Positions 1 through 43,613 of a DNA stretch of 43,613 nucleotides are shown here, piece by piece; position 1 is the first letter of the stretch; the number at the start of each line of letters is the position of its first letter. The DNA is from Thermoanaerobaculum sp. (lineage in GTDB: Bacteria > Acidobacteriota > Thermoanaerobaculia > Multivoradales > UBA5704): the NCBI GenBank assembly GCA_021154885.1, contig JAJKHS010000102.1:1-43613 (forward strand). The letters run 5' to 3'. The translations under genes and the position numbers were made by a program. The notes under the pieces are model-generated. The model saw only the letters and a program-made list of their open reading frames with translations, did not search any database and was not told the origin of the DNA.

Positions 1-56
1 AGGGGGGTGGCGAGGGGGCGGGAGAGGGGACAGGGGTGAGGGCTTCGGGGCGGGGG
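1..56 (+). repeat. Interspersed GC-rich repeat, left window copy
   Basis: A G-rich segment that recurs, reverse-complemented, at 43514-43569 with about two mismatches. The shared core includes GGGAGAGGGGACAGGGGTGA. It resembles the abundant CCCTCACCCC/CTCTCCC palindromic intergenic repeats of many high-GC genomes. The rest of the stretch to 209 holds another short G/C-rich block (about 85-140) and no gene I can support. Confidence 0.75.
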
Positions 57-209
57 GCGGTCCGAGGCTAAGTTAGCGCCTATGCCCCCGGCCCCTCTCC
101 CTCCGGGCCCCGCAGAGATTGGCCGGGGGTGAGGCTTCGGAGGGCACGTCTCATCGCCGGGCAAGGACGCCTGCGGACCTGGCCCCTTCTTTGCTTCCAT
201 CCGCGGGAC

Positions 210-1772
210 ATGTCCGCAGACCCCTACGTCCGACACCACCCCACGCTCGTCTCCCCCGCTCGACCCACGCCGGTGCTGGATTCCTCGACGGCCGACGTCC
301 CCGATGGATGGACCGCCGCGGCGAGCCGGCTGCTCGCCGTGCTCTTCGTGCTGGTCGCCCTCGAGACGCTGGTCTCCGTGCCCAAGCTCACCTGGGACCT
401 GGCCGTGGGGGGGCGGGAGTGGATGGGCGTCGCCCTCGGCCTGATCGTGGCTGCCGGGGCCGCGGGCGTCGTCTGGACCGGGAAGGATCGGATCGCGGCG
501 CTGCTCTCGGCGGCGGGCCTGCGCCTGGCGCGGATCCCACGCCGGAGCTGGCTGGCGGGAGTGATCGTCGCGGGGGTGGCGCTGCGCGTCGCCTGGGTCC
601 TGGTCTTCCCCGCCCCCTACACCTCGGACGGCGCGGACTACTACCACCTCGGCGGCCATCTCGCCCGCGGCGAGGCCTACCACAGCGCCGCCGGCTACGC
701 CGAGTGGCCGCCGGGCTATCCGCTGGTGCTGGCCCTCCATTTCGCCGTCCTCGGCGTCGGCTCCCTGGGGGTGACGGTGGCCAACCTGCTGCTCTTCGCC
801 GGCGCCCTGCTGGTGGTCCAAGCCCTGGCTCTGCGCCTCCTCGGCGAGGGGCCGGCGCGGCTCGCCACCCTGCTCTTCGCCCTGTGGCCGAACCTCGTGG
901 CCGCGGCCGGCGTGGCGAGCAAGGAGATGGTGCTCGTCCTCTTCCTCCCCCTCGTCCTCCTGCTCTATCTCCAGGTGGATGAGAAGCGCACGCCGGCCGG
1001 CCGGGCCGCGGCGGCGCTGGGCGCCGGTCTGGCCCTGGGCTTCTCCATCCTCACCCAGCCCGGGGTGCTGCTGATGGTCGTCATCTTCCCCGTCTTCGAG
1101 CTGCTGCGGCGCACGCCCCTGCTCCGCATCGCGGGCAAGCTGGCCGTGCTCGCCGTGGGCACGGTGATCGTCGTCGCGCCCTGGACGCTGCGCAACTACG
1201 GGGTCTTCCATCAGCCGGTGCTGGTCTCCAGCAACGGCGGCAGCGTCTTCTATCGGTCGAACAATCCGCTGGCGACGGGCGGCTTCATCGCGAACGGCGA
1301 GCGCTCGCTGAAGGGTTACGACGAGCTCACGGCCAACCGTCTGGGCTATCAGTGGGGCGAGGCGTGGATCCGCGAGCACCCCGGGCAGTTCCTGCGCCTC
1401 GGGGTCCGCAAGCAGGTGCTCTTCCTGGGCGACGACGCGGGCAGCGTCTACGAGACCCTGAAGCGGGGGCTGAAGCTCGGCGGCGCCCTGTACGCCGTGT
1501 CGAAGCTGGCGGCCAACGCCTGGTGGCTCGCGATCTGGGTGCTGGTGCTGGCGGCCTTCCTGGTGCACCGGCGGCTCGCCTGGCACCGGCGGCAGGAGGT
1601 GGTGCTCTTCCTCCTGACCATCCTCTACTTCTGGGCCATCGACAGCGTCTTCGAGAGCGGCTCGCGCCACCACCTGCCGGTGGTGGGGCTGCTGGCGATC
1701 TTCGCTGCGGGGGCGGCGGGGGCGGTCACCGTCCGCAGTCAATCCTCAATGTCTTCGAGGCGAATTCCCTGA
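210..1772 (+). CDS. Polytopic membrane glycosyltransferase, ArnT/GT39-like
   Basis: Predicted 520-residue inner-membrane protein. After a short polar N-terminus it has a membrane segment at about residues 30-55, a second near 70-90, then many hydrophobic helices. The periplasmic-loop sequence PYTSDGADYYHLGGHLARGE follows an early transmembrane helix, as in the GT39/ArnT/PMT fold, where acidic residues of the first loop take part in catalysis. Such enzymes transfer sugars from polyprenyl-phosphate donors on the outer face of the inner membrane. I chose the ATG at 210 because the upstream GTG at 129 adds an Arg-rich stretch unlike the family, but neither start has a clear ribosome binding site. 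The 3' end overlaps the convergent antitoxin gene by 34 bp. The acceptor sugar or lipid cannot be told. Confidence 0.75.
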   Translation: MSADPYVRHHPTLVSPARPTPVLDSSTADVPDGWTAAASRLLAVLFVLVALETLVSVPKLTWDLAVGGREWMGVALGLIVAAGAAGVVWTGKDRIAALLSAAGLRLARIPRRSWLAGVIVAGVALRVAWVLVFPAPYTSDGADYYHLGGHLARGEAYHSAAGYAEWPPGYPLVLALHFAVLGVGSLGVTVANLLLFAGALLVVQALALRLLGEGPARLATLLFALWPNLVAAAGVASKEMVLVLFLPLVLLLYLQVDEKRTPAGRAAAALGAGLALGFSILTQPGVLLMVVIFPVFELLRRTPLLRIAGKLAVLAVGTVIVVAPWTLRNYGVFHQPVLVSSNGGSVFYRSNNPLATGGFIANGERSLKGYDELTANRLGYQWGEAWIREHPGQFLRLGVRKQVLFLGDDAGSVYETLKRGLKLGGALYAVSKLAANAWWLAIWVLVLAAFLVHRRLAWHRRQEVVLFLLTILYFWAIDSVFESGSRHHLPVVGLLAIFAAGAAGAVTVRSQSSMSSRRIP

Positions 1773-1984
1773 CCTTCCCGGAGCTCCTTCCGAGACTCCG
1801 CGATCATCTGAAGGAACCGGGGATCGTTCTCGAGTTGGTAGTCCTCCCAGTCCTCTTCAGATCTGAACCCGATCAACACCCCGGCAGGACGCCCGTCGTC
1901 GGTGATGACGACATCCTCTTCCTCTGCCAGCCGGAGATACTTCGGAAGCTCGTCTCTGACTTCTTGGAGCGCGATCTTCTTCAT
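1739..1984 (-). CDS. Phd/YefM-type antitoxin
   Basis: Small 81-residue protein that starts MKKIALQEVRDELPKYLRLA and continues with EEDVVITDDGRPAGVLIGF. This is the Phd/YefM layout: an N-terminal DNA-binding region, then the strand-turn with the DGRPAGVL motif, then an acidic C-terminus that wraps the toxin. Its ATG overlaps the toxin stop codon as ATGA (1981-1984), so translation is probably coupled. The gene is second in the pair, the reverse of the usual antitoxin-first order. The product should neutralise the RelE-like toxin and repress the promoter upstream of it. A longer in-frame start 27 bp upstream is possible but lies inside the toxin gene. Confidence 0.85.
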   Translation of the reverse strand: MKKIALQEVRDELPKYLRLAEEEDVVITDDGRPAGVLIGFRSEEDWEDYQLENDPRFLQMIAESRKELREGQGIRLEDIED

Positions 1985-2274
1985 AGGGGCCTTCCTCTCT
2001 CCCGCAGCCACTCGACGACCTCGGGCTTGGAGAGAATGGCGAGAACCTCGACTCTCGCCTCAGTCACATCATAGAACACCCGGATCTCGCCCACACGCAG
2101 ACGATACTGTGGCTGAGCCAAGTCCCGCAGCCGCTTGATTCGGCTCCGACTCAGCTTCGTCGGCTCATACCGCAGATGGACCTCCAGGGCGTCGCGAACG
2201 GCGACCCTGGTATGCGCTCCCAGCCGTCGCAGATGTTCCCTGGCACTCGGAGTGAGGATGATCTCGTAACGCAT
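1981..2274 (-). CDS. RelE/ParE-family toxin
   Basis: 97-residue basic protein starting MRYEIILTPSAREHLRRLG and containing YRLRVGEIRVFYDV, the strand that typifies RelE/ParE toxins (consensus YRLRVGdYRV.Y.). RelE members cleave mRNA on the ribosome and ParE members inhibit gyrase; the sequence does not settle which applies here. The invariant Arg in YRLRVG is retained. It is the first gene of a two-gene operon with the Phd-type antitoxin, joined by an ATGA overlap. A TATTAT hexamer lies 7 bp upstream of the ATG, so the transcript may be leaderless. The gene is divergent from the carbamoyltransferase. Confidence 0.85.
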   Translation of the reverse strand: MRYEIILTPSAREHLRRLGAHTRVAVRDALEVHLRYEPTKLSRSRIKRLRDLAQPQYRLRVGEIRVFYDVTEARVEVLAILSKPEVVEWLRERGRPL

Positions 2275-2281
2275 TCACGTG

Positions 2282-2287
2282 ATAATA
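2282..2287 (-). promoter_or_regulatory. Putative -10 element of the toxin-antitoxin operon
   Basis: TATTAT on the minus strand ends 7 bp before the toxin ATG at 2274, placing the transcription start at or next to the start codon. A palindromic CACGTG (2276-2281) lies between the two. No good -35 box is visible. Prediction only. Confidence 0.35.
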
Positions 2288-2341
2288 CCATGCGCAGCCG
2301 GTTCTTGCGCTCAGCGAGCGTCCGACTTGGACAGCTCCAAA

Positions 2342-2347
2342 TACAAT
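2342..2347 (+). promoter_or_regulatory. Putative -10 element of the carbamoyltransferase operon
   Basis: TACAAT ends 10 bp before the ATG at 2358. No purine-rich ribosome binding site lies between (the spacer is CTCCCCCGCC), so a very short leader or a leaderless transcript is likely. Confidence 0.35.
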
Positions 2348-2357
2348 CTCCCCCGCC

Positions 2358-4109
2358 ATGAACGTCCTCGGCCTCTCCGCCTTCTTTCATGAATCCGCCT
2401 GCTGCCTGCTGCGCGACGGCCGTCTGGTCGCCGCGGCGGAGGAGGAGCGGTTCTCGCGGGTGAAGCACGATCCGCGGCTGCCGGCGGCGGCGTTCCGGTG
2501 GTGCCTGAAGCAGGGCGGGATCGGACTGCTGGACTTGGACGCCGTCGCATTCTACGAGTCGCCGGTGGCGAAGGTCTCGCGACAGCTCTGGGCCGGGGCG
2601 CCGGCGGACCTCCTCGATCCCGAGCGGCCGGAGCGGGCCCTCCGCGAGGGACTCGGGTGGGAGGGGCCGATCCTCACGTTTCGCCACCACCTCTCGCACG
2701 CGGCGAGCGCGTTTTTCTTCTCCGGCTTTCCGGAGGCGGCCGTGCTGACCGTGGACGGCGTCGGCGAGTGGGACACCACCACCTACGGCCGGGCGGAGGG
2801 GACGGCGATCGACCTCTTCGCGTCGGTCGCGTTCCCCCACTCCCTGGGCCTGCTCTACTCCACCCTCACCTCCTATCTGGGCTTCGCGGTCAACGACGGC
2901 GAATACAAGGTGATGGGCCTCGCTCCCTACGGCGAGCCCCGGTATCTGGAGGAGATGCGCCGGCTGGTCATGTCCCGTCCCGGAGGACAATTCCGGCTGG
3001 ACCTGCGCTACTTCGACTTCATCCGCGGCCGGCGGATGTACTCGGACGCCCTCGCCGATCTCTTCGGCCAGCCACCCCGGCCGCGCGAGTCGGAGATCAC
3101 CGGCTTCCACCGGGACGTGGCGCGCAGCCTCCAGGCCGTGCTGGAGGAGATCCTGCTGGAGAAGGCCCGCTGGCTCCACGAGCGGACGGGACTGCCGGAC
3201 CTCTGCATGGCCGGCGGCGTAGCCCTCAATTGCGTGGCCAATGGTCGCATCCTGCGCGAGGGGCCGTTCCGCCGGCTGTTCGTGCAGCCGGCCGCCGGCG
3301 ACTCCGGCGGGTGCCTCGGCGCCGCCGCCCTCGCCCATGCCCAACTCACCGGTGAACGGCCCGGCGGAGCGTTGCCGCACGTCTACCTGGGGCCGAGTTG
3401 GAGGGAGGAAGATATCGCCGGCCTGCTCGACGCCGCGGGGCTGCCCGCTCTCGATTTCCGCCATCGCGAGGCCGATCTCCTGGCAGCCGTGGTGGATCGT
3501 CTGGCGGCCGGCAAAGTGGTGGGCTGGTTCCACGGCCCGCTGGAGCTCGGCCCCCGGGCCCTGGGCGGCCGCAGCCTGCTGGCCGATCCCCGCGACCCGG
3601 CGATGCGCGACCGGCTGAACCGGCTGGTGAAGAAGCGCGAGGCGTTCCGGCCGTTCGCTCCCAGCGTCCTCGCCGGGCACGCCGCCGGGCACTTCGCGCT
3701 CGATCACCCGTCCCCCTTCATGCTGGAGACCTGCCGGGTGACCTCGACCCTCGATCTGCCGGCCGTCACCCACGTGGACGGCTCGGCCCGGCCGCAGACT
3801 GTCGATCCCGCCGTGGCTCCCCGCTTCGCCGCCCTGCTGGAGGCGTTCCGGCGGCGGACCGGCTGTCCGCTCCTGGTCAACACCTCGTTCAACGTCCGCG
3901 GCGAGCCCATCGTGGCCTCGCCCGTGGACGCCCTCCTCTGCCTTGGCGCGACGGAGATCGACGCCCTGGTGCTGGAAGACTTCGTGATCGACCGGGAGAT
4001 GCTGCCGGCGAATTGGGCAGACCTCGTTCCGGCGTGGCGGGAGCGGTCGCGCAGCGGCTTCGCCCAGGGGCGCAGCGCCGTGAGCGAGGACCTGTACACC
4101 TTCGTATGA
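2358..4109 (+). CDS. O-carbamoyltransferase, NodU/CmcH family
   Basis: 583 residues, a full-length family member. Cytoplasmic enzyme that uses carbamoyl phosphate and ATP to make carbamoyl-adenylate, then transfers the carbamoyl group to a hydroxyl of a sugar or other small molecule. The N-terminal Kae1-like domain starts MNVLGLSAFFHESACCLL. It carries the HHLSHAASAFF metal-binding motif (His110, His111, His114) and VDGVGEWDTTTYG. MAGGVALNCVANG and QPAAGDSGG follow. The C-terminal YrdC-like domain has GPLELGPRALGGRS (about 394-407) and VNTSFNVRGEP. The stop overlaps the ATG of the SGNH-like gene (ATGA at 4106-4109), so the two are co-translated. In this locus it probably carbamoylates a sugar of the surface glycan (inference). 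Confidence 0.93.
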   Translation: MNVLGLSAFFHESACCLLRDGRLVAAAEEERFSRVKHDPRLPAAAFRWCLKQGGIGLLDLDAVAFYESPVAKVSRQLWAGAPADLLDPERPERALREGLGWEGPILTFRHHLSHAASAFFFSGFPEAAVLTVDGVGEWDTTTYGRAEGTAIDLFASVAFPHSLGLLYSTLTSYLGFAVNDGEYKVMGLAPYGEPRYLEEMRRLVMSRPGGQFRLDLRYFDFIRGRRMYSDALADLFGQPPRPRESEITGFHRDVARSLQAVLEEILLEKARWLHERTGLPDLCMAGGVALNCVANGRILREGPFRRLFVQPAAGDSGGCLGAAALAHAQLTGERPGGALPHVYLGPSWREEDIAGLLDAAGLPALDFRHREADLLAAVVDRLAAGKVVGWFHGPLELGPRALGGRSLLADPRDPAMRDRLNRLVKKREAFRPFAPSVLAGHAAGHFALDHPSPFMLETCRVTSTLDLPAVTHVDGSARPQTVDPAVAPRFAALLEAFRRRTGCPLLVNTSFNVRGEPIVASPVDALLCLGATEIDALVLEDFVIDREMLPANWADLVPAWRERSRSGFAQGRSAVSEDLYTFV

Positions 4110-6085
4110 CGCGCCCTCCGGAGCCGATCAGCATCTGGGAGCCGCGGGAGGCCGACGGGGAGGTCTTTTTCGTCCGTCCCGATCCCCTCCCCCTGGGCGA
4201 CCACTACGCGGCGGCGAAGGAGCTGCGGCCGAAAAAGGGGGAGCTTCCCCTGCGCGTGGCCCTCTTCGGCGAGTCCGTGGCCGCGGGATATCTCTACGCC
4301 CCCCGGCTCACCCCCGCGCGGGTCCTGGAGGCTCAGCTCCGGGCGGCGGGGGGATTCGAAAACTTCGAGGTGATCGACCTCGCGCGCACCAACGAGACCC
4401 TGGCCTCGCTGGCCGAGACGGTGCGGACGTCGCTCCAGATCAACCCGGACGTGCTGGTGATCTTCGCCGGCAACAACTGGAACCTGCTGGAGACGCCCGA
4501 GGTCTCCCCGTATGCCCCGCCCGTCGCGGCCCGGCGAGAGTACGCGGCGACGCTGCGGGCCGAAGGGATCGCCGGCCCCGTCCGCCTCGCCGCGGAGCGC
4601 CTGCGGGAACGCGCGGAGGCGGCCCTGGATTGGGTGGCGCTCATTGCCGGGGCGGTGCAGATCCCCGTCGTGCTCGTCGTCCCCGAGGTGAGCCTGGCGG
4701 ATTGGGAGACGCGGCAGCCCCCCTTCTGGCTGTCCGGAGGGGGCACCGCCCGCTGGCACGCCCTCGATGACGAGGCCGTGGGCGCGCTCGGCCACGGCGA
4801 CTTCGCGGCGGCCCTCGACGCCGCCCGCGCCATGCGGGAGCTGGACGGCGGCCACTGCGCCTCCACCTGGCGCCTGCTGGTCCGGTCCTGGATGGGGCTG
4901 GGAGACCTGGAGGCGGCCCGGCAGGCCGCCCTCGCCGAGGTGGACGCCGCAGCCTACGCTACCCAGGCTTTTCTGGGAGCGCCCCAGGCCAACACGGCCG
5001 CCCGCGAGCTGCTGCTGGACGCGGCGCGCCGGCACGGCTTCGCGGCCGTCGACCTGCGCGAGGTCTTCCGGGAACACACGGGGGAGGGCCTGACCGGCCG
5101 CCGCCTGTTCCTCGACTACTGCCACCTCACCTCGGAGGGGATCCACGTCGCCATGGCCGCCGTGGCCGCCGAGGTGCTGAACCTCTCGGGGATGCAGAAG
5201 CGGGATGTGGACTGGCAAGGCCTCCTTCCCGGTCTCCTCCCGATCGCGATCACGCCCGAGGCCGAGGCCACGGCCCGGCTCGGCGCCGCGATCCACACGG
5301 CCCACCGCCTGCTGCCGGTTACTCCCAAAGGTCCGATTCTCGAGCACTGGCTGGAGGCGGCCCTCGCCGCCTCCCCCGGCGTCGAGGCGGCGATGCTCGA
5401 CCTCGCCGAGGCGCGCTGCGTGCCGGGCCCGGCCGTGCTCACCGCGGCGCAGCAGCGCAACTTCGCCTCGCCCTACCGTCTTCTCCTTCAGCACGGCTTG
5501 CGCTGGGATTACCTGGACGCCGACCTCCTGGAGGCGATCCAGGCCGTGCTGGAGCGGCGGGGCAAGCCGGCCCGGGAACGGATCGCCGGCCTCCTCCTAT
5601 GGCACCACGCGGTCCGCGACGAGGGGACGGACCTCACGCAGCCGCCGTACCTCTGGGAGCCTCTGGAGCGGTTCTATCCCGAGGTGATGCGCTTCGAGGA
5701 CCTCGCCGAGCGGGCCACCTTCCGCGCCCCGTGGCCGGCCTCCTCCTTCTGCCTGATCTGCGACGGGGAGAGAGACGTGGAGATCGAGCCCACCCTGCGC
5801 CTCCCCGCCGTCAGCGGGGGCCGCGCAGGAAAGGTGAGGATCGAGGTCAACAGCGAAGCGATCGGCGAGATGGAGGCCGCGGACCGTTGGCGCCGCGCCA
5901 CCCTGCGGATCGGCCGCGGGCTCCTGCGGCCCGGGCTCAACCGGCTGACCTTCCGCTGGCCCCCTCCCCGGGAGGACGGCGAGGCCGCGCTGCGGGCGGC
6001 TGTGGCGCGCCTGGAGATGGGGCTCGCCGCCGACCTCCATCCCGTCTTCGGCGAGGTCTTCTCACTGCTCGCCCGCCCGGTTTGA
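4106..6085 (+). CDS. SGNH/GDSL-hydrolase-like protein with helical insertion and C-terminal beta domain
   Basis: 659 residues from the ATG that overlaps the carbamoyltransferase stop. SGNH-fold blocks are visible: VALFGESVAAGY (block I, candidate nucleophile Ser57), VIFAGNNWN (block III Asn, 122-124) and LDYCHLTSEG (Asp337 and His340, the block V D-x-x-H pair). Between blocks III and V lies an unusually long insertion of about 200 residues with a TPR-like helical stretch (HGDFAAALDAARAMREL). The C-terminal part (about 540-659) looks beta-rich. There is no signal peptide, so it may act in the cytoplasm on activated or lipid-linked sugars, as acyl- or carbamoyl-modifying SGNH proteins do. Whether it adds or removes a group cannot be told. 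Confidence 0.75.
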   Translation: MTRPPEPISIWEPREADGEVFFVRPDPLPLGDHYAAAKELRPKKGELPLRVALFGESVAAGYLYAPRLTPARVLEAQLRAAGGFENFEVIDLARTNETLASLAETVRTSLQINPDVLVIFAGNNWNLLETPEVSPYAPPVAARREYAATLRAEGIAGPVRLAAERLRERAEAALDWVALIAGAVQIPVVLVVPEVSLADWETRQPPFWLSGGGTARWHALDDEAVGALGHGDFAAALDAARAMRELDGGHCASTWRLLVRSWMGLGDLEAARQAALAEVDAAAYATQAFLGAPQANTAARELLLDAARRHGFAAVDLREVFREHTGEGLTGRRLFLDYCHLTSEGIHVAMAAVAAEVLNLSGMQKRDVDWQGLLPGLLPIAITPEAEATARLGAAIHTAHRLLPVTPKGPILEHWLEAALAASPGVEAAMLDLAEARCVPGPAVLTAAQQRNFASPYRLLLQHGLRWDYLDADLLEAIQAVLERRGKPARERIAGLLLWHHAVRDEGTDLTQPPYLWEPLERFYPEVMRFEDLAERATFRAPWPASSFCLICDGERDVEIEPTLRLPAVSGGRAGKVRIEVNSEAIGEMEAADRWRRATLRIGRGLLRPGLNRLTFRWPPPREDGEAALRAAVARLEMGLAADLHPVFGEVFSLLARPV

Positions 6086-6125
6086 AGAAAGGTTTTCTGC
6101 AATCACGTCGTTGCTGCTAATTCTG

Positions 6126-6155
6126 TTCGACAACGCCCGGGAAATTCCCTATATT
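6126..6155 (+). promoter_or_regulatory. Putative sigma-70-type promoter of the S74-domain gene
   Basis: TTCGAC (6126-6131), an 18-bp spacer, then TATATT (6150-6155) in a locally AT-richer gap. This would give a leader of about 155 nt before the ATG at 6318. I see no other feature in 6086-6317. Confidence 0.45.
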
Positions 6156-6317
6156 GAAGGGACAAGAGGCTCCAGCTTCTCTTTGCTTCCACCTCGCTTG
6201 TAACGGTTGGCCTCTCTCGTCGCCTATTCCGCAGTTGGGGAATGCAGCAGATCGGGTGGAGGCCGGGCCGCGTGGACCCGGTCTTGAACCCTGTAGCATG
6301 ACTGGAAGGAGGTAGGC

Positions 6318-8006
6318 ATGAAAAAGATGCGATCCAGATTGTGGACGGCGCTGTTGATGTCGGTCATCGTCCTGCTGGCGGCTCCGGCGGCGCGCGCCGC
6401 GGCACCGCTGGCGACCGTGAGCGCCGGCCCCGCCGGGCTCGAATGGCATCCGGCGGGCGACTACGAGAAGCTCACCCTGACCGTCTCCGGACCCGGCGGC
6501 GTGACCCTGCGGCGCGAATTCCAGGCTGGCGCCTCCCTCACCTTCGAGCCGTTCGGCGATGACGGCAAGCCGCTTCCGGACGGCACCTACGCCTATGAGC
6601 TGACGGCCGCGCCGCGCCTCGACGCGGAGACCCGCGGCGCCCTGGCCGCGGCACACCGGGCGGGCGACGACGCCGCCATCGCCAGGCTGCAGGCGGCGGG
6701 CCGGCTTCCCCGCGGCCCCCTGGCCCAATCCGGATTCTTCACCATCCACGACGGCGCCGTGGTGCCGCCGGACGCGCGGGAGGAGCGGCCCACCGCTCCC
6801 CGGCCTCCCAAGGCCCTGACCCCTATCGTCGCCAAGGACGTGGTGACCGCGGACGATGCCATTATCCAGGGCAGCCTCTGCGTCGGCCTTGACTGCGTCA
6901 ACAACGAGAGCTTCGGCTTCGACACCCTCCGGCTGAAAGAGAACAACACCCGCATCAAGTTCGACGACACCTCGACCGGCACCGGCTTCCCCAACCACGA
7001 CTGGCAGCTCACCGCCAACGACTCCGCGAGCGGCGGCGCCAACAAGTTCTCGATCGAGGACGTCACCGCCGCCACCGTCCCCTTCACCGTCACCGGCAGC
7101 GCGCCGACCAACGCGATCTTCGTCGACTCGACCGGCCGCGTCGGCTTCCGCACCTCCACCCCGGTGCTCGACCTGCACGTCGCCACCAGCAACACGCCGG
7201 CCATGCGGTTGGAGCAGAACAACTCCGGCGGCTTCACGGCGCAGACCTGGGACATCGCCGGCAACGAGGCCAACTTCTTCGTCCGCGACGTCACCGGCGG
7301 CTCGCGCCTGCCGTTCCGCATCCGGCCCGGCGCGCCCACCAGCTCGATCGACATCAACGCCAGCGGCAGCGTGGGCATCGGCACGGCCTCGCCGGACTCC
7401 CGGCTGACCGTCAAGAGCGGCGGCACCAACGCCGCGGTGGTCAACGTCGTCCAGAGCGCCGCCTCCACCTCCCTGTTCACAGTCTTCGAGACGACGAGCG
7501 GCGACGGACTGGTGCAGATCTTCGACCACTCGGGAGCGGAAGCCTTCCGCTTGACCTCCGTCTCGGGCGGCAGGCTCTCGCTGGGCTGCAACTCCCCGCA
7601 ACACAACCTCGACATCGGCAACGTCCCGGGGGCCGCGTGCTCGACCGCGACCACCCGCTCGTTCCTGGACGCCGGCTCCACGACGTTCACGGCCTCCTCT
7701 TCGCGCACGCTCAAGGAGAACCTGGCCCCCGTGCCGGCCTCGAACATCCTCGACAAGATCGCCAAGGTGGGGGTCTACAACTACGACTTCATCGACGGTC
7801 CCAAGGACAAGATCGGCCTGATGGCCGAGGACTTCCACACCGTCTTCGGCCGCGGCTCCGACAAGCTGCTCAACGGCCAGGAGGTGGAGATGGCCCTCTG
7901 GCTCGCGGTACAGCAACTGACGGCCCAGAACAAGGAGCTCAACCAGCGGCTGGCGGACCTGGAAGCCCGTCTCGCGGTGGCCGGGCACGCCACCACCACT
8001 CCCTGA
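6318..8006 (+). CDS. Secreted tail-fibre-like protein with C-terminal S74 chaperone domain
   Basis: 562 residues with a strong ribosome binding site (AAGGAGGTAGGC-ATG) and a Sec signal peptide (MKKMRSRLWTALLMSVIVLL, then an Ala-rich cleavage region near residue 30). The N-terminal 150 residues look globular. About 175-440 is a repetitive beta region with phage-fibre-like phrases (SSIDINASGSVGIGTASPDS). The C-terminus (about 455-562) is an S74 intramolecular chaperone: SSRTLKENLAPV with a Ser461/Lys466 S-x4-K pair, then IGLMAEDFHTVFG and a terminal coiled coil. In phage fibres and endosialidases this domain trimerises the fibre and then cleaves itself off. Bacterial surface proteins also carry it. 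Position suggests a cell-surface fibre near the glycan genes, but a shared role is inference. Confidence 0.88.
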   Translation: MKKMRSRLWTALLMSVIVLLAAPAARAAAPLATVSAGPAGLEWHPAGDYEKLTLTVSGPGGVTLRREFQAGASLTFEPFGDDGKPLPDGTYAYELTAAPRLDAETRGALAAAHRAGDDAAIARLQAAGRLPRGPLAQSGFFTIHDGAVVPPDAREERPTAPRPPKALTPIVAKDVVTADDAIIQGSLCVGLDCVNNESFGFDTLRLKENNTRIKFDDTSTGTGFPNHDWQLTANDSASGGANKFSIEDVTAATVPFTVTGSAPTNAIFVDSTGRVGFRTSTPVLDLHVATSNTPAMRLEQNNSGGFTAQTWDIAGNEANFFVRDVTGGSRLPFRIRPGAPTSSIDINASGSVGIGTASPDSRLTVKSGGTNAAVVNVVQSAASTSLFTVFETTSGDGLVQIFDHSGAEAFRLTSVSGGRLSLGCNSPQHNLDIGNVPGAACSTATTRSFLDAGSTTFTASSSRTLKENLAPVPASNILDKIAKVGVYNYDFIDGPKDKIGLMAEDFHTVFGRGSDKLLNGQEVEMALWLAVQQLTAQNKELNQRLADLEARLAVAGHATTTP

Positions 8007-8010
8007 CGCC

Positions 8011-8054
8011 CCGGAAGAGGGAGAGCGTCCCGCTCTCCCTCCCGGCTTTTCCGG
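8011..8054 (+). terminator. Intrinsic terminator after the S74-domain gene
   Basis: Perfect 10-bp stem (AGGGAGAGCG at 8018-8027, CGCTCTCCCT at 8031-8040) with a 3-nt loop. An outer CCGGAA/TTCCGG pair encloses it, and four T residues follow at 8047-8050. It starts four bases after the S74 stop codon. Confidence 0.6.
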
Positions 8055-8080
8055 CGTCTGAAGCGAGGTCCAATCCACGC

Positions 8081-9574
8081 ATGACGAGCTCTTCGCACTC
8101 TCCAGAGAGGCTGCCGCTCCTCGCCGGCGCCGTCTTCCTGGCCGTCACGTTCTGTCACTTCGTCTCGCTGCCGATCCTCATCACCTGGGACGGCCACGAC
8201 TACATCGACCTCGCAGGCGTGCTGGGCTCCGAGCGGTTTCCCAGGGATTGGCGGCTGATTCGCGTTCCCCTGTTTCCCTGCGGGCTCAAGCTTTCGTTCG
8301 CCGTCTTCGGCAGAGGCCCGCTCGCCGCCGAGCTGGTGCCTCTCACCATGGCCGTGCTGGGTTGTCTGCTGCTGGCGAGCAGCGTCCGTCGAGTCGCCGG
8401 GAGCCGGGCCGCGTCCGCCGTGCTCGTCGTGCTGGCGCTCTATCCGACGCTGATCGTCTACGAGCATGCGATCCTCACCGAGACCGGCAGCTTCTTCTTT
8501 CTCGCCCTGGCCCTCCGCCTCTCTCTATGGCAACCTGCAACGTCGAGCGCGGCCTGGAAGAAGGCCGCAAGCCTGGGACTGGCGCTGGGAGCAGGGTACT
8601 GCTGGCGGCAGACGATCCTCATGCTCGCCCCCTGGTTCGCCCTCTTGCATCTGCTCTCGCTCCACCCTCTCTTCAAGGTGCGCCGCAGGGGGTGGATCGC
8701 CGGCCTGCAGGCCCTGCTCGTGGTCGCGCTGCCCTGGGGTGTCGCGCATCTCTGGGCGCGGCAGCTCGATCCGCAGCAGCTCGGAGGGCTGAACGCCATC
8801 GTCCTGCGCAGCTTCGTGATCCGGCAGGCCGTGATCCCTCCCACGGATGCGCGGGTGGCGCAGGTCAGGAATGAATACCAGGCTGCCATCGCGGCGGCAG
8901 AGCGGCAGGGGTTCCTGTCGGGGATCCCCTGGCCGCAGGCGAGCCCGATCGCGGACCAGGTCGCTCCCCCTGCGCCGGAGGAAGGCGCTCTCCGCTGGTT
9001 TGCGGCCGTCGTCCGGCAGTACCCCGGCCGCTATGCCGCGGCCGTGGGGCGCAGTCTCCTGTTCTGCGTCGGGTTCGACGCGGCCGAGAACGAGATCCGG
9101 GCGACGCGCAGCCTCGTTCTGTCGCCCGTGGCTCGCACGGCGCTGATCGCCGAGGGCCGGGAGCCGCTCGCGGCCAGGCACCGGCGAGAGTTCGCGCAGA
9201 GCACGGAGCCGGGCCTGCTGAGGCGCGGGCTGGGGTGGCTGGGGCCGATCTTCGACTGGCTTCTGATCGTCTGCAATCTGGCGACCGCGGGCATGCTGGC
9301 CGTCTCCCTGGCACGCCGCGACCTGAGCCTGCTCGCCTTGAGCGGCACTCCGGTCCTGTTCGCGGTGGGCCACGCGGTTGTGCTCATGTCGATCAACCGG
9401 CTCATGGTCCCCATCTACCCCATCACGCTGGCCTGCGGGCTCGTGGCTCTGTTCCGGCTGGGCCGCCTGCTGTGGGCGGCGCGGGTCAGCGCACGAGCCA
9501 GCGCATCAGGAGACGAGCCATCCGGAACCCCCCCGCCGCAGCTCGCCGCCCCACCGTCCGCTGCCAGGGCTTGA
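8081..9574 (+). CDS. Polytopic membrane protein, glycosyltransferase-39-like
   Basis: 497 residues from the ATG at 8081. The first membrane helix (about 11-30) is followed by the loop ILITWDGHDYIDLAGVLGSE, whose acidic residues resemble the catalytic first loop of GT39/ArnT-type enzymes. At least nine further hydrophobic segments can be seen, with a soluble loop at about 235-330. It probably transfers a sugar from a polyprenyl carrier at the periplasmic face, but similarity to known families is weak and it could be another kind of polytopic glycan protein. It differs from the protein at 210-1772. The 3' end overlaps the convergent glycosyltransferase fusion gene by 89 bp (9486-9574). Confidence 0.65.
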   Translation: MTSSSHSPERLPLLAGAVFLAVTFCHFVSLPILITWDGHDYIDLAGVLGSERFPRDWRLIRVPLFPCGLKLSFAVFGRGPLAAELVPLTMAVLGCLLLASSVRRVAGSRAASAVLVVLALYPTLIVYEHAILTETGSFFFLALALRLSLWQPATSSAAWKKAASLGLALGAGYCWRQTILMLAPWFALLHLLSLHPLFKVRRRGWIAGLQALLVVALPWGVAHLWARQLDPQQLGGLNAIVLRSFVIRQAVIPPTDARVAQVRNEYQAAIAAAERQGFLSGIPWPQASPIADQVAPPAPEEGALRWFAAVVRQYPGRYAAAVGRSLLFCVGFDAAENEIRATRSLVLSPVARTALIAEGREPLAARHRREFAQSTEPGLLRRGLGWLGPIFDWLLIVCNLATAGMLAVSLARRDLSLLALSGTPVLFAVGHAVVLMSINRLMVPIYPITLACGLVALFRLGRLLWAARVSARASASGDEPSGTPPPQLAAPPSAARA

Positions 9575-11720
9575 GGCGGCGGGTCTGCTGAATGTGGTGC
9601 AGAGTCCCCGTCTCCACCTGCCGGAAATACTCCGCGAAGCCGAGCGGCGAGCCCGCCGGCAGGCGGTAGCCGCCTCGTTCCGGCGCCCCATCCCCCGGCC
9701 CCCACTCCGCGGCGAAATACGCCCGCGGCGAGAAGTCCTCCAGGCCGAGCACGCGCGCATAGTCCGCCACCATGTCGACCGCGGACCTCGGCGTGCGGCG
9801 CCGCAGCTCCTCCCGCACACCGGCCAGCAGGCCGCGAGCGGCGGCCAGGCGCTCCAGCGTCGCGAGCACGCTGCCGGCGTCGGGATCGCACAGGAAGCCG
9901 TTCACGCCGTCCTCGATCCGGTCGCCGAAGCTGCCGGTCCGCAGGGCGACCGGCGGGATGCGCGCGCCGAAGCACTCGTCGAGCGTGAAGGAGAAGGTCT
10001 CGGGGACGATGGAGAGGAACAGCCCGGCGTCCGGAGCGATCCGCGCCAGGATCGCGGGTAGCTCCTGCCGCTCGTACCGTTCGACGACCTCCACCCGCCG
10101 TCCCGCCAGCCGGCGGCCCCGATCCCCGCAGCCGACGAGCCAGAACCGGGCGAGGTCCCCCGCACGCTCGACGACCTCCCGCAGGAGGTCTTCCCCCTTG
10201 ATGGCGGTGACGCGGCCCAGCACCACGACCCGCAAGGGTGCCGCGCTTCCCGGCCGCTCCGGCCGCTCCGGCTCCAGCCAGAGATCGCGGGCATCGCTGC
10301 CGTGGGGCAGGATGGCGACGTCCATCCCGGCGGTCTGGGGCGCCAGCTCGCGCAGATGGCGCGCCACCGAGGGCGACGGCGCGACGGCCCTGACGCCGCC
10401 CGCCGACAGCGCCGCCAGGAAGGCCTCGCGCAACACCAGCCACTCGCGCGGGTCGCGGCTGTCGAACAGGTCGTTGAGGGGATTGCGGCGCAGGCATGCC
10501 GCGAGGCGGTGCTCACCGCACTCCCTGCAGACCCCCTCGAAGGCGATGTGCAGGGCGGAACAGAAGGGGAAGTAATCATGGAAGACCATGACCGTCGGCA
10601 GGGAGCTCCGCAGCGCGTCGAGGGAGTGACCGATGAGCGAGGACACCACCACGCCGTCGATGCCCAGCTCGCGGACGATCTCCGCGAAAACCCGCCGGTA
10701 GCCGAGGTGCGAGACGACGCTCCCCTCGATGGGAGGAGCGAGCTTCCACGCCTGGACGGGCGCCGACAGGTTCGCGCCCTCGTAGAGCCAGAGCTGCGAG
10801 CCGAACCTCCCCCGTTCGCCGATGGATTTCAGCACGAAGTTGTCCGCCTGCGGCGACGCCGAGGTGAAGAGATCCACCCAGCGCTCCAACCCTCCGCCCA
10901 GAGAATGGCTGACGTGGAGGAGCCGGGGGCGGCTGCGGCGCCGGACCCCCGGCACCCGCGGCGCTTCGCCGGTCCCGAGCCGGAGGGCGACCTGATGCAG
11001 GGGGGTCTCCGCCAGGAACGCCGAGACCGCTCCTCCCGCGTCCAGCCAGGGTGCCGGGCGGGGCGGCAGGGAGGGGCACTCCACGAAGACGTGCGGCGCA
11101 AAGCCGCACAGCAGCCCCTCCCGGCGCAGCAGGCGGACCAGCCCCGCCGGATCCCGCGGCCGTTCGCGGCCCAGCGCTCGCCGGACCAGATCGGCGCGCA
11201 CGAAGGCGCACTCGGGGAGGAAGTACGGCGCGTCGACGACCGCGAGGGGCCCATGACCCGCGAGCCGCGCCAGCCGGTCATCGATCTCCGCCGCGGTCAA
11301 ACCGTGAACGCCATGCCTCGCGAGCGACGTCGCGGGGTCGAGATCGCAGAGCGGCGACACCAGGGCGACCTCGTCCGCCGTGTAGGCGCTCCACTGGAGG
11401 CGGAGGTCCAGGAGCGGCGCTGCCAGGATGCCCGGGAGCACGACCAGCAGGTCCCGCTCCGGGTGCTCGCCGAGGTCGTCGAGGACCAAGTTCCAGGCGC
11501 CCGCGACATCCCCGACGTCCCCGACGTCCCCGACGCCCCCGACGTCCGCAATGTCGCCGGCGCTCTCCGCTGCCGGTCCGACGGCGCCTGCCGGCGGCGG
11601 CGCGGCCCCCACCACCCGCAGGGCCTCGGGCCTGCCGAGATGCTCCCGCAGCGAGCGCAGGGTGGCGTCCGCCAGCCCGCTCCAGCGCACCACGGGAACG
11701 ATGACGTCGAGGCGCCGCAC
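9486..11720 (-). CDS. Bifunctional glycosyltransferase, GT2-like plus GT4 domains
   Basis: 744 residues, the last gene of the leftward glycan operon, starting one base after the preceding stop. The N-terminal part starts MRRLDVIVPVVRWSGLADAT, like a GT2 GT-A strand, but a classical DxD is not obvious. The second part starts about residue 265 with LLHVSHSLGGGLERWVDLF, the glycine-rich entry of GT-B GT4 enzymes. It continues with VVLGRVTAIKGEDLL and PETFSFTLDECFGARIPP, the E-x7-E nucleotide-sugar signature. It probably extends the surface glycan in the cytoplasm. Odd feature: residues about 56-73 are six copies of a three-residue repeat (D-V-G type) encoded by a 9-bp tandem repeat. Confidence 0.85.
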   Translation of the reverse strand: MRRLDVIVPVVRWSGLADATLRSLREHLGRPEALRVVGAAPPPAGAVGPAAESAGDIADVGGVGDVGDVGDVAGAWNLVLDDLGEHPERDLLVVLPGILAAPLLDLRLQWSAYTADEVALVSPLCDLDPATSLARHGVHGLTAAEIDDRLARLAGHGPLAVVDAPYFLPECAFVRADLVRRALGRERPRDPAGLVRLLRREGLLCGFAPHVFVECPSLPPRPAPWLDAGGAVSAFLAETPLHQVALRLGTGEAPRVPGVRRRSRPRLLHVSHSLGGGLERWVDLFTSASPQADNFVLKSIGERGRFGSQLWLYEGANLSAPVQAWKLAPPIEGSVVSHLGYRRVFAEIVRELGIDGVVVSSLIGHSLDALRSSLPTVMVFHDYFPFCSALHIAFEGVCRECGEHRLAACLRRNPLNDLFDSRDPREWLVLREAFLAALSAGGVRAVAPSPSVARHLRELAPQTAGMDVAILPHGSDARDLWLEPERPERPGSAAPLRVVVLGRVTAIKGEDLLREVVERAGDLARFWLVGCGDRGRRLAGRRVEVVERYERQELPAILARIAPDAGLFLSIVPETFSFTLDECFGARIPPVALRTGSFGDRIEDGVNGFLCDPDAGSVLATLERLAAARGLLAGVREELRRRTPRSAVDMVADYARVLGLEDFSPRAYFAAEWGPGDGAPERGGYRLPAGSPLGFAEYFRQVETGTLHHIQQTRRLKPWQRTVGRRAAAGGFRMARLLMRWLVR
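11502..11555. repeat. Six-copy 9-bp tandem repeat inside the glycosyltransferase gene
   Basis: Six consecutive 9-mers on the plus strand. Three are exactly CCCGACGTC and the others differ by one to a few bases. On the coding (minus) strand they read D-I/V-A/G units. Since 9 is a multiple of 3, copy-number change would keep the reading frame and alter linker length. Confidence 0.9.
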
Positions 11721-11721
11721 C

Positions 11722-12921
11722 TCAGAATCCCGCCACGGCCTGCAGGCGCCGCCACAGCCGCGAGGCTCGCTGCACCAGCCGCCACCCCCGCGACCTGTGA
11801 ATACGCTCCAGCTCCGCCCGGTAGAGCGAGAGCAGGGCGGAGCTCTCGTCGGTCTCGGCGGCGACCGTGCGGTAGTTGACCTCGAACCAGTGAAAGAACG
11901 AGGCGTTGACGTCCGCCGCCGCGTAGGGCTCGGGGAACGCCGCGCGCAGGTCCTCGCGCTCGCGGTACAGGACCCGATGCTCCTGGGAGATCGGCGCGCC
12001 GTTGCCGAACCGTCCCAGAGGCCAGTCGTCCGCCACCGGCACCGCCGCCTCCAGGCGCAGGCATTCGGCCAGGTACCATTTCCGCAGCTCGAAAAGCGCC
12101 GGCATCTCGGCGCCGTATTTCTTCAACATGGCGAGCTGCGCACCGCTGTCGAGGCCCGAGAAGTGGAAGAAGCGCAAGGGCGTCGCGCCGTTGACGACGA
12201 ACCCGTCGCGCAGGCTCCCCTGCACCTGCCGGTGCGTCAGGTTCCAGGTCGCGACGTTCCATCCCGGATCGCGCACGATCACCACCGAGGAGAAAAAGGC
12301 CGGCGCCAGGTCCACCCAGCGCTGGTCGGTGAACAGGCCCCGCGGGATCTCGTCGTAGCAGAGATCCCGCAGCCGGGAGCACCACCAGTCCGCGAAGCGC
12401 CGGCCCTCCACATCGTTGCGGACGGCGAGGAAGCCCAGATTGTAGACCCCGTGACGCAGGGCGGAGCACTCGTTGTCCAGGACCGCCTCCAGGCTCCCGT
12501 CCGGCTCCGTGAGATGAGGAGTGAGCAGCACCGAGCCGCGCTGGAGCTCCACGGCCAGCTCCTCCAGCGGGGAGAAGAGCACGACGTCGGGATCGAAAAA
12601 GAAGACCGCCCGGCAGTCCTGCCGTGCCAGGAGGTCCTGCAGGGCGAAACCCTTGATCGCCGTGCAGAGCTCCACCAGGCTGTGGCTGAACGTCCACCCC
12701 GAGACGTTGTCGAGCGGCAGGTCCGCGAGCGTCATGACCTCGTCGAACTCGGGGACCTGGCCCGCCCACGCCGGCGGTTCGAAATCCGCGACCCAGACGC
12801 AGAAGCGAGCTTGCGGGGAGTGGCGTTTCACCAGGCTCGCCAGCACCCGCGCCTTGGCCAGGTAGTTCGGCGCGATGCTGGTGAAGACGTAGAAGCCCGG
12901 AGCACCGCTCAAACCCGTCAC
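11722..12921 (-). CDS. DxD glycosyltransferase of the glycan operon
   Basis: 399 residues from a GTG start (12919-12921) that overlaps the TGA of the methyltransferase gene as GTGA, with GGAAGGGAAGGA just upstream. N-terminal GT-A-like pattern: FYVFTSIAPNYLAKARVLAS, then ELCTAIKGFALQDLLA and VFFFDPDVVLFSPLEEL, in which D110-P-D112 is the metal/nucleotide-sugar DxD. FTDQRWVDLAPAFF follows. This layout matches bacterial transferases of nucleotide-diphospho-sugar type in polysaccharide loci. The soluble protein probably works at the cytoplasmic side of the membrane. Donor and acceptor are unknown. A much longer open frame upstream is an antisense-like artefact of GC bias, and the GTG is supported by the overlap and the ribosome binding site. 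Confidence 0.82.
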   Translation of the reverse strand: MTGLSGAPGFYVFTSIAPNYLAKARVLASLVKRHSPQARFCVWVADFEPPAWAGQVPEFDEVMTLADLPLDNVSGWTFSHSLVELCTAIKGFALQDLLARQDCRAVFFFDPDVVLFSPLEELAVELQRGSVLLTPHLTEPDGSLEAVLDNECSALRHGVYNLGFLAVRNDVEGRRFADWWCSRLRDLCYDEIPRGLFTDQRWVDLAPAFFSSVVIVRDPGWNVATWNLTHRQVQGSLRDGFVVNGATPLRFFHFSGLDSGAQLAMLKKYGAEMPALFELRKWYLAECLRLEAAVPVADDWPLGRFGNGAPISQEHRVLYREREDLRAAFPEPYAAADVNASFFHWFEVNYRTVAAETDESSALLSLYRAELERIHRSRGWRLVQRASRLWRRLQAVAGF

Positions 12922-14390
12922 TCCTTCCCTTCCAGGTTTTCGGCCGCCATCCGGCGGCGCTGCTCGCCCTCGCTCTCCAGCGCCGCGATCCGGCGCTCCT
13001 GGCTCTGCAGCAGCGCGAGACGCTCGTCGAGCAGCCCGAGGGCCCGGTCCCGCTCCTGCACGGCCTCCAGCCACGCCCTTTCCGTCTCCTGGAGCAGCCG
13101 CAGACGCTCGTCGAGCAGCGCGCCGAGACGGTCGCGCTCCGCGGTCAGCTCCGTCAGCTCCGTGAAACAGCCACCCAGACGGTCCAACACCAGCAGGTGC
13201 TCCGGCGAGAGCGGCCAACCCATCTCGACCTCGACCGTGCAGCCAGCCTCGCAGGCCGCAAGGTCCGCGGCGCCGAGCGGCAATTCGAGGCGCGGCTCCG
13301 GCCCCCGGATCACCACCTGAACTCGCGGGCCGGGCGCCTCCCGCTCGAAGGTCATCCGCTCGTGAGGACAGCGGCGCAGCTCGTCGCTGGCGCCGCTCCA
13401 GGACCAGACCAGGCCTTGCGGTCCATGGACGCGCAGGCCGCGCAGCTCCAGGATGGCTTCGCGATCGGCCAGCTCCAGCAGCAGCCCGGTCACCTTTCCG
13501 GCCTCCCGCGGCAGCGTGAGCCTCAGCGTCTGTGGGCCCGCACCGACCTCGCCGAGAGCCACGACCTGCCGGCCGGCCTGGTAGGGGGAGTCCCCGGTTC
13601 GCCAGTAGAGCCGGGAGATGAACCGCAGCGGAAGGGGCTGGCCACGCGACGACGCCGGGAGCTCGGACCGGGACGGCTCCGGCTGGCGTCCGCGGACGGC
13701 GCGAACGGCGCGGACGGTGGCGTCGACCAGGAACTGATAAGTATAGGCATCTTCCGCAGCTTCGAGAAATCCCCGCACCGCGGGCGGCAGCGCCTCCAGG
13801 GAGCGCGTGCCGAACTCGCTCTCGTGCGGCGCCTTCTCCACCCAGTCGAAGGCCGCCGTCGCGAAGCCGGCGTCCGCGAGCAGGCGTCCGAGCGAGGACC
13901 GGGTGACGAACCGCACATGGGTCTCGTCGAGCAGCCCCACCGGGCGATAGCGCAGCTCGCCGCCCAGCAGCTCCGCCAGGAGCGGCGCATAGGCGACGTT
14001 GGGCATCGAGACCAGCAGATGCCCCCCCTCCCGCAGCAGGCCGCGCGCCGCCGCCAGCGCCGCCACGGGCTGCCGCAGGTGCTCGAGGACGTCGGCGCAG
14101 ACCACGTAGTCGTAGCTCCCGGCCGGGAACAGCGAAGCCAGGCCGGAACGGTCGAGGTCCGCGACCACCAGGCGCCGGTAGTGCGGCCGCGCGAGCGCCG
14201 CGGCGCCGAGGTCGCGCTCGACGCCGTCGACGGCGCATCGCCGGTGCCGGCCCAGGTACCGGCCCAGGGCGCCACCCGCGGTGCCGACGTCGAGGACCGT
14301 CGTCCCCGGCCGGAGCCAGCGGACGAGCCTCGACAGCGAATCGCCGCCCTCGGGATCGACCACGCGCGCATACCTTTCGCCGCCGCTCAT
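12918..14390 (-). CDS. SAM methyltransferase with C-terminal coiled coil
   Basis: 490 residues. Class I Rossmann methyltransferase at about 1-200: TTVLDVGTAGGALGRYLG (motif I, about 31-48), YDYVVCADVLEHL (motif IV) and LREGGHLLVSMPN. A middle beta-rich region (about 270-400, with LRLTLPREAGKVTGLLLEL) may be carbohydrate-related. The last ~85 residues form a heptad-rich coiled coil with repeated DERLRLLQ / DERLALLQ units. In E. coli O9a, WbdD joins a capping methyltransferase-kinase to a coiled coil that sets O-antigen length. The layout here is similar but lacks a recognisable kinase domain. Both ends overlap neighbours by 4 bp (ATGA at 14387-14390, GTGA at 12918-12921), so it is tightly coupled to the operon. 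Role in glycan capping is inference. Confidence 0.85.
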   Translation of the reverse strand: MSGGERYARVVDPEGGDSLSRLVRWLRPGTTVLDVGTAGGALGRYLGRHRRCAVDGVERDLGAAALARPHYRRLVVADLDRSGLASLFPAGSYDYVVCADVLEHLRQPVAALAAARGLLREGGHLLVSMPNVAYAPLLAELLGGELRYRPVGLLDETHVRFVTRSSLGRLLADAGFATAAFDWVEKAPHESEFGTRSLEALPPAVRGFLEAAEDAYTYQFLVDATVRAVRAVRGRQPEPSRSELPASSRGQPLPLRFISRLYWRTGDSPYQAGRQVVALGEVGAGPQTLRLTLPREAGKVTGLLLELADREAILELRGLRVHGPQGLVWSWSGASDELRRCPHERMTFEREAPGPRVQVVIRGPEPRLELPLGAADLAACEAGCTVEVEMGWPLSPEHLLVLDRLGGCFTELTELTAERDRLGALLDERLRLLQETERAWLEAVQERDRALGLLDERLALLQSQERRIAALESEGEQRRRMAAENLEGKE

Positions 14391-14944
14391 CGTCCCGGGC
14401 TTCCGGCTCGCACCCTGCCGCCGAGCTGTCCCAGCTTGTGATCTTCGAACACCGCGAAGGCCTCGAATTCGTGCTCGCCGCCGGTCGCTCTGCCGGCCGG
14501 CAGCCACAGGCTCCAGCCGCTCGCGACGAGCCGCCGGTCGCCCTTCACCGCGGCGACGTCCGGGCGCTCCCGGAACACGGGGACGGGCGGCGAGAGCTGC
14601 CGCCCGTGGTCGAGCAGGATGACGCCCAGGGCGGGAGAGCCGGTCCTCGGATCGTAGGCCCACCCCCAGACGAAAACGCCGGCATCGCCAAGCAGCCTGG
14701 CGCCATCCAGGCTCCCGCACACCACGCCGGGGAGCACCTTCGCCGGATCGAGCTTCACCCCCAGCAGCGAGTTGGGCAGGGTCGCCGCAGCCGGCGGGAA
14801 GCGGGTCCGCCACCAGCGGGTGCCCGACGACGGGTTCCCGGGCTCTGCCGGCGTGCCTCCTCCCAGGGCAGGCCGCCGGCCGAGACCGTGCATCGCCAGG
14901 CCAAAGAGACCGAGCAGGACGACGATCGGGATCAGGGTCCGCAT
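14387..14944 (-). CDS. Membrane-anchored small protein of the glycan operon
   Basis: 185 residues. One N-terminal hydrophobic segment (TLIPIVVLLGLFGLAMHGLG) acts as signal or anchor, and the rest is a beta-rich extracytoplasmic domain. The C-terminal half has VFVWGWAYDPRTGSPA, RERPDVAAVKG and ASGWSLWLPAG, a Gly-Trp-Ala ... Arg-Pro-Asp-Val-Ala ... Ser-Gly-Trp pattern that I recall from small modules in other glycan-locus proteins. I cannot name a family. It is 18 bp downstream of the phosphatase-superfamily gene and overlaps the methyltransferase start, so it belongs to the operon. Function unknown. Confidence 0.75.
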   Translation of the reverse strand: MRTLIPIVVLLGLFGLAMHGLGRRPALGGGTPAEPGNPSSGTRWWRTRFPPAAATLPNSLLGVKLDPAKVLPGVVCGSLDGARLLGDAGVFVWGWAYDPRTGSPALGVILLDHGRQLSPPVPVFRERPDVAAVKGDRRLVASGWSLWLPAGRATGGEHEFEAFAVFEDHKLGQLGGRVRAGSPGR

Positions 14945-14962
14945 CGCTCTCGTTTCAGCCCG

Positions 14963-16678
14963 CTACTTGAGGTAGCCCAGGGCATCCAGGTTCTGGCGGA
15001 GGTGCTGATCCAGCAGGCTCACGTCCACCGGCAGCGGCTCCACGGCGCGGCTCCTCTCCGCGGCGTGCCAGCGGCGAAATTCATCCTCCAGGCGGCTCGC
15101 GATCTGCGGCTGCTGCGCGAAACGGTCGCTTCGCTCGGCCGGATCTTCCCGCAGGTTGAACAGGGCGAAGCGCTGAGCTTCCGGATAGTCCCCATGATAA
15201 GTGAGCTTCCACTCGCCCTGCACGAGCACGGCGCCCTGGGAGAACTCGCCGTGGATGGTCCGCTCGCCCCGGGCGGAGAGCCGGGCGGCATCCGCGGGCT
15301 GGTCCACGAGCCCGAGCAGGGCCGGCGCCACGTCCGCCAGCGAGAAGGGCGCCACGTCGTGGCGTCCGGCCGCCACTCCCGGCCCGTGCAGGATCAGCGG
15401 GATGCGGATCATCTCCTCGTAGAGCCAGTGGCGGTGTCCCACCAGGTGGTGCTCGTAGAATCCCTCGCCGTGGTCCGAGGTCACGGCGAGGAGCGTGTGG
15501 CCGAGGTCGAGGCGGGTGGCGAGGGCGGCGAGGAACCTGCCGAGCTCATGATCGGCGTAGGCGACGGCACCGCGGTAGGACAGCGCCAGGTCTTGAAGCA
15601 CCTGCGGCGAGGCCCCGCCCCCCTCGTCGATGGAGCGCAGCAGGAAGTTGTTCGCGTTGACGGCGGGCCGCGCCTGGGGGAGGAGCCACCGCGGGGGATG
15701 ATAGGGACTGTGGGGCTCGACCGTCTGGACGTAGAGGAAGAGCGGACGCCGCGGATCCCGGACCGCGGCCAGCCGGCGGAGCGCCTGGGCATGGACCTGC
15801 TCCGCGTTGACGTTCGTCATCTCCAGGCCGGGATCCCACGTCGAGGCGGCAGGCTCGGCTGCCCGCAGCTCGTCATAGGTCTCGAAGCCCTGGTCGAAGT
15901 TGAAGGAGGAGAAGACGTGACCGTTGGCGACCACGCCCAGGGTCTGGTAGCCGCGCAGCCGAAACCGCTCCGCCAGGGTCAGCACCCCCTCGGGCAATGC
16001 GAAAGCCTCGGTCGTCACACGATGCGCCGAGACCGGCAGAGAGGTGAAGAGGGAGGCGACCGCGGGCCGTGTCCAGGACGTGGTCGAATAGGCGCGCTCG
16101 AAGACCATGCCCTCCGCGGCCAGGCGGTCGATCGTCGGCGTCGGTCCGGGCCCCCCATAGGTTCCCAGGACGTCGGGGCGCAGCGTGTCGATGAGATAGA
16201 CGACGACGTTGGGGGCACCGGGCCGCGGCGCCACTCGCCAGGCCGCCGCAGCGGTGCGTGCGGCAAGGCCGCTCAGCTCGGCCCGCAGCCAGGTGACGGG
16301 AACCTGGCCGGACGTCGCGCGCAGCAGACAGGTCTCGCCCGCGTGCGCGCCGAGGTCGATCGACACCGACGCCTGCGGCGCTGCGGCGGAGAAGGGGACG
16401 GTCCGCAGCAGCTCTCCCTCGCCGTCTTCGCGATGCAACCACACCTGGACGGCGCCGGGCTTGGCCGCGGTCTTCGGGTTCGCGGCGCGCCAGGCGAGGC
16501 TCAGCCGCGCCGCGCCCGGCAGCCGGACAGCCGCCTCGATCCGTCCTGAAGAGGTGGCGGGCAACAGGCTCAGGGCCGCCGGCTGCCGGCAGGCGAGGCA
16601 CGGGATCGCCAGGAGCAACGAAAACAGGAGGAACCCACTGCGGCCCGTGCCCGAACAGATGAGGTGATGTCTCGCCAT
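14963..16678 (-). CDS. Alkaline-phosphatase-superfamily (sulfatase-fold) enzyme with Thr nucleophile
   Basis: 571 residues with an N-terminal export signal (FLLFSLLLAIPCLAC) that may be a weak lipobox at Cys30. The catalytic domain begins near residue 155 (NVVVYLIDTLRPDVLGTYGG, metal ligand Asp164). Metal ligands TSDHGEGF (Asp402, His403) and the GHRHWLYEEMIRIPLI block follow. The family nucleophile motif reads SWTRPAVASLF. Aligned to the sulfatase C/S-x-P-x-R motif, the formylglycine position is Thr203, so this is probably not a true sulfatase. Thr nucleophiles occur in LtaS-like phosphotransferases and related enzymes. It may add or remove a phosphate-linked group on the surface glycan. It is the first gene of the five-gene leftward operon. 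Confidence 0.82.
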   Translation of the reverse strand: MARHHLICSGTGRSGFLLFSLLLAIPCLACRQPAALSLLPATSSGRIEAAVRLPGAARLSLAWRAANPKTAAKPGAVQVWLHREDGEGELLRTVPFSAAAPQASVSIDLGAHAGETCLLRATSGQVPVTWLRAELSGLAARTAAAAWRVAPRPGAPNVVVYLIDTLRPDVLGTYGGPGPTPTIDRLAAEGMVFERAYSTTSWTRPAVASLFTSLPVSAHRVTTEAFALPEGVLTLAERFRLRGYQTLGVVANGHVFSSFNFDQGFETYDELRAAEPAASTWDPGLEMTNVNAEQVHAQALRRLAAVRDPRRPLFLYVQTVEPHSPYHPPRWLLPQARPAVNANNFLLRSIDEGGGASPQVLQDLALSYRGAVAYADHELGRFLAALATRLDLGHTLLAVTSDHGEGFYEHHLVGHRHWLYEEMIRIPLILHGPGVAAGRHDVAPFSLADVAPALLGLVDQPADAARLSARGERTIHGEFSQGAVLVQGEWKLTYHGDYPEAQRFALFNLREDPAERSDRFAQQPQIASRLEDEFRRWHAAERSRAVEPLPVDVSLLDQHLRQNLDALGYLK

Positions 16679-16690
16679 CGCTCGCGGCGC

Positions 16691-16696
16691 ATTATG
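16691..16696 (-). promoter_or_regulatory. Putative -10 element of the leftward glycan operon
   Basis: CATAAT on the minus strand, 12 bp before the ATG at 16678 of the first operon gene. It lies in the 82-bp divergent gap shared with the aminotransferase. No -35 box is clear. Confidence 0.3.
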
Positions 16697-16746
16697 CCAT
16701 GCGGTCCCGCGGTCCCGCGACCCGCGGCGGAGGCGGTGCGTCCTGC

Positions 16747-16752
16747 TACGAT
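16747..16752 (+). promoter_or_regulatory. Putative -10 element of the aminotransferase gene
   Basis: TACGAT ends 8 bp before the ATG at 16761, with no Shine-Dalgarno sequence in the spacer (ACGCGGCC). This is consistent with a leaderless transcript. Confidence 0.35.
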
Positions 16753-16760
16753 ACGCGGCC

Positions 16761-19921
<3,161 letters not shown>

Positions 19922-19932
19922 TCAGGCTCGCT

Positions 19933-20022
19933 TCATCGCTTCCCTACGCTGGCATTACCCAGGTCAGGTGATGAGGGTCGTCCCACGCGGGACTCTCAGC
20001 CTCGGCGGCCCCCCTAGCTGGC
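19933..20022 (-). promoter_or_regulatory. TPP riboswitch (THI element)
   Basis: On the minus strand the conserved boxes appear in order: GAGGCTGAGAG (P2/J3-2, with the invariant CTGAGA), ACCTGACCTGGGTAATGCCA, then GCGTAGGGAAG. These are the pyrimidine-sensing and pyrophosphate-sensing cores of the THI box. It is followed by a terminator hairpin and thiC, so thiamin pyrophosphate should repress thiC. Exact outer (P1) limits are approximate. Confidence 0.95.
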
Positions 20023-20029
20023 GTGGATG

Positions 20030-20058
20030 ATCGTACACGAGTTCGACACGGACGGACA
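20030..20058 (-). promoter_or_regulatory. Putative promoter of the thiC riboswitch transcript
   Basis: Minus-strand TACGAT (20030-20035) would start transcription close to 20022, at the riboswitch edge. The -35 position with a 17-bp spacer (TGTCCG, 20053-20058) falls inside the left arm of the 39-bp inverted repeat. Confidence 0.35.
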
Positions 20059-20152
20059 CGGACACAGACACGGACGATCACGGACCATCAAGGATCGAGG
20101 CTCATTTTTCTCGTCCGTGATCGTCCGTGTCTGTGTCCGTGTCCGTCCGTGT
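20046..20152. repeat. Perfect 39-bp inverted repeat with 29-bp loop
   Basis: Arms at 20046-20084 and 20114-20152 are exact reverse complements. They are built from GGACAC / GGACGG-type hexamers (for example ACACGGACGGACACGGACAC). The loop is 20085-20113. The arms contain near-direct short repeats, so this looks like an interspersed palindromic element, not a CRISPR. As RNA it would form a very stable hairpin on either strand. It sits between the thiC promoter and a gene remnant. Confidence 0.93.
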
Positions 20153-20167
20153 TCCTCCTTCTCCGAG

Positions 20168-20256
20168 CCCGCCCCCCACGACCTCCAGGCCCTCCGCGAG
20201 TCGATCGAAGAGATCGACCACGAGATCCTCGACCACCTGCGGCGGCGCCTCGGCAA
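20168..20256 (+). pseudogene. Chorismate-mutase-like N-terminal remnant (AroQ type)
   Basis: The plus-strand frame reads DLQALRESIEEIDHEILDHL, then RRRLG. This is very close to the first helix of AroQ-type chorismate mutases (consensus L..LR..ID.ID..IL.LL..R). No start codon in an acceptable context lies just upstream, the 39-bp palindrome precedes it, and the similarity stops after about 30 residues where GC-rich repeats and a terminator begin. I read it as the broken 5' end of a chorismate mutase gene. Too short to function, and chance resemblance is not excluded. Confidence 0.4.
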
Positions 20257-20284
20257 AAAGAGGGGCACCCCGGAGGGCACCCCT
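20254..20284 (-). terminator. Probable terminator after the 446-residue BNR protein
   Basis: On the minus strand AGGGG pairs with CCCCT around an inner CCC/GGG stem (20261-20284), followed by a run of five T (20255-20259). Two more short GC hairpins lie between it and the stop codon at 20327. Confidence 0.5.
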
Positions 20285-20326
20285 GACAGGGGAGAACCCC
20301 GGGGTGACCCGGGGCCTCGAACAACG

Positions 20327-21667
20327 CTAGGGATCGAACACCCGGTACAGCCGCTGGCCCCCCGTCTGGCGGGCGATGCGCGCCTCGGAGGCGAAGGTGT
20401 TGGCGCCGCCGCTGACGCAGGTTCCCACGCAGCCGTCCGCGTAACCGACGAGCACCCGCCCTTCGCCGTCGACCGCGACGCCCAGGAAGTCGAGGAGGTT
20501 GCGGGTGGTGCCGCAGGTCGTGCCGGCAGTGCAGATCGTCCCCCGCTGGACGGGATCGGTCGGCGTCAAGTCCGCCGTCGACCAGCTCGTTCCGCCGCTG
20601 TAGGTGTGGGCCACGTAGAGATGCCAGACGGCCGGGAAGTTGGGATCGTCGCCGGTCGCGTTCCCCCCCGCCGTGGTGCCCAGGAAGGCGTAGGCCGCGC
20701 GGTCGCCGTCGCCCGCGACCACCGCCGGGAAGGCGATGTTCTGGATGCCGAGGGAGGCGCCGACGTCCGTGATGTTCGACCAGGCCACGCCCTGGCTGGA
20801 CGAGACCGCCACGTAGGCATGGCCGTCGCCGTTGGACCAGCCGAGGTAGACCGTGCCGTCCGCGCCGATGCCGACCGAGGGATCGGACGAGCCGGCGGTG
20901 CTGCCCGGCACCGTGCGCACGGTCCAGGTCACGCCGTTGTCGGTCGAGACCGCGACCCCCGCCTGGCCGTTGCAGTTCTTGTTGGGGACGTAGACCGTGC
21001 CGTCCGGCGCGACCTTGACATGGCCGTGAATGCCGGAGCACTGGGTGAGATTGTAGATCGGCACCGCGGGACCGAAGGTGGAGCCGCCGGTCAGGCTCAC
21101 GGCGCACGAGGCGAGGGCGATGTCCTGCGAGCAGTAGTAGATGGCGTGCGGGTAGAGCTGGGGGAGGGAGCCCAGGAGCCCGCCGCGATGGAACGGTCCG
21201 CCGCCCACGGTCTGATGGTCGACGCCCGAGGCGATGCCCGCCCCCTGGCTCGCGTTCCAGGTCGCGCCGTCGTCGTCGGTGTAGGCCATCAGGCTGACCG
21301 TGGTCGGCAGGAGCTGCGAGACGAAGGTGCGGCCGAGCTTCTGGTCCGTGTACAGGATCGGGTCGAAGGTGATGAGAGAGGTCTGGAGAGCGCTCACGTT
21401 CTGCCAGGTCGCCGTGGCCGGGGTGGTGGAGTCGTTGAAGCTCACCTTGAGCGTCTGCGTGCCGGCAATGTACATCACCGCTCCGGTCCGCTCGTTCACG
21501 CCGATGGAGGGTTCGCCGGCGCTGGCGCCGAGGCCGCCGGAGGCTCCGTAGACGGCGTAGGTCGTCGGGCCGCTGGTCGCGCGCGCCGGGCCGGCGACGA
21601 GGGCCAGCGCGGCAGCCGTGGCTAGCCCGGCGACCGTTCTCCATGACTTCCAATTGAGGTTGTTCAT
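20327..21667 (-). CDS. Secreted BNR/Asp-box protein, sialidase-fold, short paralog
   Basis: 446 residues with a signal peptide (WRTVAGLATAAALALVAGPARA, cleavage near 30). The mature protein is a beta-propeller with Asp-box-like turns (YTDDDGATW, SLTGGSTF, STDNGVTW, SSSQGVAW) and repeated GxSxGEPSIGVN / GSSDPSVGIGADGTVYLGW phrases. It resembles exo-sialidase-superfamily propellers, but the arginine triad needed for sialidase activity cannot be confirmed, so it may only bind or may hydrolyse another substrate. Eight cysteines suggest disulfides. AAGGAG lies 5 bp before the ATG. It follows a close, larger paralog on the same strand, with a terminator between them. Confidence 0.8.
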   Translation of the reverse strand: MNNLNWKSWRTVAGLATAAALALVAGPARATSGPTTYAVYGASGGLGASAGEPSIGVNERTGAVMYIAGTQTLKVSFNDSTTPATATWQNVSALQTSLITFDPILYTDQKLGRTFVSQLLPTTVSLMAYTDDDGATWNASQGAGIASGVDHQTVGGGPFHRGGLLGSLPQLYPHAIYYCSQDIALASCAVSLTGGSTFGPAVPIYNLTQCSGIHGHVKVAPDGTVYVPNKNCNGQAGVAVSTDNGVTWTVRTVPGSTAGSSDPSVGIGADGTVYLGWSNGDGHAYVAVSSSQGVAWSNITDVGASLGIQNIAFPAVVAGDGDRAAYAFLGTTAGGNATGDDPNFPAVWHLYVAHTYSGGTSWSTADLTPTDPVQRGTICTAGTTCGTTRNLLDFLGVAVDGEGRVLVGYADGCVGTCVSGGANTFASEARIARQTGGQRLYRVFDP

Positions 21668-21717
21668 CGGGTCTCCTTATCCGACCTTGAAAATGAGGGG
21701 AATCCGTTCCCTTCAAT

Positions 21718-21758
21718 TAAAAACGTGCCGGAGGCGCGGCCCAGTGAGCCGCGCCTCC
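21718..21758 (-). terminator. Intrinsic terminator between the two BNR genes
   Basis: Minus-strand stem with 11-bp arms GGAGGCGCGGC and GCCGCGCCTCC (21730-21758), loop TCACTGG, then GGCACG and TTTTT (21719-21723). It isolates the upstream 846-residue gene from its paralog. Confidence 0.85.
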
Positions 21759-21787
21759 AGAGGTCAAATCCGCCGCTCAGGGCCGGA

Positions 21788-24328
21788 TCAATGACACTGG
21801 CTGCTGCCCACCAGCGTGTAGGTCGCCGAAGAGGTATGGTCGGCCGAGGTCGCCTGCGACGACGGCTGGCCGCTCACGTGGGCCGCGAAGGCCCGGACCT
21901 CCAGCGCCGAGAGGTCCTGGCCGGTGGCCACGTTGTCCACCTGATCGGTCGTGATGGTGAAGGTGATCGTGCCGTCCGCCGAGAAGCTGCCGGCCGCATT
22001 GCCGAGGTCGGTCGCCTGGTTGACGCTGGGCGGCGAGAGCTTGCCGACCTTGAAGGCGGCGGTGTTGAGCCCGGTCGCCCGCATGACGACGTAGTTGCGG
22101 TCATAGGTGGCGTCGGGCACCGGCCGGTTCCACAGGATCATCCAGGCGTTGCCGGGGGTGAAGGTCGACAGGTTGGCCAGCTTGAGAGTGAAGACGATCT
22201 TGTGCGAGCCGTCGGTCGTCGGCGGCTCGGCGATCGACAGCGACTTGACGTCGAGGGCCGCGACCGGCGTATCTCCCGCCGGATCGTCGATCACCTTGGC
22301 GCCCGGGGCCGAGCAGGTCTGCGTCGGCGGCGGCGCCACGGCCGGCGTCACCTCGCGGCAGGCCGGACCCTCGCCCATCGCGTTCACGGCGGTGACCCGG
22401 TAGGAGTAGGTCGCGCCGGCCGGCGGGTTGTCGTCGAACGTGTGGGTGCCGGCGTCGACGCCCATGATCTGCTCAAAGACGCCGCCCGCGGCCCGGCGGT
22501 AGATGTGGTAGCCCGTGAGCGGGGTGCCGTGGTCGTCCGGCGTCGACCAGGTGAGATGGACGACGACGCCGGACTGCGTCGCCTGGACAGCCGGAGCCGC
22601 CGGGATGCTCATCTGCGGGTCGAAGGAGGCGTAGAGCCCCTTGCCGCTCGTCTGCCGGGCGATCGTCGCCAGGGCCGTGCCGCTGGCGGGACCGCCGTTG
22701 ACGCAGCCGCCCACGCAGCCGTCGGCGTAGCCCACGAGCACCCGGCCTTGAGCGTCGGCCGTGACGTCCATGAAGTCGAGGAGGTTGCGGTTGGTCGAGC
22801 AGGTCGTGCCCTGGTCGCAGATGGTGCCGCGCTGCACCGGGTCGTTCGGCGTCGCGTCCACCGTCACCCAGCTCGCTCCGCCGTCGTAGGTGTGAGCGAT
22901 GTAAAGGTGCCAGGCGGCCGGGAAATTGGAGTCCTGGCCCCCTGCGGCTCCCGCCGCGGTGGTGCCGAGGAAGGCGAAGGCCGCGCGGTCGGGATCGCCC
23001 GCCACCACCGCCGGGAAGGCGATGTTCTGCAGGCCGAACGCCGCCCCCACGTCCTGGATGTTGGTCCAGGTGTCGCCGTGGTCATGGGAGACCGCGACGA
23101 AGGGGTGGCCGTCGCCGTTCAACCAGCCGAAGTAGACCGTGCCGTCGGCCGCGATGCCGACCGAGGGGTCCCAGCTCGACGACGAGCTGCCCGGCACGGT
23201 CTTCACCGTCCAGGTCAGGCCGTTGTCGGTGGTCACCGCCACCCCCTGCTCGTTGCCGCAGCTCCGGTTGGGGACGTAGGCCGTGCCGTCCGGCCCGACC
23301 TTGACGTGGCCATGAATGCCGGCGCACTGGGTGAGGTTGTAGATCGGCACCGCCACGCCGAAGGTCCTGCCGCCGTCGAGGCTGGTGGCGCACTGGGCCA
23401 TGGCGATGTCCTGCGAGCAGTAATAGAGGATACGGGGATACGAGGCCAGCGCCTTGACGGGTCCTGGAGCGAAGGGGCCGGCGCCGAGCGTCTGGTGATC
23501 GACTCCGGAATTGATCCCCGAGCCCTGGCTGGGCAGCCAGTTGACGCCGTCGTCGTCCGAATAGGCCAGCAGGCTCATCTTGCTGGGCAGGAGCTGCGAG
23601 ACGTAGGTGCGCCCGAGCTTGGGATCGGTATAGAGGATCGGGTCGAACGTGGTCACCGAGGTCCAGAGCGCCGAGGTGTTCTCCCACTTGGCGCTGGCCG
23701 GCGAGGAGCAGTCGTCGAAGGTGACCCGCAGCGTCTCCGTGCCCGCGATGTACATCACCTTGCCCGTGTCCCGGTTGCAGCCGATCGAAGGCTCGCCGGC
23801 GCTCTGCCCCATCCCGTTCGGCGGCGTGTAGTTGGTATAGGTCGGCGGCTTCTCGGTGGAGGGGAAAGGCGGCGGCGGGAGCTGCGAGATCTTCGCGCTG
23901 CCGGTGTAGGCCCCCACCGGGGCGAACGGCGAGGCGCTCACCGTGTAGGTCCCGGCGGCCGGATTGGCGAGGACCACCTTCTCCGCCTGGCCGGCGCTAT
24001 TGCCGGAGCTCGCGATCAGAGAGCCGTCCGGCCCGTAGACTTCCAGGTCGTAGTCGTCCGCGGCCCCGAAGGTGAGAGCGATCTCGACTTTGAAAGCGTA
24101 GGAGGGTGGAGCGATCGTCAGTTTGTAATTGTCACAACTCGTGCTGCTGGGTCCACCACAGGTCGAGGCGCCGGTGGGCGTGAGCGGTCCGCCCGTCCAG
24201 GTCGCCTGAGGCGAAGATTGAGACACGGTTCCGGACGGTGGATTCGCTGCTAGCGCGGCGGAGGAGCATAGGAGCACGCCCCCGAGGGCGGCAGCCAGCG
24301 AGGCTCTCCGGCAATCGATATGGAACAT
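21788..24328 (-). CDS. Secreted multidomain BNR protein (PPC-like, propeller, FnIII, C-terminal beta domain)
   Basis: 846 residues with a signal peptide (ASLAAALGGVLLCSSAALA). Domains in order: a pre-peptidase-C-like beta sandwich at about 30-150 (DDYDLEVYGPDGSLIASSG ... AAGTYTVSASPF); the BNR/Asp-box propeller shared with the neighbour at about 165-570 (AGEPSIGCNRDTGKVMYIAG, YSDDDGVNW, TTDNGLTW); a fibronectin type III domain at about 570-665 (YHIYRRAAGG, ATYSYRVTAVNAMGEGP); and a beta-rich tail with DDPAGDTPVAALDVKSLSI. The accessory modules suggest attachment to extracellular polymer. No catalytic residues can be assigned. AGAGGAG precedes the ATG. Confidence 0.82.
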   Translation of the reverse strand: MFHIDCRRASLAAALGGVLLCSSAALAANPPSGTVSQSSPQATWTGGPLTPTGASTCGGPSSTSCDNYKLTIAPPSYAFKVEIALTFGAADDYDLEVYGPDGSLIASSGNSAGQAEKVVLANPAAGTYTVSASPFAPVGAYTGSAKISQLPPPPFPSTEKPPTYTNYTPPNGMGQSAGEPSIGCNRDTGKVMYIAGTETLRVTFDDCSSPASAKWENTSALWTSVTTFDPILYTDPKLGRTYVSQLLPSKMSLLAYSDDDGVNWLPSQGSGINSGVDHQTLGAGPFAPGPVKALASYPRILYYCSQDIAMAQCATSLDGGRTFGVAVPIYNLTQCAGIHGHVKVGPDGTAYVPNRSCGNEQGVAVTTDNGLTWTVKTVPGSSSSSWDPSVGIAADGTVYFGWLNGDGHPFVAVSHDHGDTWTNIQDVGAAFGLQNIAFPAVVAGDPDRAAFAFLGTTAAGAAGGQDSNFPAAWHLYIAHTYDGGASWVTVDATPNDPVQRGTICDQGTTCSTNRNLLDFMDVTADAQGRVLVGYADGCVGGCVNGGPASGTALATIARQTSGKGLYASFDPQMSIPAAPAVQATQSGVVVHLTWSTPDDHGTPLTGYHIYRRAAGGVFEQIMGVDAGTHTFDDNPPAGATYSYRVTAVNAMGEGPACREVTPAVAPPPTQTCSAPGAKVIDDPAGDTPVAALDVKSLSIAEPPTTDGSHKIVFTLKLANLSTFTPGNAWMILWNRPVPDATYDRNYVVMRATGLNTAAFKVGKLSPPSVNQATDLGNAAGSFSADGTITFTITTDQVDNVATGQDLSALEVRAFAAHVSGQPSSQATSADHTSSATYTLVGSSQCH

Positions 24329-24521
24329 GGCGGGGTCTCCTCTAAGGTAAGTCGGGAAACATCACTCCCGCCCCGCGCACAGTGCACGCATCGTGCCAGT
24401 AGTGCCACTATTATCAACGCATACAGGGGAGGCCCACTGCCCCGCCGTTGCGAATCGCTTGCCAAGCCACGTCTCCTACGAGACCGGTCTGCTAGAGTTC
24501 GCCCCCATCCGGAGGTTCTCC

Positions 24522-26408
24522 ATGGCCCAGCGCAACCGTCGTGTCCCCGTCCTCTTCGTCCTTGCCGTCCTTGCCGTCCTTGTCTCTCGGACCGCCGCCG
24601 CCCAGCCGCCCCGCGATCCGGACGACGACGAGTCCCCCGCGGTGGCGGCGCCGAGCACGGGGCCGTCCCACGAGGAGGCGGAGGCCATCGAGAAGCTCAA
24701 AACGCGCGCCGAGACCTCCCGCTTCGAGGCCACCGGGAGCTACGAGGAGACGCTCGCCTTCCTGCGCCAGCTCCAGGCTCACTTCCCCTCGATGTACCTG
24801 GGCTTCTATGGCACCTCCGGCCAGGGCCGTCCACTGCCGTTCGTGGTGGTCTCCGCCGAGAAGGCCTTCACCGGCCGCAAGGCGCAGCGGCTGCCCAAGC
24901 CCATCGTGCTGATCCAGAACGGCATCCACGCCGGAGAGATCGACGGCAAGGACGCCTCGCTGCTCCTCCTGCGCGACCTCGCCCTGGGCCGGCATCGCGA
25001 GATCCTGGACAAGGTCACCCTGGTGGTCCTCCCCATCTACAACGTCGACGGCCACGAGCGCGTCTCGCCGTACAACCGCCCCAACCAGGACGGGCCGCGC
25101 CAGGGCATGGGCTTCCGTGCCACCGCCAACGGTCTGGACCTCAACCGCGACTATCTGAAGCTCTCCTCCGAGGAGGCCCGCTCGCTGATCGCCCTGGTCA
25201 ACGCCTGGCGCCCCCACCTGCACGTGGACGATCACGTCACGGACGGCGTCGACATGGACTGGGTGCTCACCTGGACCTGGGCCGAGGCGCCCCAGGCCCC
25301 CGCGCCCGTGGACGCCTGGCTGCGCGCCCACATGCCGGCCGTGCTCGCCGCCACGGCCAAGGCCGGCCACAAGCACGGCCCCTACGTGGACCTCGTGGAC
25401 CACAACGACCCGGCCAAGGGGTTCAACTCCTGGGTGGGCCAGCCGCGCTACTCCACCGGCTACTTCCCCCTGCGCAACCGCCCCTCGGTGCTGGTGGAGA
25501 TGCACTCCTACAAGCCCTACCAGCAGCGGGTGATGGCGAACCGGGATTTCCTCATCGCCCTGCTCGACGAGATCGCCCGCGATCCGACCGCGCTGACCAA
25601 GGCCGTGGCCGATGCCGAGGCCGCCACCGTGGCCCTGGGCAAGCCGGACGCCCCGGCCTCGGAGGTGGCCGTCGACGTCGAGGCGAGCGACCAGCCGGAC
25701 CGCATCCGCTTCCCCGTCTACGCGGGCGAGACGAAGACCTCGGTGGTGTCGGGTCAGCCCCTCCTCCTCTTCCGTCGCGGCGAGGTGCGGGAGATCGAGG
25801 TGCCTTGGCTGCACAAATCCAAGGTGGTGAAGAGCCTCCCCCGCCCGCGCGGCTACCTGGTGCTCCCCGGCTGGCCGCAGATCGAGGCACGCCTGCGGGG
25901 CCACGCCCTCAAGGTGGAGAGACTGATGCAGCCGGTGGAGATCGAGGTGGAGTCGATGCGGATCGCGCAGCCCAAGTACGCGCCCGCCACCTACCAGGGG
26001 CTGACGCGGGTCACGCCCCAGGTGACCCGCGCCGTGGAGCGGCGGCAGATCCCGGCGGGCGCCCTGTGGGTGCCGGCCGACCAGCCGGACTTCGAGGTGG
26101 CCGTGCAGCTCCTGGAGCCCGAGGCGCCGGACTCGCTCCTCGGCTGGGGTCTCCTCTCCACCGTCTTCGAAGGCAAGGAGTACATCGACGCCCGGGTGCT
26201 CGAGGCTCAAGCCACGGAGATGCTGAAGGATCCGAAGACCGCCGCCGACTGGCAGGCCGCGCTCAAGGACGACAAGCTCGCCGGCGATCCCAACGCCCGC
26301 TACCAATGGTGGTTCCGCCGGACGCCCTATTGGGATGACACCATCGGCCTCTTGCCGTACTACCGGGTGATGAAGGCGCCGAAGCTGACGACGCGGGCCT
26401 GGCAGTAG
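24522..26408 (+). CDS. Secreted M14-family zinc carboxypeptidase
   Basis: 628 residues with a signal peptide (RVPVLFVLAVLAVLVSRTAA). Zinc ligands His136 and Glu139 are in NGIHAGEIDGKDA, the H-x-x-E of M14. LDLNRDYLK supplies the substrate-binding Asn-Arg pair. HLHVDDH (His234 or His238) is the candidate third ligand and VLVEMHSYK holds the likely catalytic Glu326. The C-terminal ~250 residues form an extra domain typical of large bacterial M14 proteins. It should trim peptides outside the cell or in the periplasm. The ATG at 24522 is supported by GGAGG seven bases upstream. A 9-bp direct repeat (GTCCTTGCC type, 24549-24584) encodes the hydrophobic core of the signal peptide. Divergent from the BNR gene. 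Confidence 0.88.
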   Translation: MAQRNRRVPVLFVLAVLAVLVSRTAAAQPPRDPDDDESPAVAAPSTGPSHEEAEAIEKLKTRAETSRFEATGSYEETLAFLRQLQAHFPSMYLGFYGTSGQGRPLPFVVVSAEKAFTGRKAQRLPKPIVLIQNGIHAGEIDGKDASLLLLRDLALGRHREILDKVTLVVLPIYNVDGHERVSPYNRPNQDGPRQGMGFRATANGLDLNRDYLKLSSEEARSLIALVNAWRPHLHVDDHVTDGVDMDWVLTWTWAEAPQAPAPVDAWLRAHMPAVLAATAKAGHKHGPYVDLVDHNDPAKGFNSWVGQPRYSTGYFPLRNRPSVLVEMHSYKPYQQRVMANRDFLIALLDEIARDPTALTKAVADAEAATVALGKPDAPASEVAVDVEASDQPDRIRFPVYAGETKTSVVSGQPLLLFRRGEVREIEVPWLHKSKVVKSLPRPRGYLVLPGWPQIEARLRGHALKVERLMQPVEIEVESMRIAQPKYAPATYQGLTRVTPQVTRAVERRQIPAGALWVPADQPDFEVAVQLLEPEAPDSLLGWGLLSTVFEGKEYIDARVLEAQATEMLKDPKTAADWQAALKDDKLAGDPNARYQWWFRRTPYWDDTIGLLPYYRVMKAPKLTTRAWQ

Positions 26409-26444
26409 GGAGTTAACAAAAACGAAGAAAGGCCGTCTTTATTC

Positions 26445-26517
26445 TTCAGACAAACCTCTCCCTCTTCTCCCGGCGGACGGGAGGGAGGCTGGGAGAAGAG
26501 GGCCGGGGTGATGAGGG
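26445..26517. repeat. Palindromic interspersed repeat, copy 1
   Basis: A 73-bp element nearly identical to 28328-28400. It contains an imperfect inverted repeat (CCCTCTTCTCCCGGC with GCTGGGAGAAGAGGG) followed by CCGGGGTGATGAGGG. It lies directly after the carboxypeptidase gene. Confidence 0.88.
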
Positions 26518-26542
26518 CCTACGGTTCGGGAGAGACCACGGT

Positions 26543-26571
26543 TTGGTCCTGGCCGAGCCTCCAGACATATT
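26543..26571 (+). promoter_or_regulatory. Putative promoter of the hybrid histidine kinase
   Basis: TTGGTC (26543-26548), 17-bp spacer, CATATT (26566-26571), in an AT-richer stretch about 100 bp before the ATG at 26672. Confidence 0.4.
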
Positions 26572-26671
26572 TACCAATTGGCATGAGTCATGCTGCGCTC
26601 TCTCGGCCGGAGGGCCGGAGAAATCCGTGGAGGGGATCTCTATCGAGTTCCCCCAAGGAGTGTTCAACGCA

Positions 26672-28240
26672 ATGTGGGATCCCAATAACTCCGGACCTCG
26701 CGATTGGCCGTGGCTGGCGCTGGCCGAGGTCGCCGATGCCGTCGTCGCCGTCGATGCGCAGGGCCGGATCACCTTCATGAATCCGGCGGCGGGCCGCCTC
26801 GCGGGCGTGAGTCCAGCGGCGGCGGCGGGTCGTCTCTTCCAGGATGTCCTGCCCTTGTTCGACGAGATGACCCGTCAGCCGGCCGGCTTGGCGCCGGCAG
26901 TCGGGACCCAGCACGCCGTTCTCCCCTCTCCCGAGGGGTGGTTGGAGCGCCGGATCGAGGCGCGGGGCGAGCCGCTGCGGGAGGGCGGCCCAGGCGAGTG
27001 TGGCGCCTTCTTCGTTCTGCGGGACGTCACCGAGCGCGACCTCGCCGAGGAGCGCCATCGGGCGCTTGAAGAGGAGCTCCGCCGGCGCACCGAGGATCTC
27101 ACCGCCGAGGATCGCCGCAAGGACCAGTTCCTCGCCATGCTCGCCCATGAGCTGCGCAACCCCCTGGCGCCCATCCGCAACGCCGTCGAGCTCATGCGCC
27201 AGGTGGAGACCTTCGATCCCAGCTTCCAGCCGTCGCGCGAGATGGTGGAGCGCCAGGTCAAGCACCTCGCCCGGCTGGTGGACGACCTGCTCGACGTGTC
27301 GCGCATCACTCAGGGCAGCATCCGCCTGCGCAAGGAGCCGGTGGAGTTGGGAACGACGGTCCGCAGCGCCGTCGAGGGGGTCCGGCCGCTCATCGAAACC
27401 CGCTCCCACACCCTGGACGTCGATCTGCCAACCGAGTCCCTCTGCCTGGACGCGGACCCGGCCCGCCTCGAGCAGATCGTCTCGAATCTGCTGGACAACG
27501 CCGCCCGCTACACCATGCCGGGCGGCCACATCTGGGTAACAGCGCGGCGCGAGGACGGCGAAGCCGTGGTGCGGGTGCGCGACAGCGGCATCGGCGTCCC
27601 TCCCGACGTCCTCGACCGTGTTTTCGAGCCCTTCGTGCAGACGGCTGGCGAGTCCCTCGCCCGCACCGAAGGGGGCCTCGGGGTGGGCCTCAGCCTGGTG
27701 CGCAGCCTGGTGGAGATGCATGGTGGGCGGGTGGAGGCCTACAGCCCGGGGCTCGGCCAGGGAAGCGAGTTCGTCGTCCATCTCCCCACCGGCCTGCCGG
27801 CCGGCGCCGCAGGCCCCTCTCCCCAGCCGGCCGCTCCCGCCCAGGACCGCTCCCTGCGCGTGCTGGTGGTCGAGGACAACCTCGACGCCGCCGAGAGCCT
27901 CGCCACCTTGCTGCGGCTCTGGAATCATGACGTCCAGGTGGTGCACGACGGCCACGCCGCCCTCGACGCGGCCCGGGCCCAGAAGCCCGAGGTGGTGCTG
28001 CTCGACATCGGCCTGCCCGGCCTGGACGGCTACCAGGTGGCGCAGCAGCTCCGGAAAGAGGAGAGCCTCGCGCATACCCTGCTGGTGGCCATGACCGGCT
28101 ACGGCCAGCCCGAAGACCGGCGCCGCTCCCGCGAAGCCGGCATCCACCACCACTTCGTCAAGCCCGTCGAACCCCTCGTCCTGCGCAGCCTGCTCGCCGG
28201 CGCCGCCCTCCCCGACGACTGGGACGGCCGGCCGAGCTGA
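26672..28240 (+). CDS. PAS-containing hybrid sensor histidine kinase
   Basis: 522 residues, soluble, with no membrane segment. A PAS domain at about 12-125 (DAVVAVDAQGRITFMNPAAG) feeds a short coiled linker. HisKA follows with FLAMLAHELRNPLAPIRNAV (phosphorylated His159), then HATPase_c with the N box (QIVSNLLDNAARYT), the G1 box (VRDSGIGVPP) and GLGVGLSLVRSLVEMHGG. The C-terminal receiver (about 395-515) has VLVVEDNLDAAESL, phospho-acceptor Asp445 in VVLLDIGLPGLDG, and a conserved Lys in HFVKPV. It probably senses a cytoplasmic ligand or redox state, but no output regulator lies next to it. Start chosen at the ATG with AAGGAG 11 bases upstream, because the longer frame adds repeat-derived residues. 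Confidence 0.93.
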   Translation: MWDPNNSGPRDWPWLALAEVADAVVAVDAQGRITFMNPAAGRLAGVSPAAAAGRLFQDVLPLFDEMTRQPAGLAPAVGTQHAVLPSPEGWLERRIEARGEPLREGGPGECGAFFVLRDVTERDLAEERHRALEEELRRRTEDLTAEDRRKDQFLAMLAHELRNPLAPIRNAVELMRQVETFDPSFQPSREMVERQVKHLARLVDDLLDVSRITQGSIRLRKEPVELGTTVRSAVEGVRPLIETRSHTLDVDLPTESLCLDADPARLEQIVSNLLDNAARYTMPGGHIWVTARREDGEAVVRVRDSGIGVPPDVLDRVFEPFVQTAGESLARTEGGLGVGLSLVRSLVEMHGGRVEAYSPGLGQGSEFVVHLPTGLPAGAAGPSPQPAAPAQDRSLRVLVVEDNLDAAESLATLLRLWNHDVQVVHDGHAALDAARAQKPEVVLLDIGLPGLDGYQVAQQLRKEESLAHTLLVAMTGYGQPEDRRRSREAGIHHHFVKPVEPLVLRSLLAGAALPDDWDGRPS

Positions 28241-28327
28241 GGGCGGAGAGAGGGGGCTTCAAAAGAAAAAGCGGAGTAAGTGGCCGGCGAGACGCCGGCG
28301 CTCCCAGGGGGTCTTGCTTCTGCTTGT

Positions 28328-28400
28328 TTCAGACTAACCACTCCCTCTTCTCCCGGCGGCCGGGGGGGAGGCCGGGAGAAGAGGGCCGGGGTGATGAGGG
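28328..28400. repeat. Palindromic interspersed repeat, copy 2
   Basis: Second copy of the element at 26445-26517. Here the arms are perfect (CCCTCTTCTCCCGGC and GCCGGGAGAAGAGGG, 15 bp). The two copies bracket the histidine kinase gene. The same vocabulary appears in the window-end repeats. Confidence 0.88.
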
Positions 28401-28452
28401 GGGAGGGGGAAGGCGGTGATACACTCTTCTGGTCTTCCCGGCGATCCACGTC

Positions 28453-31400
28453 ATGAGCGCGCAAACGGAGAGCGGTCTCCTCAGGCTGGCGATTGCCAGG
28501 GGCCTCCTGCGTTGGGAGGACCTCGACTCGGTCTCCGACCAACTACCCGACAGCTCCAGCCGCGACGGCTCCCCGCTCGACGGCCGCTGGATCCGCGCGC
28601 TGCTCGACGCGGGCTATCTCACCCCCGCCATCGTCGCCACCCTCTCGGCCGAGTTGGAGCAGCCGCGGGACGACCTCACGCCGGACCTGAGGGGAGGGAG
28701 CAATTCCTGGAGCCGGCGCCCGTCCGGGCGGTTCCTCAGCCGGGAGGTTGTCTCCCCAGGCTCTGCCGAGGGGCTCGACCTCGCTCCCGAGTACCGCTTC
28801 CTGACGGACTGGACGCGCTACAACGTCGAACGCCTGCTGGGCGCCGGCGGCATGGGCACGGTCTACAAGGCCTTCGATCCCACCCTCGGCCGCTACGTCG
28901 CCCTCAAGTTCCTGCACCGCAACGACGACGACCATACCGAGCGCTTCCTTCGCGAGGCCCGGGCTCAGGCGCGCATCGCTCACCCCCACGTCTGCCAGGT
29001 GCACGAGGTGGGCGAGGTCGAGGGCCGCCCCTACATCGCCATGCAGTACATCGACGGCCGGAGCCTCGGCGAGCTGTGCGAGGAGCTGACGATCGAGACC
29101 AAGGTGCGGCTCATCCGCGACGTCGCCCGCGCCGTCCACGCCGCCCACCGGAACGGTCTCATCCACCGCGACCTCAAGCCGGGGAACATCCTGCTGGCGC
29201 GGGAGGAGTCCGGCGAGCTCCACCCCTTCGTGGTGGACTTCGGCCTCGCCTTGGAGCAGGACGAGACCACCCTCTCCCGCACCGGCATGATCAGCGGCAC
29301 CCCGGCCTACATCTCCCCCGAGCAGGCGCAGGGCAAGGCGCTCGACCGGCGGACGGACGTCTACAGCCTCGGCGTCGTGCTTTACGAGCTGCTGGCCGGC
29401 TTCCCACCGTTCAAGGGCTCCAACCTGGCGCGCATCCTCGTCGAGCTCGTCCAGGAGGACGCGAAGCCGCTGCGCCAGATCGATCCCGCCATTCCCGAGG
29501 ATCTGGAGACCCTGGTCGCCAAGTGTCTGGAGAAGGACCCGGCGCGGCGCTACGAGTCGGCCCGCGACCTCGCCGAGGACCTCGACCGTTTCCTGGAAGG
29601 GGACCCCATCCTCGCCCGTCCGGCCGGCTGGACCTACCGGGCGGGCAAGCGGCTGCGCAAGAACAAGGCCCTGGCGCTGGTCTCCGTGGCCGCGGTGCTG
29701 GCCCTGGCGGTCCTCGGCGCGGCGAGCGTGCGGGCGCAGTGGCGGGCGCGCGAGCGGGCCGAGCTCGCCCAGCGCTTCGGCCAGCGGATCGGCGAGCTCG
29801 AGAGCAGCATGATGTACGAGGCCTTCCTCCCCCGCCACGACATGACGCCCCACAAGCGGCGGCTGCGCCAGGGGATGGAGGCCATCGGCCGGGAGATGAA
29901 GCGGCTCGGGGAGATCGCGACAGGGCCGGGCAACTTCGCCCTGGGCCAGGGTTACCTCGCCCTCCACCAGCCCGACACGGCCCGCGTCTACCTGGAGCGC
30001 GCCTGGAATGCCGGGGAGCGGGACCCGGAGGTGGCCATCGCGCTCGGCGAGTCCCTCGCAGCCTCCTACGAGCGTGCCCTGGGCGACAGCAGCCTCCAGG
30101 CCAGCTCCGACAATCTCGACCGGACCTACCGCCGCCCCGCCCTGTCCTACCTCCGCGAGGCCGCGCGCAGCTCCCAGGGCTCCCCCTACGTCGCGGGTCT
30201 CAGCGCCTACCTTCAGCAGCGCTACCCCGAGGCGGTGGTCCAGGCGCGGCGGGCTCACCTCGAGAACCCCTCGTTCTACAAGGCCGCCCAGCTCGAAGCC
30301 GAAATCTACCTCGCGCAGGGGAGCGAAGCCATCATTGCCGGCCGCTATGAGGAGGCTCAAGGCCTCTTCGATCGCGCCGGCGCGGTCTATCGCCAGATCC
30401 TCACCCAGGTGCCCAGCGACGCCGGTCTCTACGCCGGCGACTGCGACCGCTGGAACCGCTGGCTCAGCGCGGCCCTCGCCACCCGCGACGTCCATGAGGA
30501 CGAGGTGGCCCGGGCGCGCGCCGCCTGCGACCTGGCCCTGTCGGTGGACCCGGAGCTGGCCGACGCCCTGGTCCTCCAAGCCTCCACCGCCTGGTCTCTG
30601 GGGGATCAGCAATACAAGCACGGCGCCAATCCGGAGCCCGATCTCACACAGGGCGTCCACCTTGCGGAGCGCGCCATCGCCATCGACCCGCGCAATGCCC
30701 GGGCGTTCAATCACCTCGCCTCCTGTCACCGTCTGCTGGCGCAATGGGAGCTGGGCCGGGGGCTCGATCCTCAAGACCACATCCTCAAGGGGATCGCCGC
30801 CGCCCGCAAGGCGATGGAGATCCAGCCGGAGATGGCCGCCGCCCATGCCGGCCTCGGCACCGCCTACCTGGTGCTGGTCCAGGCCCGGCAGCGGCGGGGT
30901 CTCGATCCCCGCCAGGCGGTGGAGGCAGCCGCCGCGAGCTACCAGCGGGCCATCGCTCTCGATCCGAAGCGCATCGGGTCCTTTGTCAACCTGGGGAACA
31001 CCTGGAAATCCATGGCCGAGGTCCAGGTCGCTCACGGGATGGATCCCAGCGATTCGGTGGGCAGGGCCGTGGCGGCTTTCCAGCAGGCGACGCACGTCAA
31101 TCCGAAGTACGCGCCGGCCTACAACAACCTGGGGAACGTCCACCTGACCCTGGGCGAATACCTGCTCACCCGCGGCAGCGATCCCCGTCAGGCCCTGACC
31201 GACGCCGCCCGCAGCTACGAGCACGCCCTCGCCATTAAGCCCGACTACGGGCTGGCCCGCTTCAATCTCGGCTACACCTATCGCAGCCTGGCCGAGGGGC
31301 TCGTGGACCAGCAGCAGGACCCGGGGCCGGCCCTGGCCGCCGCGGACGCCGCCCTGGGCGCGTACCTCCGCCTCAACCCCAACGACGCGGACACCTTCCT

Positions 31401-31866
31401 GGAGCAGGGACGCGTCCGCCTGGTGGCCGCGCGCTGGGACCTGCGGCGCAAGGCGAGCCCCGGACCCGCCCTGGACGCGGCCGCCGCCGGCCTGCGCCGC
31501 GCCGAGGAGGTCAACGCCAAGTCGCCGGATGTCCTCTTCGCCCAGGCCCAAGTGGCCCGTTGGCGCGCTGAGGCCGACCCCGGCAAATCCGAGGCAGCTT
31601 TGCGGGTTGGGTTGGACCGGGTGGGACGGGCCCTCGCCATCAACGCCGGCGAGGCTCGTTACCTCGCTTTGCGCGGTCTCTTCCAGCACCGCCTCGCCCG
31701 CCTCGACACGGACCCGGCCCGCAGGCGGGACGGCGCGCGCCAGGCCGTGGCCTCGCTTCAGGCGGCACTCAAGGCCAACCCCCTGCTGGAGCGGGAGTAC
31801 GGACCCGTGCTGGCGGACGCCCGACTGGACGCGGGAATGATCGGGCCGCCGCCGGTCAAGCTGTGA
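28453..31866 (+). CDS. Transmembrane Ser/Thr protein kinase with C-terminal TPR repeats
   Basis: 1137 residues. The first ~120 residues are an uncharacterised N-terminal region. The PknB-type kinase domain spans about 122-385: glycine loop GAGGMG (130-135), Lys152 in VALKFL, catalytic IHRDLKPGN (Asp240), DFG at 262-264 and GTPAYISPEQAQG in the activation segment. One membrane helix (ALALVSVAAVLALAVLGAAS, about 406-427) follows. The extracytoplasmic part is nearly all TPR-like helices (for example AYNNLGNVHLTLGEYLL). This kinase-TM-TPR layout is common in Acidobacteriota and Planctomycetes. Substrates are unknown. A candidate -10 (TACACT) lies at 28420-28425. Confidence 0.93.
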   Translation: MSAQTESGLLRLAIARGLLRWEDLDSVSDQLPDSSSRDGSPLDGRWIRALLDAGYLTPAIVATLSAELEQPRDDLTPDLRGGSNSWSRRPSGRFLSREVVSPGSAEGLDLAPEYRFLTDWTRYNVERLLGAGGMGTVYKAFDPTLGRYVALKFLHRNDDDHTERFLREARAQARIAHPHVCQVHEVGEVEGRPYIAMQYIDGRSLGELCEELTIETKVRLIRDVARAVHAAHRNGLIHRDLKPGNILLAREESGELHPFVVDFGLALEQDETTLSRTGMISGTPAYISPEQAQGKALDRRTDVYSLGVVLYELLAGFPPFKGSNLARILVELVQEDAKPLRQIDPAIPEDLETLVAKCLEKDPARRYESARDLAEDLDRFLEGDPILARPAGWTYRAGKRLRKNKALALVSVAAVLALAVLGAASVRAQWRARERAELAQRFGQRIGELESSMMYEAFLPRHDMTPHKRRLRQGMEAIGREMKRLGEIATGPGNFALGQGYLALHQPDTARVYLERAWNAGERDPEVAIALGESLAASYERALGDSSLQASSDNLDRTYRRPALSYLREAARSSQGSPYVAGLSAYLQQRYPEAVVQARRAHLENPSFYKAAQLEAEIYLAQGSEAIIAGRYEEAQGLFDRAGAVYRQILTQVPSDAGLYAGDCDRWNRWLSAALATRDVHEDEVARARAACDLALSVDPELADALVLQASTAWSLGDQQYKHGANPEPDLTQGVHLAERAIAIDPRNARAFNHLASCHRLLAQWELGRGLDPQDHILKGIAAARKAMEIQPEMAAAHAGLGTAYLVLVQARQRRGLDPRQAVEAAAASYQRAIALDPKRIGSFVNLGNTWKSMAEVQVAHGMDPSDSVGRAVAAFQQATHVNPKYAPAYNNLGNVHLTLGEYLLTRGSDPRQALTDAARSYEHALAIKPDYGLARFNLGYTYRSLAEGLVDQQQDPGPALAAADAALGAYLRLNPNDADTFLEQGRVRLVAARWDLRRKASPGPALDAAAAGLRRAEEVNAKSPDVLFAQAQVARWRAEADPGKSEAALRVGLDRVGRALAINAGEARYLALRGLFQHRLARLDTDPARRRDGARQAVASLQAALKANPLLEREYGPVLADARLDAGMIGPPPVKL

Positions 31867-31872
31867 GAATTC

Positions 31873-32103
31873 CTATCCAACCCCACACTGCCGATACTGC
31901 TCGGGGGTGCACTCCGGAAAACCTTCGGGCCCCACGCAGTACGGCCACAAGCGCACGTAACACCCCTCCGTGTCCCCGAGGAAGCAGACCAGGCACTCGC
32001 TCTCGATGGGAGGGTTCGCGGGCGAAGGCCGCGACGTGCTGATCCCTGTCACCAGGGCGATGGCTGCGATCAAAACCAATTTTCTCATGGGGCTTTTCTT
32101 CAT
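31873..32103 (-). CDS. Small secreted six-cysteine peptide
   Basis: 76 residues: a Lys-rich start and a signal peptide (MRKLVLIAAIALVTGISTS), then a mature part of about 45 residues with six cysteines (ECLVC, GCY, YCV, ECT, QCG), which could form three disulfides. AAGGAG nine bases upstream supports the first ATG; a second Met at position 6 is possible. The start region is richer in A and T than its neighbours. I recognise no family. It is convergent with the kinase gene (6 bp apart), so it is probably transcribed alone. It could be a structural or inhibitory periplasmic peptide, but nothing fixes its role. Confidence 0.65.
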   Translation of the reverse strand: MKKSPMRKLVLIAAIALVTGISTSRPSPANPPIESECLVCFLGDTEGCYVRLWPYCVGPEGFPECTPEQYRQCGVG

Positions 32104-32196
32104 GGGACTTTTCTCCTTGAGTGCCGGGCCGGATCTGCCCTCACCTATCCAGGTGTTGCAGAAACGCTGAACGGGACAGAGCCGCTGACTGCGGTG

Positions 32197-33012
32197 TCAG
32201 AGCTCCTCCGGATCGCCCTGCGGCAGCGCGCCCTCGGCGATCAGCCGCTCGACGATCTGCTTGCGCTGGCGCTTGCGCTTCAGGCGCCGCTTCAGGATGG
32301 CGGCCATGGCGGCGAAGAAGACGACGGTGGCCGCGATGACAGCCTGGTCCTCATAGGGTTTTCCCCGGAACGCGCCGGCGACGTTGGCGTACAGCACGGT
32401 GAGCAGCCCCATGCCGGCGCTGGCGGTGTAAGCCTGCAGGGACTGCAGCGTGTCGAGCTTTTCGAGCTCGGTCAAACGCAGCTCGCGCCGCCGGTGGTAC
32501 GCGTGCAGATGGAGGAGCGCGAAGATGGCGAACACCGCCGCGCTCCCCAGACCGTAGATCGTCAACATCGGTGTGACGTGCTCCGGTTGGATCGCCCGTT
32601 CCAGGGTGCCGTTCGGCAGGCGGACCATCTTGCCGGCTCCGAGGAGCCGGTTGATGAGCGTGCTGAACAGGAACTTGAGCGGGAAGACGAAGAACAGGAC
32701 GACGAACAGCAATGCGCCGTTGAGAATGGCCGTCGTGCGGTCCTCCAGGCCATAGCGCCGGAAGAACATGAACTGCCGGTACCAGAGCACGTAGAGGAAG
32801 GCGAAGGTCAGGGCGAAGGAGATGAAGCCCCGCATCGCCTCCAGCAGCTCGCCCGAGGTGCGGGGGACCTCCAGGGCCACGATCAGCAGGGTGATGGCGA
32901 AGGCGAAGACGGCGTCGCTCAACCCCTCGAGCCGCGAGATCTCGCGGCTGCGCCAACGGAACTCGTGGCGAGCGGTGGCGGAATGGCGCTCGATGAGCTT
33001 GTCACGGAGCAT
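32197..33012 (-). CDS. TMEM175-family (DUF1211) potassium-channel-like membrane protein
   Basis: 271 residues with six predicted membrane helices. The first contains RLEGLSDAVFAFAITLLIV. The family signature R-x3-F-S-D appears as R-L-E-G-L-S-D, with Leu for Phe. Prokaryotic TMEM175 proteins form tetrameric potassium channels whose pore is lined by helix 1. The C-terminus is strongly basic (KRRLKRKRQRKQ) and probably cytoplasmic. The ATG at 33012 has GGAGGGAGG upstream and lies 11 bp inside the end of the M28 peptidase gene, so the two are co-transcribed. Function as a channel is inferred from family. Confidence 0.83.
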   Translation of the reverse strand: MLRDKLIERHSATARHEFRWRSREISRLEGLSDAVFAFAITLLIVALEVPRTSGELLEAMRGFISFALTFAFLYVLWYRQFMFFRRYGLEDRTTAILNGALLFVVLFFVFPLKFLFSTLINRLLGAGKMVRLPNGTLERAIQPEHVTPMLTIYGLGSAAVFAIFALLHLHAYHRRRELRLTELEKLDTLQSLQAYTASAGMGLLTVLYANVAGAFRGKPYEDQAVIAATVVFFAAMAAILKRRLKRKRQRKQIVERLIAEGALPQGDPEEL

Positions 33013-35098
33013 GTGGTCCTCCCTCCCGCAGCAGCACGCCGATCTTCTCCATCGCGGCCAGGTACTCCGCCACCTCGGCGACGGACAGCGGGCCACAGAT
33101 GGCCGCGAGGTCGTCCCGGATCTGTCTCACCGTCCGCCGGCCGTCCACCAGGTTCAGGGCCTCGTAGGCGTACTCGCCGCCGCCACCCCAGAGCCCTGTC
33201 CGCTTCATCAAGGCCGGCGACGGGATCGACTTCGCCGCGCTGTGATCCTCGAACCAGTCGTAGCCGAAGCCGCCCATGGGCCCCTTGGGATCGGTTGCGC
33301 GATGGTAGACCACGGTCTCTCCGGCCGCTGATTTCATGGCCGGGACCGGTCCCACCAGGCTCCGCAATCCGGTGAGGAAAGCCTCCGCCTCTTTTCGGAC
33401 CTCCGCCGGCGGCGCGGCGAAGCGGCCGATCGAATCCACCACCGCGGCCTCATAGGCGAGGTGGAAGCGCAGCAGGTTGGCGGCTTCCTCGACCTCACCA
33501 GCGGCCCGCAGACGGTCGGCGCGCGCCAGGGCCTCCGCCGTGCGCTCCAGGCTCCCCCGCCGCACCTCCTGCCAGAGGGCCGGCACCTGGGCTGCGTCGA
33601 GCCCGGCGAGATAGTACGCACTGGCGGCGCCGAGGAAGGCGGCGCGCAGGAGCTTCGTGGGGTCGATGTTGGCCACGGCGTCGGCGTGGGTATGGATGTA
33701 GCGGTCCGGCCAGTCGTTGAGATAGATCGCCGGCACCCGGAAGGAACCTTCGGTCCATACCTGATGGTCGCTCCCCTCGGTGAAATCCACCAGCTCCGCC
33801 TGCAGCGCCCGCTTGCTCCCCTCGGGGTCCACCAGGGAATAGGGCGCGGCGCCCGTGGCCGCCAGGGCGTACGACTGCTCGTTGACGAAGCGGCCGAAGG
33901 CCGCGCCCACGTCGTTGACGAAGGTCGGCAGGCTCTTCGGCGAGCGGGTGACGTGGAAAACAGCCTTGGTGATCTCGGCGTCGCCGCCGACCATGTCCAT
34001 GTGGATGACGGCCAAGGCCCGGGCGGCGAAATCGGGCCGGGCGTTGAGCAGCGAAATTGTCCCCTCGATCTCCGGCGGCCAGACGAAGCGGATGGTCCGC
34101 CGCGGCGCCGCCAGCTTCCCCTCCCGGATCAGCTTCGCCAGCGCGCGGCCGGTCTCCAGGATTGACGCGCAGCCGCTGGCGTTGTCGTTGGCTCCCGGCC
34201 GCTGGTGATCGAGATGGCAGGAGAGGACGACCTCGTGCGCGCGGTCCGCGCCCGGGATCACCGCCGTCGCAATGCTGTAGGCCCCGGGGTGCTGGCCGGC
34301 ACGCACGCTCGCCCGCAATCGCACCGGCTGGCCCTTCGCGAGCCGCTCCTGCCAGGCCCGAGCCTGCTTGAGCGACACCATGAAGGCGAAGGTCTTCGGC
34401 GCCGGGAAGGTGTTGAGATGCCCCCAGCGCACCAGCGTCTCGTCCTCCTTCCACCACCCCGTCACCTGGTTCTGGGCGTAGGAGACGAGGCCGGCGGCGC
34501 CGTGCTTGTCGACCGCCAGCGCGTAGACCGCGCCCGGCTGGGAAGAGGTCAGCACGAGCTTGCCGCGCACGTCCTTGCCTTGATAATCCGCCTCCGCCGT
34601 GCCGGCTCCCACGTCCACCAGCTCGGCCCCGACCTCGCCGCTGGCGCTGTCCTGGGCCAGCACGATGGGCCGCGCCTCCCAGGAGGCGATCCGCTCGGCG
34701 TCCACCCAGGCGCCGGTGTCCGCGCCAGCCTGTCTCTGCTCCCACAACTCGGCGAAATCCACATCCCAGGCCGGACGCGAGCGCTGAGTGCCATAGAAGA
34801 TCGTGCCGTCCGCCGGGAGCTCGACGATCTCCACCTCGGAGAGGCCATATTCCTGGGCCCGGTCCCGCACCCGCTCCGCCGCCGCCCGGAAGCCGCGGGA
34901 GCCCCGCATGCGGTGGAACAGGGTGAGATCCTGAAGGTTGCGCTTCGCCGCAGTGCCCGAGACCTCGGCGGCGAGCGCGCGCACGGCCGGCTCCGGCAGC
35001 AGGGGAGGCGGCGCGGTCGTCTGGGCGGAGAGGGCCGGGCTGAGCAGGAAGACCACGGACGCGGCGCACAGAGATCGGGCAATCTTCAAAGCTGACAT
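33002..35098 (-). CDS. Secreted M28-family aminopeptidase with PA insert and winged-helix-like tail
   Basis: 698 residues with a signal peptide (ARSLCAASVVFLLSPALSA). A PA-type insert at about 130-265 precedes the M28 catalytic core. LSCHLDHQRPGANDNASG carries the zinc ligands His295, Asp297 and the bridging Asp in GAND. The usual EE catalytic pair is replaced by PEIEG. HMDMVGGD and THADAVANID complete the site. The last ~60 residues (LNLVDGRRTVRQIRDDLAAI ... YLAAMEKIGVL) look like a PqqD-like winged-helix fold, odd for a secreted peptidase. GGAGGTGCTG precedes the ATG. It overlaps the channel gene by 11 bp and is divergent from the HAD gene. Confidence 0.87.
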   Translation of the reverse strand: MSALKIARSLCAASVVFLLSPALSAQTTAPPPLLPEPAVRALAAEVSGTAAKRNLQDLTLFHRMRGSRGFRAAAERVRDRAQEYGLSEVEIVELPADGTIFYGTQRSRPAWDVDFAELWEQRQAGADTGAWVDAERIASWEARPIVLAQDSASGEVGAELVDVGAGTAEADYQGKDVRGKLVLTSSQPGAVYALAVDKHGAAGLVSYAQNQVTGWWKEDETLVRWGHLNTFPAPKTFAFMVSLKQARAWQERLAKGQPVRLRASVRAGQHPGAYSIATAVIPGADRAHEVVLSCHLDHQRPGANDNASGCASILETGRALAKLIREGKLAAPRRTIRFVWPPEIEGTISLLNARPDFAARALAVIHMDMVGGDAEITKAVFHVTRSPKSLPTFVNDVGAAFGRFVNEQSYALAATGAAPYSLVDPEGSKRALQAELVDFTEGSDHQVWTEGSFRVPAIYLNDWPDRYIHTHADAVANIDPTKLLRAAFLGAASAYYLAGLDAAQVPALWQEVRRGSLERTAEALARADRLRAAGEVEEAANLLRFHLAYEAAVVDSIGRFAAPPAEVRKEAEAFLTGLRSLVGPVPAMKSAAGETVVYHRATDPKGPMGGFGYDWFEDHSAAKSIPSPALMKRTGLWGGGGEYAYEALNLVDGRRTVRQIRDDLAAICGPLSVAEVAEYLAAMEKIGVLLREGGPHAP

Positions 35099-35161
35099 CA
35101 GCACCTCCGAAGTCCGGGAACGACTTCGGGATGGTACACCTCTTGCTCCCCTCCTCGCGCC

Positions 35162-35866
35162 ATGCCGATGAATCCGCAATCCGCCCCGGCCCGCCCCTGG
35201 CGCGCCGTCATCCTCGACATGGATGGCACCCTCATCGACAGCAACGCCGCCCATGTCCACGCCTGGGTGGAGGCCCTGCGCGAGGGCGGCTACGAGGTCT
35301 CCGAGGACGATATCTGGCCCCTGGTCGGGATGGGCGGGGACAACCTCCTCCCTGCCGCCGTGGGGGTCGACAAGGATTCGGCGGAGGGCAAGAAGCTCAG
35401 CGAGCGGCGGGGCGAGATCTTCCGCGAGCGCTACCTCCCCCACCTGAAGCCCTTCCCCCAGGTGCGGCCGCTGCTGGAGCGAATGCGCCGGGACGGGCTG
35501 CGGCTGATGGTGGCCAGCTCCTCGCCCAAGGACGAGCTCCAGTGCTCGCTCGAGCTGGCCGGCGTGGCTGACCTCGTGGAGGGCGCCAGCTCGGGGAGCG
35601 ACGGCGGCCGTTCCAAGCCCGACCCGGACGTGGTCGAGGCCGCACTGAAAAAGCTGGGGCTTGCCGCTGACGAGGTCGTGATGCTGGGCGACACGCCCTA
35701 CGACGTCCAGGCCGCCGCCAAGGTGAACGTGCCGGTCATCGCCTTCCGCTGCGGCGGCTTCCGCGACGAAGACCTGAAGGGCGCGATCGCCCTCTACGAC
35801 GATGCCACGGACCTGCTGGCCCACTACGACGAGTCGCCGCTGGCCGGGTCCGAAGGCCCGGACTAG
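35162..35866 (+). CDS. HAD-superfamily hydrolase (phosphoglycolate/beta-phosphoglucomutase-like)
   Basis: 234 residues with all four HAD motifs: ILDMDGTLIDSN (nucleophile Asp19, general acid Asp21), the Ser in MVASSSPKDE, the Lys in SKPDPDV, and VMLGDTPYDVQAA (acidic pair). The helical cap lies between motifs I and II. Such enzymes act on small sugar phosphates or phosphoglycolate; the true substrate cannot be told. It has a non-conserved Ser/Gly-rich segment (EGASSGSDGGRS). Cytoplasmic. Met3 is an alternative start. Confidence 0.9.
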   Translation: MPMNPQSAPARPWRAVILDMDGTLIDSNAAHVHAWVEALREGGYEVSEDDIWPLVGMGGDNLLPAAVGVDKDSAEGKKLSERRGEIFRERYLPHLKPFPQVRPLLERMRRDGLRLMVASSSPKDELQCSLELAGVADLVEGASSGSDGGRSKPDPDVVEAALKKLGLAADEVVMLGDTPYDVQAAAKVNVPVIAFRCGGFRDEDLKGAIALYDDATDLLAHYDESPLAGSEGPD

Positions 35867-35883
35867 GAGCCTGCGCGGCAATC

Positions 35884-35950
35884 AGGGACAGCAGGGACGA
35901 AAAAGCTTCAGTCGTGGTCCCTGCTGTCCCTTGAAGTCCCTGCTGTCCCT
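35884..35950. repeat. Three copies of a 15-bp repeat in inverted/direct arrangement
   Basis: AGGGACAGCAGGGAC at 35884-35898, with exact reverse complements at 35917-35931 and 35936-35950. Copy 1 can pair with either of the others. It fills most of the 149-bp gap after the HAD gene and may act as a bidirectional RNA hairpin or be a dispersed repeat. Confidence 0.9.
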
Positions 35951-36015
35951 CCAGTGGATCGCCCTGGCACCTCCGCCGCACCTCTCCTTCAGAGACCAAA
36001 TCGGAGTAAAACGAG

Positions 36016-37344
36016 ATGCCGCATCATCGCTCGCATCGAGCCCACGCCGCCGTCCTGGGGAGCGGCATCGCCGGCCTTGCGGCCGCGGGGGCGCTCGCCC
36101 CGCTTTGCGAGCGGATCACCGTCTTCGAGCGGGATGACCCGCCCGCAGAGTGTGGCCCGCGCAAGGGGGTGCCTCAGGGGCGGCACGGCCACATCCTGCT
36201 CATGGACGGCGAGAACGCCCTGGCGGAAACGTTCCCCGGCCTGGTGGCCGAGCTCGAAGCCCGGGGCTCCTGCCGCGTGAACTTCGGCTCCGAGCTGCGG
36301 TGGTTCCATCACGGCGTCTGGAAGGTTCCCTACGACAGCCGGCTCATCGTCCACATGCAGAGCCGGCCCTTCCTCGAAGCGATCCTCCGTGAACGCCTGG
36401 CGGGCCTCGGCAACGTGAAGTTCCGCTACCGCACGGCGGCTCACGAGCTCGACGTCGAGGGGGGCCGGGCGACGGCCGTGCGCGTGCGCGAAGCCGAGGG
36501 GCCTGAGGAGACGGCGGCGGCCGACCTGATCGTGGACGCCACCGGCCGTGGCTCCTCCCTGGTCCGGCTGCTGGCGGCCCACGGCTATCCGGCGCCGCGC
36601 GAGGAGCGGCTGGCCCTCGACATCCAGTACTCCTCGCGCCTCTATCGCCCGAGGCCGGGCTCGCAGCAGCCGTGGAAGGCTCTCCTCGTCGCCCAGACGC
36701 CGCCCGCGAAGCGCCGTCTCGGCCTCGTCTTTCCGGTGGAGGACGGGCGTTGGATCGTCTCGCTGGGCGGTTATCTGGGAGAGCACCCGCCGGCGAACGA
36801 GGAGGGCTTCCTGGACTTCGCCCGCAGCCTGGAGCAGCCCGACCTGCTCGCCGCCCTGCGCGACGCCGAGCCGCTCTCCGAGATCCAGGCCCTCCGCTTT
36901 CCCACCGCGCGCTGGACCCGCTTCGAGCGGCTCTCCCGCTTCCCCGCCGGCCTGCTGCCGGTCGGCGACACGGTCTGCAGCTTCGATCCGGTCTTCGGCC
37001 AGGGGATGTCGGTGGCGGCCCGCGGTGCCCGGCTGCTGGCGGCCCACGTGGACCGCGACCCGCGGGCCGGCGATCCCAAACCCTACCTGCGCGCCCTGGC
37101 GCGGGTGGTGGCCGTGCCCTGGCTCCTCACCTCCTCCGAGGACCTGCGCTACGCGGGGGTGGAGGGCCGGCGGCCGTTCTGGCTGCCCTGGCTTCAGCGC
37201 TACACCCACCGCGTCTTCCGGCTCACGGGGGCGAGCGCTCCCGACTACGACCGGCTGCTGCGCGTCCTCCACCTGCTGGCGCGGCCGCCGCTCCTCTTCC
37301 ATCCCGCCACCCTGGCGCGGGCGGTGGGGCGGACGGCTCGCTAA
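36016..37344 (+). CDS. FAD-dependent oxidoreductase / monooxygenase-like protein
   Basis: 442 residues. The N-terminal Rossmann fold has AAVLGSGIAGLAAAGAL (GxGxxG, Gly15-Gly20) and TVFERDD, the acidic strand end for FAD ribose. RKGVPQGRHGHILLMDG is typical of a group-A flavin monooxygenase/halogenase-like subfamily. LLPVGDTVCSFDPVFGQGMS is the second FAD motif. There is no halogenase W-x-W-x-I-P motif visible. A cytoplasmic enzyme, perhaps acting on an aromatic or polyprenoid substrate, but substrate and partner are unknown. It ends 15 bp from the convergent mosA-like gene. I see no reason to tie it to that operon. Confidence 0.82.
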   Translation: MPHHRSHRAHAAVLGSGIAGLAAAGALAPLCERITVFERDDPPAECGPRKGVPQGRHGHILLMDGENALAETFPGLVAELEARGSCRVNFGSELRWFHHGVWKVPYDSRLIVHMQSRPFLEAILRERLAGLGNVKFRYRTAAHELDVEGGRATAVRVREAEGPEETAAADLIVDATGRGSSLVRLLAAHGYPAPREERLALDIQYSSRLYRPRPGSQQPWKALLVAQTPPAKRRLGLVFPVEDGRWIVSLGGYLGEHPPANEEGFLDFARSLEQPDLLAALRDAEPLSEIQALRFPTARWTRFERLSRFPAGLLPVGDTVCSFDPVFGQGMSVAARGARLLAAHVDRDPRAGDPKPYLRALARVVAVPWLLTSSEDLRYAGVEGRRPFWLPWLQRYTHRVFRLTGASAPDYDRLLRVLHLLARPPLLFHPATLARAVGRTAR

Positions 37345-37359
37345 CGGCCGGGATCGCCC

Positions 37360-38178
37360 TCAGTCGGCGTGGACGATCGTCCCCACGTGCTCCCCCGCCA
37401 GCGCCGCGCCGAGAAGCTCCGGCTTCAGACCGTTGATGACTTGGACGCTGCGTACCAGCCGCGACCGCTCCAGGAGGTCGAGGAGCACCTCGTCGAACGG
37501 CAGCGTCCGCACCCGCCGGTTCCGCAGCTCGGCGACGCCGACGTCGCGGATCAGGCTCGCTCCGGGGTTCTCCTTGGGATCGGCGTCGTAGACGCCGTCC
37601 ACGTCCTTGACCAGGATCACGCTCTTGCAGCCGAAGCACTCGGCCACCAGATAGGAGCCGGCGTCGGTGCGGTGGGGCGGAATGCGCCCGATCCCCGGCG
37701 GGTGTTCCCACAGCGAGTACGGCGGGTCGCCGTTGAAGATCACCCCGGGCGCGCCGCGCAGGAAGAGCGGCAGCAGATGGCCGAAGAGCTCCGGAGGGAT
37801 GGCCACCACCCCCAGCGGTGCGAGCAGCGTCCCCAGGATGTGGGCATTGCCGAGCGCGTCGGCGATGGCCACCTGGGCCAGCACGCCGGTCGGCAGGCCG
37901 AGGTCGAGGCCGATCGAGAACACGTGCCGGCTGCGCACGCCGCCGCCGGTGCCGAGGATCAGCTTGTGGCGGGTGAGGACGTCCCCCAGGGCGTCGACCA
38001 GGGGGAGCACCGCCGACCGGCCGCGGTCCATGATCGATCGGCCGCCGAGCTTGACCACGTGGGCGTCGGGCAGCATCCGCACCGGCGGCGTGCGGCTGTC
38101 GGTCGACGCCATCACGTCCTTGTCGACGAGGCTCTCGCGCATCAGGAACGAGCTGACATGGTGTCGTTCGTCGGGCAT
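37360..38178 (-). CDS. mosA: Molybdenum storage protein subunit, alpha-like
   Basis: 272 residues, amino-acid-kinase fold. VVKLGGRSIMDRGRSAVLPL and ILGTGGGVRSRHVFSIGLDL match the nucleotide-binding start of MosA/MosB and UMP kinases. PPHRTDAGSYLVAECFGCKS, VKDVDGVYDADPKENP and QVINGLKPELLGAALAGEHV are MoSto-like rather than PyrH-like. In Azotobacter the MosAB hexamer takes up molybdate with ATP hydrolysis and packs polyoxomolybdate clusters inside a cage. This subunit starts 10 bp after the MosB-like gene with AAAGGGAG upstream. Assignment as alpha versus beta rests on which neighbour is more beta-like, and both could be checked against the metal-binding residues. Confidence 0.78.
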   Translation of the reverse strand: MPDERHHVSSFLMRESLVDKDVMASTDSRTPPVRMLPDAHVVKLGGRSIMDRGRSAVLPLVDALGDVLTRHKLILGTGGGVRSRHVFSIGLDLGLPTGVLAQVAIADALGNAHILGTLLAPLGVVAIPPELFGHLLPLFLRGAPGVIFNGDPPYSLWEHPPGIGRIPPHRTDAGSYLVAECFGCKSVILVKDVDGVYDADPKENPGASLIRDVGVAELRNRRVRTLPFDEVLLDLLERSRLVRSVQVINGLKPELLGAALAGEHVGTIVHAD

Positions 38179-38188
38179 GGGCTCCCTT

Positions 38189-39016
38189 TCAATCGGCGGA
38201 GATTAGAGTCCCCACGTCCTCCCCTTCGAGGGCGCGGGTGAGGTTGCCGGGAACGAGCCCGTTGATGACGCGGATCGAGCGCTGGAGCCGGGCGTTCCGC
38301 ATCAGCTCCAGCACCGCCCGCTCGACCACCACGTCCTGGAGGTCCATGGCCAGCAGCTCGGCGACGGTGATTTTGGGGATCCACTTCGCGTCGCGGTCCT
38401 TCTTGGGATCAGCCGTGTAGAGTCCGTCCTCGTCCTTGACGAAGATCATCGAGCGGGCGCCGAAGACCTCGCTCACCAGATAGGCGCCGGTGTCCGTGCG
38501 GTGCGGCGGGATGCGCCCCACGGCCGGGTTCTGCTGCCAGAAGGTGTAGGGCGGCATGGCGAAGAAGATCGCCGCCCGGCGCTCGGCGAGGTAGAGCGGG
38601 AGCTGGGCGAACTGCGCCGGCTCGATGAATGGGACGCCGTGGCGGGCCAGCAGGTAGTGCAGCATGCGGGCGTTCTGCATGCTGACGAAAGTGCCCAGCA
38701 CCGAGAGCACCCCGGTGGGCATGCCGAGGTCGAGGCCCACACTGTAGGCGTGGCGGGCACGGGTGCCGGCGCCGGTGCCGAGGAGCATCTGGTGCCGGGG
38801 CAGGTTGCGGACCACCTCGTCGATGAGGGGGAACACGGCCTTGCGACCCCGGTCGATGATGCTCTGGCCGCCGATCTTGACGACGTTGACCTCGGGCAGG
38901 ATGCGCTCCACCGGCCCGCCGTCGGTCTGCCGCAGCAGCTCGGGGTCGGTCAGCGAGCCCTGGACCAGGGCCGAGCCCAGCGCGGTCAGCAGCTCCGTGT
39001 CCATCGCGTGCTTCAT
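38189..39016 (-). CDS. mosB: Molybdenum storage protein subunit, beta-like
   Basis: 275 residues. From memory it is very close to Azotobacter MosB: VVKIGGQSIIDRGRKAVFPL, LLGTGAGTRARHAYSVGLDL, IPPHRTDTGAYLVSEVFGAR, MIFVKDEDGLYTADPKKDRD and INGLVPGNLTRALEGEDVGT. UMP kinase lacks several of these, and the two-gene arrangement also fits MoSto. The ATG at 39016 overlaps the stop of the methyltransferase gene (ATGA, 39013-39016) and has AGAGGAG five bases upstream. It should assemble with the MosA-like subunit into an ATP-driven molybdate or tungstate storage cage in the cytoplasm. No molybdate transporter or nitrogenase gene is in the window. Confidence 0.85.
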   Translation of the reverse strand: MKHAMDTELLTALGSALVQGSLTDPELLRQTDGGPVERILPEVNVVKIGGQSIIDRGRKAVFPLIDEVVRNLPRHQMLLGTGAGTRARHAYSVGLDLGMPTGVLSVLGTFVSMQNARMLHYLLARHGVPFIEPAQFAQLPLYLAERRAAIFFAMPPYTFWQQNPAVGRIPPHRTDTGAYLVSEVFGARSMIFVKDEDGLYTADPKKDRDAKWIPKITVAELLAMDLQDVVVERAVLELMRNARLQRSIRVINGLVPGNLTRALEGEDVGTLISAD

Positions 39017-39801
39017 GAAGTCTCCTCTGAAACGGGAAGGCGGACCGCGGCCAGCTCGTAGGATTCGGTCGCCTCCCGGGTAAAGTCGAGGGTACCCCAG
39101 GTCTGCTCCGCCCAGGCGGCGAGCCGCTCGAGCACGTCGTGGCGGACCTCGGGGAGGACGTCGGCGCCGGCAAGGTCGGGCTTGCTCCGCCAGGAGGCGA
39201 GAGAGTCCGCCACCCGCTCCAGCACCGGCCAGGACGCGGCCGTCCGCGGCGGGAGAGGATCGCCGCCGCGCGCCGCGAAGGCGGAGAACAGAAGGCTCCG
39301 GGCCTCCTCGCCGCCGCGGCCCGCGACGCCGTGCCCGGCCAGCAGACGCCGCATCTGTCGCCGCAGAATGGCGCGCAGGCTGTCCCCCTCGCGGCGGACC
39401 CGGCCGAGGACGAACACCGCCCCAGCCGGATGCGCCACCCGCAGCGTCTCATCCACCAGCCGCTCCGGAGTGAAGAGGTGGGCCGCCCGCGACGCGAACA
39501 CGGCCCGTGCGATCCCGGAGCGTAGCGGCCACGGCCGGTCCGCGTCCGCCTGGAGCAGCGCGGCCCGGCCCGTCCTCCCATGGAACACGCCGAGCATGTC
39601 CAGCGAGAGGTCGAGACCCGTGTAGCGGGCTCCCGCAGCGATCAAGGCCGACCCGATCTCCCCAGTGCCGGCGCCCAGCTCCAGCAGCAGGCCGTCGGGA
39701 CAGACCTCCCGCAACGCGCTGACGATCTGTTCCACGGCCGCGGCCGGCAGGCCTGCACGCCGGTCGAAGCTACCCGCCTGGGCATCGAATGCCGCGTTCA
39801 A
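39013..39801 (-). CDS. Class I SAM-dependent methyltransferase in the molybdenum-storage operon
   Basis: 262 residues. LLLELGAGTGEIGSALIAAG is SAM motif I (about 38-57), followed by YTGLDLSLDMLGVF (acidic ribose-binding loop) and ARAVFASRAAHLF (motif IV region). Overall pattern is like the UbiE/methyltransferase-11 group; substrate unknown. The start codon is TTG (39799-39801), supported by GGAGG seven bases upstream. It is the first gene of the operon and its stop overlaps the mosB-like start, so it is translationally coupled to the storage protein. A role in metal storage is suggested only by this coupling. Confidence 0.8.
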   Translation of the reverse strand: MNAAFDAQAGSFDRRAGLPAAAVEQIVSALREVCPDGLLLELGAGTGEIGSALIAAGARYTGLDLSLDMLGVFHGRTGRAALLQADADRPWPLRSGIARAVFASRAAHLFTPERLVDETLRVAHPAGAVFVLGRVRREGDSLRAILRRQMRRLLAGHGVAGRGGEEARSLLFSAFAARGGDPLPPRTAASWPVLERVADSLASWRSKPDLAGADVLPEVRHDVLERLAAWAEQTWGTLDFTREATESYELAAVRLPVSEETS

Positions 39802-39845
39802 GGGGGACCTCCGTTGGTTGGAATCAAGGCTGCGAAAGCGGCGGG

Positions 39846-39851
39846 AGTATA
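39846..39851 (-). promoter_or_regulatory. Putative -10 element of the methyltransferase-mosBA operon
   Basis: TATACT on the minus strand, 44 bp before the TTG start. No good -35 is visible. I see no ModE-type palindrome in the gap 39802-39931. Confidence 0.35.
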
Positions 39852-39918
39852 TCTTGCTCGGTCAGCGGCTGCCGACGGCATCCTTCCGAGCGGCGCGAGA
39901 GGGGATCGGTCCGCATGG

Positions 39919-39924
39919 TATGCT
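39919..39924 (+). promoter_or_regulatory. Putative -10 element of the HicB-HicA pair
   Basis: TATGCT ends 7 bp before the ATG at 39932, which would give a leaderless message and supports that start over the in-frame ATG at 39920. Confidence 0.35.
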
Positions 39925-39931
39925 GATCTCC

Positions 39932-40180
39932 ATGGGGGAAGCCGTCGTCTACCACGTTCAGGCGGATTGGGATCCCGAAGCGGGGGTCTGGGTCGCCATC
40001 AGCGAAGACGTCCCGGGGCTGGCCACCGAGGCCGGAACCATCGAGGCTCTCACGGAGAAGCTCCGCACGATGATCCCTGAGCTGCTGGAAGCCAACCAGA
40101 TCCTTTCTCCCTCCCAGGCCGAAGCCATTTCCTTCGAGCTGACGAGCCACCGCCAGGAGCCGCTGTTCCTGGCGTCTTGA
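39932..40180 (+). CDS. HicB-like antitoxin (DUF1902 type)
   Basis: 82 residues. MGEAVVYHVQADWDPEAGVW, then VAISEDVPGLATEAGTIEAL is the partial RNase-H-like fold of HicB/DUF1902 antitoxins (strand with D/E.G.W.A...D.PGL). The C-terminus lacks an obvious helix-turn-helix. It neutralises the HicA toxin encoded directly downstream, whose ATG follows this gene's TGA without any gap. Antitoxin-first order is the reverse of canonical hicAB but is usual for DUF1902 pairs, as far as I recall. An ATG 12 bp upstream is an alternative start. Confidence 0.8.
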   Translation: MGEAVVYHVQADWDPEAGVWVAISEDVPGLATEAGTIEALTEKLRTMIPELLEANQILSPSQAEAISFELTSHRQEPLFLAS

Positions 40181-40378
40181 ATGGGCTCGTCCTTCACACC
40201 GCAGGTCAAGAAGCTGCTGCTGGCGCATGGCTGCCGTTTCGAGCGTCCGGGAAAGGGCGACCACGAGATCTGGTTCAGCCCCATCACGCAGCGCCGCTTC
40301 GTAGTTGATGGCGACATCAAGTCCCGTCACACCGCGAACGCCGTTTTGAGACAGGCTGGAATCGGCAAGCAGTTTTAA
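40181..40378 (+). CDS. HicA-like mRNA interferase toxin
   Basis: 65 residues with a dsRBD-like HicA fold: VKKLLLAHGCRFERPGKGDH, then EIWFSPITQRRFVVDGDIKS. The catalytic His of HicA (usual G-S-H) is probably His28 in GKGDHEIW. The C-terminal helix region HTANAVLRQAGI matches the family's L..I..QAGL. HicA cleaves mRNA when not bound by HicB. Start codon abuts the antitoxin stop. No terminator is obvious downstream. Confidence 0.85.
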   Translation: MGSSFTPQVKKLLLAHGCRFERPGKGDHEIWFSPITQRRFVVDGDIKSRHTANAVLRQAGIGKQF

Positions 40379-40468
40379 GGACGCTGATAGCTCCCCAGGG
40401 TCAATTCAGTCTTCGGGCAACTCGAGACATAGCAACGCCTGGGACGCAATCGTCTCCGACCAAACGAT

Positions 40469-40786
40469 TTACAAGCATACTCTACTAGGATCAGAGCCGT
40501 ACAGCGACTCCCGGATCTGGACAGCCATCTGCGACAAACGCCGGCCGACCTGCGAATCCATCAACGGCTCGAACCGCAGGTTACGCCAGTCCACGTACTG
40601 GCGGGCGGCCAGGGTTTCGGCGAGAGGGTCGGCGGCCCGGCGCGCGGTGTCGTTGAAGAGTGGGGTATCCACGTAGTAGATCGGCAGGATGAGGTCGCGG
40701 CGTCCGAGCTTCTTCTCCCGCTCCAGAAAAATCTCCAACTCTTCCCGGCAGTAGGGGCTCTTGAAGAAGGCCGGTGTCAGGACCGA
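40469..40786 (-). pseudogene. TIR-domain gene fragment, 5' end lost
   Basis: The 105-codon open frame begins directly after a TAA (40787-40789) and has no start codon in context. It reads SVLTPAFFKSPYCREELEIF, then LEREKKLGRRDLILPIYYVD, then a C-terminal helix region ending SQMAVQIRES. This is the second half of a bacterial TIR domain. S-P-Y-C-R-E-E includes the Glu that is catalytic in TIR NADases. The first half with the FISY-type strand is missing, and hairpin-rich repeats begin at the break. Partner domains beyond residue ~95 are also absent. A TTG at 40738 could start an 89-residue piece, but it would lack the NAD pocket. I read this as a dead remnant of a TIR effector. Confidence 0.75.
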
Positions 40787-40791
40787 TTAGC

Positions 40792-40876
40792 GCGCCCCGT
40801 TGGGGCGCAGGCAAGGTGTGGCCGTCCGGACCCAGCCCGTTGGGCTGGGCTGAGGGAGCCCGGACCTTCGGCCCGG
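40792..40876. repeat. Array of three GC-rich hairpins
   Basis: Three short stem-loops: GCGCCCC-GTT-GGGGCGC (40792-40808), CCCAGCCC-GTT-GGGCTGGG (40831-40849), and CCGGACC-TTC-GGCCCGG (40860-40876, one mismatch). The repeated GTT/TTC loops suggest one dispersed repeat element. It begins at the break of the TIR fragment. Confidence 0.8.
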
Positions 40877-40968
40877 AATAGACGGTCTATTGATCACCTC
40901 ACAAAATCGGGTCTGGCTGGGATTCGCGACGCCAGAGGTACGAGTGGGCCGGACCGGCATCGCCGCAT

Positions 40969-41202
40969 CGGAGACGACCCGCCGTCCCCGTGGCCTCCGA
41001 AACGATCTCGTAGCGGGTCTGGATCGTCTCTACGGAACCTCGGAGACGCGGCCAGCGGCAGGGATTCCGGAGGCGTTGGAAGATTCCATTTCGCGACGCC
41101 CCCGGAATCGCCATCCCCAGCCATCACGGCACCGGTCCGTAGAGACGCCCCAGACCCGTTACGAAATCCTTGGCAGACCACGGGGACGGCGGGGCGTCTC
41201 CG
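40969..41202. repeat. 234-bp imperfect fold-back element
   Basis: Outer arms 40969-41036 and 41136-41202 are inverted copies with roughly 85% identity and one indel (ends CGGAGACG, inner edge CGTCTCTACGGA). A nested pair (about 41059-41078 and 41094-41112, sharing GATTCCGG and GGCGT) lies inside. No coding pattern is convincing. It resembles dispersed GTAGAGACG/CGTCTCTAC palindromes of other bacteria. The gene-free stretch 40787-41228 otherwise holds only the hairpin array. Confidence 0.8.
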
Positions 41203-41228
41203 GCGCGGATGCGGATCTTGCCGTTCGG

Positions 41229-41582
41229 CTATGCTGCTCGTCGCCCGTCCAGGAAGGTCTCGGCCTGATCGGACGGGATCTCCTTCACCTTCACGGTCAT
41301 TTGTTTGTTCGAGCCCGAGACGACGATCTGCGAGCGGAACTCTCCGGAGAAGGTCCCCGTCACCTTGTAGTCCGTGCAGCCCTGGGCCCGCGGCCCGGTC
41401 CAGCCCATCACGTCGACCTTCAGACCGCCGACGAAATGCGAATCTCTCACCAGGGTGATGCCGTAGGTGTAGTTCGGCGCACAGCCCTCCACCTCGACCA
41501 CGAAGTGGCCAGGCTCATCCAAGCCTGTCCACACATACCACGCCTGCGCCTTGTCGAACGGTTCCGTGCCATAGAAGCCCAT
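41229..41582 (-). CDS. Hypothetical protein, 117 residues
   Basis: Starts MGFYGTEPFDKAQAWYVWTG, supported by AAAAGGAG six bases upstream of the ATG at 41582; a TTG 18 bp upstream is less likely. No signal peptide. The pattern of alternating hydrophobic residues (HFVVEVEG, GGLKVDVMGWTG, YKVTGTFSGEF, KQMTVKVKEI) points to a beta-sandwich. Two cysteines. I recognise no family and the neighbours give no clue. The 3' end reaches the edge of the fold-back repeat, so the last residues (about ETFLDGRRAA) may be repeat-derived. Confidence 0.6.
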   Translation of the reverse strand: MGFYGTEPFDKAQAWYVWTGLDEPGHFVVEVEGCAPNYTYGITLVRDSHFVGGLKVDVMGWTGPRAQGCTDYKVTGTFSGEFRSQIVVSGSNKQMTVKVKEIPSDQAETFLDGRRAA

Positions 41583-41670
41583 GATGATCTCCTTTTCCAA
41601 TCGGTTTTTTCACCGCGATCCAACTCGCTGGAGAACCGATAGAGCAAGGCAGATGCCAGGAAAAAAGTGA

Positions 41671-41693
41671 GAAAAAGGCCGCGGTACGGGCCT
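41671..41693 (-). terminator. Probable intrinsic terminator of the helicase gene
   Basis: Minus-strand stem AGGCC (41689-41693) and GGCCT (41676-41680) with an 8-nt loop, followed by TTTTTCTC. It lies about 55 bp after the helicase stop codon. Confidence 0.5.
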
Positions 41694-41746
41694 CTGGAGC
41701 GTAAACTGACATGTCACTGACGCGTCGGCCGGCACTCAGGTCCGCC

Positions 41747-43534
41747 TCACAACAACCGCATCTGCTCCGGACCCCGCGCCTTCATCTCCGGCTCCCGCCG
41801 TCTTTCCAACAGCACCTCTTCGAGATCGGCCAGGAATGGCGACGGTCGCGTCTCCCGAGTCTCGCCGCGAAGCGTCCGCTTGCGGCTATAAAAGAGGAAG
41901 AGCCGCGATTGCGCGCGGGTGATCCCCACGAAGAAGAGGCGACGCTCCTCCGCGAGATTCTCCGGCTCAGAGCCCCAGGTCAGGGGCAGGAGGCCGTCTT
42001 CGCAGCCGACGAGGAAGACGACAGGAAACTCCAGGCCCTTGCCGGCGTGAAGGGTGAGGAGGGAGACTCGCTCGGCCCGCGGATCCCACGTGTCCACCTC
42101 GCCTCCCAGGGCCGCTTCGGCGAGGAAGGCGTCGAGATCCATTCCAGAACGCAGCGCCAGGGGGCGCAGCAACTCGGCGGCGGCGAGGACGGCCGTGCGA
42201 TCCGCGGCGGTCATCTCCCGGTCCATCTCCAGCACGGCCCGCTCCAGACGCGCCTCGATGCTTCCGCCCGGCTGTTCCTGAAGGAGTGGCAACAGCGCGC
42301 GCACTCCCGCCTGCTCAGCCAGCGGCCGGTGGGAGCGCTTCTGGAAAGGGATTCCCGCCCGGCCCAGGGCTTCGATCAAGGGCGGGGCCTGGGCCTCGGT
42401 GCGATACAGGATGGCCATGTCGTCGAACGAGAGCTCCACATTATCCTCAGCAACGTCGCCCGCGCCCACCCGGCCGCTGTCGAAGGAGAAGGAGGAGGTG
42501 CCGCCCAGGAGGCGCTCCAGGGTTTGGACCACCAGCTCCGCCTCTGCTCGCTCACTCGCCGCCGCTTGCACGACGATCCGCTCCCCCGCTCCCTCGCACA
42601 CGGCCGCCAGCAGACGGTCCGGCACCAGGCTCGCGGGACGGATGGCCTGCATCGCCGCCTCGACCACGGTGCGGCTGGAGCGATAGTTGCGGGTGAGATG
42701 GATCACCCGCGCCTCCGGCCAGTCCTCCCGGAAGCGGAGGAAGAAGCCCACGTCCGCGCCGCGGAAACCGTAGATGGACTGGTCCGGATCGCCGATCGCA
42801 CAGAGGTCGGCGTCCGGCGGCGCCAGCAGGCGGATCAGGGCGTACTGCAGGGGATCGACGTCCTGGTACTCATCGATCGAGATCCAGCGGAACCGCTCCC
42901 GATAATGGGCCGCGAGGTCCGGCCGCTCCCGCAGCAGCGCCACTGGTCGCAGGAGGAGGTCGTCGAAATCCACCAACGCACGGCGGTCCAGAGCTTCCTC
43001 GTAGAGAGCCGTCCGCCCGGCCAGCTCCGGGGGGATCTCCAGACTGGGATCGACCGCCCGCCGGCAGCGAAGACGTCCGATCTCCTCCAGCAGGCGCTCG
43101 GCCTTCGCTGGGGCGAGGCCGAACAGCTCGCGGACGATCTCCGTGCGCTCGGCCGGCGTCGCCACCCGGAAGCCCGGGGCCAGCCCCGCCTCGCCGGCCT
43201 GCTCGCGCAGCAGCGTCAATCCCAGCCCATGGAAGGTGGCGACGAGCACGCGCCCCGCAGCCTCGGGCAGCAGGGCGGCCAGCCGCTCCTCCATCTCCGC
43301 CGCCGCCCGCCGGCTGAACGTGACCGCAAGACAATTCTCCGGCGCAGCTCCTCGCTCGGCGATCAGGTAAGCCAGGCGATGGGTGAGCGTCCGCGTCTTG
43401 CCCGTCCCCGGCCCGGCGACGATGAGGAGCGGGCCGTCCACGATCTCCGCGGCGGCGCGCTGGTCGAGGTCGAGGCCGGCGAGGCCCTCACCCTCTGGCG
43501 TCGCCTCAGAGAGCCCCCGCCCCGAAGCCCTCAC
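41747..43534 (-). CDS. UvrD/Rep-type superfamily 1A DNA helicase
   Basis: 595 residues if it starts at GTG 43534. Motifs in order: the Q-like LDLDQRAAAEIV, Walker A GPGTGKT (41-47), VTFSRRAAAEM (Ia), WISIDEYQDVD (II, about 220), IGDPDQSIYGFRG (III), RNYRSS (IV), LLTLHAGKGLEFPVVFLVG (V) and EERRLFFVGITRAQ (VI). It is shorter than UvrD/PcrA (about 720) and has reduced 2B and C-terminal regions. The family moves 3' to 5' on single-stranded DNA in repair. The start lies within the window-end repeat, the frame stays open upstream as far as I can follow it, and a longer N-terminus beyond the window cannot be excluded. Confidence 0.9.
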   Translation of the reverse strand: MRASGRGLSEATPEGEGLAGLDLDQRAAAEIVDGPLLIVAGPGTGKTRTLTHRLAYLIAERGAAPENCLAVTFSRRAAAEMEERLAALLPEAAGRVLVATFHGLGLTLLREQAGEAGLAPGFRVATPAERTEIVRELFGLAPAKAERLLEEIGRLRCRRAVDPSLEIPPELAGRTALYEEALDRRALVDFDDLLLRPVALLRERPDLAAHYRERFRWISIDEYQDVDPLQYALIRLLAPPDADLCAIGDPDQSIYGFRGADVGFFLRFREDWPEARVIHLTRNYRSSRTVVEAAMQAIRPASLVPDRLLAAVCEGAGERIVVQAAASERAEAELVVQTLERLLGGTSSFSFDSGRVGAGDVAEDNVELSFDDMAILYRTEAQAPPLIEALGRAGIPFQKRSHRPLAEQAGVRALLPLLQEQPGGSIEARLERAVLEMDREMTAADRTAVLAAAELLRPLALRSGMDLDAFLAEAALGGEVDTWDPRAERVSLLTLHAGKGLEFPVVFLVGCEDGLLPLTWGSEPENLAEERRLFFVGITRAQSRLFLFYSRKRTLRGETRETRPSPFLADLEEVLLERRREPEMKARGPEQMRLL

Positions 43535-43569
43535 CCCTGTCCCCTCTCCCGCCCCCTCCCAACCCCCCT
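43514..43569 (-). repeat. Interspersed GC-rich repeat, right window copy
   Basis: Reverse complement of positions 1-56 with about two mismatches. It includes the proposed GTG start of the helicase. CCCCTCTCCC (43541-43550) and GGGAGAGGGG (about 43574-43583) around it also form a palindrome. Confidence 0.78.
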
Positions 43570-43613
43570 CACCGGGAGAGGGGAACCCGGTTGGAGCGCT
43601 CTTGCTGGTCTCC

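Follow-up and report, generated by a model that had tools for sequence, protein, structure and literature searches.

A MoSto-family gene pair with altered chamber residues and a partner methyltransferase in bacteria without detected nifH

A three-gene cassette in Thermoanaerobaculum

The window analysed here, a 43,613-nucleotide stretch of Thermoanaerobaculum sp. DNA, carries a cassette of three genes on the minus strand (37360-39801), preceded by a promoter-like match:

39846..39875, minus strand: sigma-70-like promoter match TCGGCA-18-TATACT (a consensus match only)
39013..39801, minus strand: 262-aa class I SAM-dependent methyltransferase (Methyltransf_11) with a TTG start; gene 1 of the cassette
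38189..39016, minus strand: MoSto-family ortholog of MosB (beta subunit), 275 aa (phmmer, tree)
37360..38178, minus strand: MoSto-family ortholog of MosA (alpha subunit), 272 aa (phmmer, tree, fold search)

The three reading frames, the TTG start and the 4-bp overlap between the methyltransferase stop and the mosB start were found where the original prediction had placed them, and a 10 bp gap separates mosB from mosA. The promoter match lies 45 bp 5′ of the methyltransferase start and was the only one found, against a mean of 0.1 in shuffles. Pfam searches returned AA_kinase for both cage proteins and Methyltransf_11 (2.1e-10) for the methyltransferase. Two motifs had been quoted earlier as one from MosB and one from MosA; both, VKDEDGLYTADP and INGLVPGNLTRAL, lie in the MosB-like protein, and those of the MosA-like protein are VKDVDGVYDADP and INGLKPELLGAAL.

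Both cage proteins group with MoSto

MoSto is a protein cage that serves some nitrogen-fixing bacteria as a molybdenum store and assembles polyoxometalates; the known form is an (alpha-beta)3 cage that holds about 100 Mo or W atoms and hydrolyses ATP. In phmmer searches against PDB sequences, the MosB-like protein matched MosB with 306.9 bits (E 1.1e-90) and the best UMP kinase with 36.2 bits, and the MosA-like protein matched MoSto with 238.1 bits (E 1.2e-69) and the best UMP kinase with 35.1, scores that argue against a chance family match. A tree of 158 rows placed all 78 MosA-like rows on one side of a single branch (SH-aLRT 99) and the MosB-like rows opposite, with the window's two proteins each on the expected side. 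Fold comparison was made with a model of the MosA-like protein, the MosB-like protein being compared by sequence; 12 MoSto entries were listed at Z 31.6-33.1, and the best UMP kinase at Z 24.9. The MoSto-family claim of the original prediction is borne out by these bit scores, tree and fold, and the phylogeny groups both proteins with MosA/MosB and not with UMP or other kinases. Judged by sequence, both cage genes are MoSto orthologs.

That they are instead misannotated UMP kinase paralogs beside a methyltransferase is an idea that we consider refuted on sequence grounds and barely credible: it could draw on the shared Pfam family, on NCBIfam matches, none of them reaching its cut-off, to models such as UMP kinase and aspartate kinase (with no MoSto model among them) and on 8/10 Azospirillum plasmid records that call a MosB relative uridine (monophosphate) kinase, but it is opposed by the 200 bits or more that favour MoSto, by PyrH model scores under cut-off (TIGR02076, 56.0 and 64.2 bits against 158.05; TIGR02075, 43.8 and 28.2 bits against 243.9), by the tree and the fold search, and by another amino-acid-kinase gene in the genome (contig C60), which on visual inspection is flanked by tsf and frr, as pyrH is.

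The window-type pair forms a third clade

The locus set consisted of the best 80 of 92 matches in a contig scan, whose patterns were short and derived from one protein, so that distant members can be missed. Sorting by identity assigned 46 loci to the window type, 15 to the Azotobacter type and 19 to the Pseudonocardia type (names coined in this analysis), and the tree matched this sorting. As judged from these sequences, window-type MosBA is a third clade, apart from the other two. Among these best 80 of 92 matches, it was found in metagenome-assembled genomes (MAGs) of uncultured bacteria labelled with 12 phyla. The ordered subunit pair is kept, with a mean identity among window-type loci of 76% for MosB and 68% for MosA; no MosA was found at L044 and L046, the latter having the methyltransferase and mosB with no mosA found within 8 kb.

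Like Azotobacter vinelandii MoSto, to which its MosB is 55% and its MosA 43% identical, the window's pair consists of two paralogous amino-acid-kinase-fold subunits with adjacent mosB-mosA genes and kept nucleotide loops. Pseudonocardia-type MosBA has the same subunit pair, with a MosB 55-61% identical to the window's, and its 19 loci (among the best 80 of 92) form a separate clade in the tree. The window-type clade is not the only one to place MoSto relatives outside diazotrophs, as the Azotobacter-type group includes Nitrobacter and others. A literature search of open-licence papers returned no title or abstract describing the window-type clade or the methyltransferase link.

Nucleotide loops are kept and the Mo8 ligands are lost

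In Azotobacter MoSto, the alpha-subunit residues Glu129 and His156 are described as covalent ligands of the Mo8 cluster, and a trio of histidines related by symmetry is described at the threefold axis (PMC4504029). Our residue tables comprised rows longer than 230 aa, leaving out the MosB of L047 and the MosA of L062 and L069. The window's MosA-like protein has P128, F139 and S155 at Azotobacter MosA E129, H140 and H156, respectively, where His140 is the residue that we take to form the threefold-axis histidines. In the window type (among the best 80 of 92 matches), column 129 is Pro in 45/45 rows and Glu in 0/45; column 156 is Ser in 38, Ala in 6 and Asp in 1 of 45, with His in 0/45; and column 140 is Phe in 43, Ile in 1 and Val in 1 of 45. 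Column 190 is Glu in 15/15 rows of the diazotroph type and Lys in 45/45 of the window type. Unlike Azotobacter MoSto, window-type MosA thus lacks Glu129, His140 and His156 and has Lys in place of Glu190. Pseudonocardia-type MosA keeps His140 (17/17) and has lost Lys45 (Val 14, Ala 3), Glu129 and His156.

The Lys of the VKD motif, at column 190 in MosA, is present in both window-type subunits. The nucleotide loops are kept, with MosB K42, G44, G45 and R81 in 46/46 window-type rows and Lys at MosA K45 in 45/45; MosB K42 is the residue changed in PDB entry 6ris ('Kb42S', from the entry title). In window-clade MosB, E132, Q135, Q138 and R146 are conserved, and Glu132 and Gln138 align with the MosA Glu129 and Gln136 columns. 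These MosB residues, the coupled methyltransferase and a host without nifH further distinguish the window type from Azotobacter MoSto, although Glu at the MosA-Glu129 column also occurs in 3/15 Azotobacter-type MosB.

Fixed changes in MosA cluster in the ligand segment 125-160 (14/36 columns versus 15/230 elsewhere; Fisher 1.1e-6, with rows that are not independent) and in the wider segment 100-160 (20/61 versus 9/205 columns, p 2e-8), both segments having been chosen after the residue table was inspected. The corresponding concentration in MosB was not significant (7/36 versus 21/234 columns, p 0.07; segment 101-160, p 0.09). The residue comparison that the original prediction called for therefore divides: the ATP-site side agrees with MoSto, and the cage-lining side fails, with the two Mo8 ligands absent throughout and His140 lost as well. 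Given this loss, storage of molybdenum in the manner of MoSto is not implied by membership of the family, and the cluster chemistry known from it cannot be taken for granted.

A methyltransferase is linked to the cage genes

The methyltransferase contains the SAM motif LELGAGTGEIG, and its AF2 model has a pLDDT of 93.7. Among the best 80 of 92 matches, it precedes mosB in 30/42 informative window-type loci from 11 phyla, counting partial genes at L023 and L034 as present; upstream sequence was too short to judge in 4/46 loci (L019, L029, L043, L047). The two genes overlap or lie <=100 bp apart in 25/30 loci. The methyltransferase was absent from 12/42 informative loci, and one gammaproteobacterial branch is without it. 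Whole-genome searches in nine genomes of methyltransferase-less loci found no close copy in any, so that the enzyme is not essential to the cage. Pseudonocardia-type loci had no match to the window methyltransferase, and no close copy was found in the one genome of this type searched (G068).

Across a set of 59 relatives, 9/9 carriers and 0/50 non-carriers have a close copy (E<=1e-37; Fisher 8e-11, uncorrected for kinship); five of the nine carriers (L004, L008, L014, L017, L049) are also in the locus set, and the two counts are therefore not independent. Methyltransferase and cage-gene distances correlate (r 0.59 and 0.67; 0/2000 permutations) across 26 loci, with L023, L028, L034, L044 and L046 left out. 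In one genome (G272), a methyltransferase lies at a contig end and no mosB match was found in a search that scored at most six candidates per genome, which makes its absences less sure. The methyltransferase-mosBA order foreseen by the original prediction is conserved, and the methyltransferase is a real partner of the cage genes; its description as a fixed partner holds as to partnership and not as to presence at every locus.

The closest PDB chain to the model is 2yqz (TTHA0223 of Thermus thermophilus, PDB title 'hypothetical methyltransferase'), with Z 26.7 over 250 residues, 29% identity and a full-length profile match at E 3.2e-38; besides 2yr0, the same protein, the next chain falls to Z 19.3. 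NCBIfam models CpaM and DVU_1556 match 26/28 members of the methyltransferase alignment, the window's own scoring far under the cut-off, and these matches indicate no substrate. Many small-molecule methyltransferases are among the fold neighbours, and below TTHA0223 natural-product, quinone, lipid and rRNA enzymes rank close together, which makes the substrate class a guess. Since many of these neighbours act on rRNA, lipids or quinones, a small-molecule substrate can be suggested only weakly.

Metal supply, nitrogenase and host enzymes

In 6/9 carriers among the relatives, the sole modA match of the genome is no more than about 3 kb from mosB, a placement that suggests molybdate or tungstate as the cargo; modA is on a separate contig (C73) in the window's genome and away from the cassette in G003 and G016 too. 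Across the locus set (best 80 of 92), modA was near the cassette in 14/46 window-type loci, many of them on short contigs. In some genomes, an ABC-2 ATPase/permease pair lies 3′ of the cassette in the same direction (10/35 loci whose sequence extends 2 kb or more on that side), and its NCBIfam matches are to drug-resistance-type subfamilies, below cut-off. Multicopper oxidase (CueO-like) genes neighbour 13/46 loci, 7 of them in the methyltransferase-less gammaproteobacterial branch.

The claim that nitrogenase genes are missing holds as judged by nifH: 0/59 relative genomes, the window's own included, had a match over the TIGR01287 cut-off, and 0/46 window-type carriers had one at E<=1e-60, a search in which 3/4 Azotobacter-type controls were positive and Xanthobacter AM3 was negative. 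A link to nitrogen fixation was rejected on nifH alone. Form I coxL was more frequent in carriers among the relatives (4/9 versus 5/50; Fisher p 0.024, uncorrected), and form I CO dehydrogenase was dropped as a general explanation because coxL occurs in only 6/46 window-type carriers across phyla. DMSO-reductase-type enzymes (PF00384) occur in 59/59 relatives and are thus uninformative; no single one of the host enzymes tested tracks the cassette. Rfam searches at the gathering threshold in the window and L004, L008, L013, L014, L015 and L049 gave no molybdenum-cofactor riboswitch, and a TPP riboswitch in the window was the sole match.

Proposed function and rival readings

We lean, at somewhat better than even confidence, towards a MoSto-family cage that uses ATP to store an oxyanion, has a rebuilt chamber and is accompanied by a dedicated methyltransferase that probably acts on a small molecule. 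MosB and MosA would form the cage, by sequence probably an (alpha-beta)3 hexamer. ModABC, whose genes adjoin the cassette in part of the carriers, would supply the oxyanion (molybdate most likely, tungstate possibly), which the cage would pack into clusters at the expense of ATP in a chamber with other binding residues than that of Azotobacter MoSto. As no nifH was found, the stored oxyanion would later be released to molybdopterin enzymes. The translationally coupled methyltransferase would most likely methylate a small molecule that works with the cage, for example an organic ligand for capping or delivering the oxyanion or for aiding its release. The window-type cage is accordingly a candidate for Mo/W storage in bacteria dependent on molybdopterin enzymes, and a clade without nifH, with altered chamber residues and a partner methyltransferase, offers a natural experiment on cluster type and metal.

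A bolder version, which we consider tentative and rather improbable, is a third MoSto class holding a different polyoxometalate, possibly organically capped or non-molybdenum. The cluster would be held by beta Glu132/Gln138 and by newly conserved alpha His134/His159, and the methyltransferase would make a capping, delivering or releasing ligand; if true, polyoxometalate storage in biology would reach into many phyla of non-diazotrophs.

The loss of all known Mo8 ligands and the VKD Lys in both subunits, which in MosA replaces the Glu190 of the diazotroph type, would also suit a heteromeric small-molecule kinase that has given up storage. The upstream methyltransferase, and the downstream ABC-2 exporter where present, might then act on the same metabolite, such as a compound that is made and exported. 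We judge this unlikely, in view of the modABC neighbours, the retention of both MoSto subunits as an ordered, well-conserved pair, and the exporter's absence from most loci and below-cut-off matches.

Family membership and fold, together with the loci that manage without the methyltransferase, would also fit a MoSto of the usual kind that still stores molybdenum, with neutral ligand changes and an unrelated passenger kept by operon inertia; an H156A variant in the PDB (6h6w, from the entry title) indicates that the cage can be made without the His156 ligand. We regard this as doubtful, with little probability, because MAGs of 11 phyla retain the methyltransferase close to mosB, because its presence separates carriers from other relatives, and because the replacements are fixed in the clade and concentrated in MosA 125-160.

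The storage cage that we favour would share its role with the Mop/Tub and ModG molbindins, described in PMC11980592 as intracellular stores of Mo or W; these are TOBE-domain proteins, unlike the amino-acid-kinase cage.

The cassette and its distribution

All three ORFs lie on the minus strand exactly where the original prediction placed them, and the predicted 4-bp overlap between the end of the methyltransferase gene and the beginning of the MosB-like gene was likewise borne out. The two motifs cited there for the subunits are both present in the MosB-like protein, and neither comes from the MosA-like protein.

Features of the cassette and its surroundings (window positions)
39801-39013, minus strand: methyltransferase, class I, TTG start (ORF)
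39016-38189, minus strand: MosB-like (ORF)
38178-37360, minus strand: MosA-like (ORF)
45 bp upstream of the methyltransferase TTG, minus strand: sigma-70-like promoter match (sequence match)
36016-37344, plus strand: FAD-dependent oxidoreductase, convergent, next gene downstream of the cassette (ORF and Pfam)

Because the downstream oxidoreductase is convergent and Pfam recognised no family in the small upstream ORFs tested (39958-40320, 40469-40738 and 41229-41600), the cassette appears to stand alone in the window's genome.

A single scan across 84,980 species genomes gave 92 matches, and the best 80 of these comprised 46 loci of what we call the window type, 15 of the Azotobacter type and 19 of the Pseudonocardia type. 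Window-type loci show 67-80% identity in MosB (83% in one partial locus); all 46 come from MAGs, in which binning errors are possible, and their labels span 12 phyla, with two loci unlabelled and three (L044, L046 and L047) absent from the labelled cage-gene tree. Among 59 related genomes, including the window's own, nine carry the mosBA pair (E<=1e-138), the remaining matches being 1e-12 or weaker; loci L004, L008, L014, L017 and L049 come from five of these nine genomes. A phylum sample of 396 genomes contained four with the window type and three with a more distant type (51-59% identity). In L046, a Phycisphaerae MAG, the methyltransferase and mosB are present, and mosA was not found within about 8 kb downstream.

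Both subunits belong to the MoSto family

Compared with PDB sequences, the MosB-like gene scored 306.9 bits to MosB and 211.6 bits to MosA, and the MosA-like gene 238.1 and 205.1 bits, respectively; UMP kinase was the next family, at 36.2 bits for the MosB-like and 35.1 bits for the MosA-like gene. The MosA-like protein was modelled with AlphaFold (mean pLDDT 83.5, with the N-terminus and loop 155-163 below 50), and a fold search with this model gave Z scores of 31.6-33.1 to twelve MoSto entries and 24.9 to the best UMP kinase. The subunit tree of 158 rows resolved into six groups, MosA and MosB of each type, and a branch sets off each group from the rest. All 78 MosA rows, whatever their type, form a single group (support 99, starred), so the window genes are orthologous to MosA and MosB and not a fresh duplication. 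The window-type MosA and MosB branches had low support (44 and 42) for the full sets and 99 with one row fewer; L045 forms a long branch in this tree.

NCBIfam matched both cage genes to UMP-kinase-like and similar models alone, every match lying below its cut-off. This may be why mosB relatives on Azospirillum plasmids (53-55% identity) are named uridine (monophosphate) kinase in 8 of 10 records (NC_013859.1, NZ_CP032327.1 and six others). In the window's genome, a separate gene on contig C60 sits, by eye, between tsf and frr, the place expected of UMP kinase. The finding itself is real; the case for a store that handles molybdenum as known MoSto does is weaker than first noted, as the residues that would justify it are missing.

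Cluster-binding residues are replaced in window-type MosA

MoSto is reported to bind its Mo8 clusters covalently through His156 and Glu129 (PMC4504029). These residues were assigned to MosA from the PDB title "H156A" (6h6w, whose alpha chain has its own sequence) and the Azotobacter sequence. Among 15 Azotobacter-type MosA rows, Glu129 is kept in 14, His140 in 15 and His156 in 14. His140 of MosA is, we assume, the threefold-axis histidine of MoSto. The 45 window-type rows have Pro at position 129 throughout, Phe (43), Ile (1) or Val (1) at position 140, and Ser (38), Ala (6) or Asp (1) at position 156. Misalignment is unlikely, since the Azotobacter and window sequences align without gaps from Gly124 to Tyr155. 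In total, 29 columns of MosA carry different residues in the two types, each at least 90% fixed, and 14 of these columns lie inside the 36 positions 125-160 (Fisher 1.1e-6, calculated on rows that are not independent and for a segment chosen after viewing the residue table).

Window-type MosA has fixed polar residues of its own, namely His134 (45/45), Glu130 (42/45), Trp157 and Glu158 (both 45/45) and His159 (43/45), as does window-type MosB, with Glu132 (45/46), Gln135 (43/46), Gln138 (46/46), Arg146 (46/46) and His120 (44/46). Aligned with MosA Glu129 and Gln136, window-type MosB carries Glu (45/46) and Gln (46/46), the Gln following a one-residue gap in the alignment; Azotobacter-type MosB has the same Glu in 3 of 15 rows. 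The nucleotide loops are retained in both window-type subunits, and position 190 is Lys in window-type MosA (45/45) and Glu in the Azotobacter type (15/15).

The methyltransferase is a recurrent partner

The partner methyltransferase, raised as a possible novelty in the original prediction, is better supported here than was first stated, since it recurs with the cage genes in many phyla. Of the 42 loci where the sequence reaches far enough upstream of mosB, 30 have a same-direction homolog there, which in 25 cases overlaps mosB or is separated from it by no more than 100 bp; the distance is 260-408 bp in L005, L011, L020 and L022 and 2 kb in L021. The nine mosBA genomes, and no others of the 59 relatives, have a close copy (E<=5.2e-38), located beside mosBA, and other matches are 1.6e-8 or weaker, apart from the second piece of a split copy in G029. 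Close copies were present in 5 of the 396 genomes of the phylum sample, namely the four carriers and G272, where mosB was not found; the G272 gene (L130, G272:C519) is of the cassette type, is cut off by the contig end and has other genes after it.

Twelve loci lack the methyltransferase, ten from one gammaproteobacterial clade, one from Flavobacteriales and one from a Bacillota MAG. Whole-genome searches of nine such genomes, and of four that carry the Azotobacter or Pseudonocardia type (Pseudonocardia, Methylocapsa, Xanthobacter and Azotobacter), gave nothing better than 2.1e-16; three control carriers in the same search gave 3e-89 or better. Presence and absence require three changes on the cage-gene tree. 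Over 26 rows, pairwise distances correlate at 0.59 between methyltransferase and MosB and 0.67 between methyltransferase and MosA (0 of 2000 permutations each), and at 0.66 between MosB and MosA; the methyltransferase has a mean identity of 37%, against 76% in MosB and 68% in MosA. The methyltransferase was modelled with high confidence (pLDDT 93.7), and the clearly nearest fold to this model is TTHA0223, titled hypothetical (Z 26.7; next distinct protein 19.3).

Host use

No nifH above the cut-off was found in the 59 relatives, nor at E<=1e-60 in the 46 carrier genomes; among the controls, Azotobacter, Azomonas and Methylocapsa were positive and Xanthobacter AM3 was negative. The window's genome has seven DMSO-reductase-type matches and 13 CO-dehydrogenase large-subunit family matches, one of the latter above cut-off, and thus has molybdopterin enzymes to feed. 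One of the seven, a molybdopterin oxidoreductase gene (G000:C80:57145-58434) found likewise in many relatives, has one in-frame TGA, as for a selenocysteine enzyme, and perhaps encodes a selenocysteine formate dehydrogenase. None of the enzyme families tested (nifH, DMSO-reductase-type and CO-dehydrogenase large subunit) tracks the cassette.

Neighbouring genes

In 13 of 46 loci, homologs of both modA and modB are neighbours of the cassette, and modA is in 14; 14 ModA-like proteins were aligned, and the L013 set is ModA, ModB and ModC by NCBIfam, above cut-offs (TIGR01256, TIGR02141 and TIGR02142). The genome's single modA match lies no more than about 3 kb from mosB in six of the nine carrier relatives and away from the cassette in G000 (the window's genome, contig C73), G003 and G016. 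With matches above the cut-off in 46 of the 59 relatives, modA is a common gene anyway. In 10 of the 35 loci with at least 2 kb downstream, and also in L010 and L037, which have less, mosA is followed in the same direction by an ABC-2 permease and an adjacent ABC ATPase; this DrrAB-like exporter pair stands right after mosA in 12 loci (e.g., L005, L008, L013, L014 and L049). In L021 an ABC-2 permease separates the methyltransferase from mosB, and L042 has one without the methyltransferase.

A CueO-like multicopper oxidase occurs near mosBA in 13 of 46 window-type loci (e.g., L025, L030, L033, L038 and L063), seven of them in the gammaproteobacterial branch without the methyltransferase, and a copper-molybdenum link is conceivable. 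In L032 and L033 (Pseudohongiella and a related gammaproteobacterial MAG), such an oxidase follows mosA, and the methyltransferase is replaced by two ORFs upstream of mosB that resemble, by eye, selenophosphate synthase and tRNA 2-selenouridine synthase.

Elsewhere in the window, which is the entire contig of 43,613 bases, a TPP riboswitch (Rfam RF00059, 68.5 bits; 19924-20025, minus strand) lies upstream of a ThiC ORF (17927-19897, minus strand). In a large protein of 1137 aa (28453-31866, plus strand), TPR repeats come after a protein kinase domain, and a long ORF (33002-35881, minus strand) has an M28 peptidase domain and a weakly PqqD-like C-terminus (E 0.006, below cut-off).
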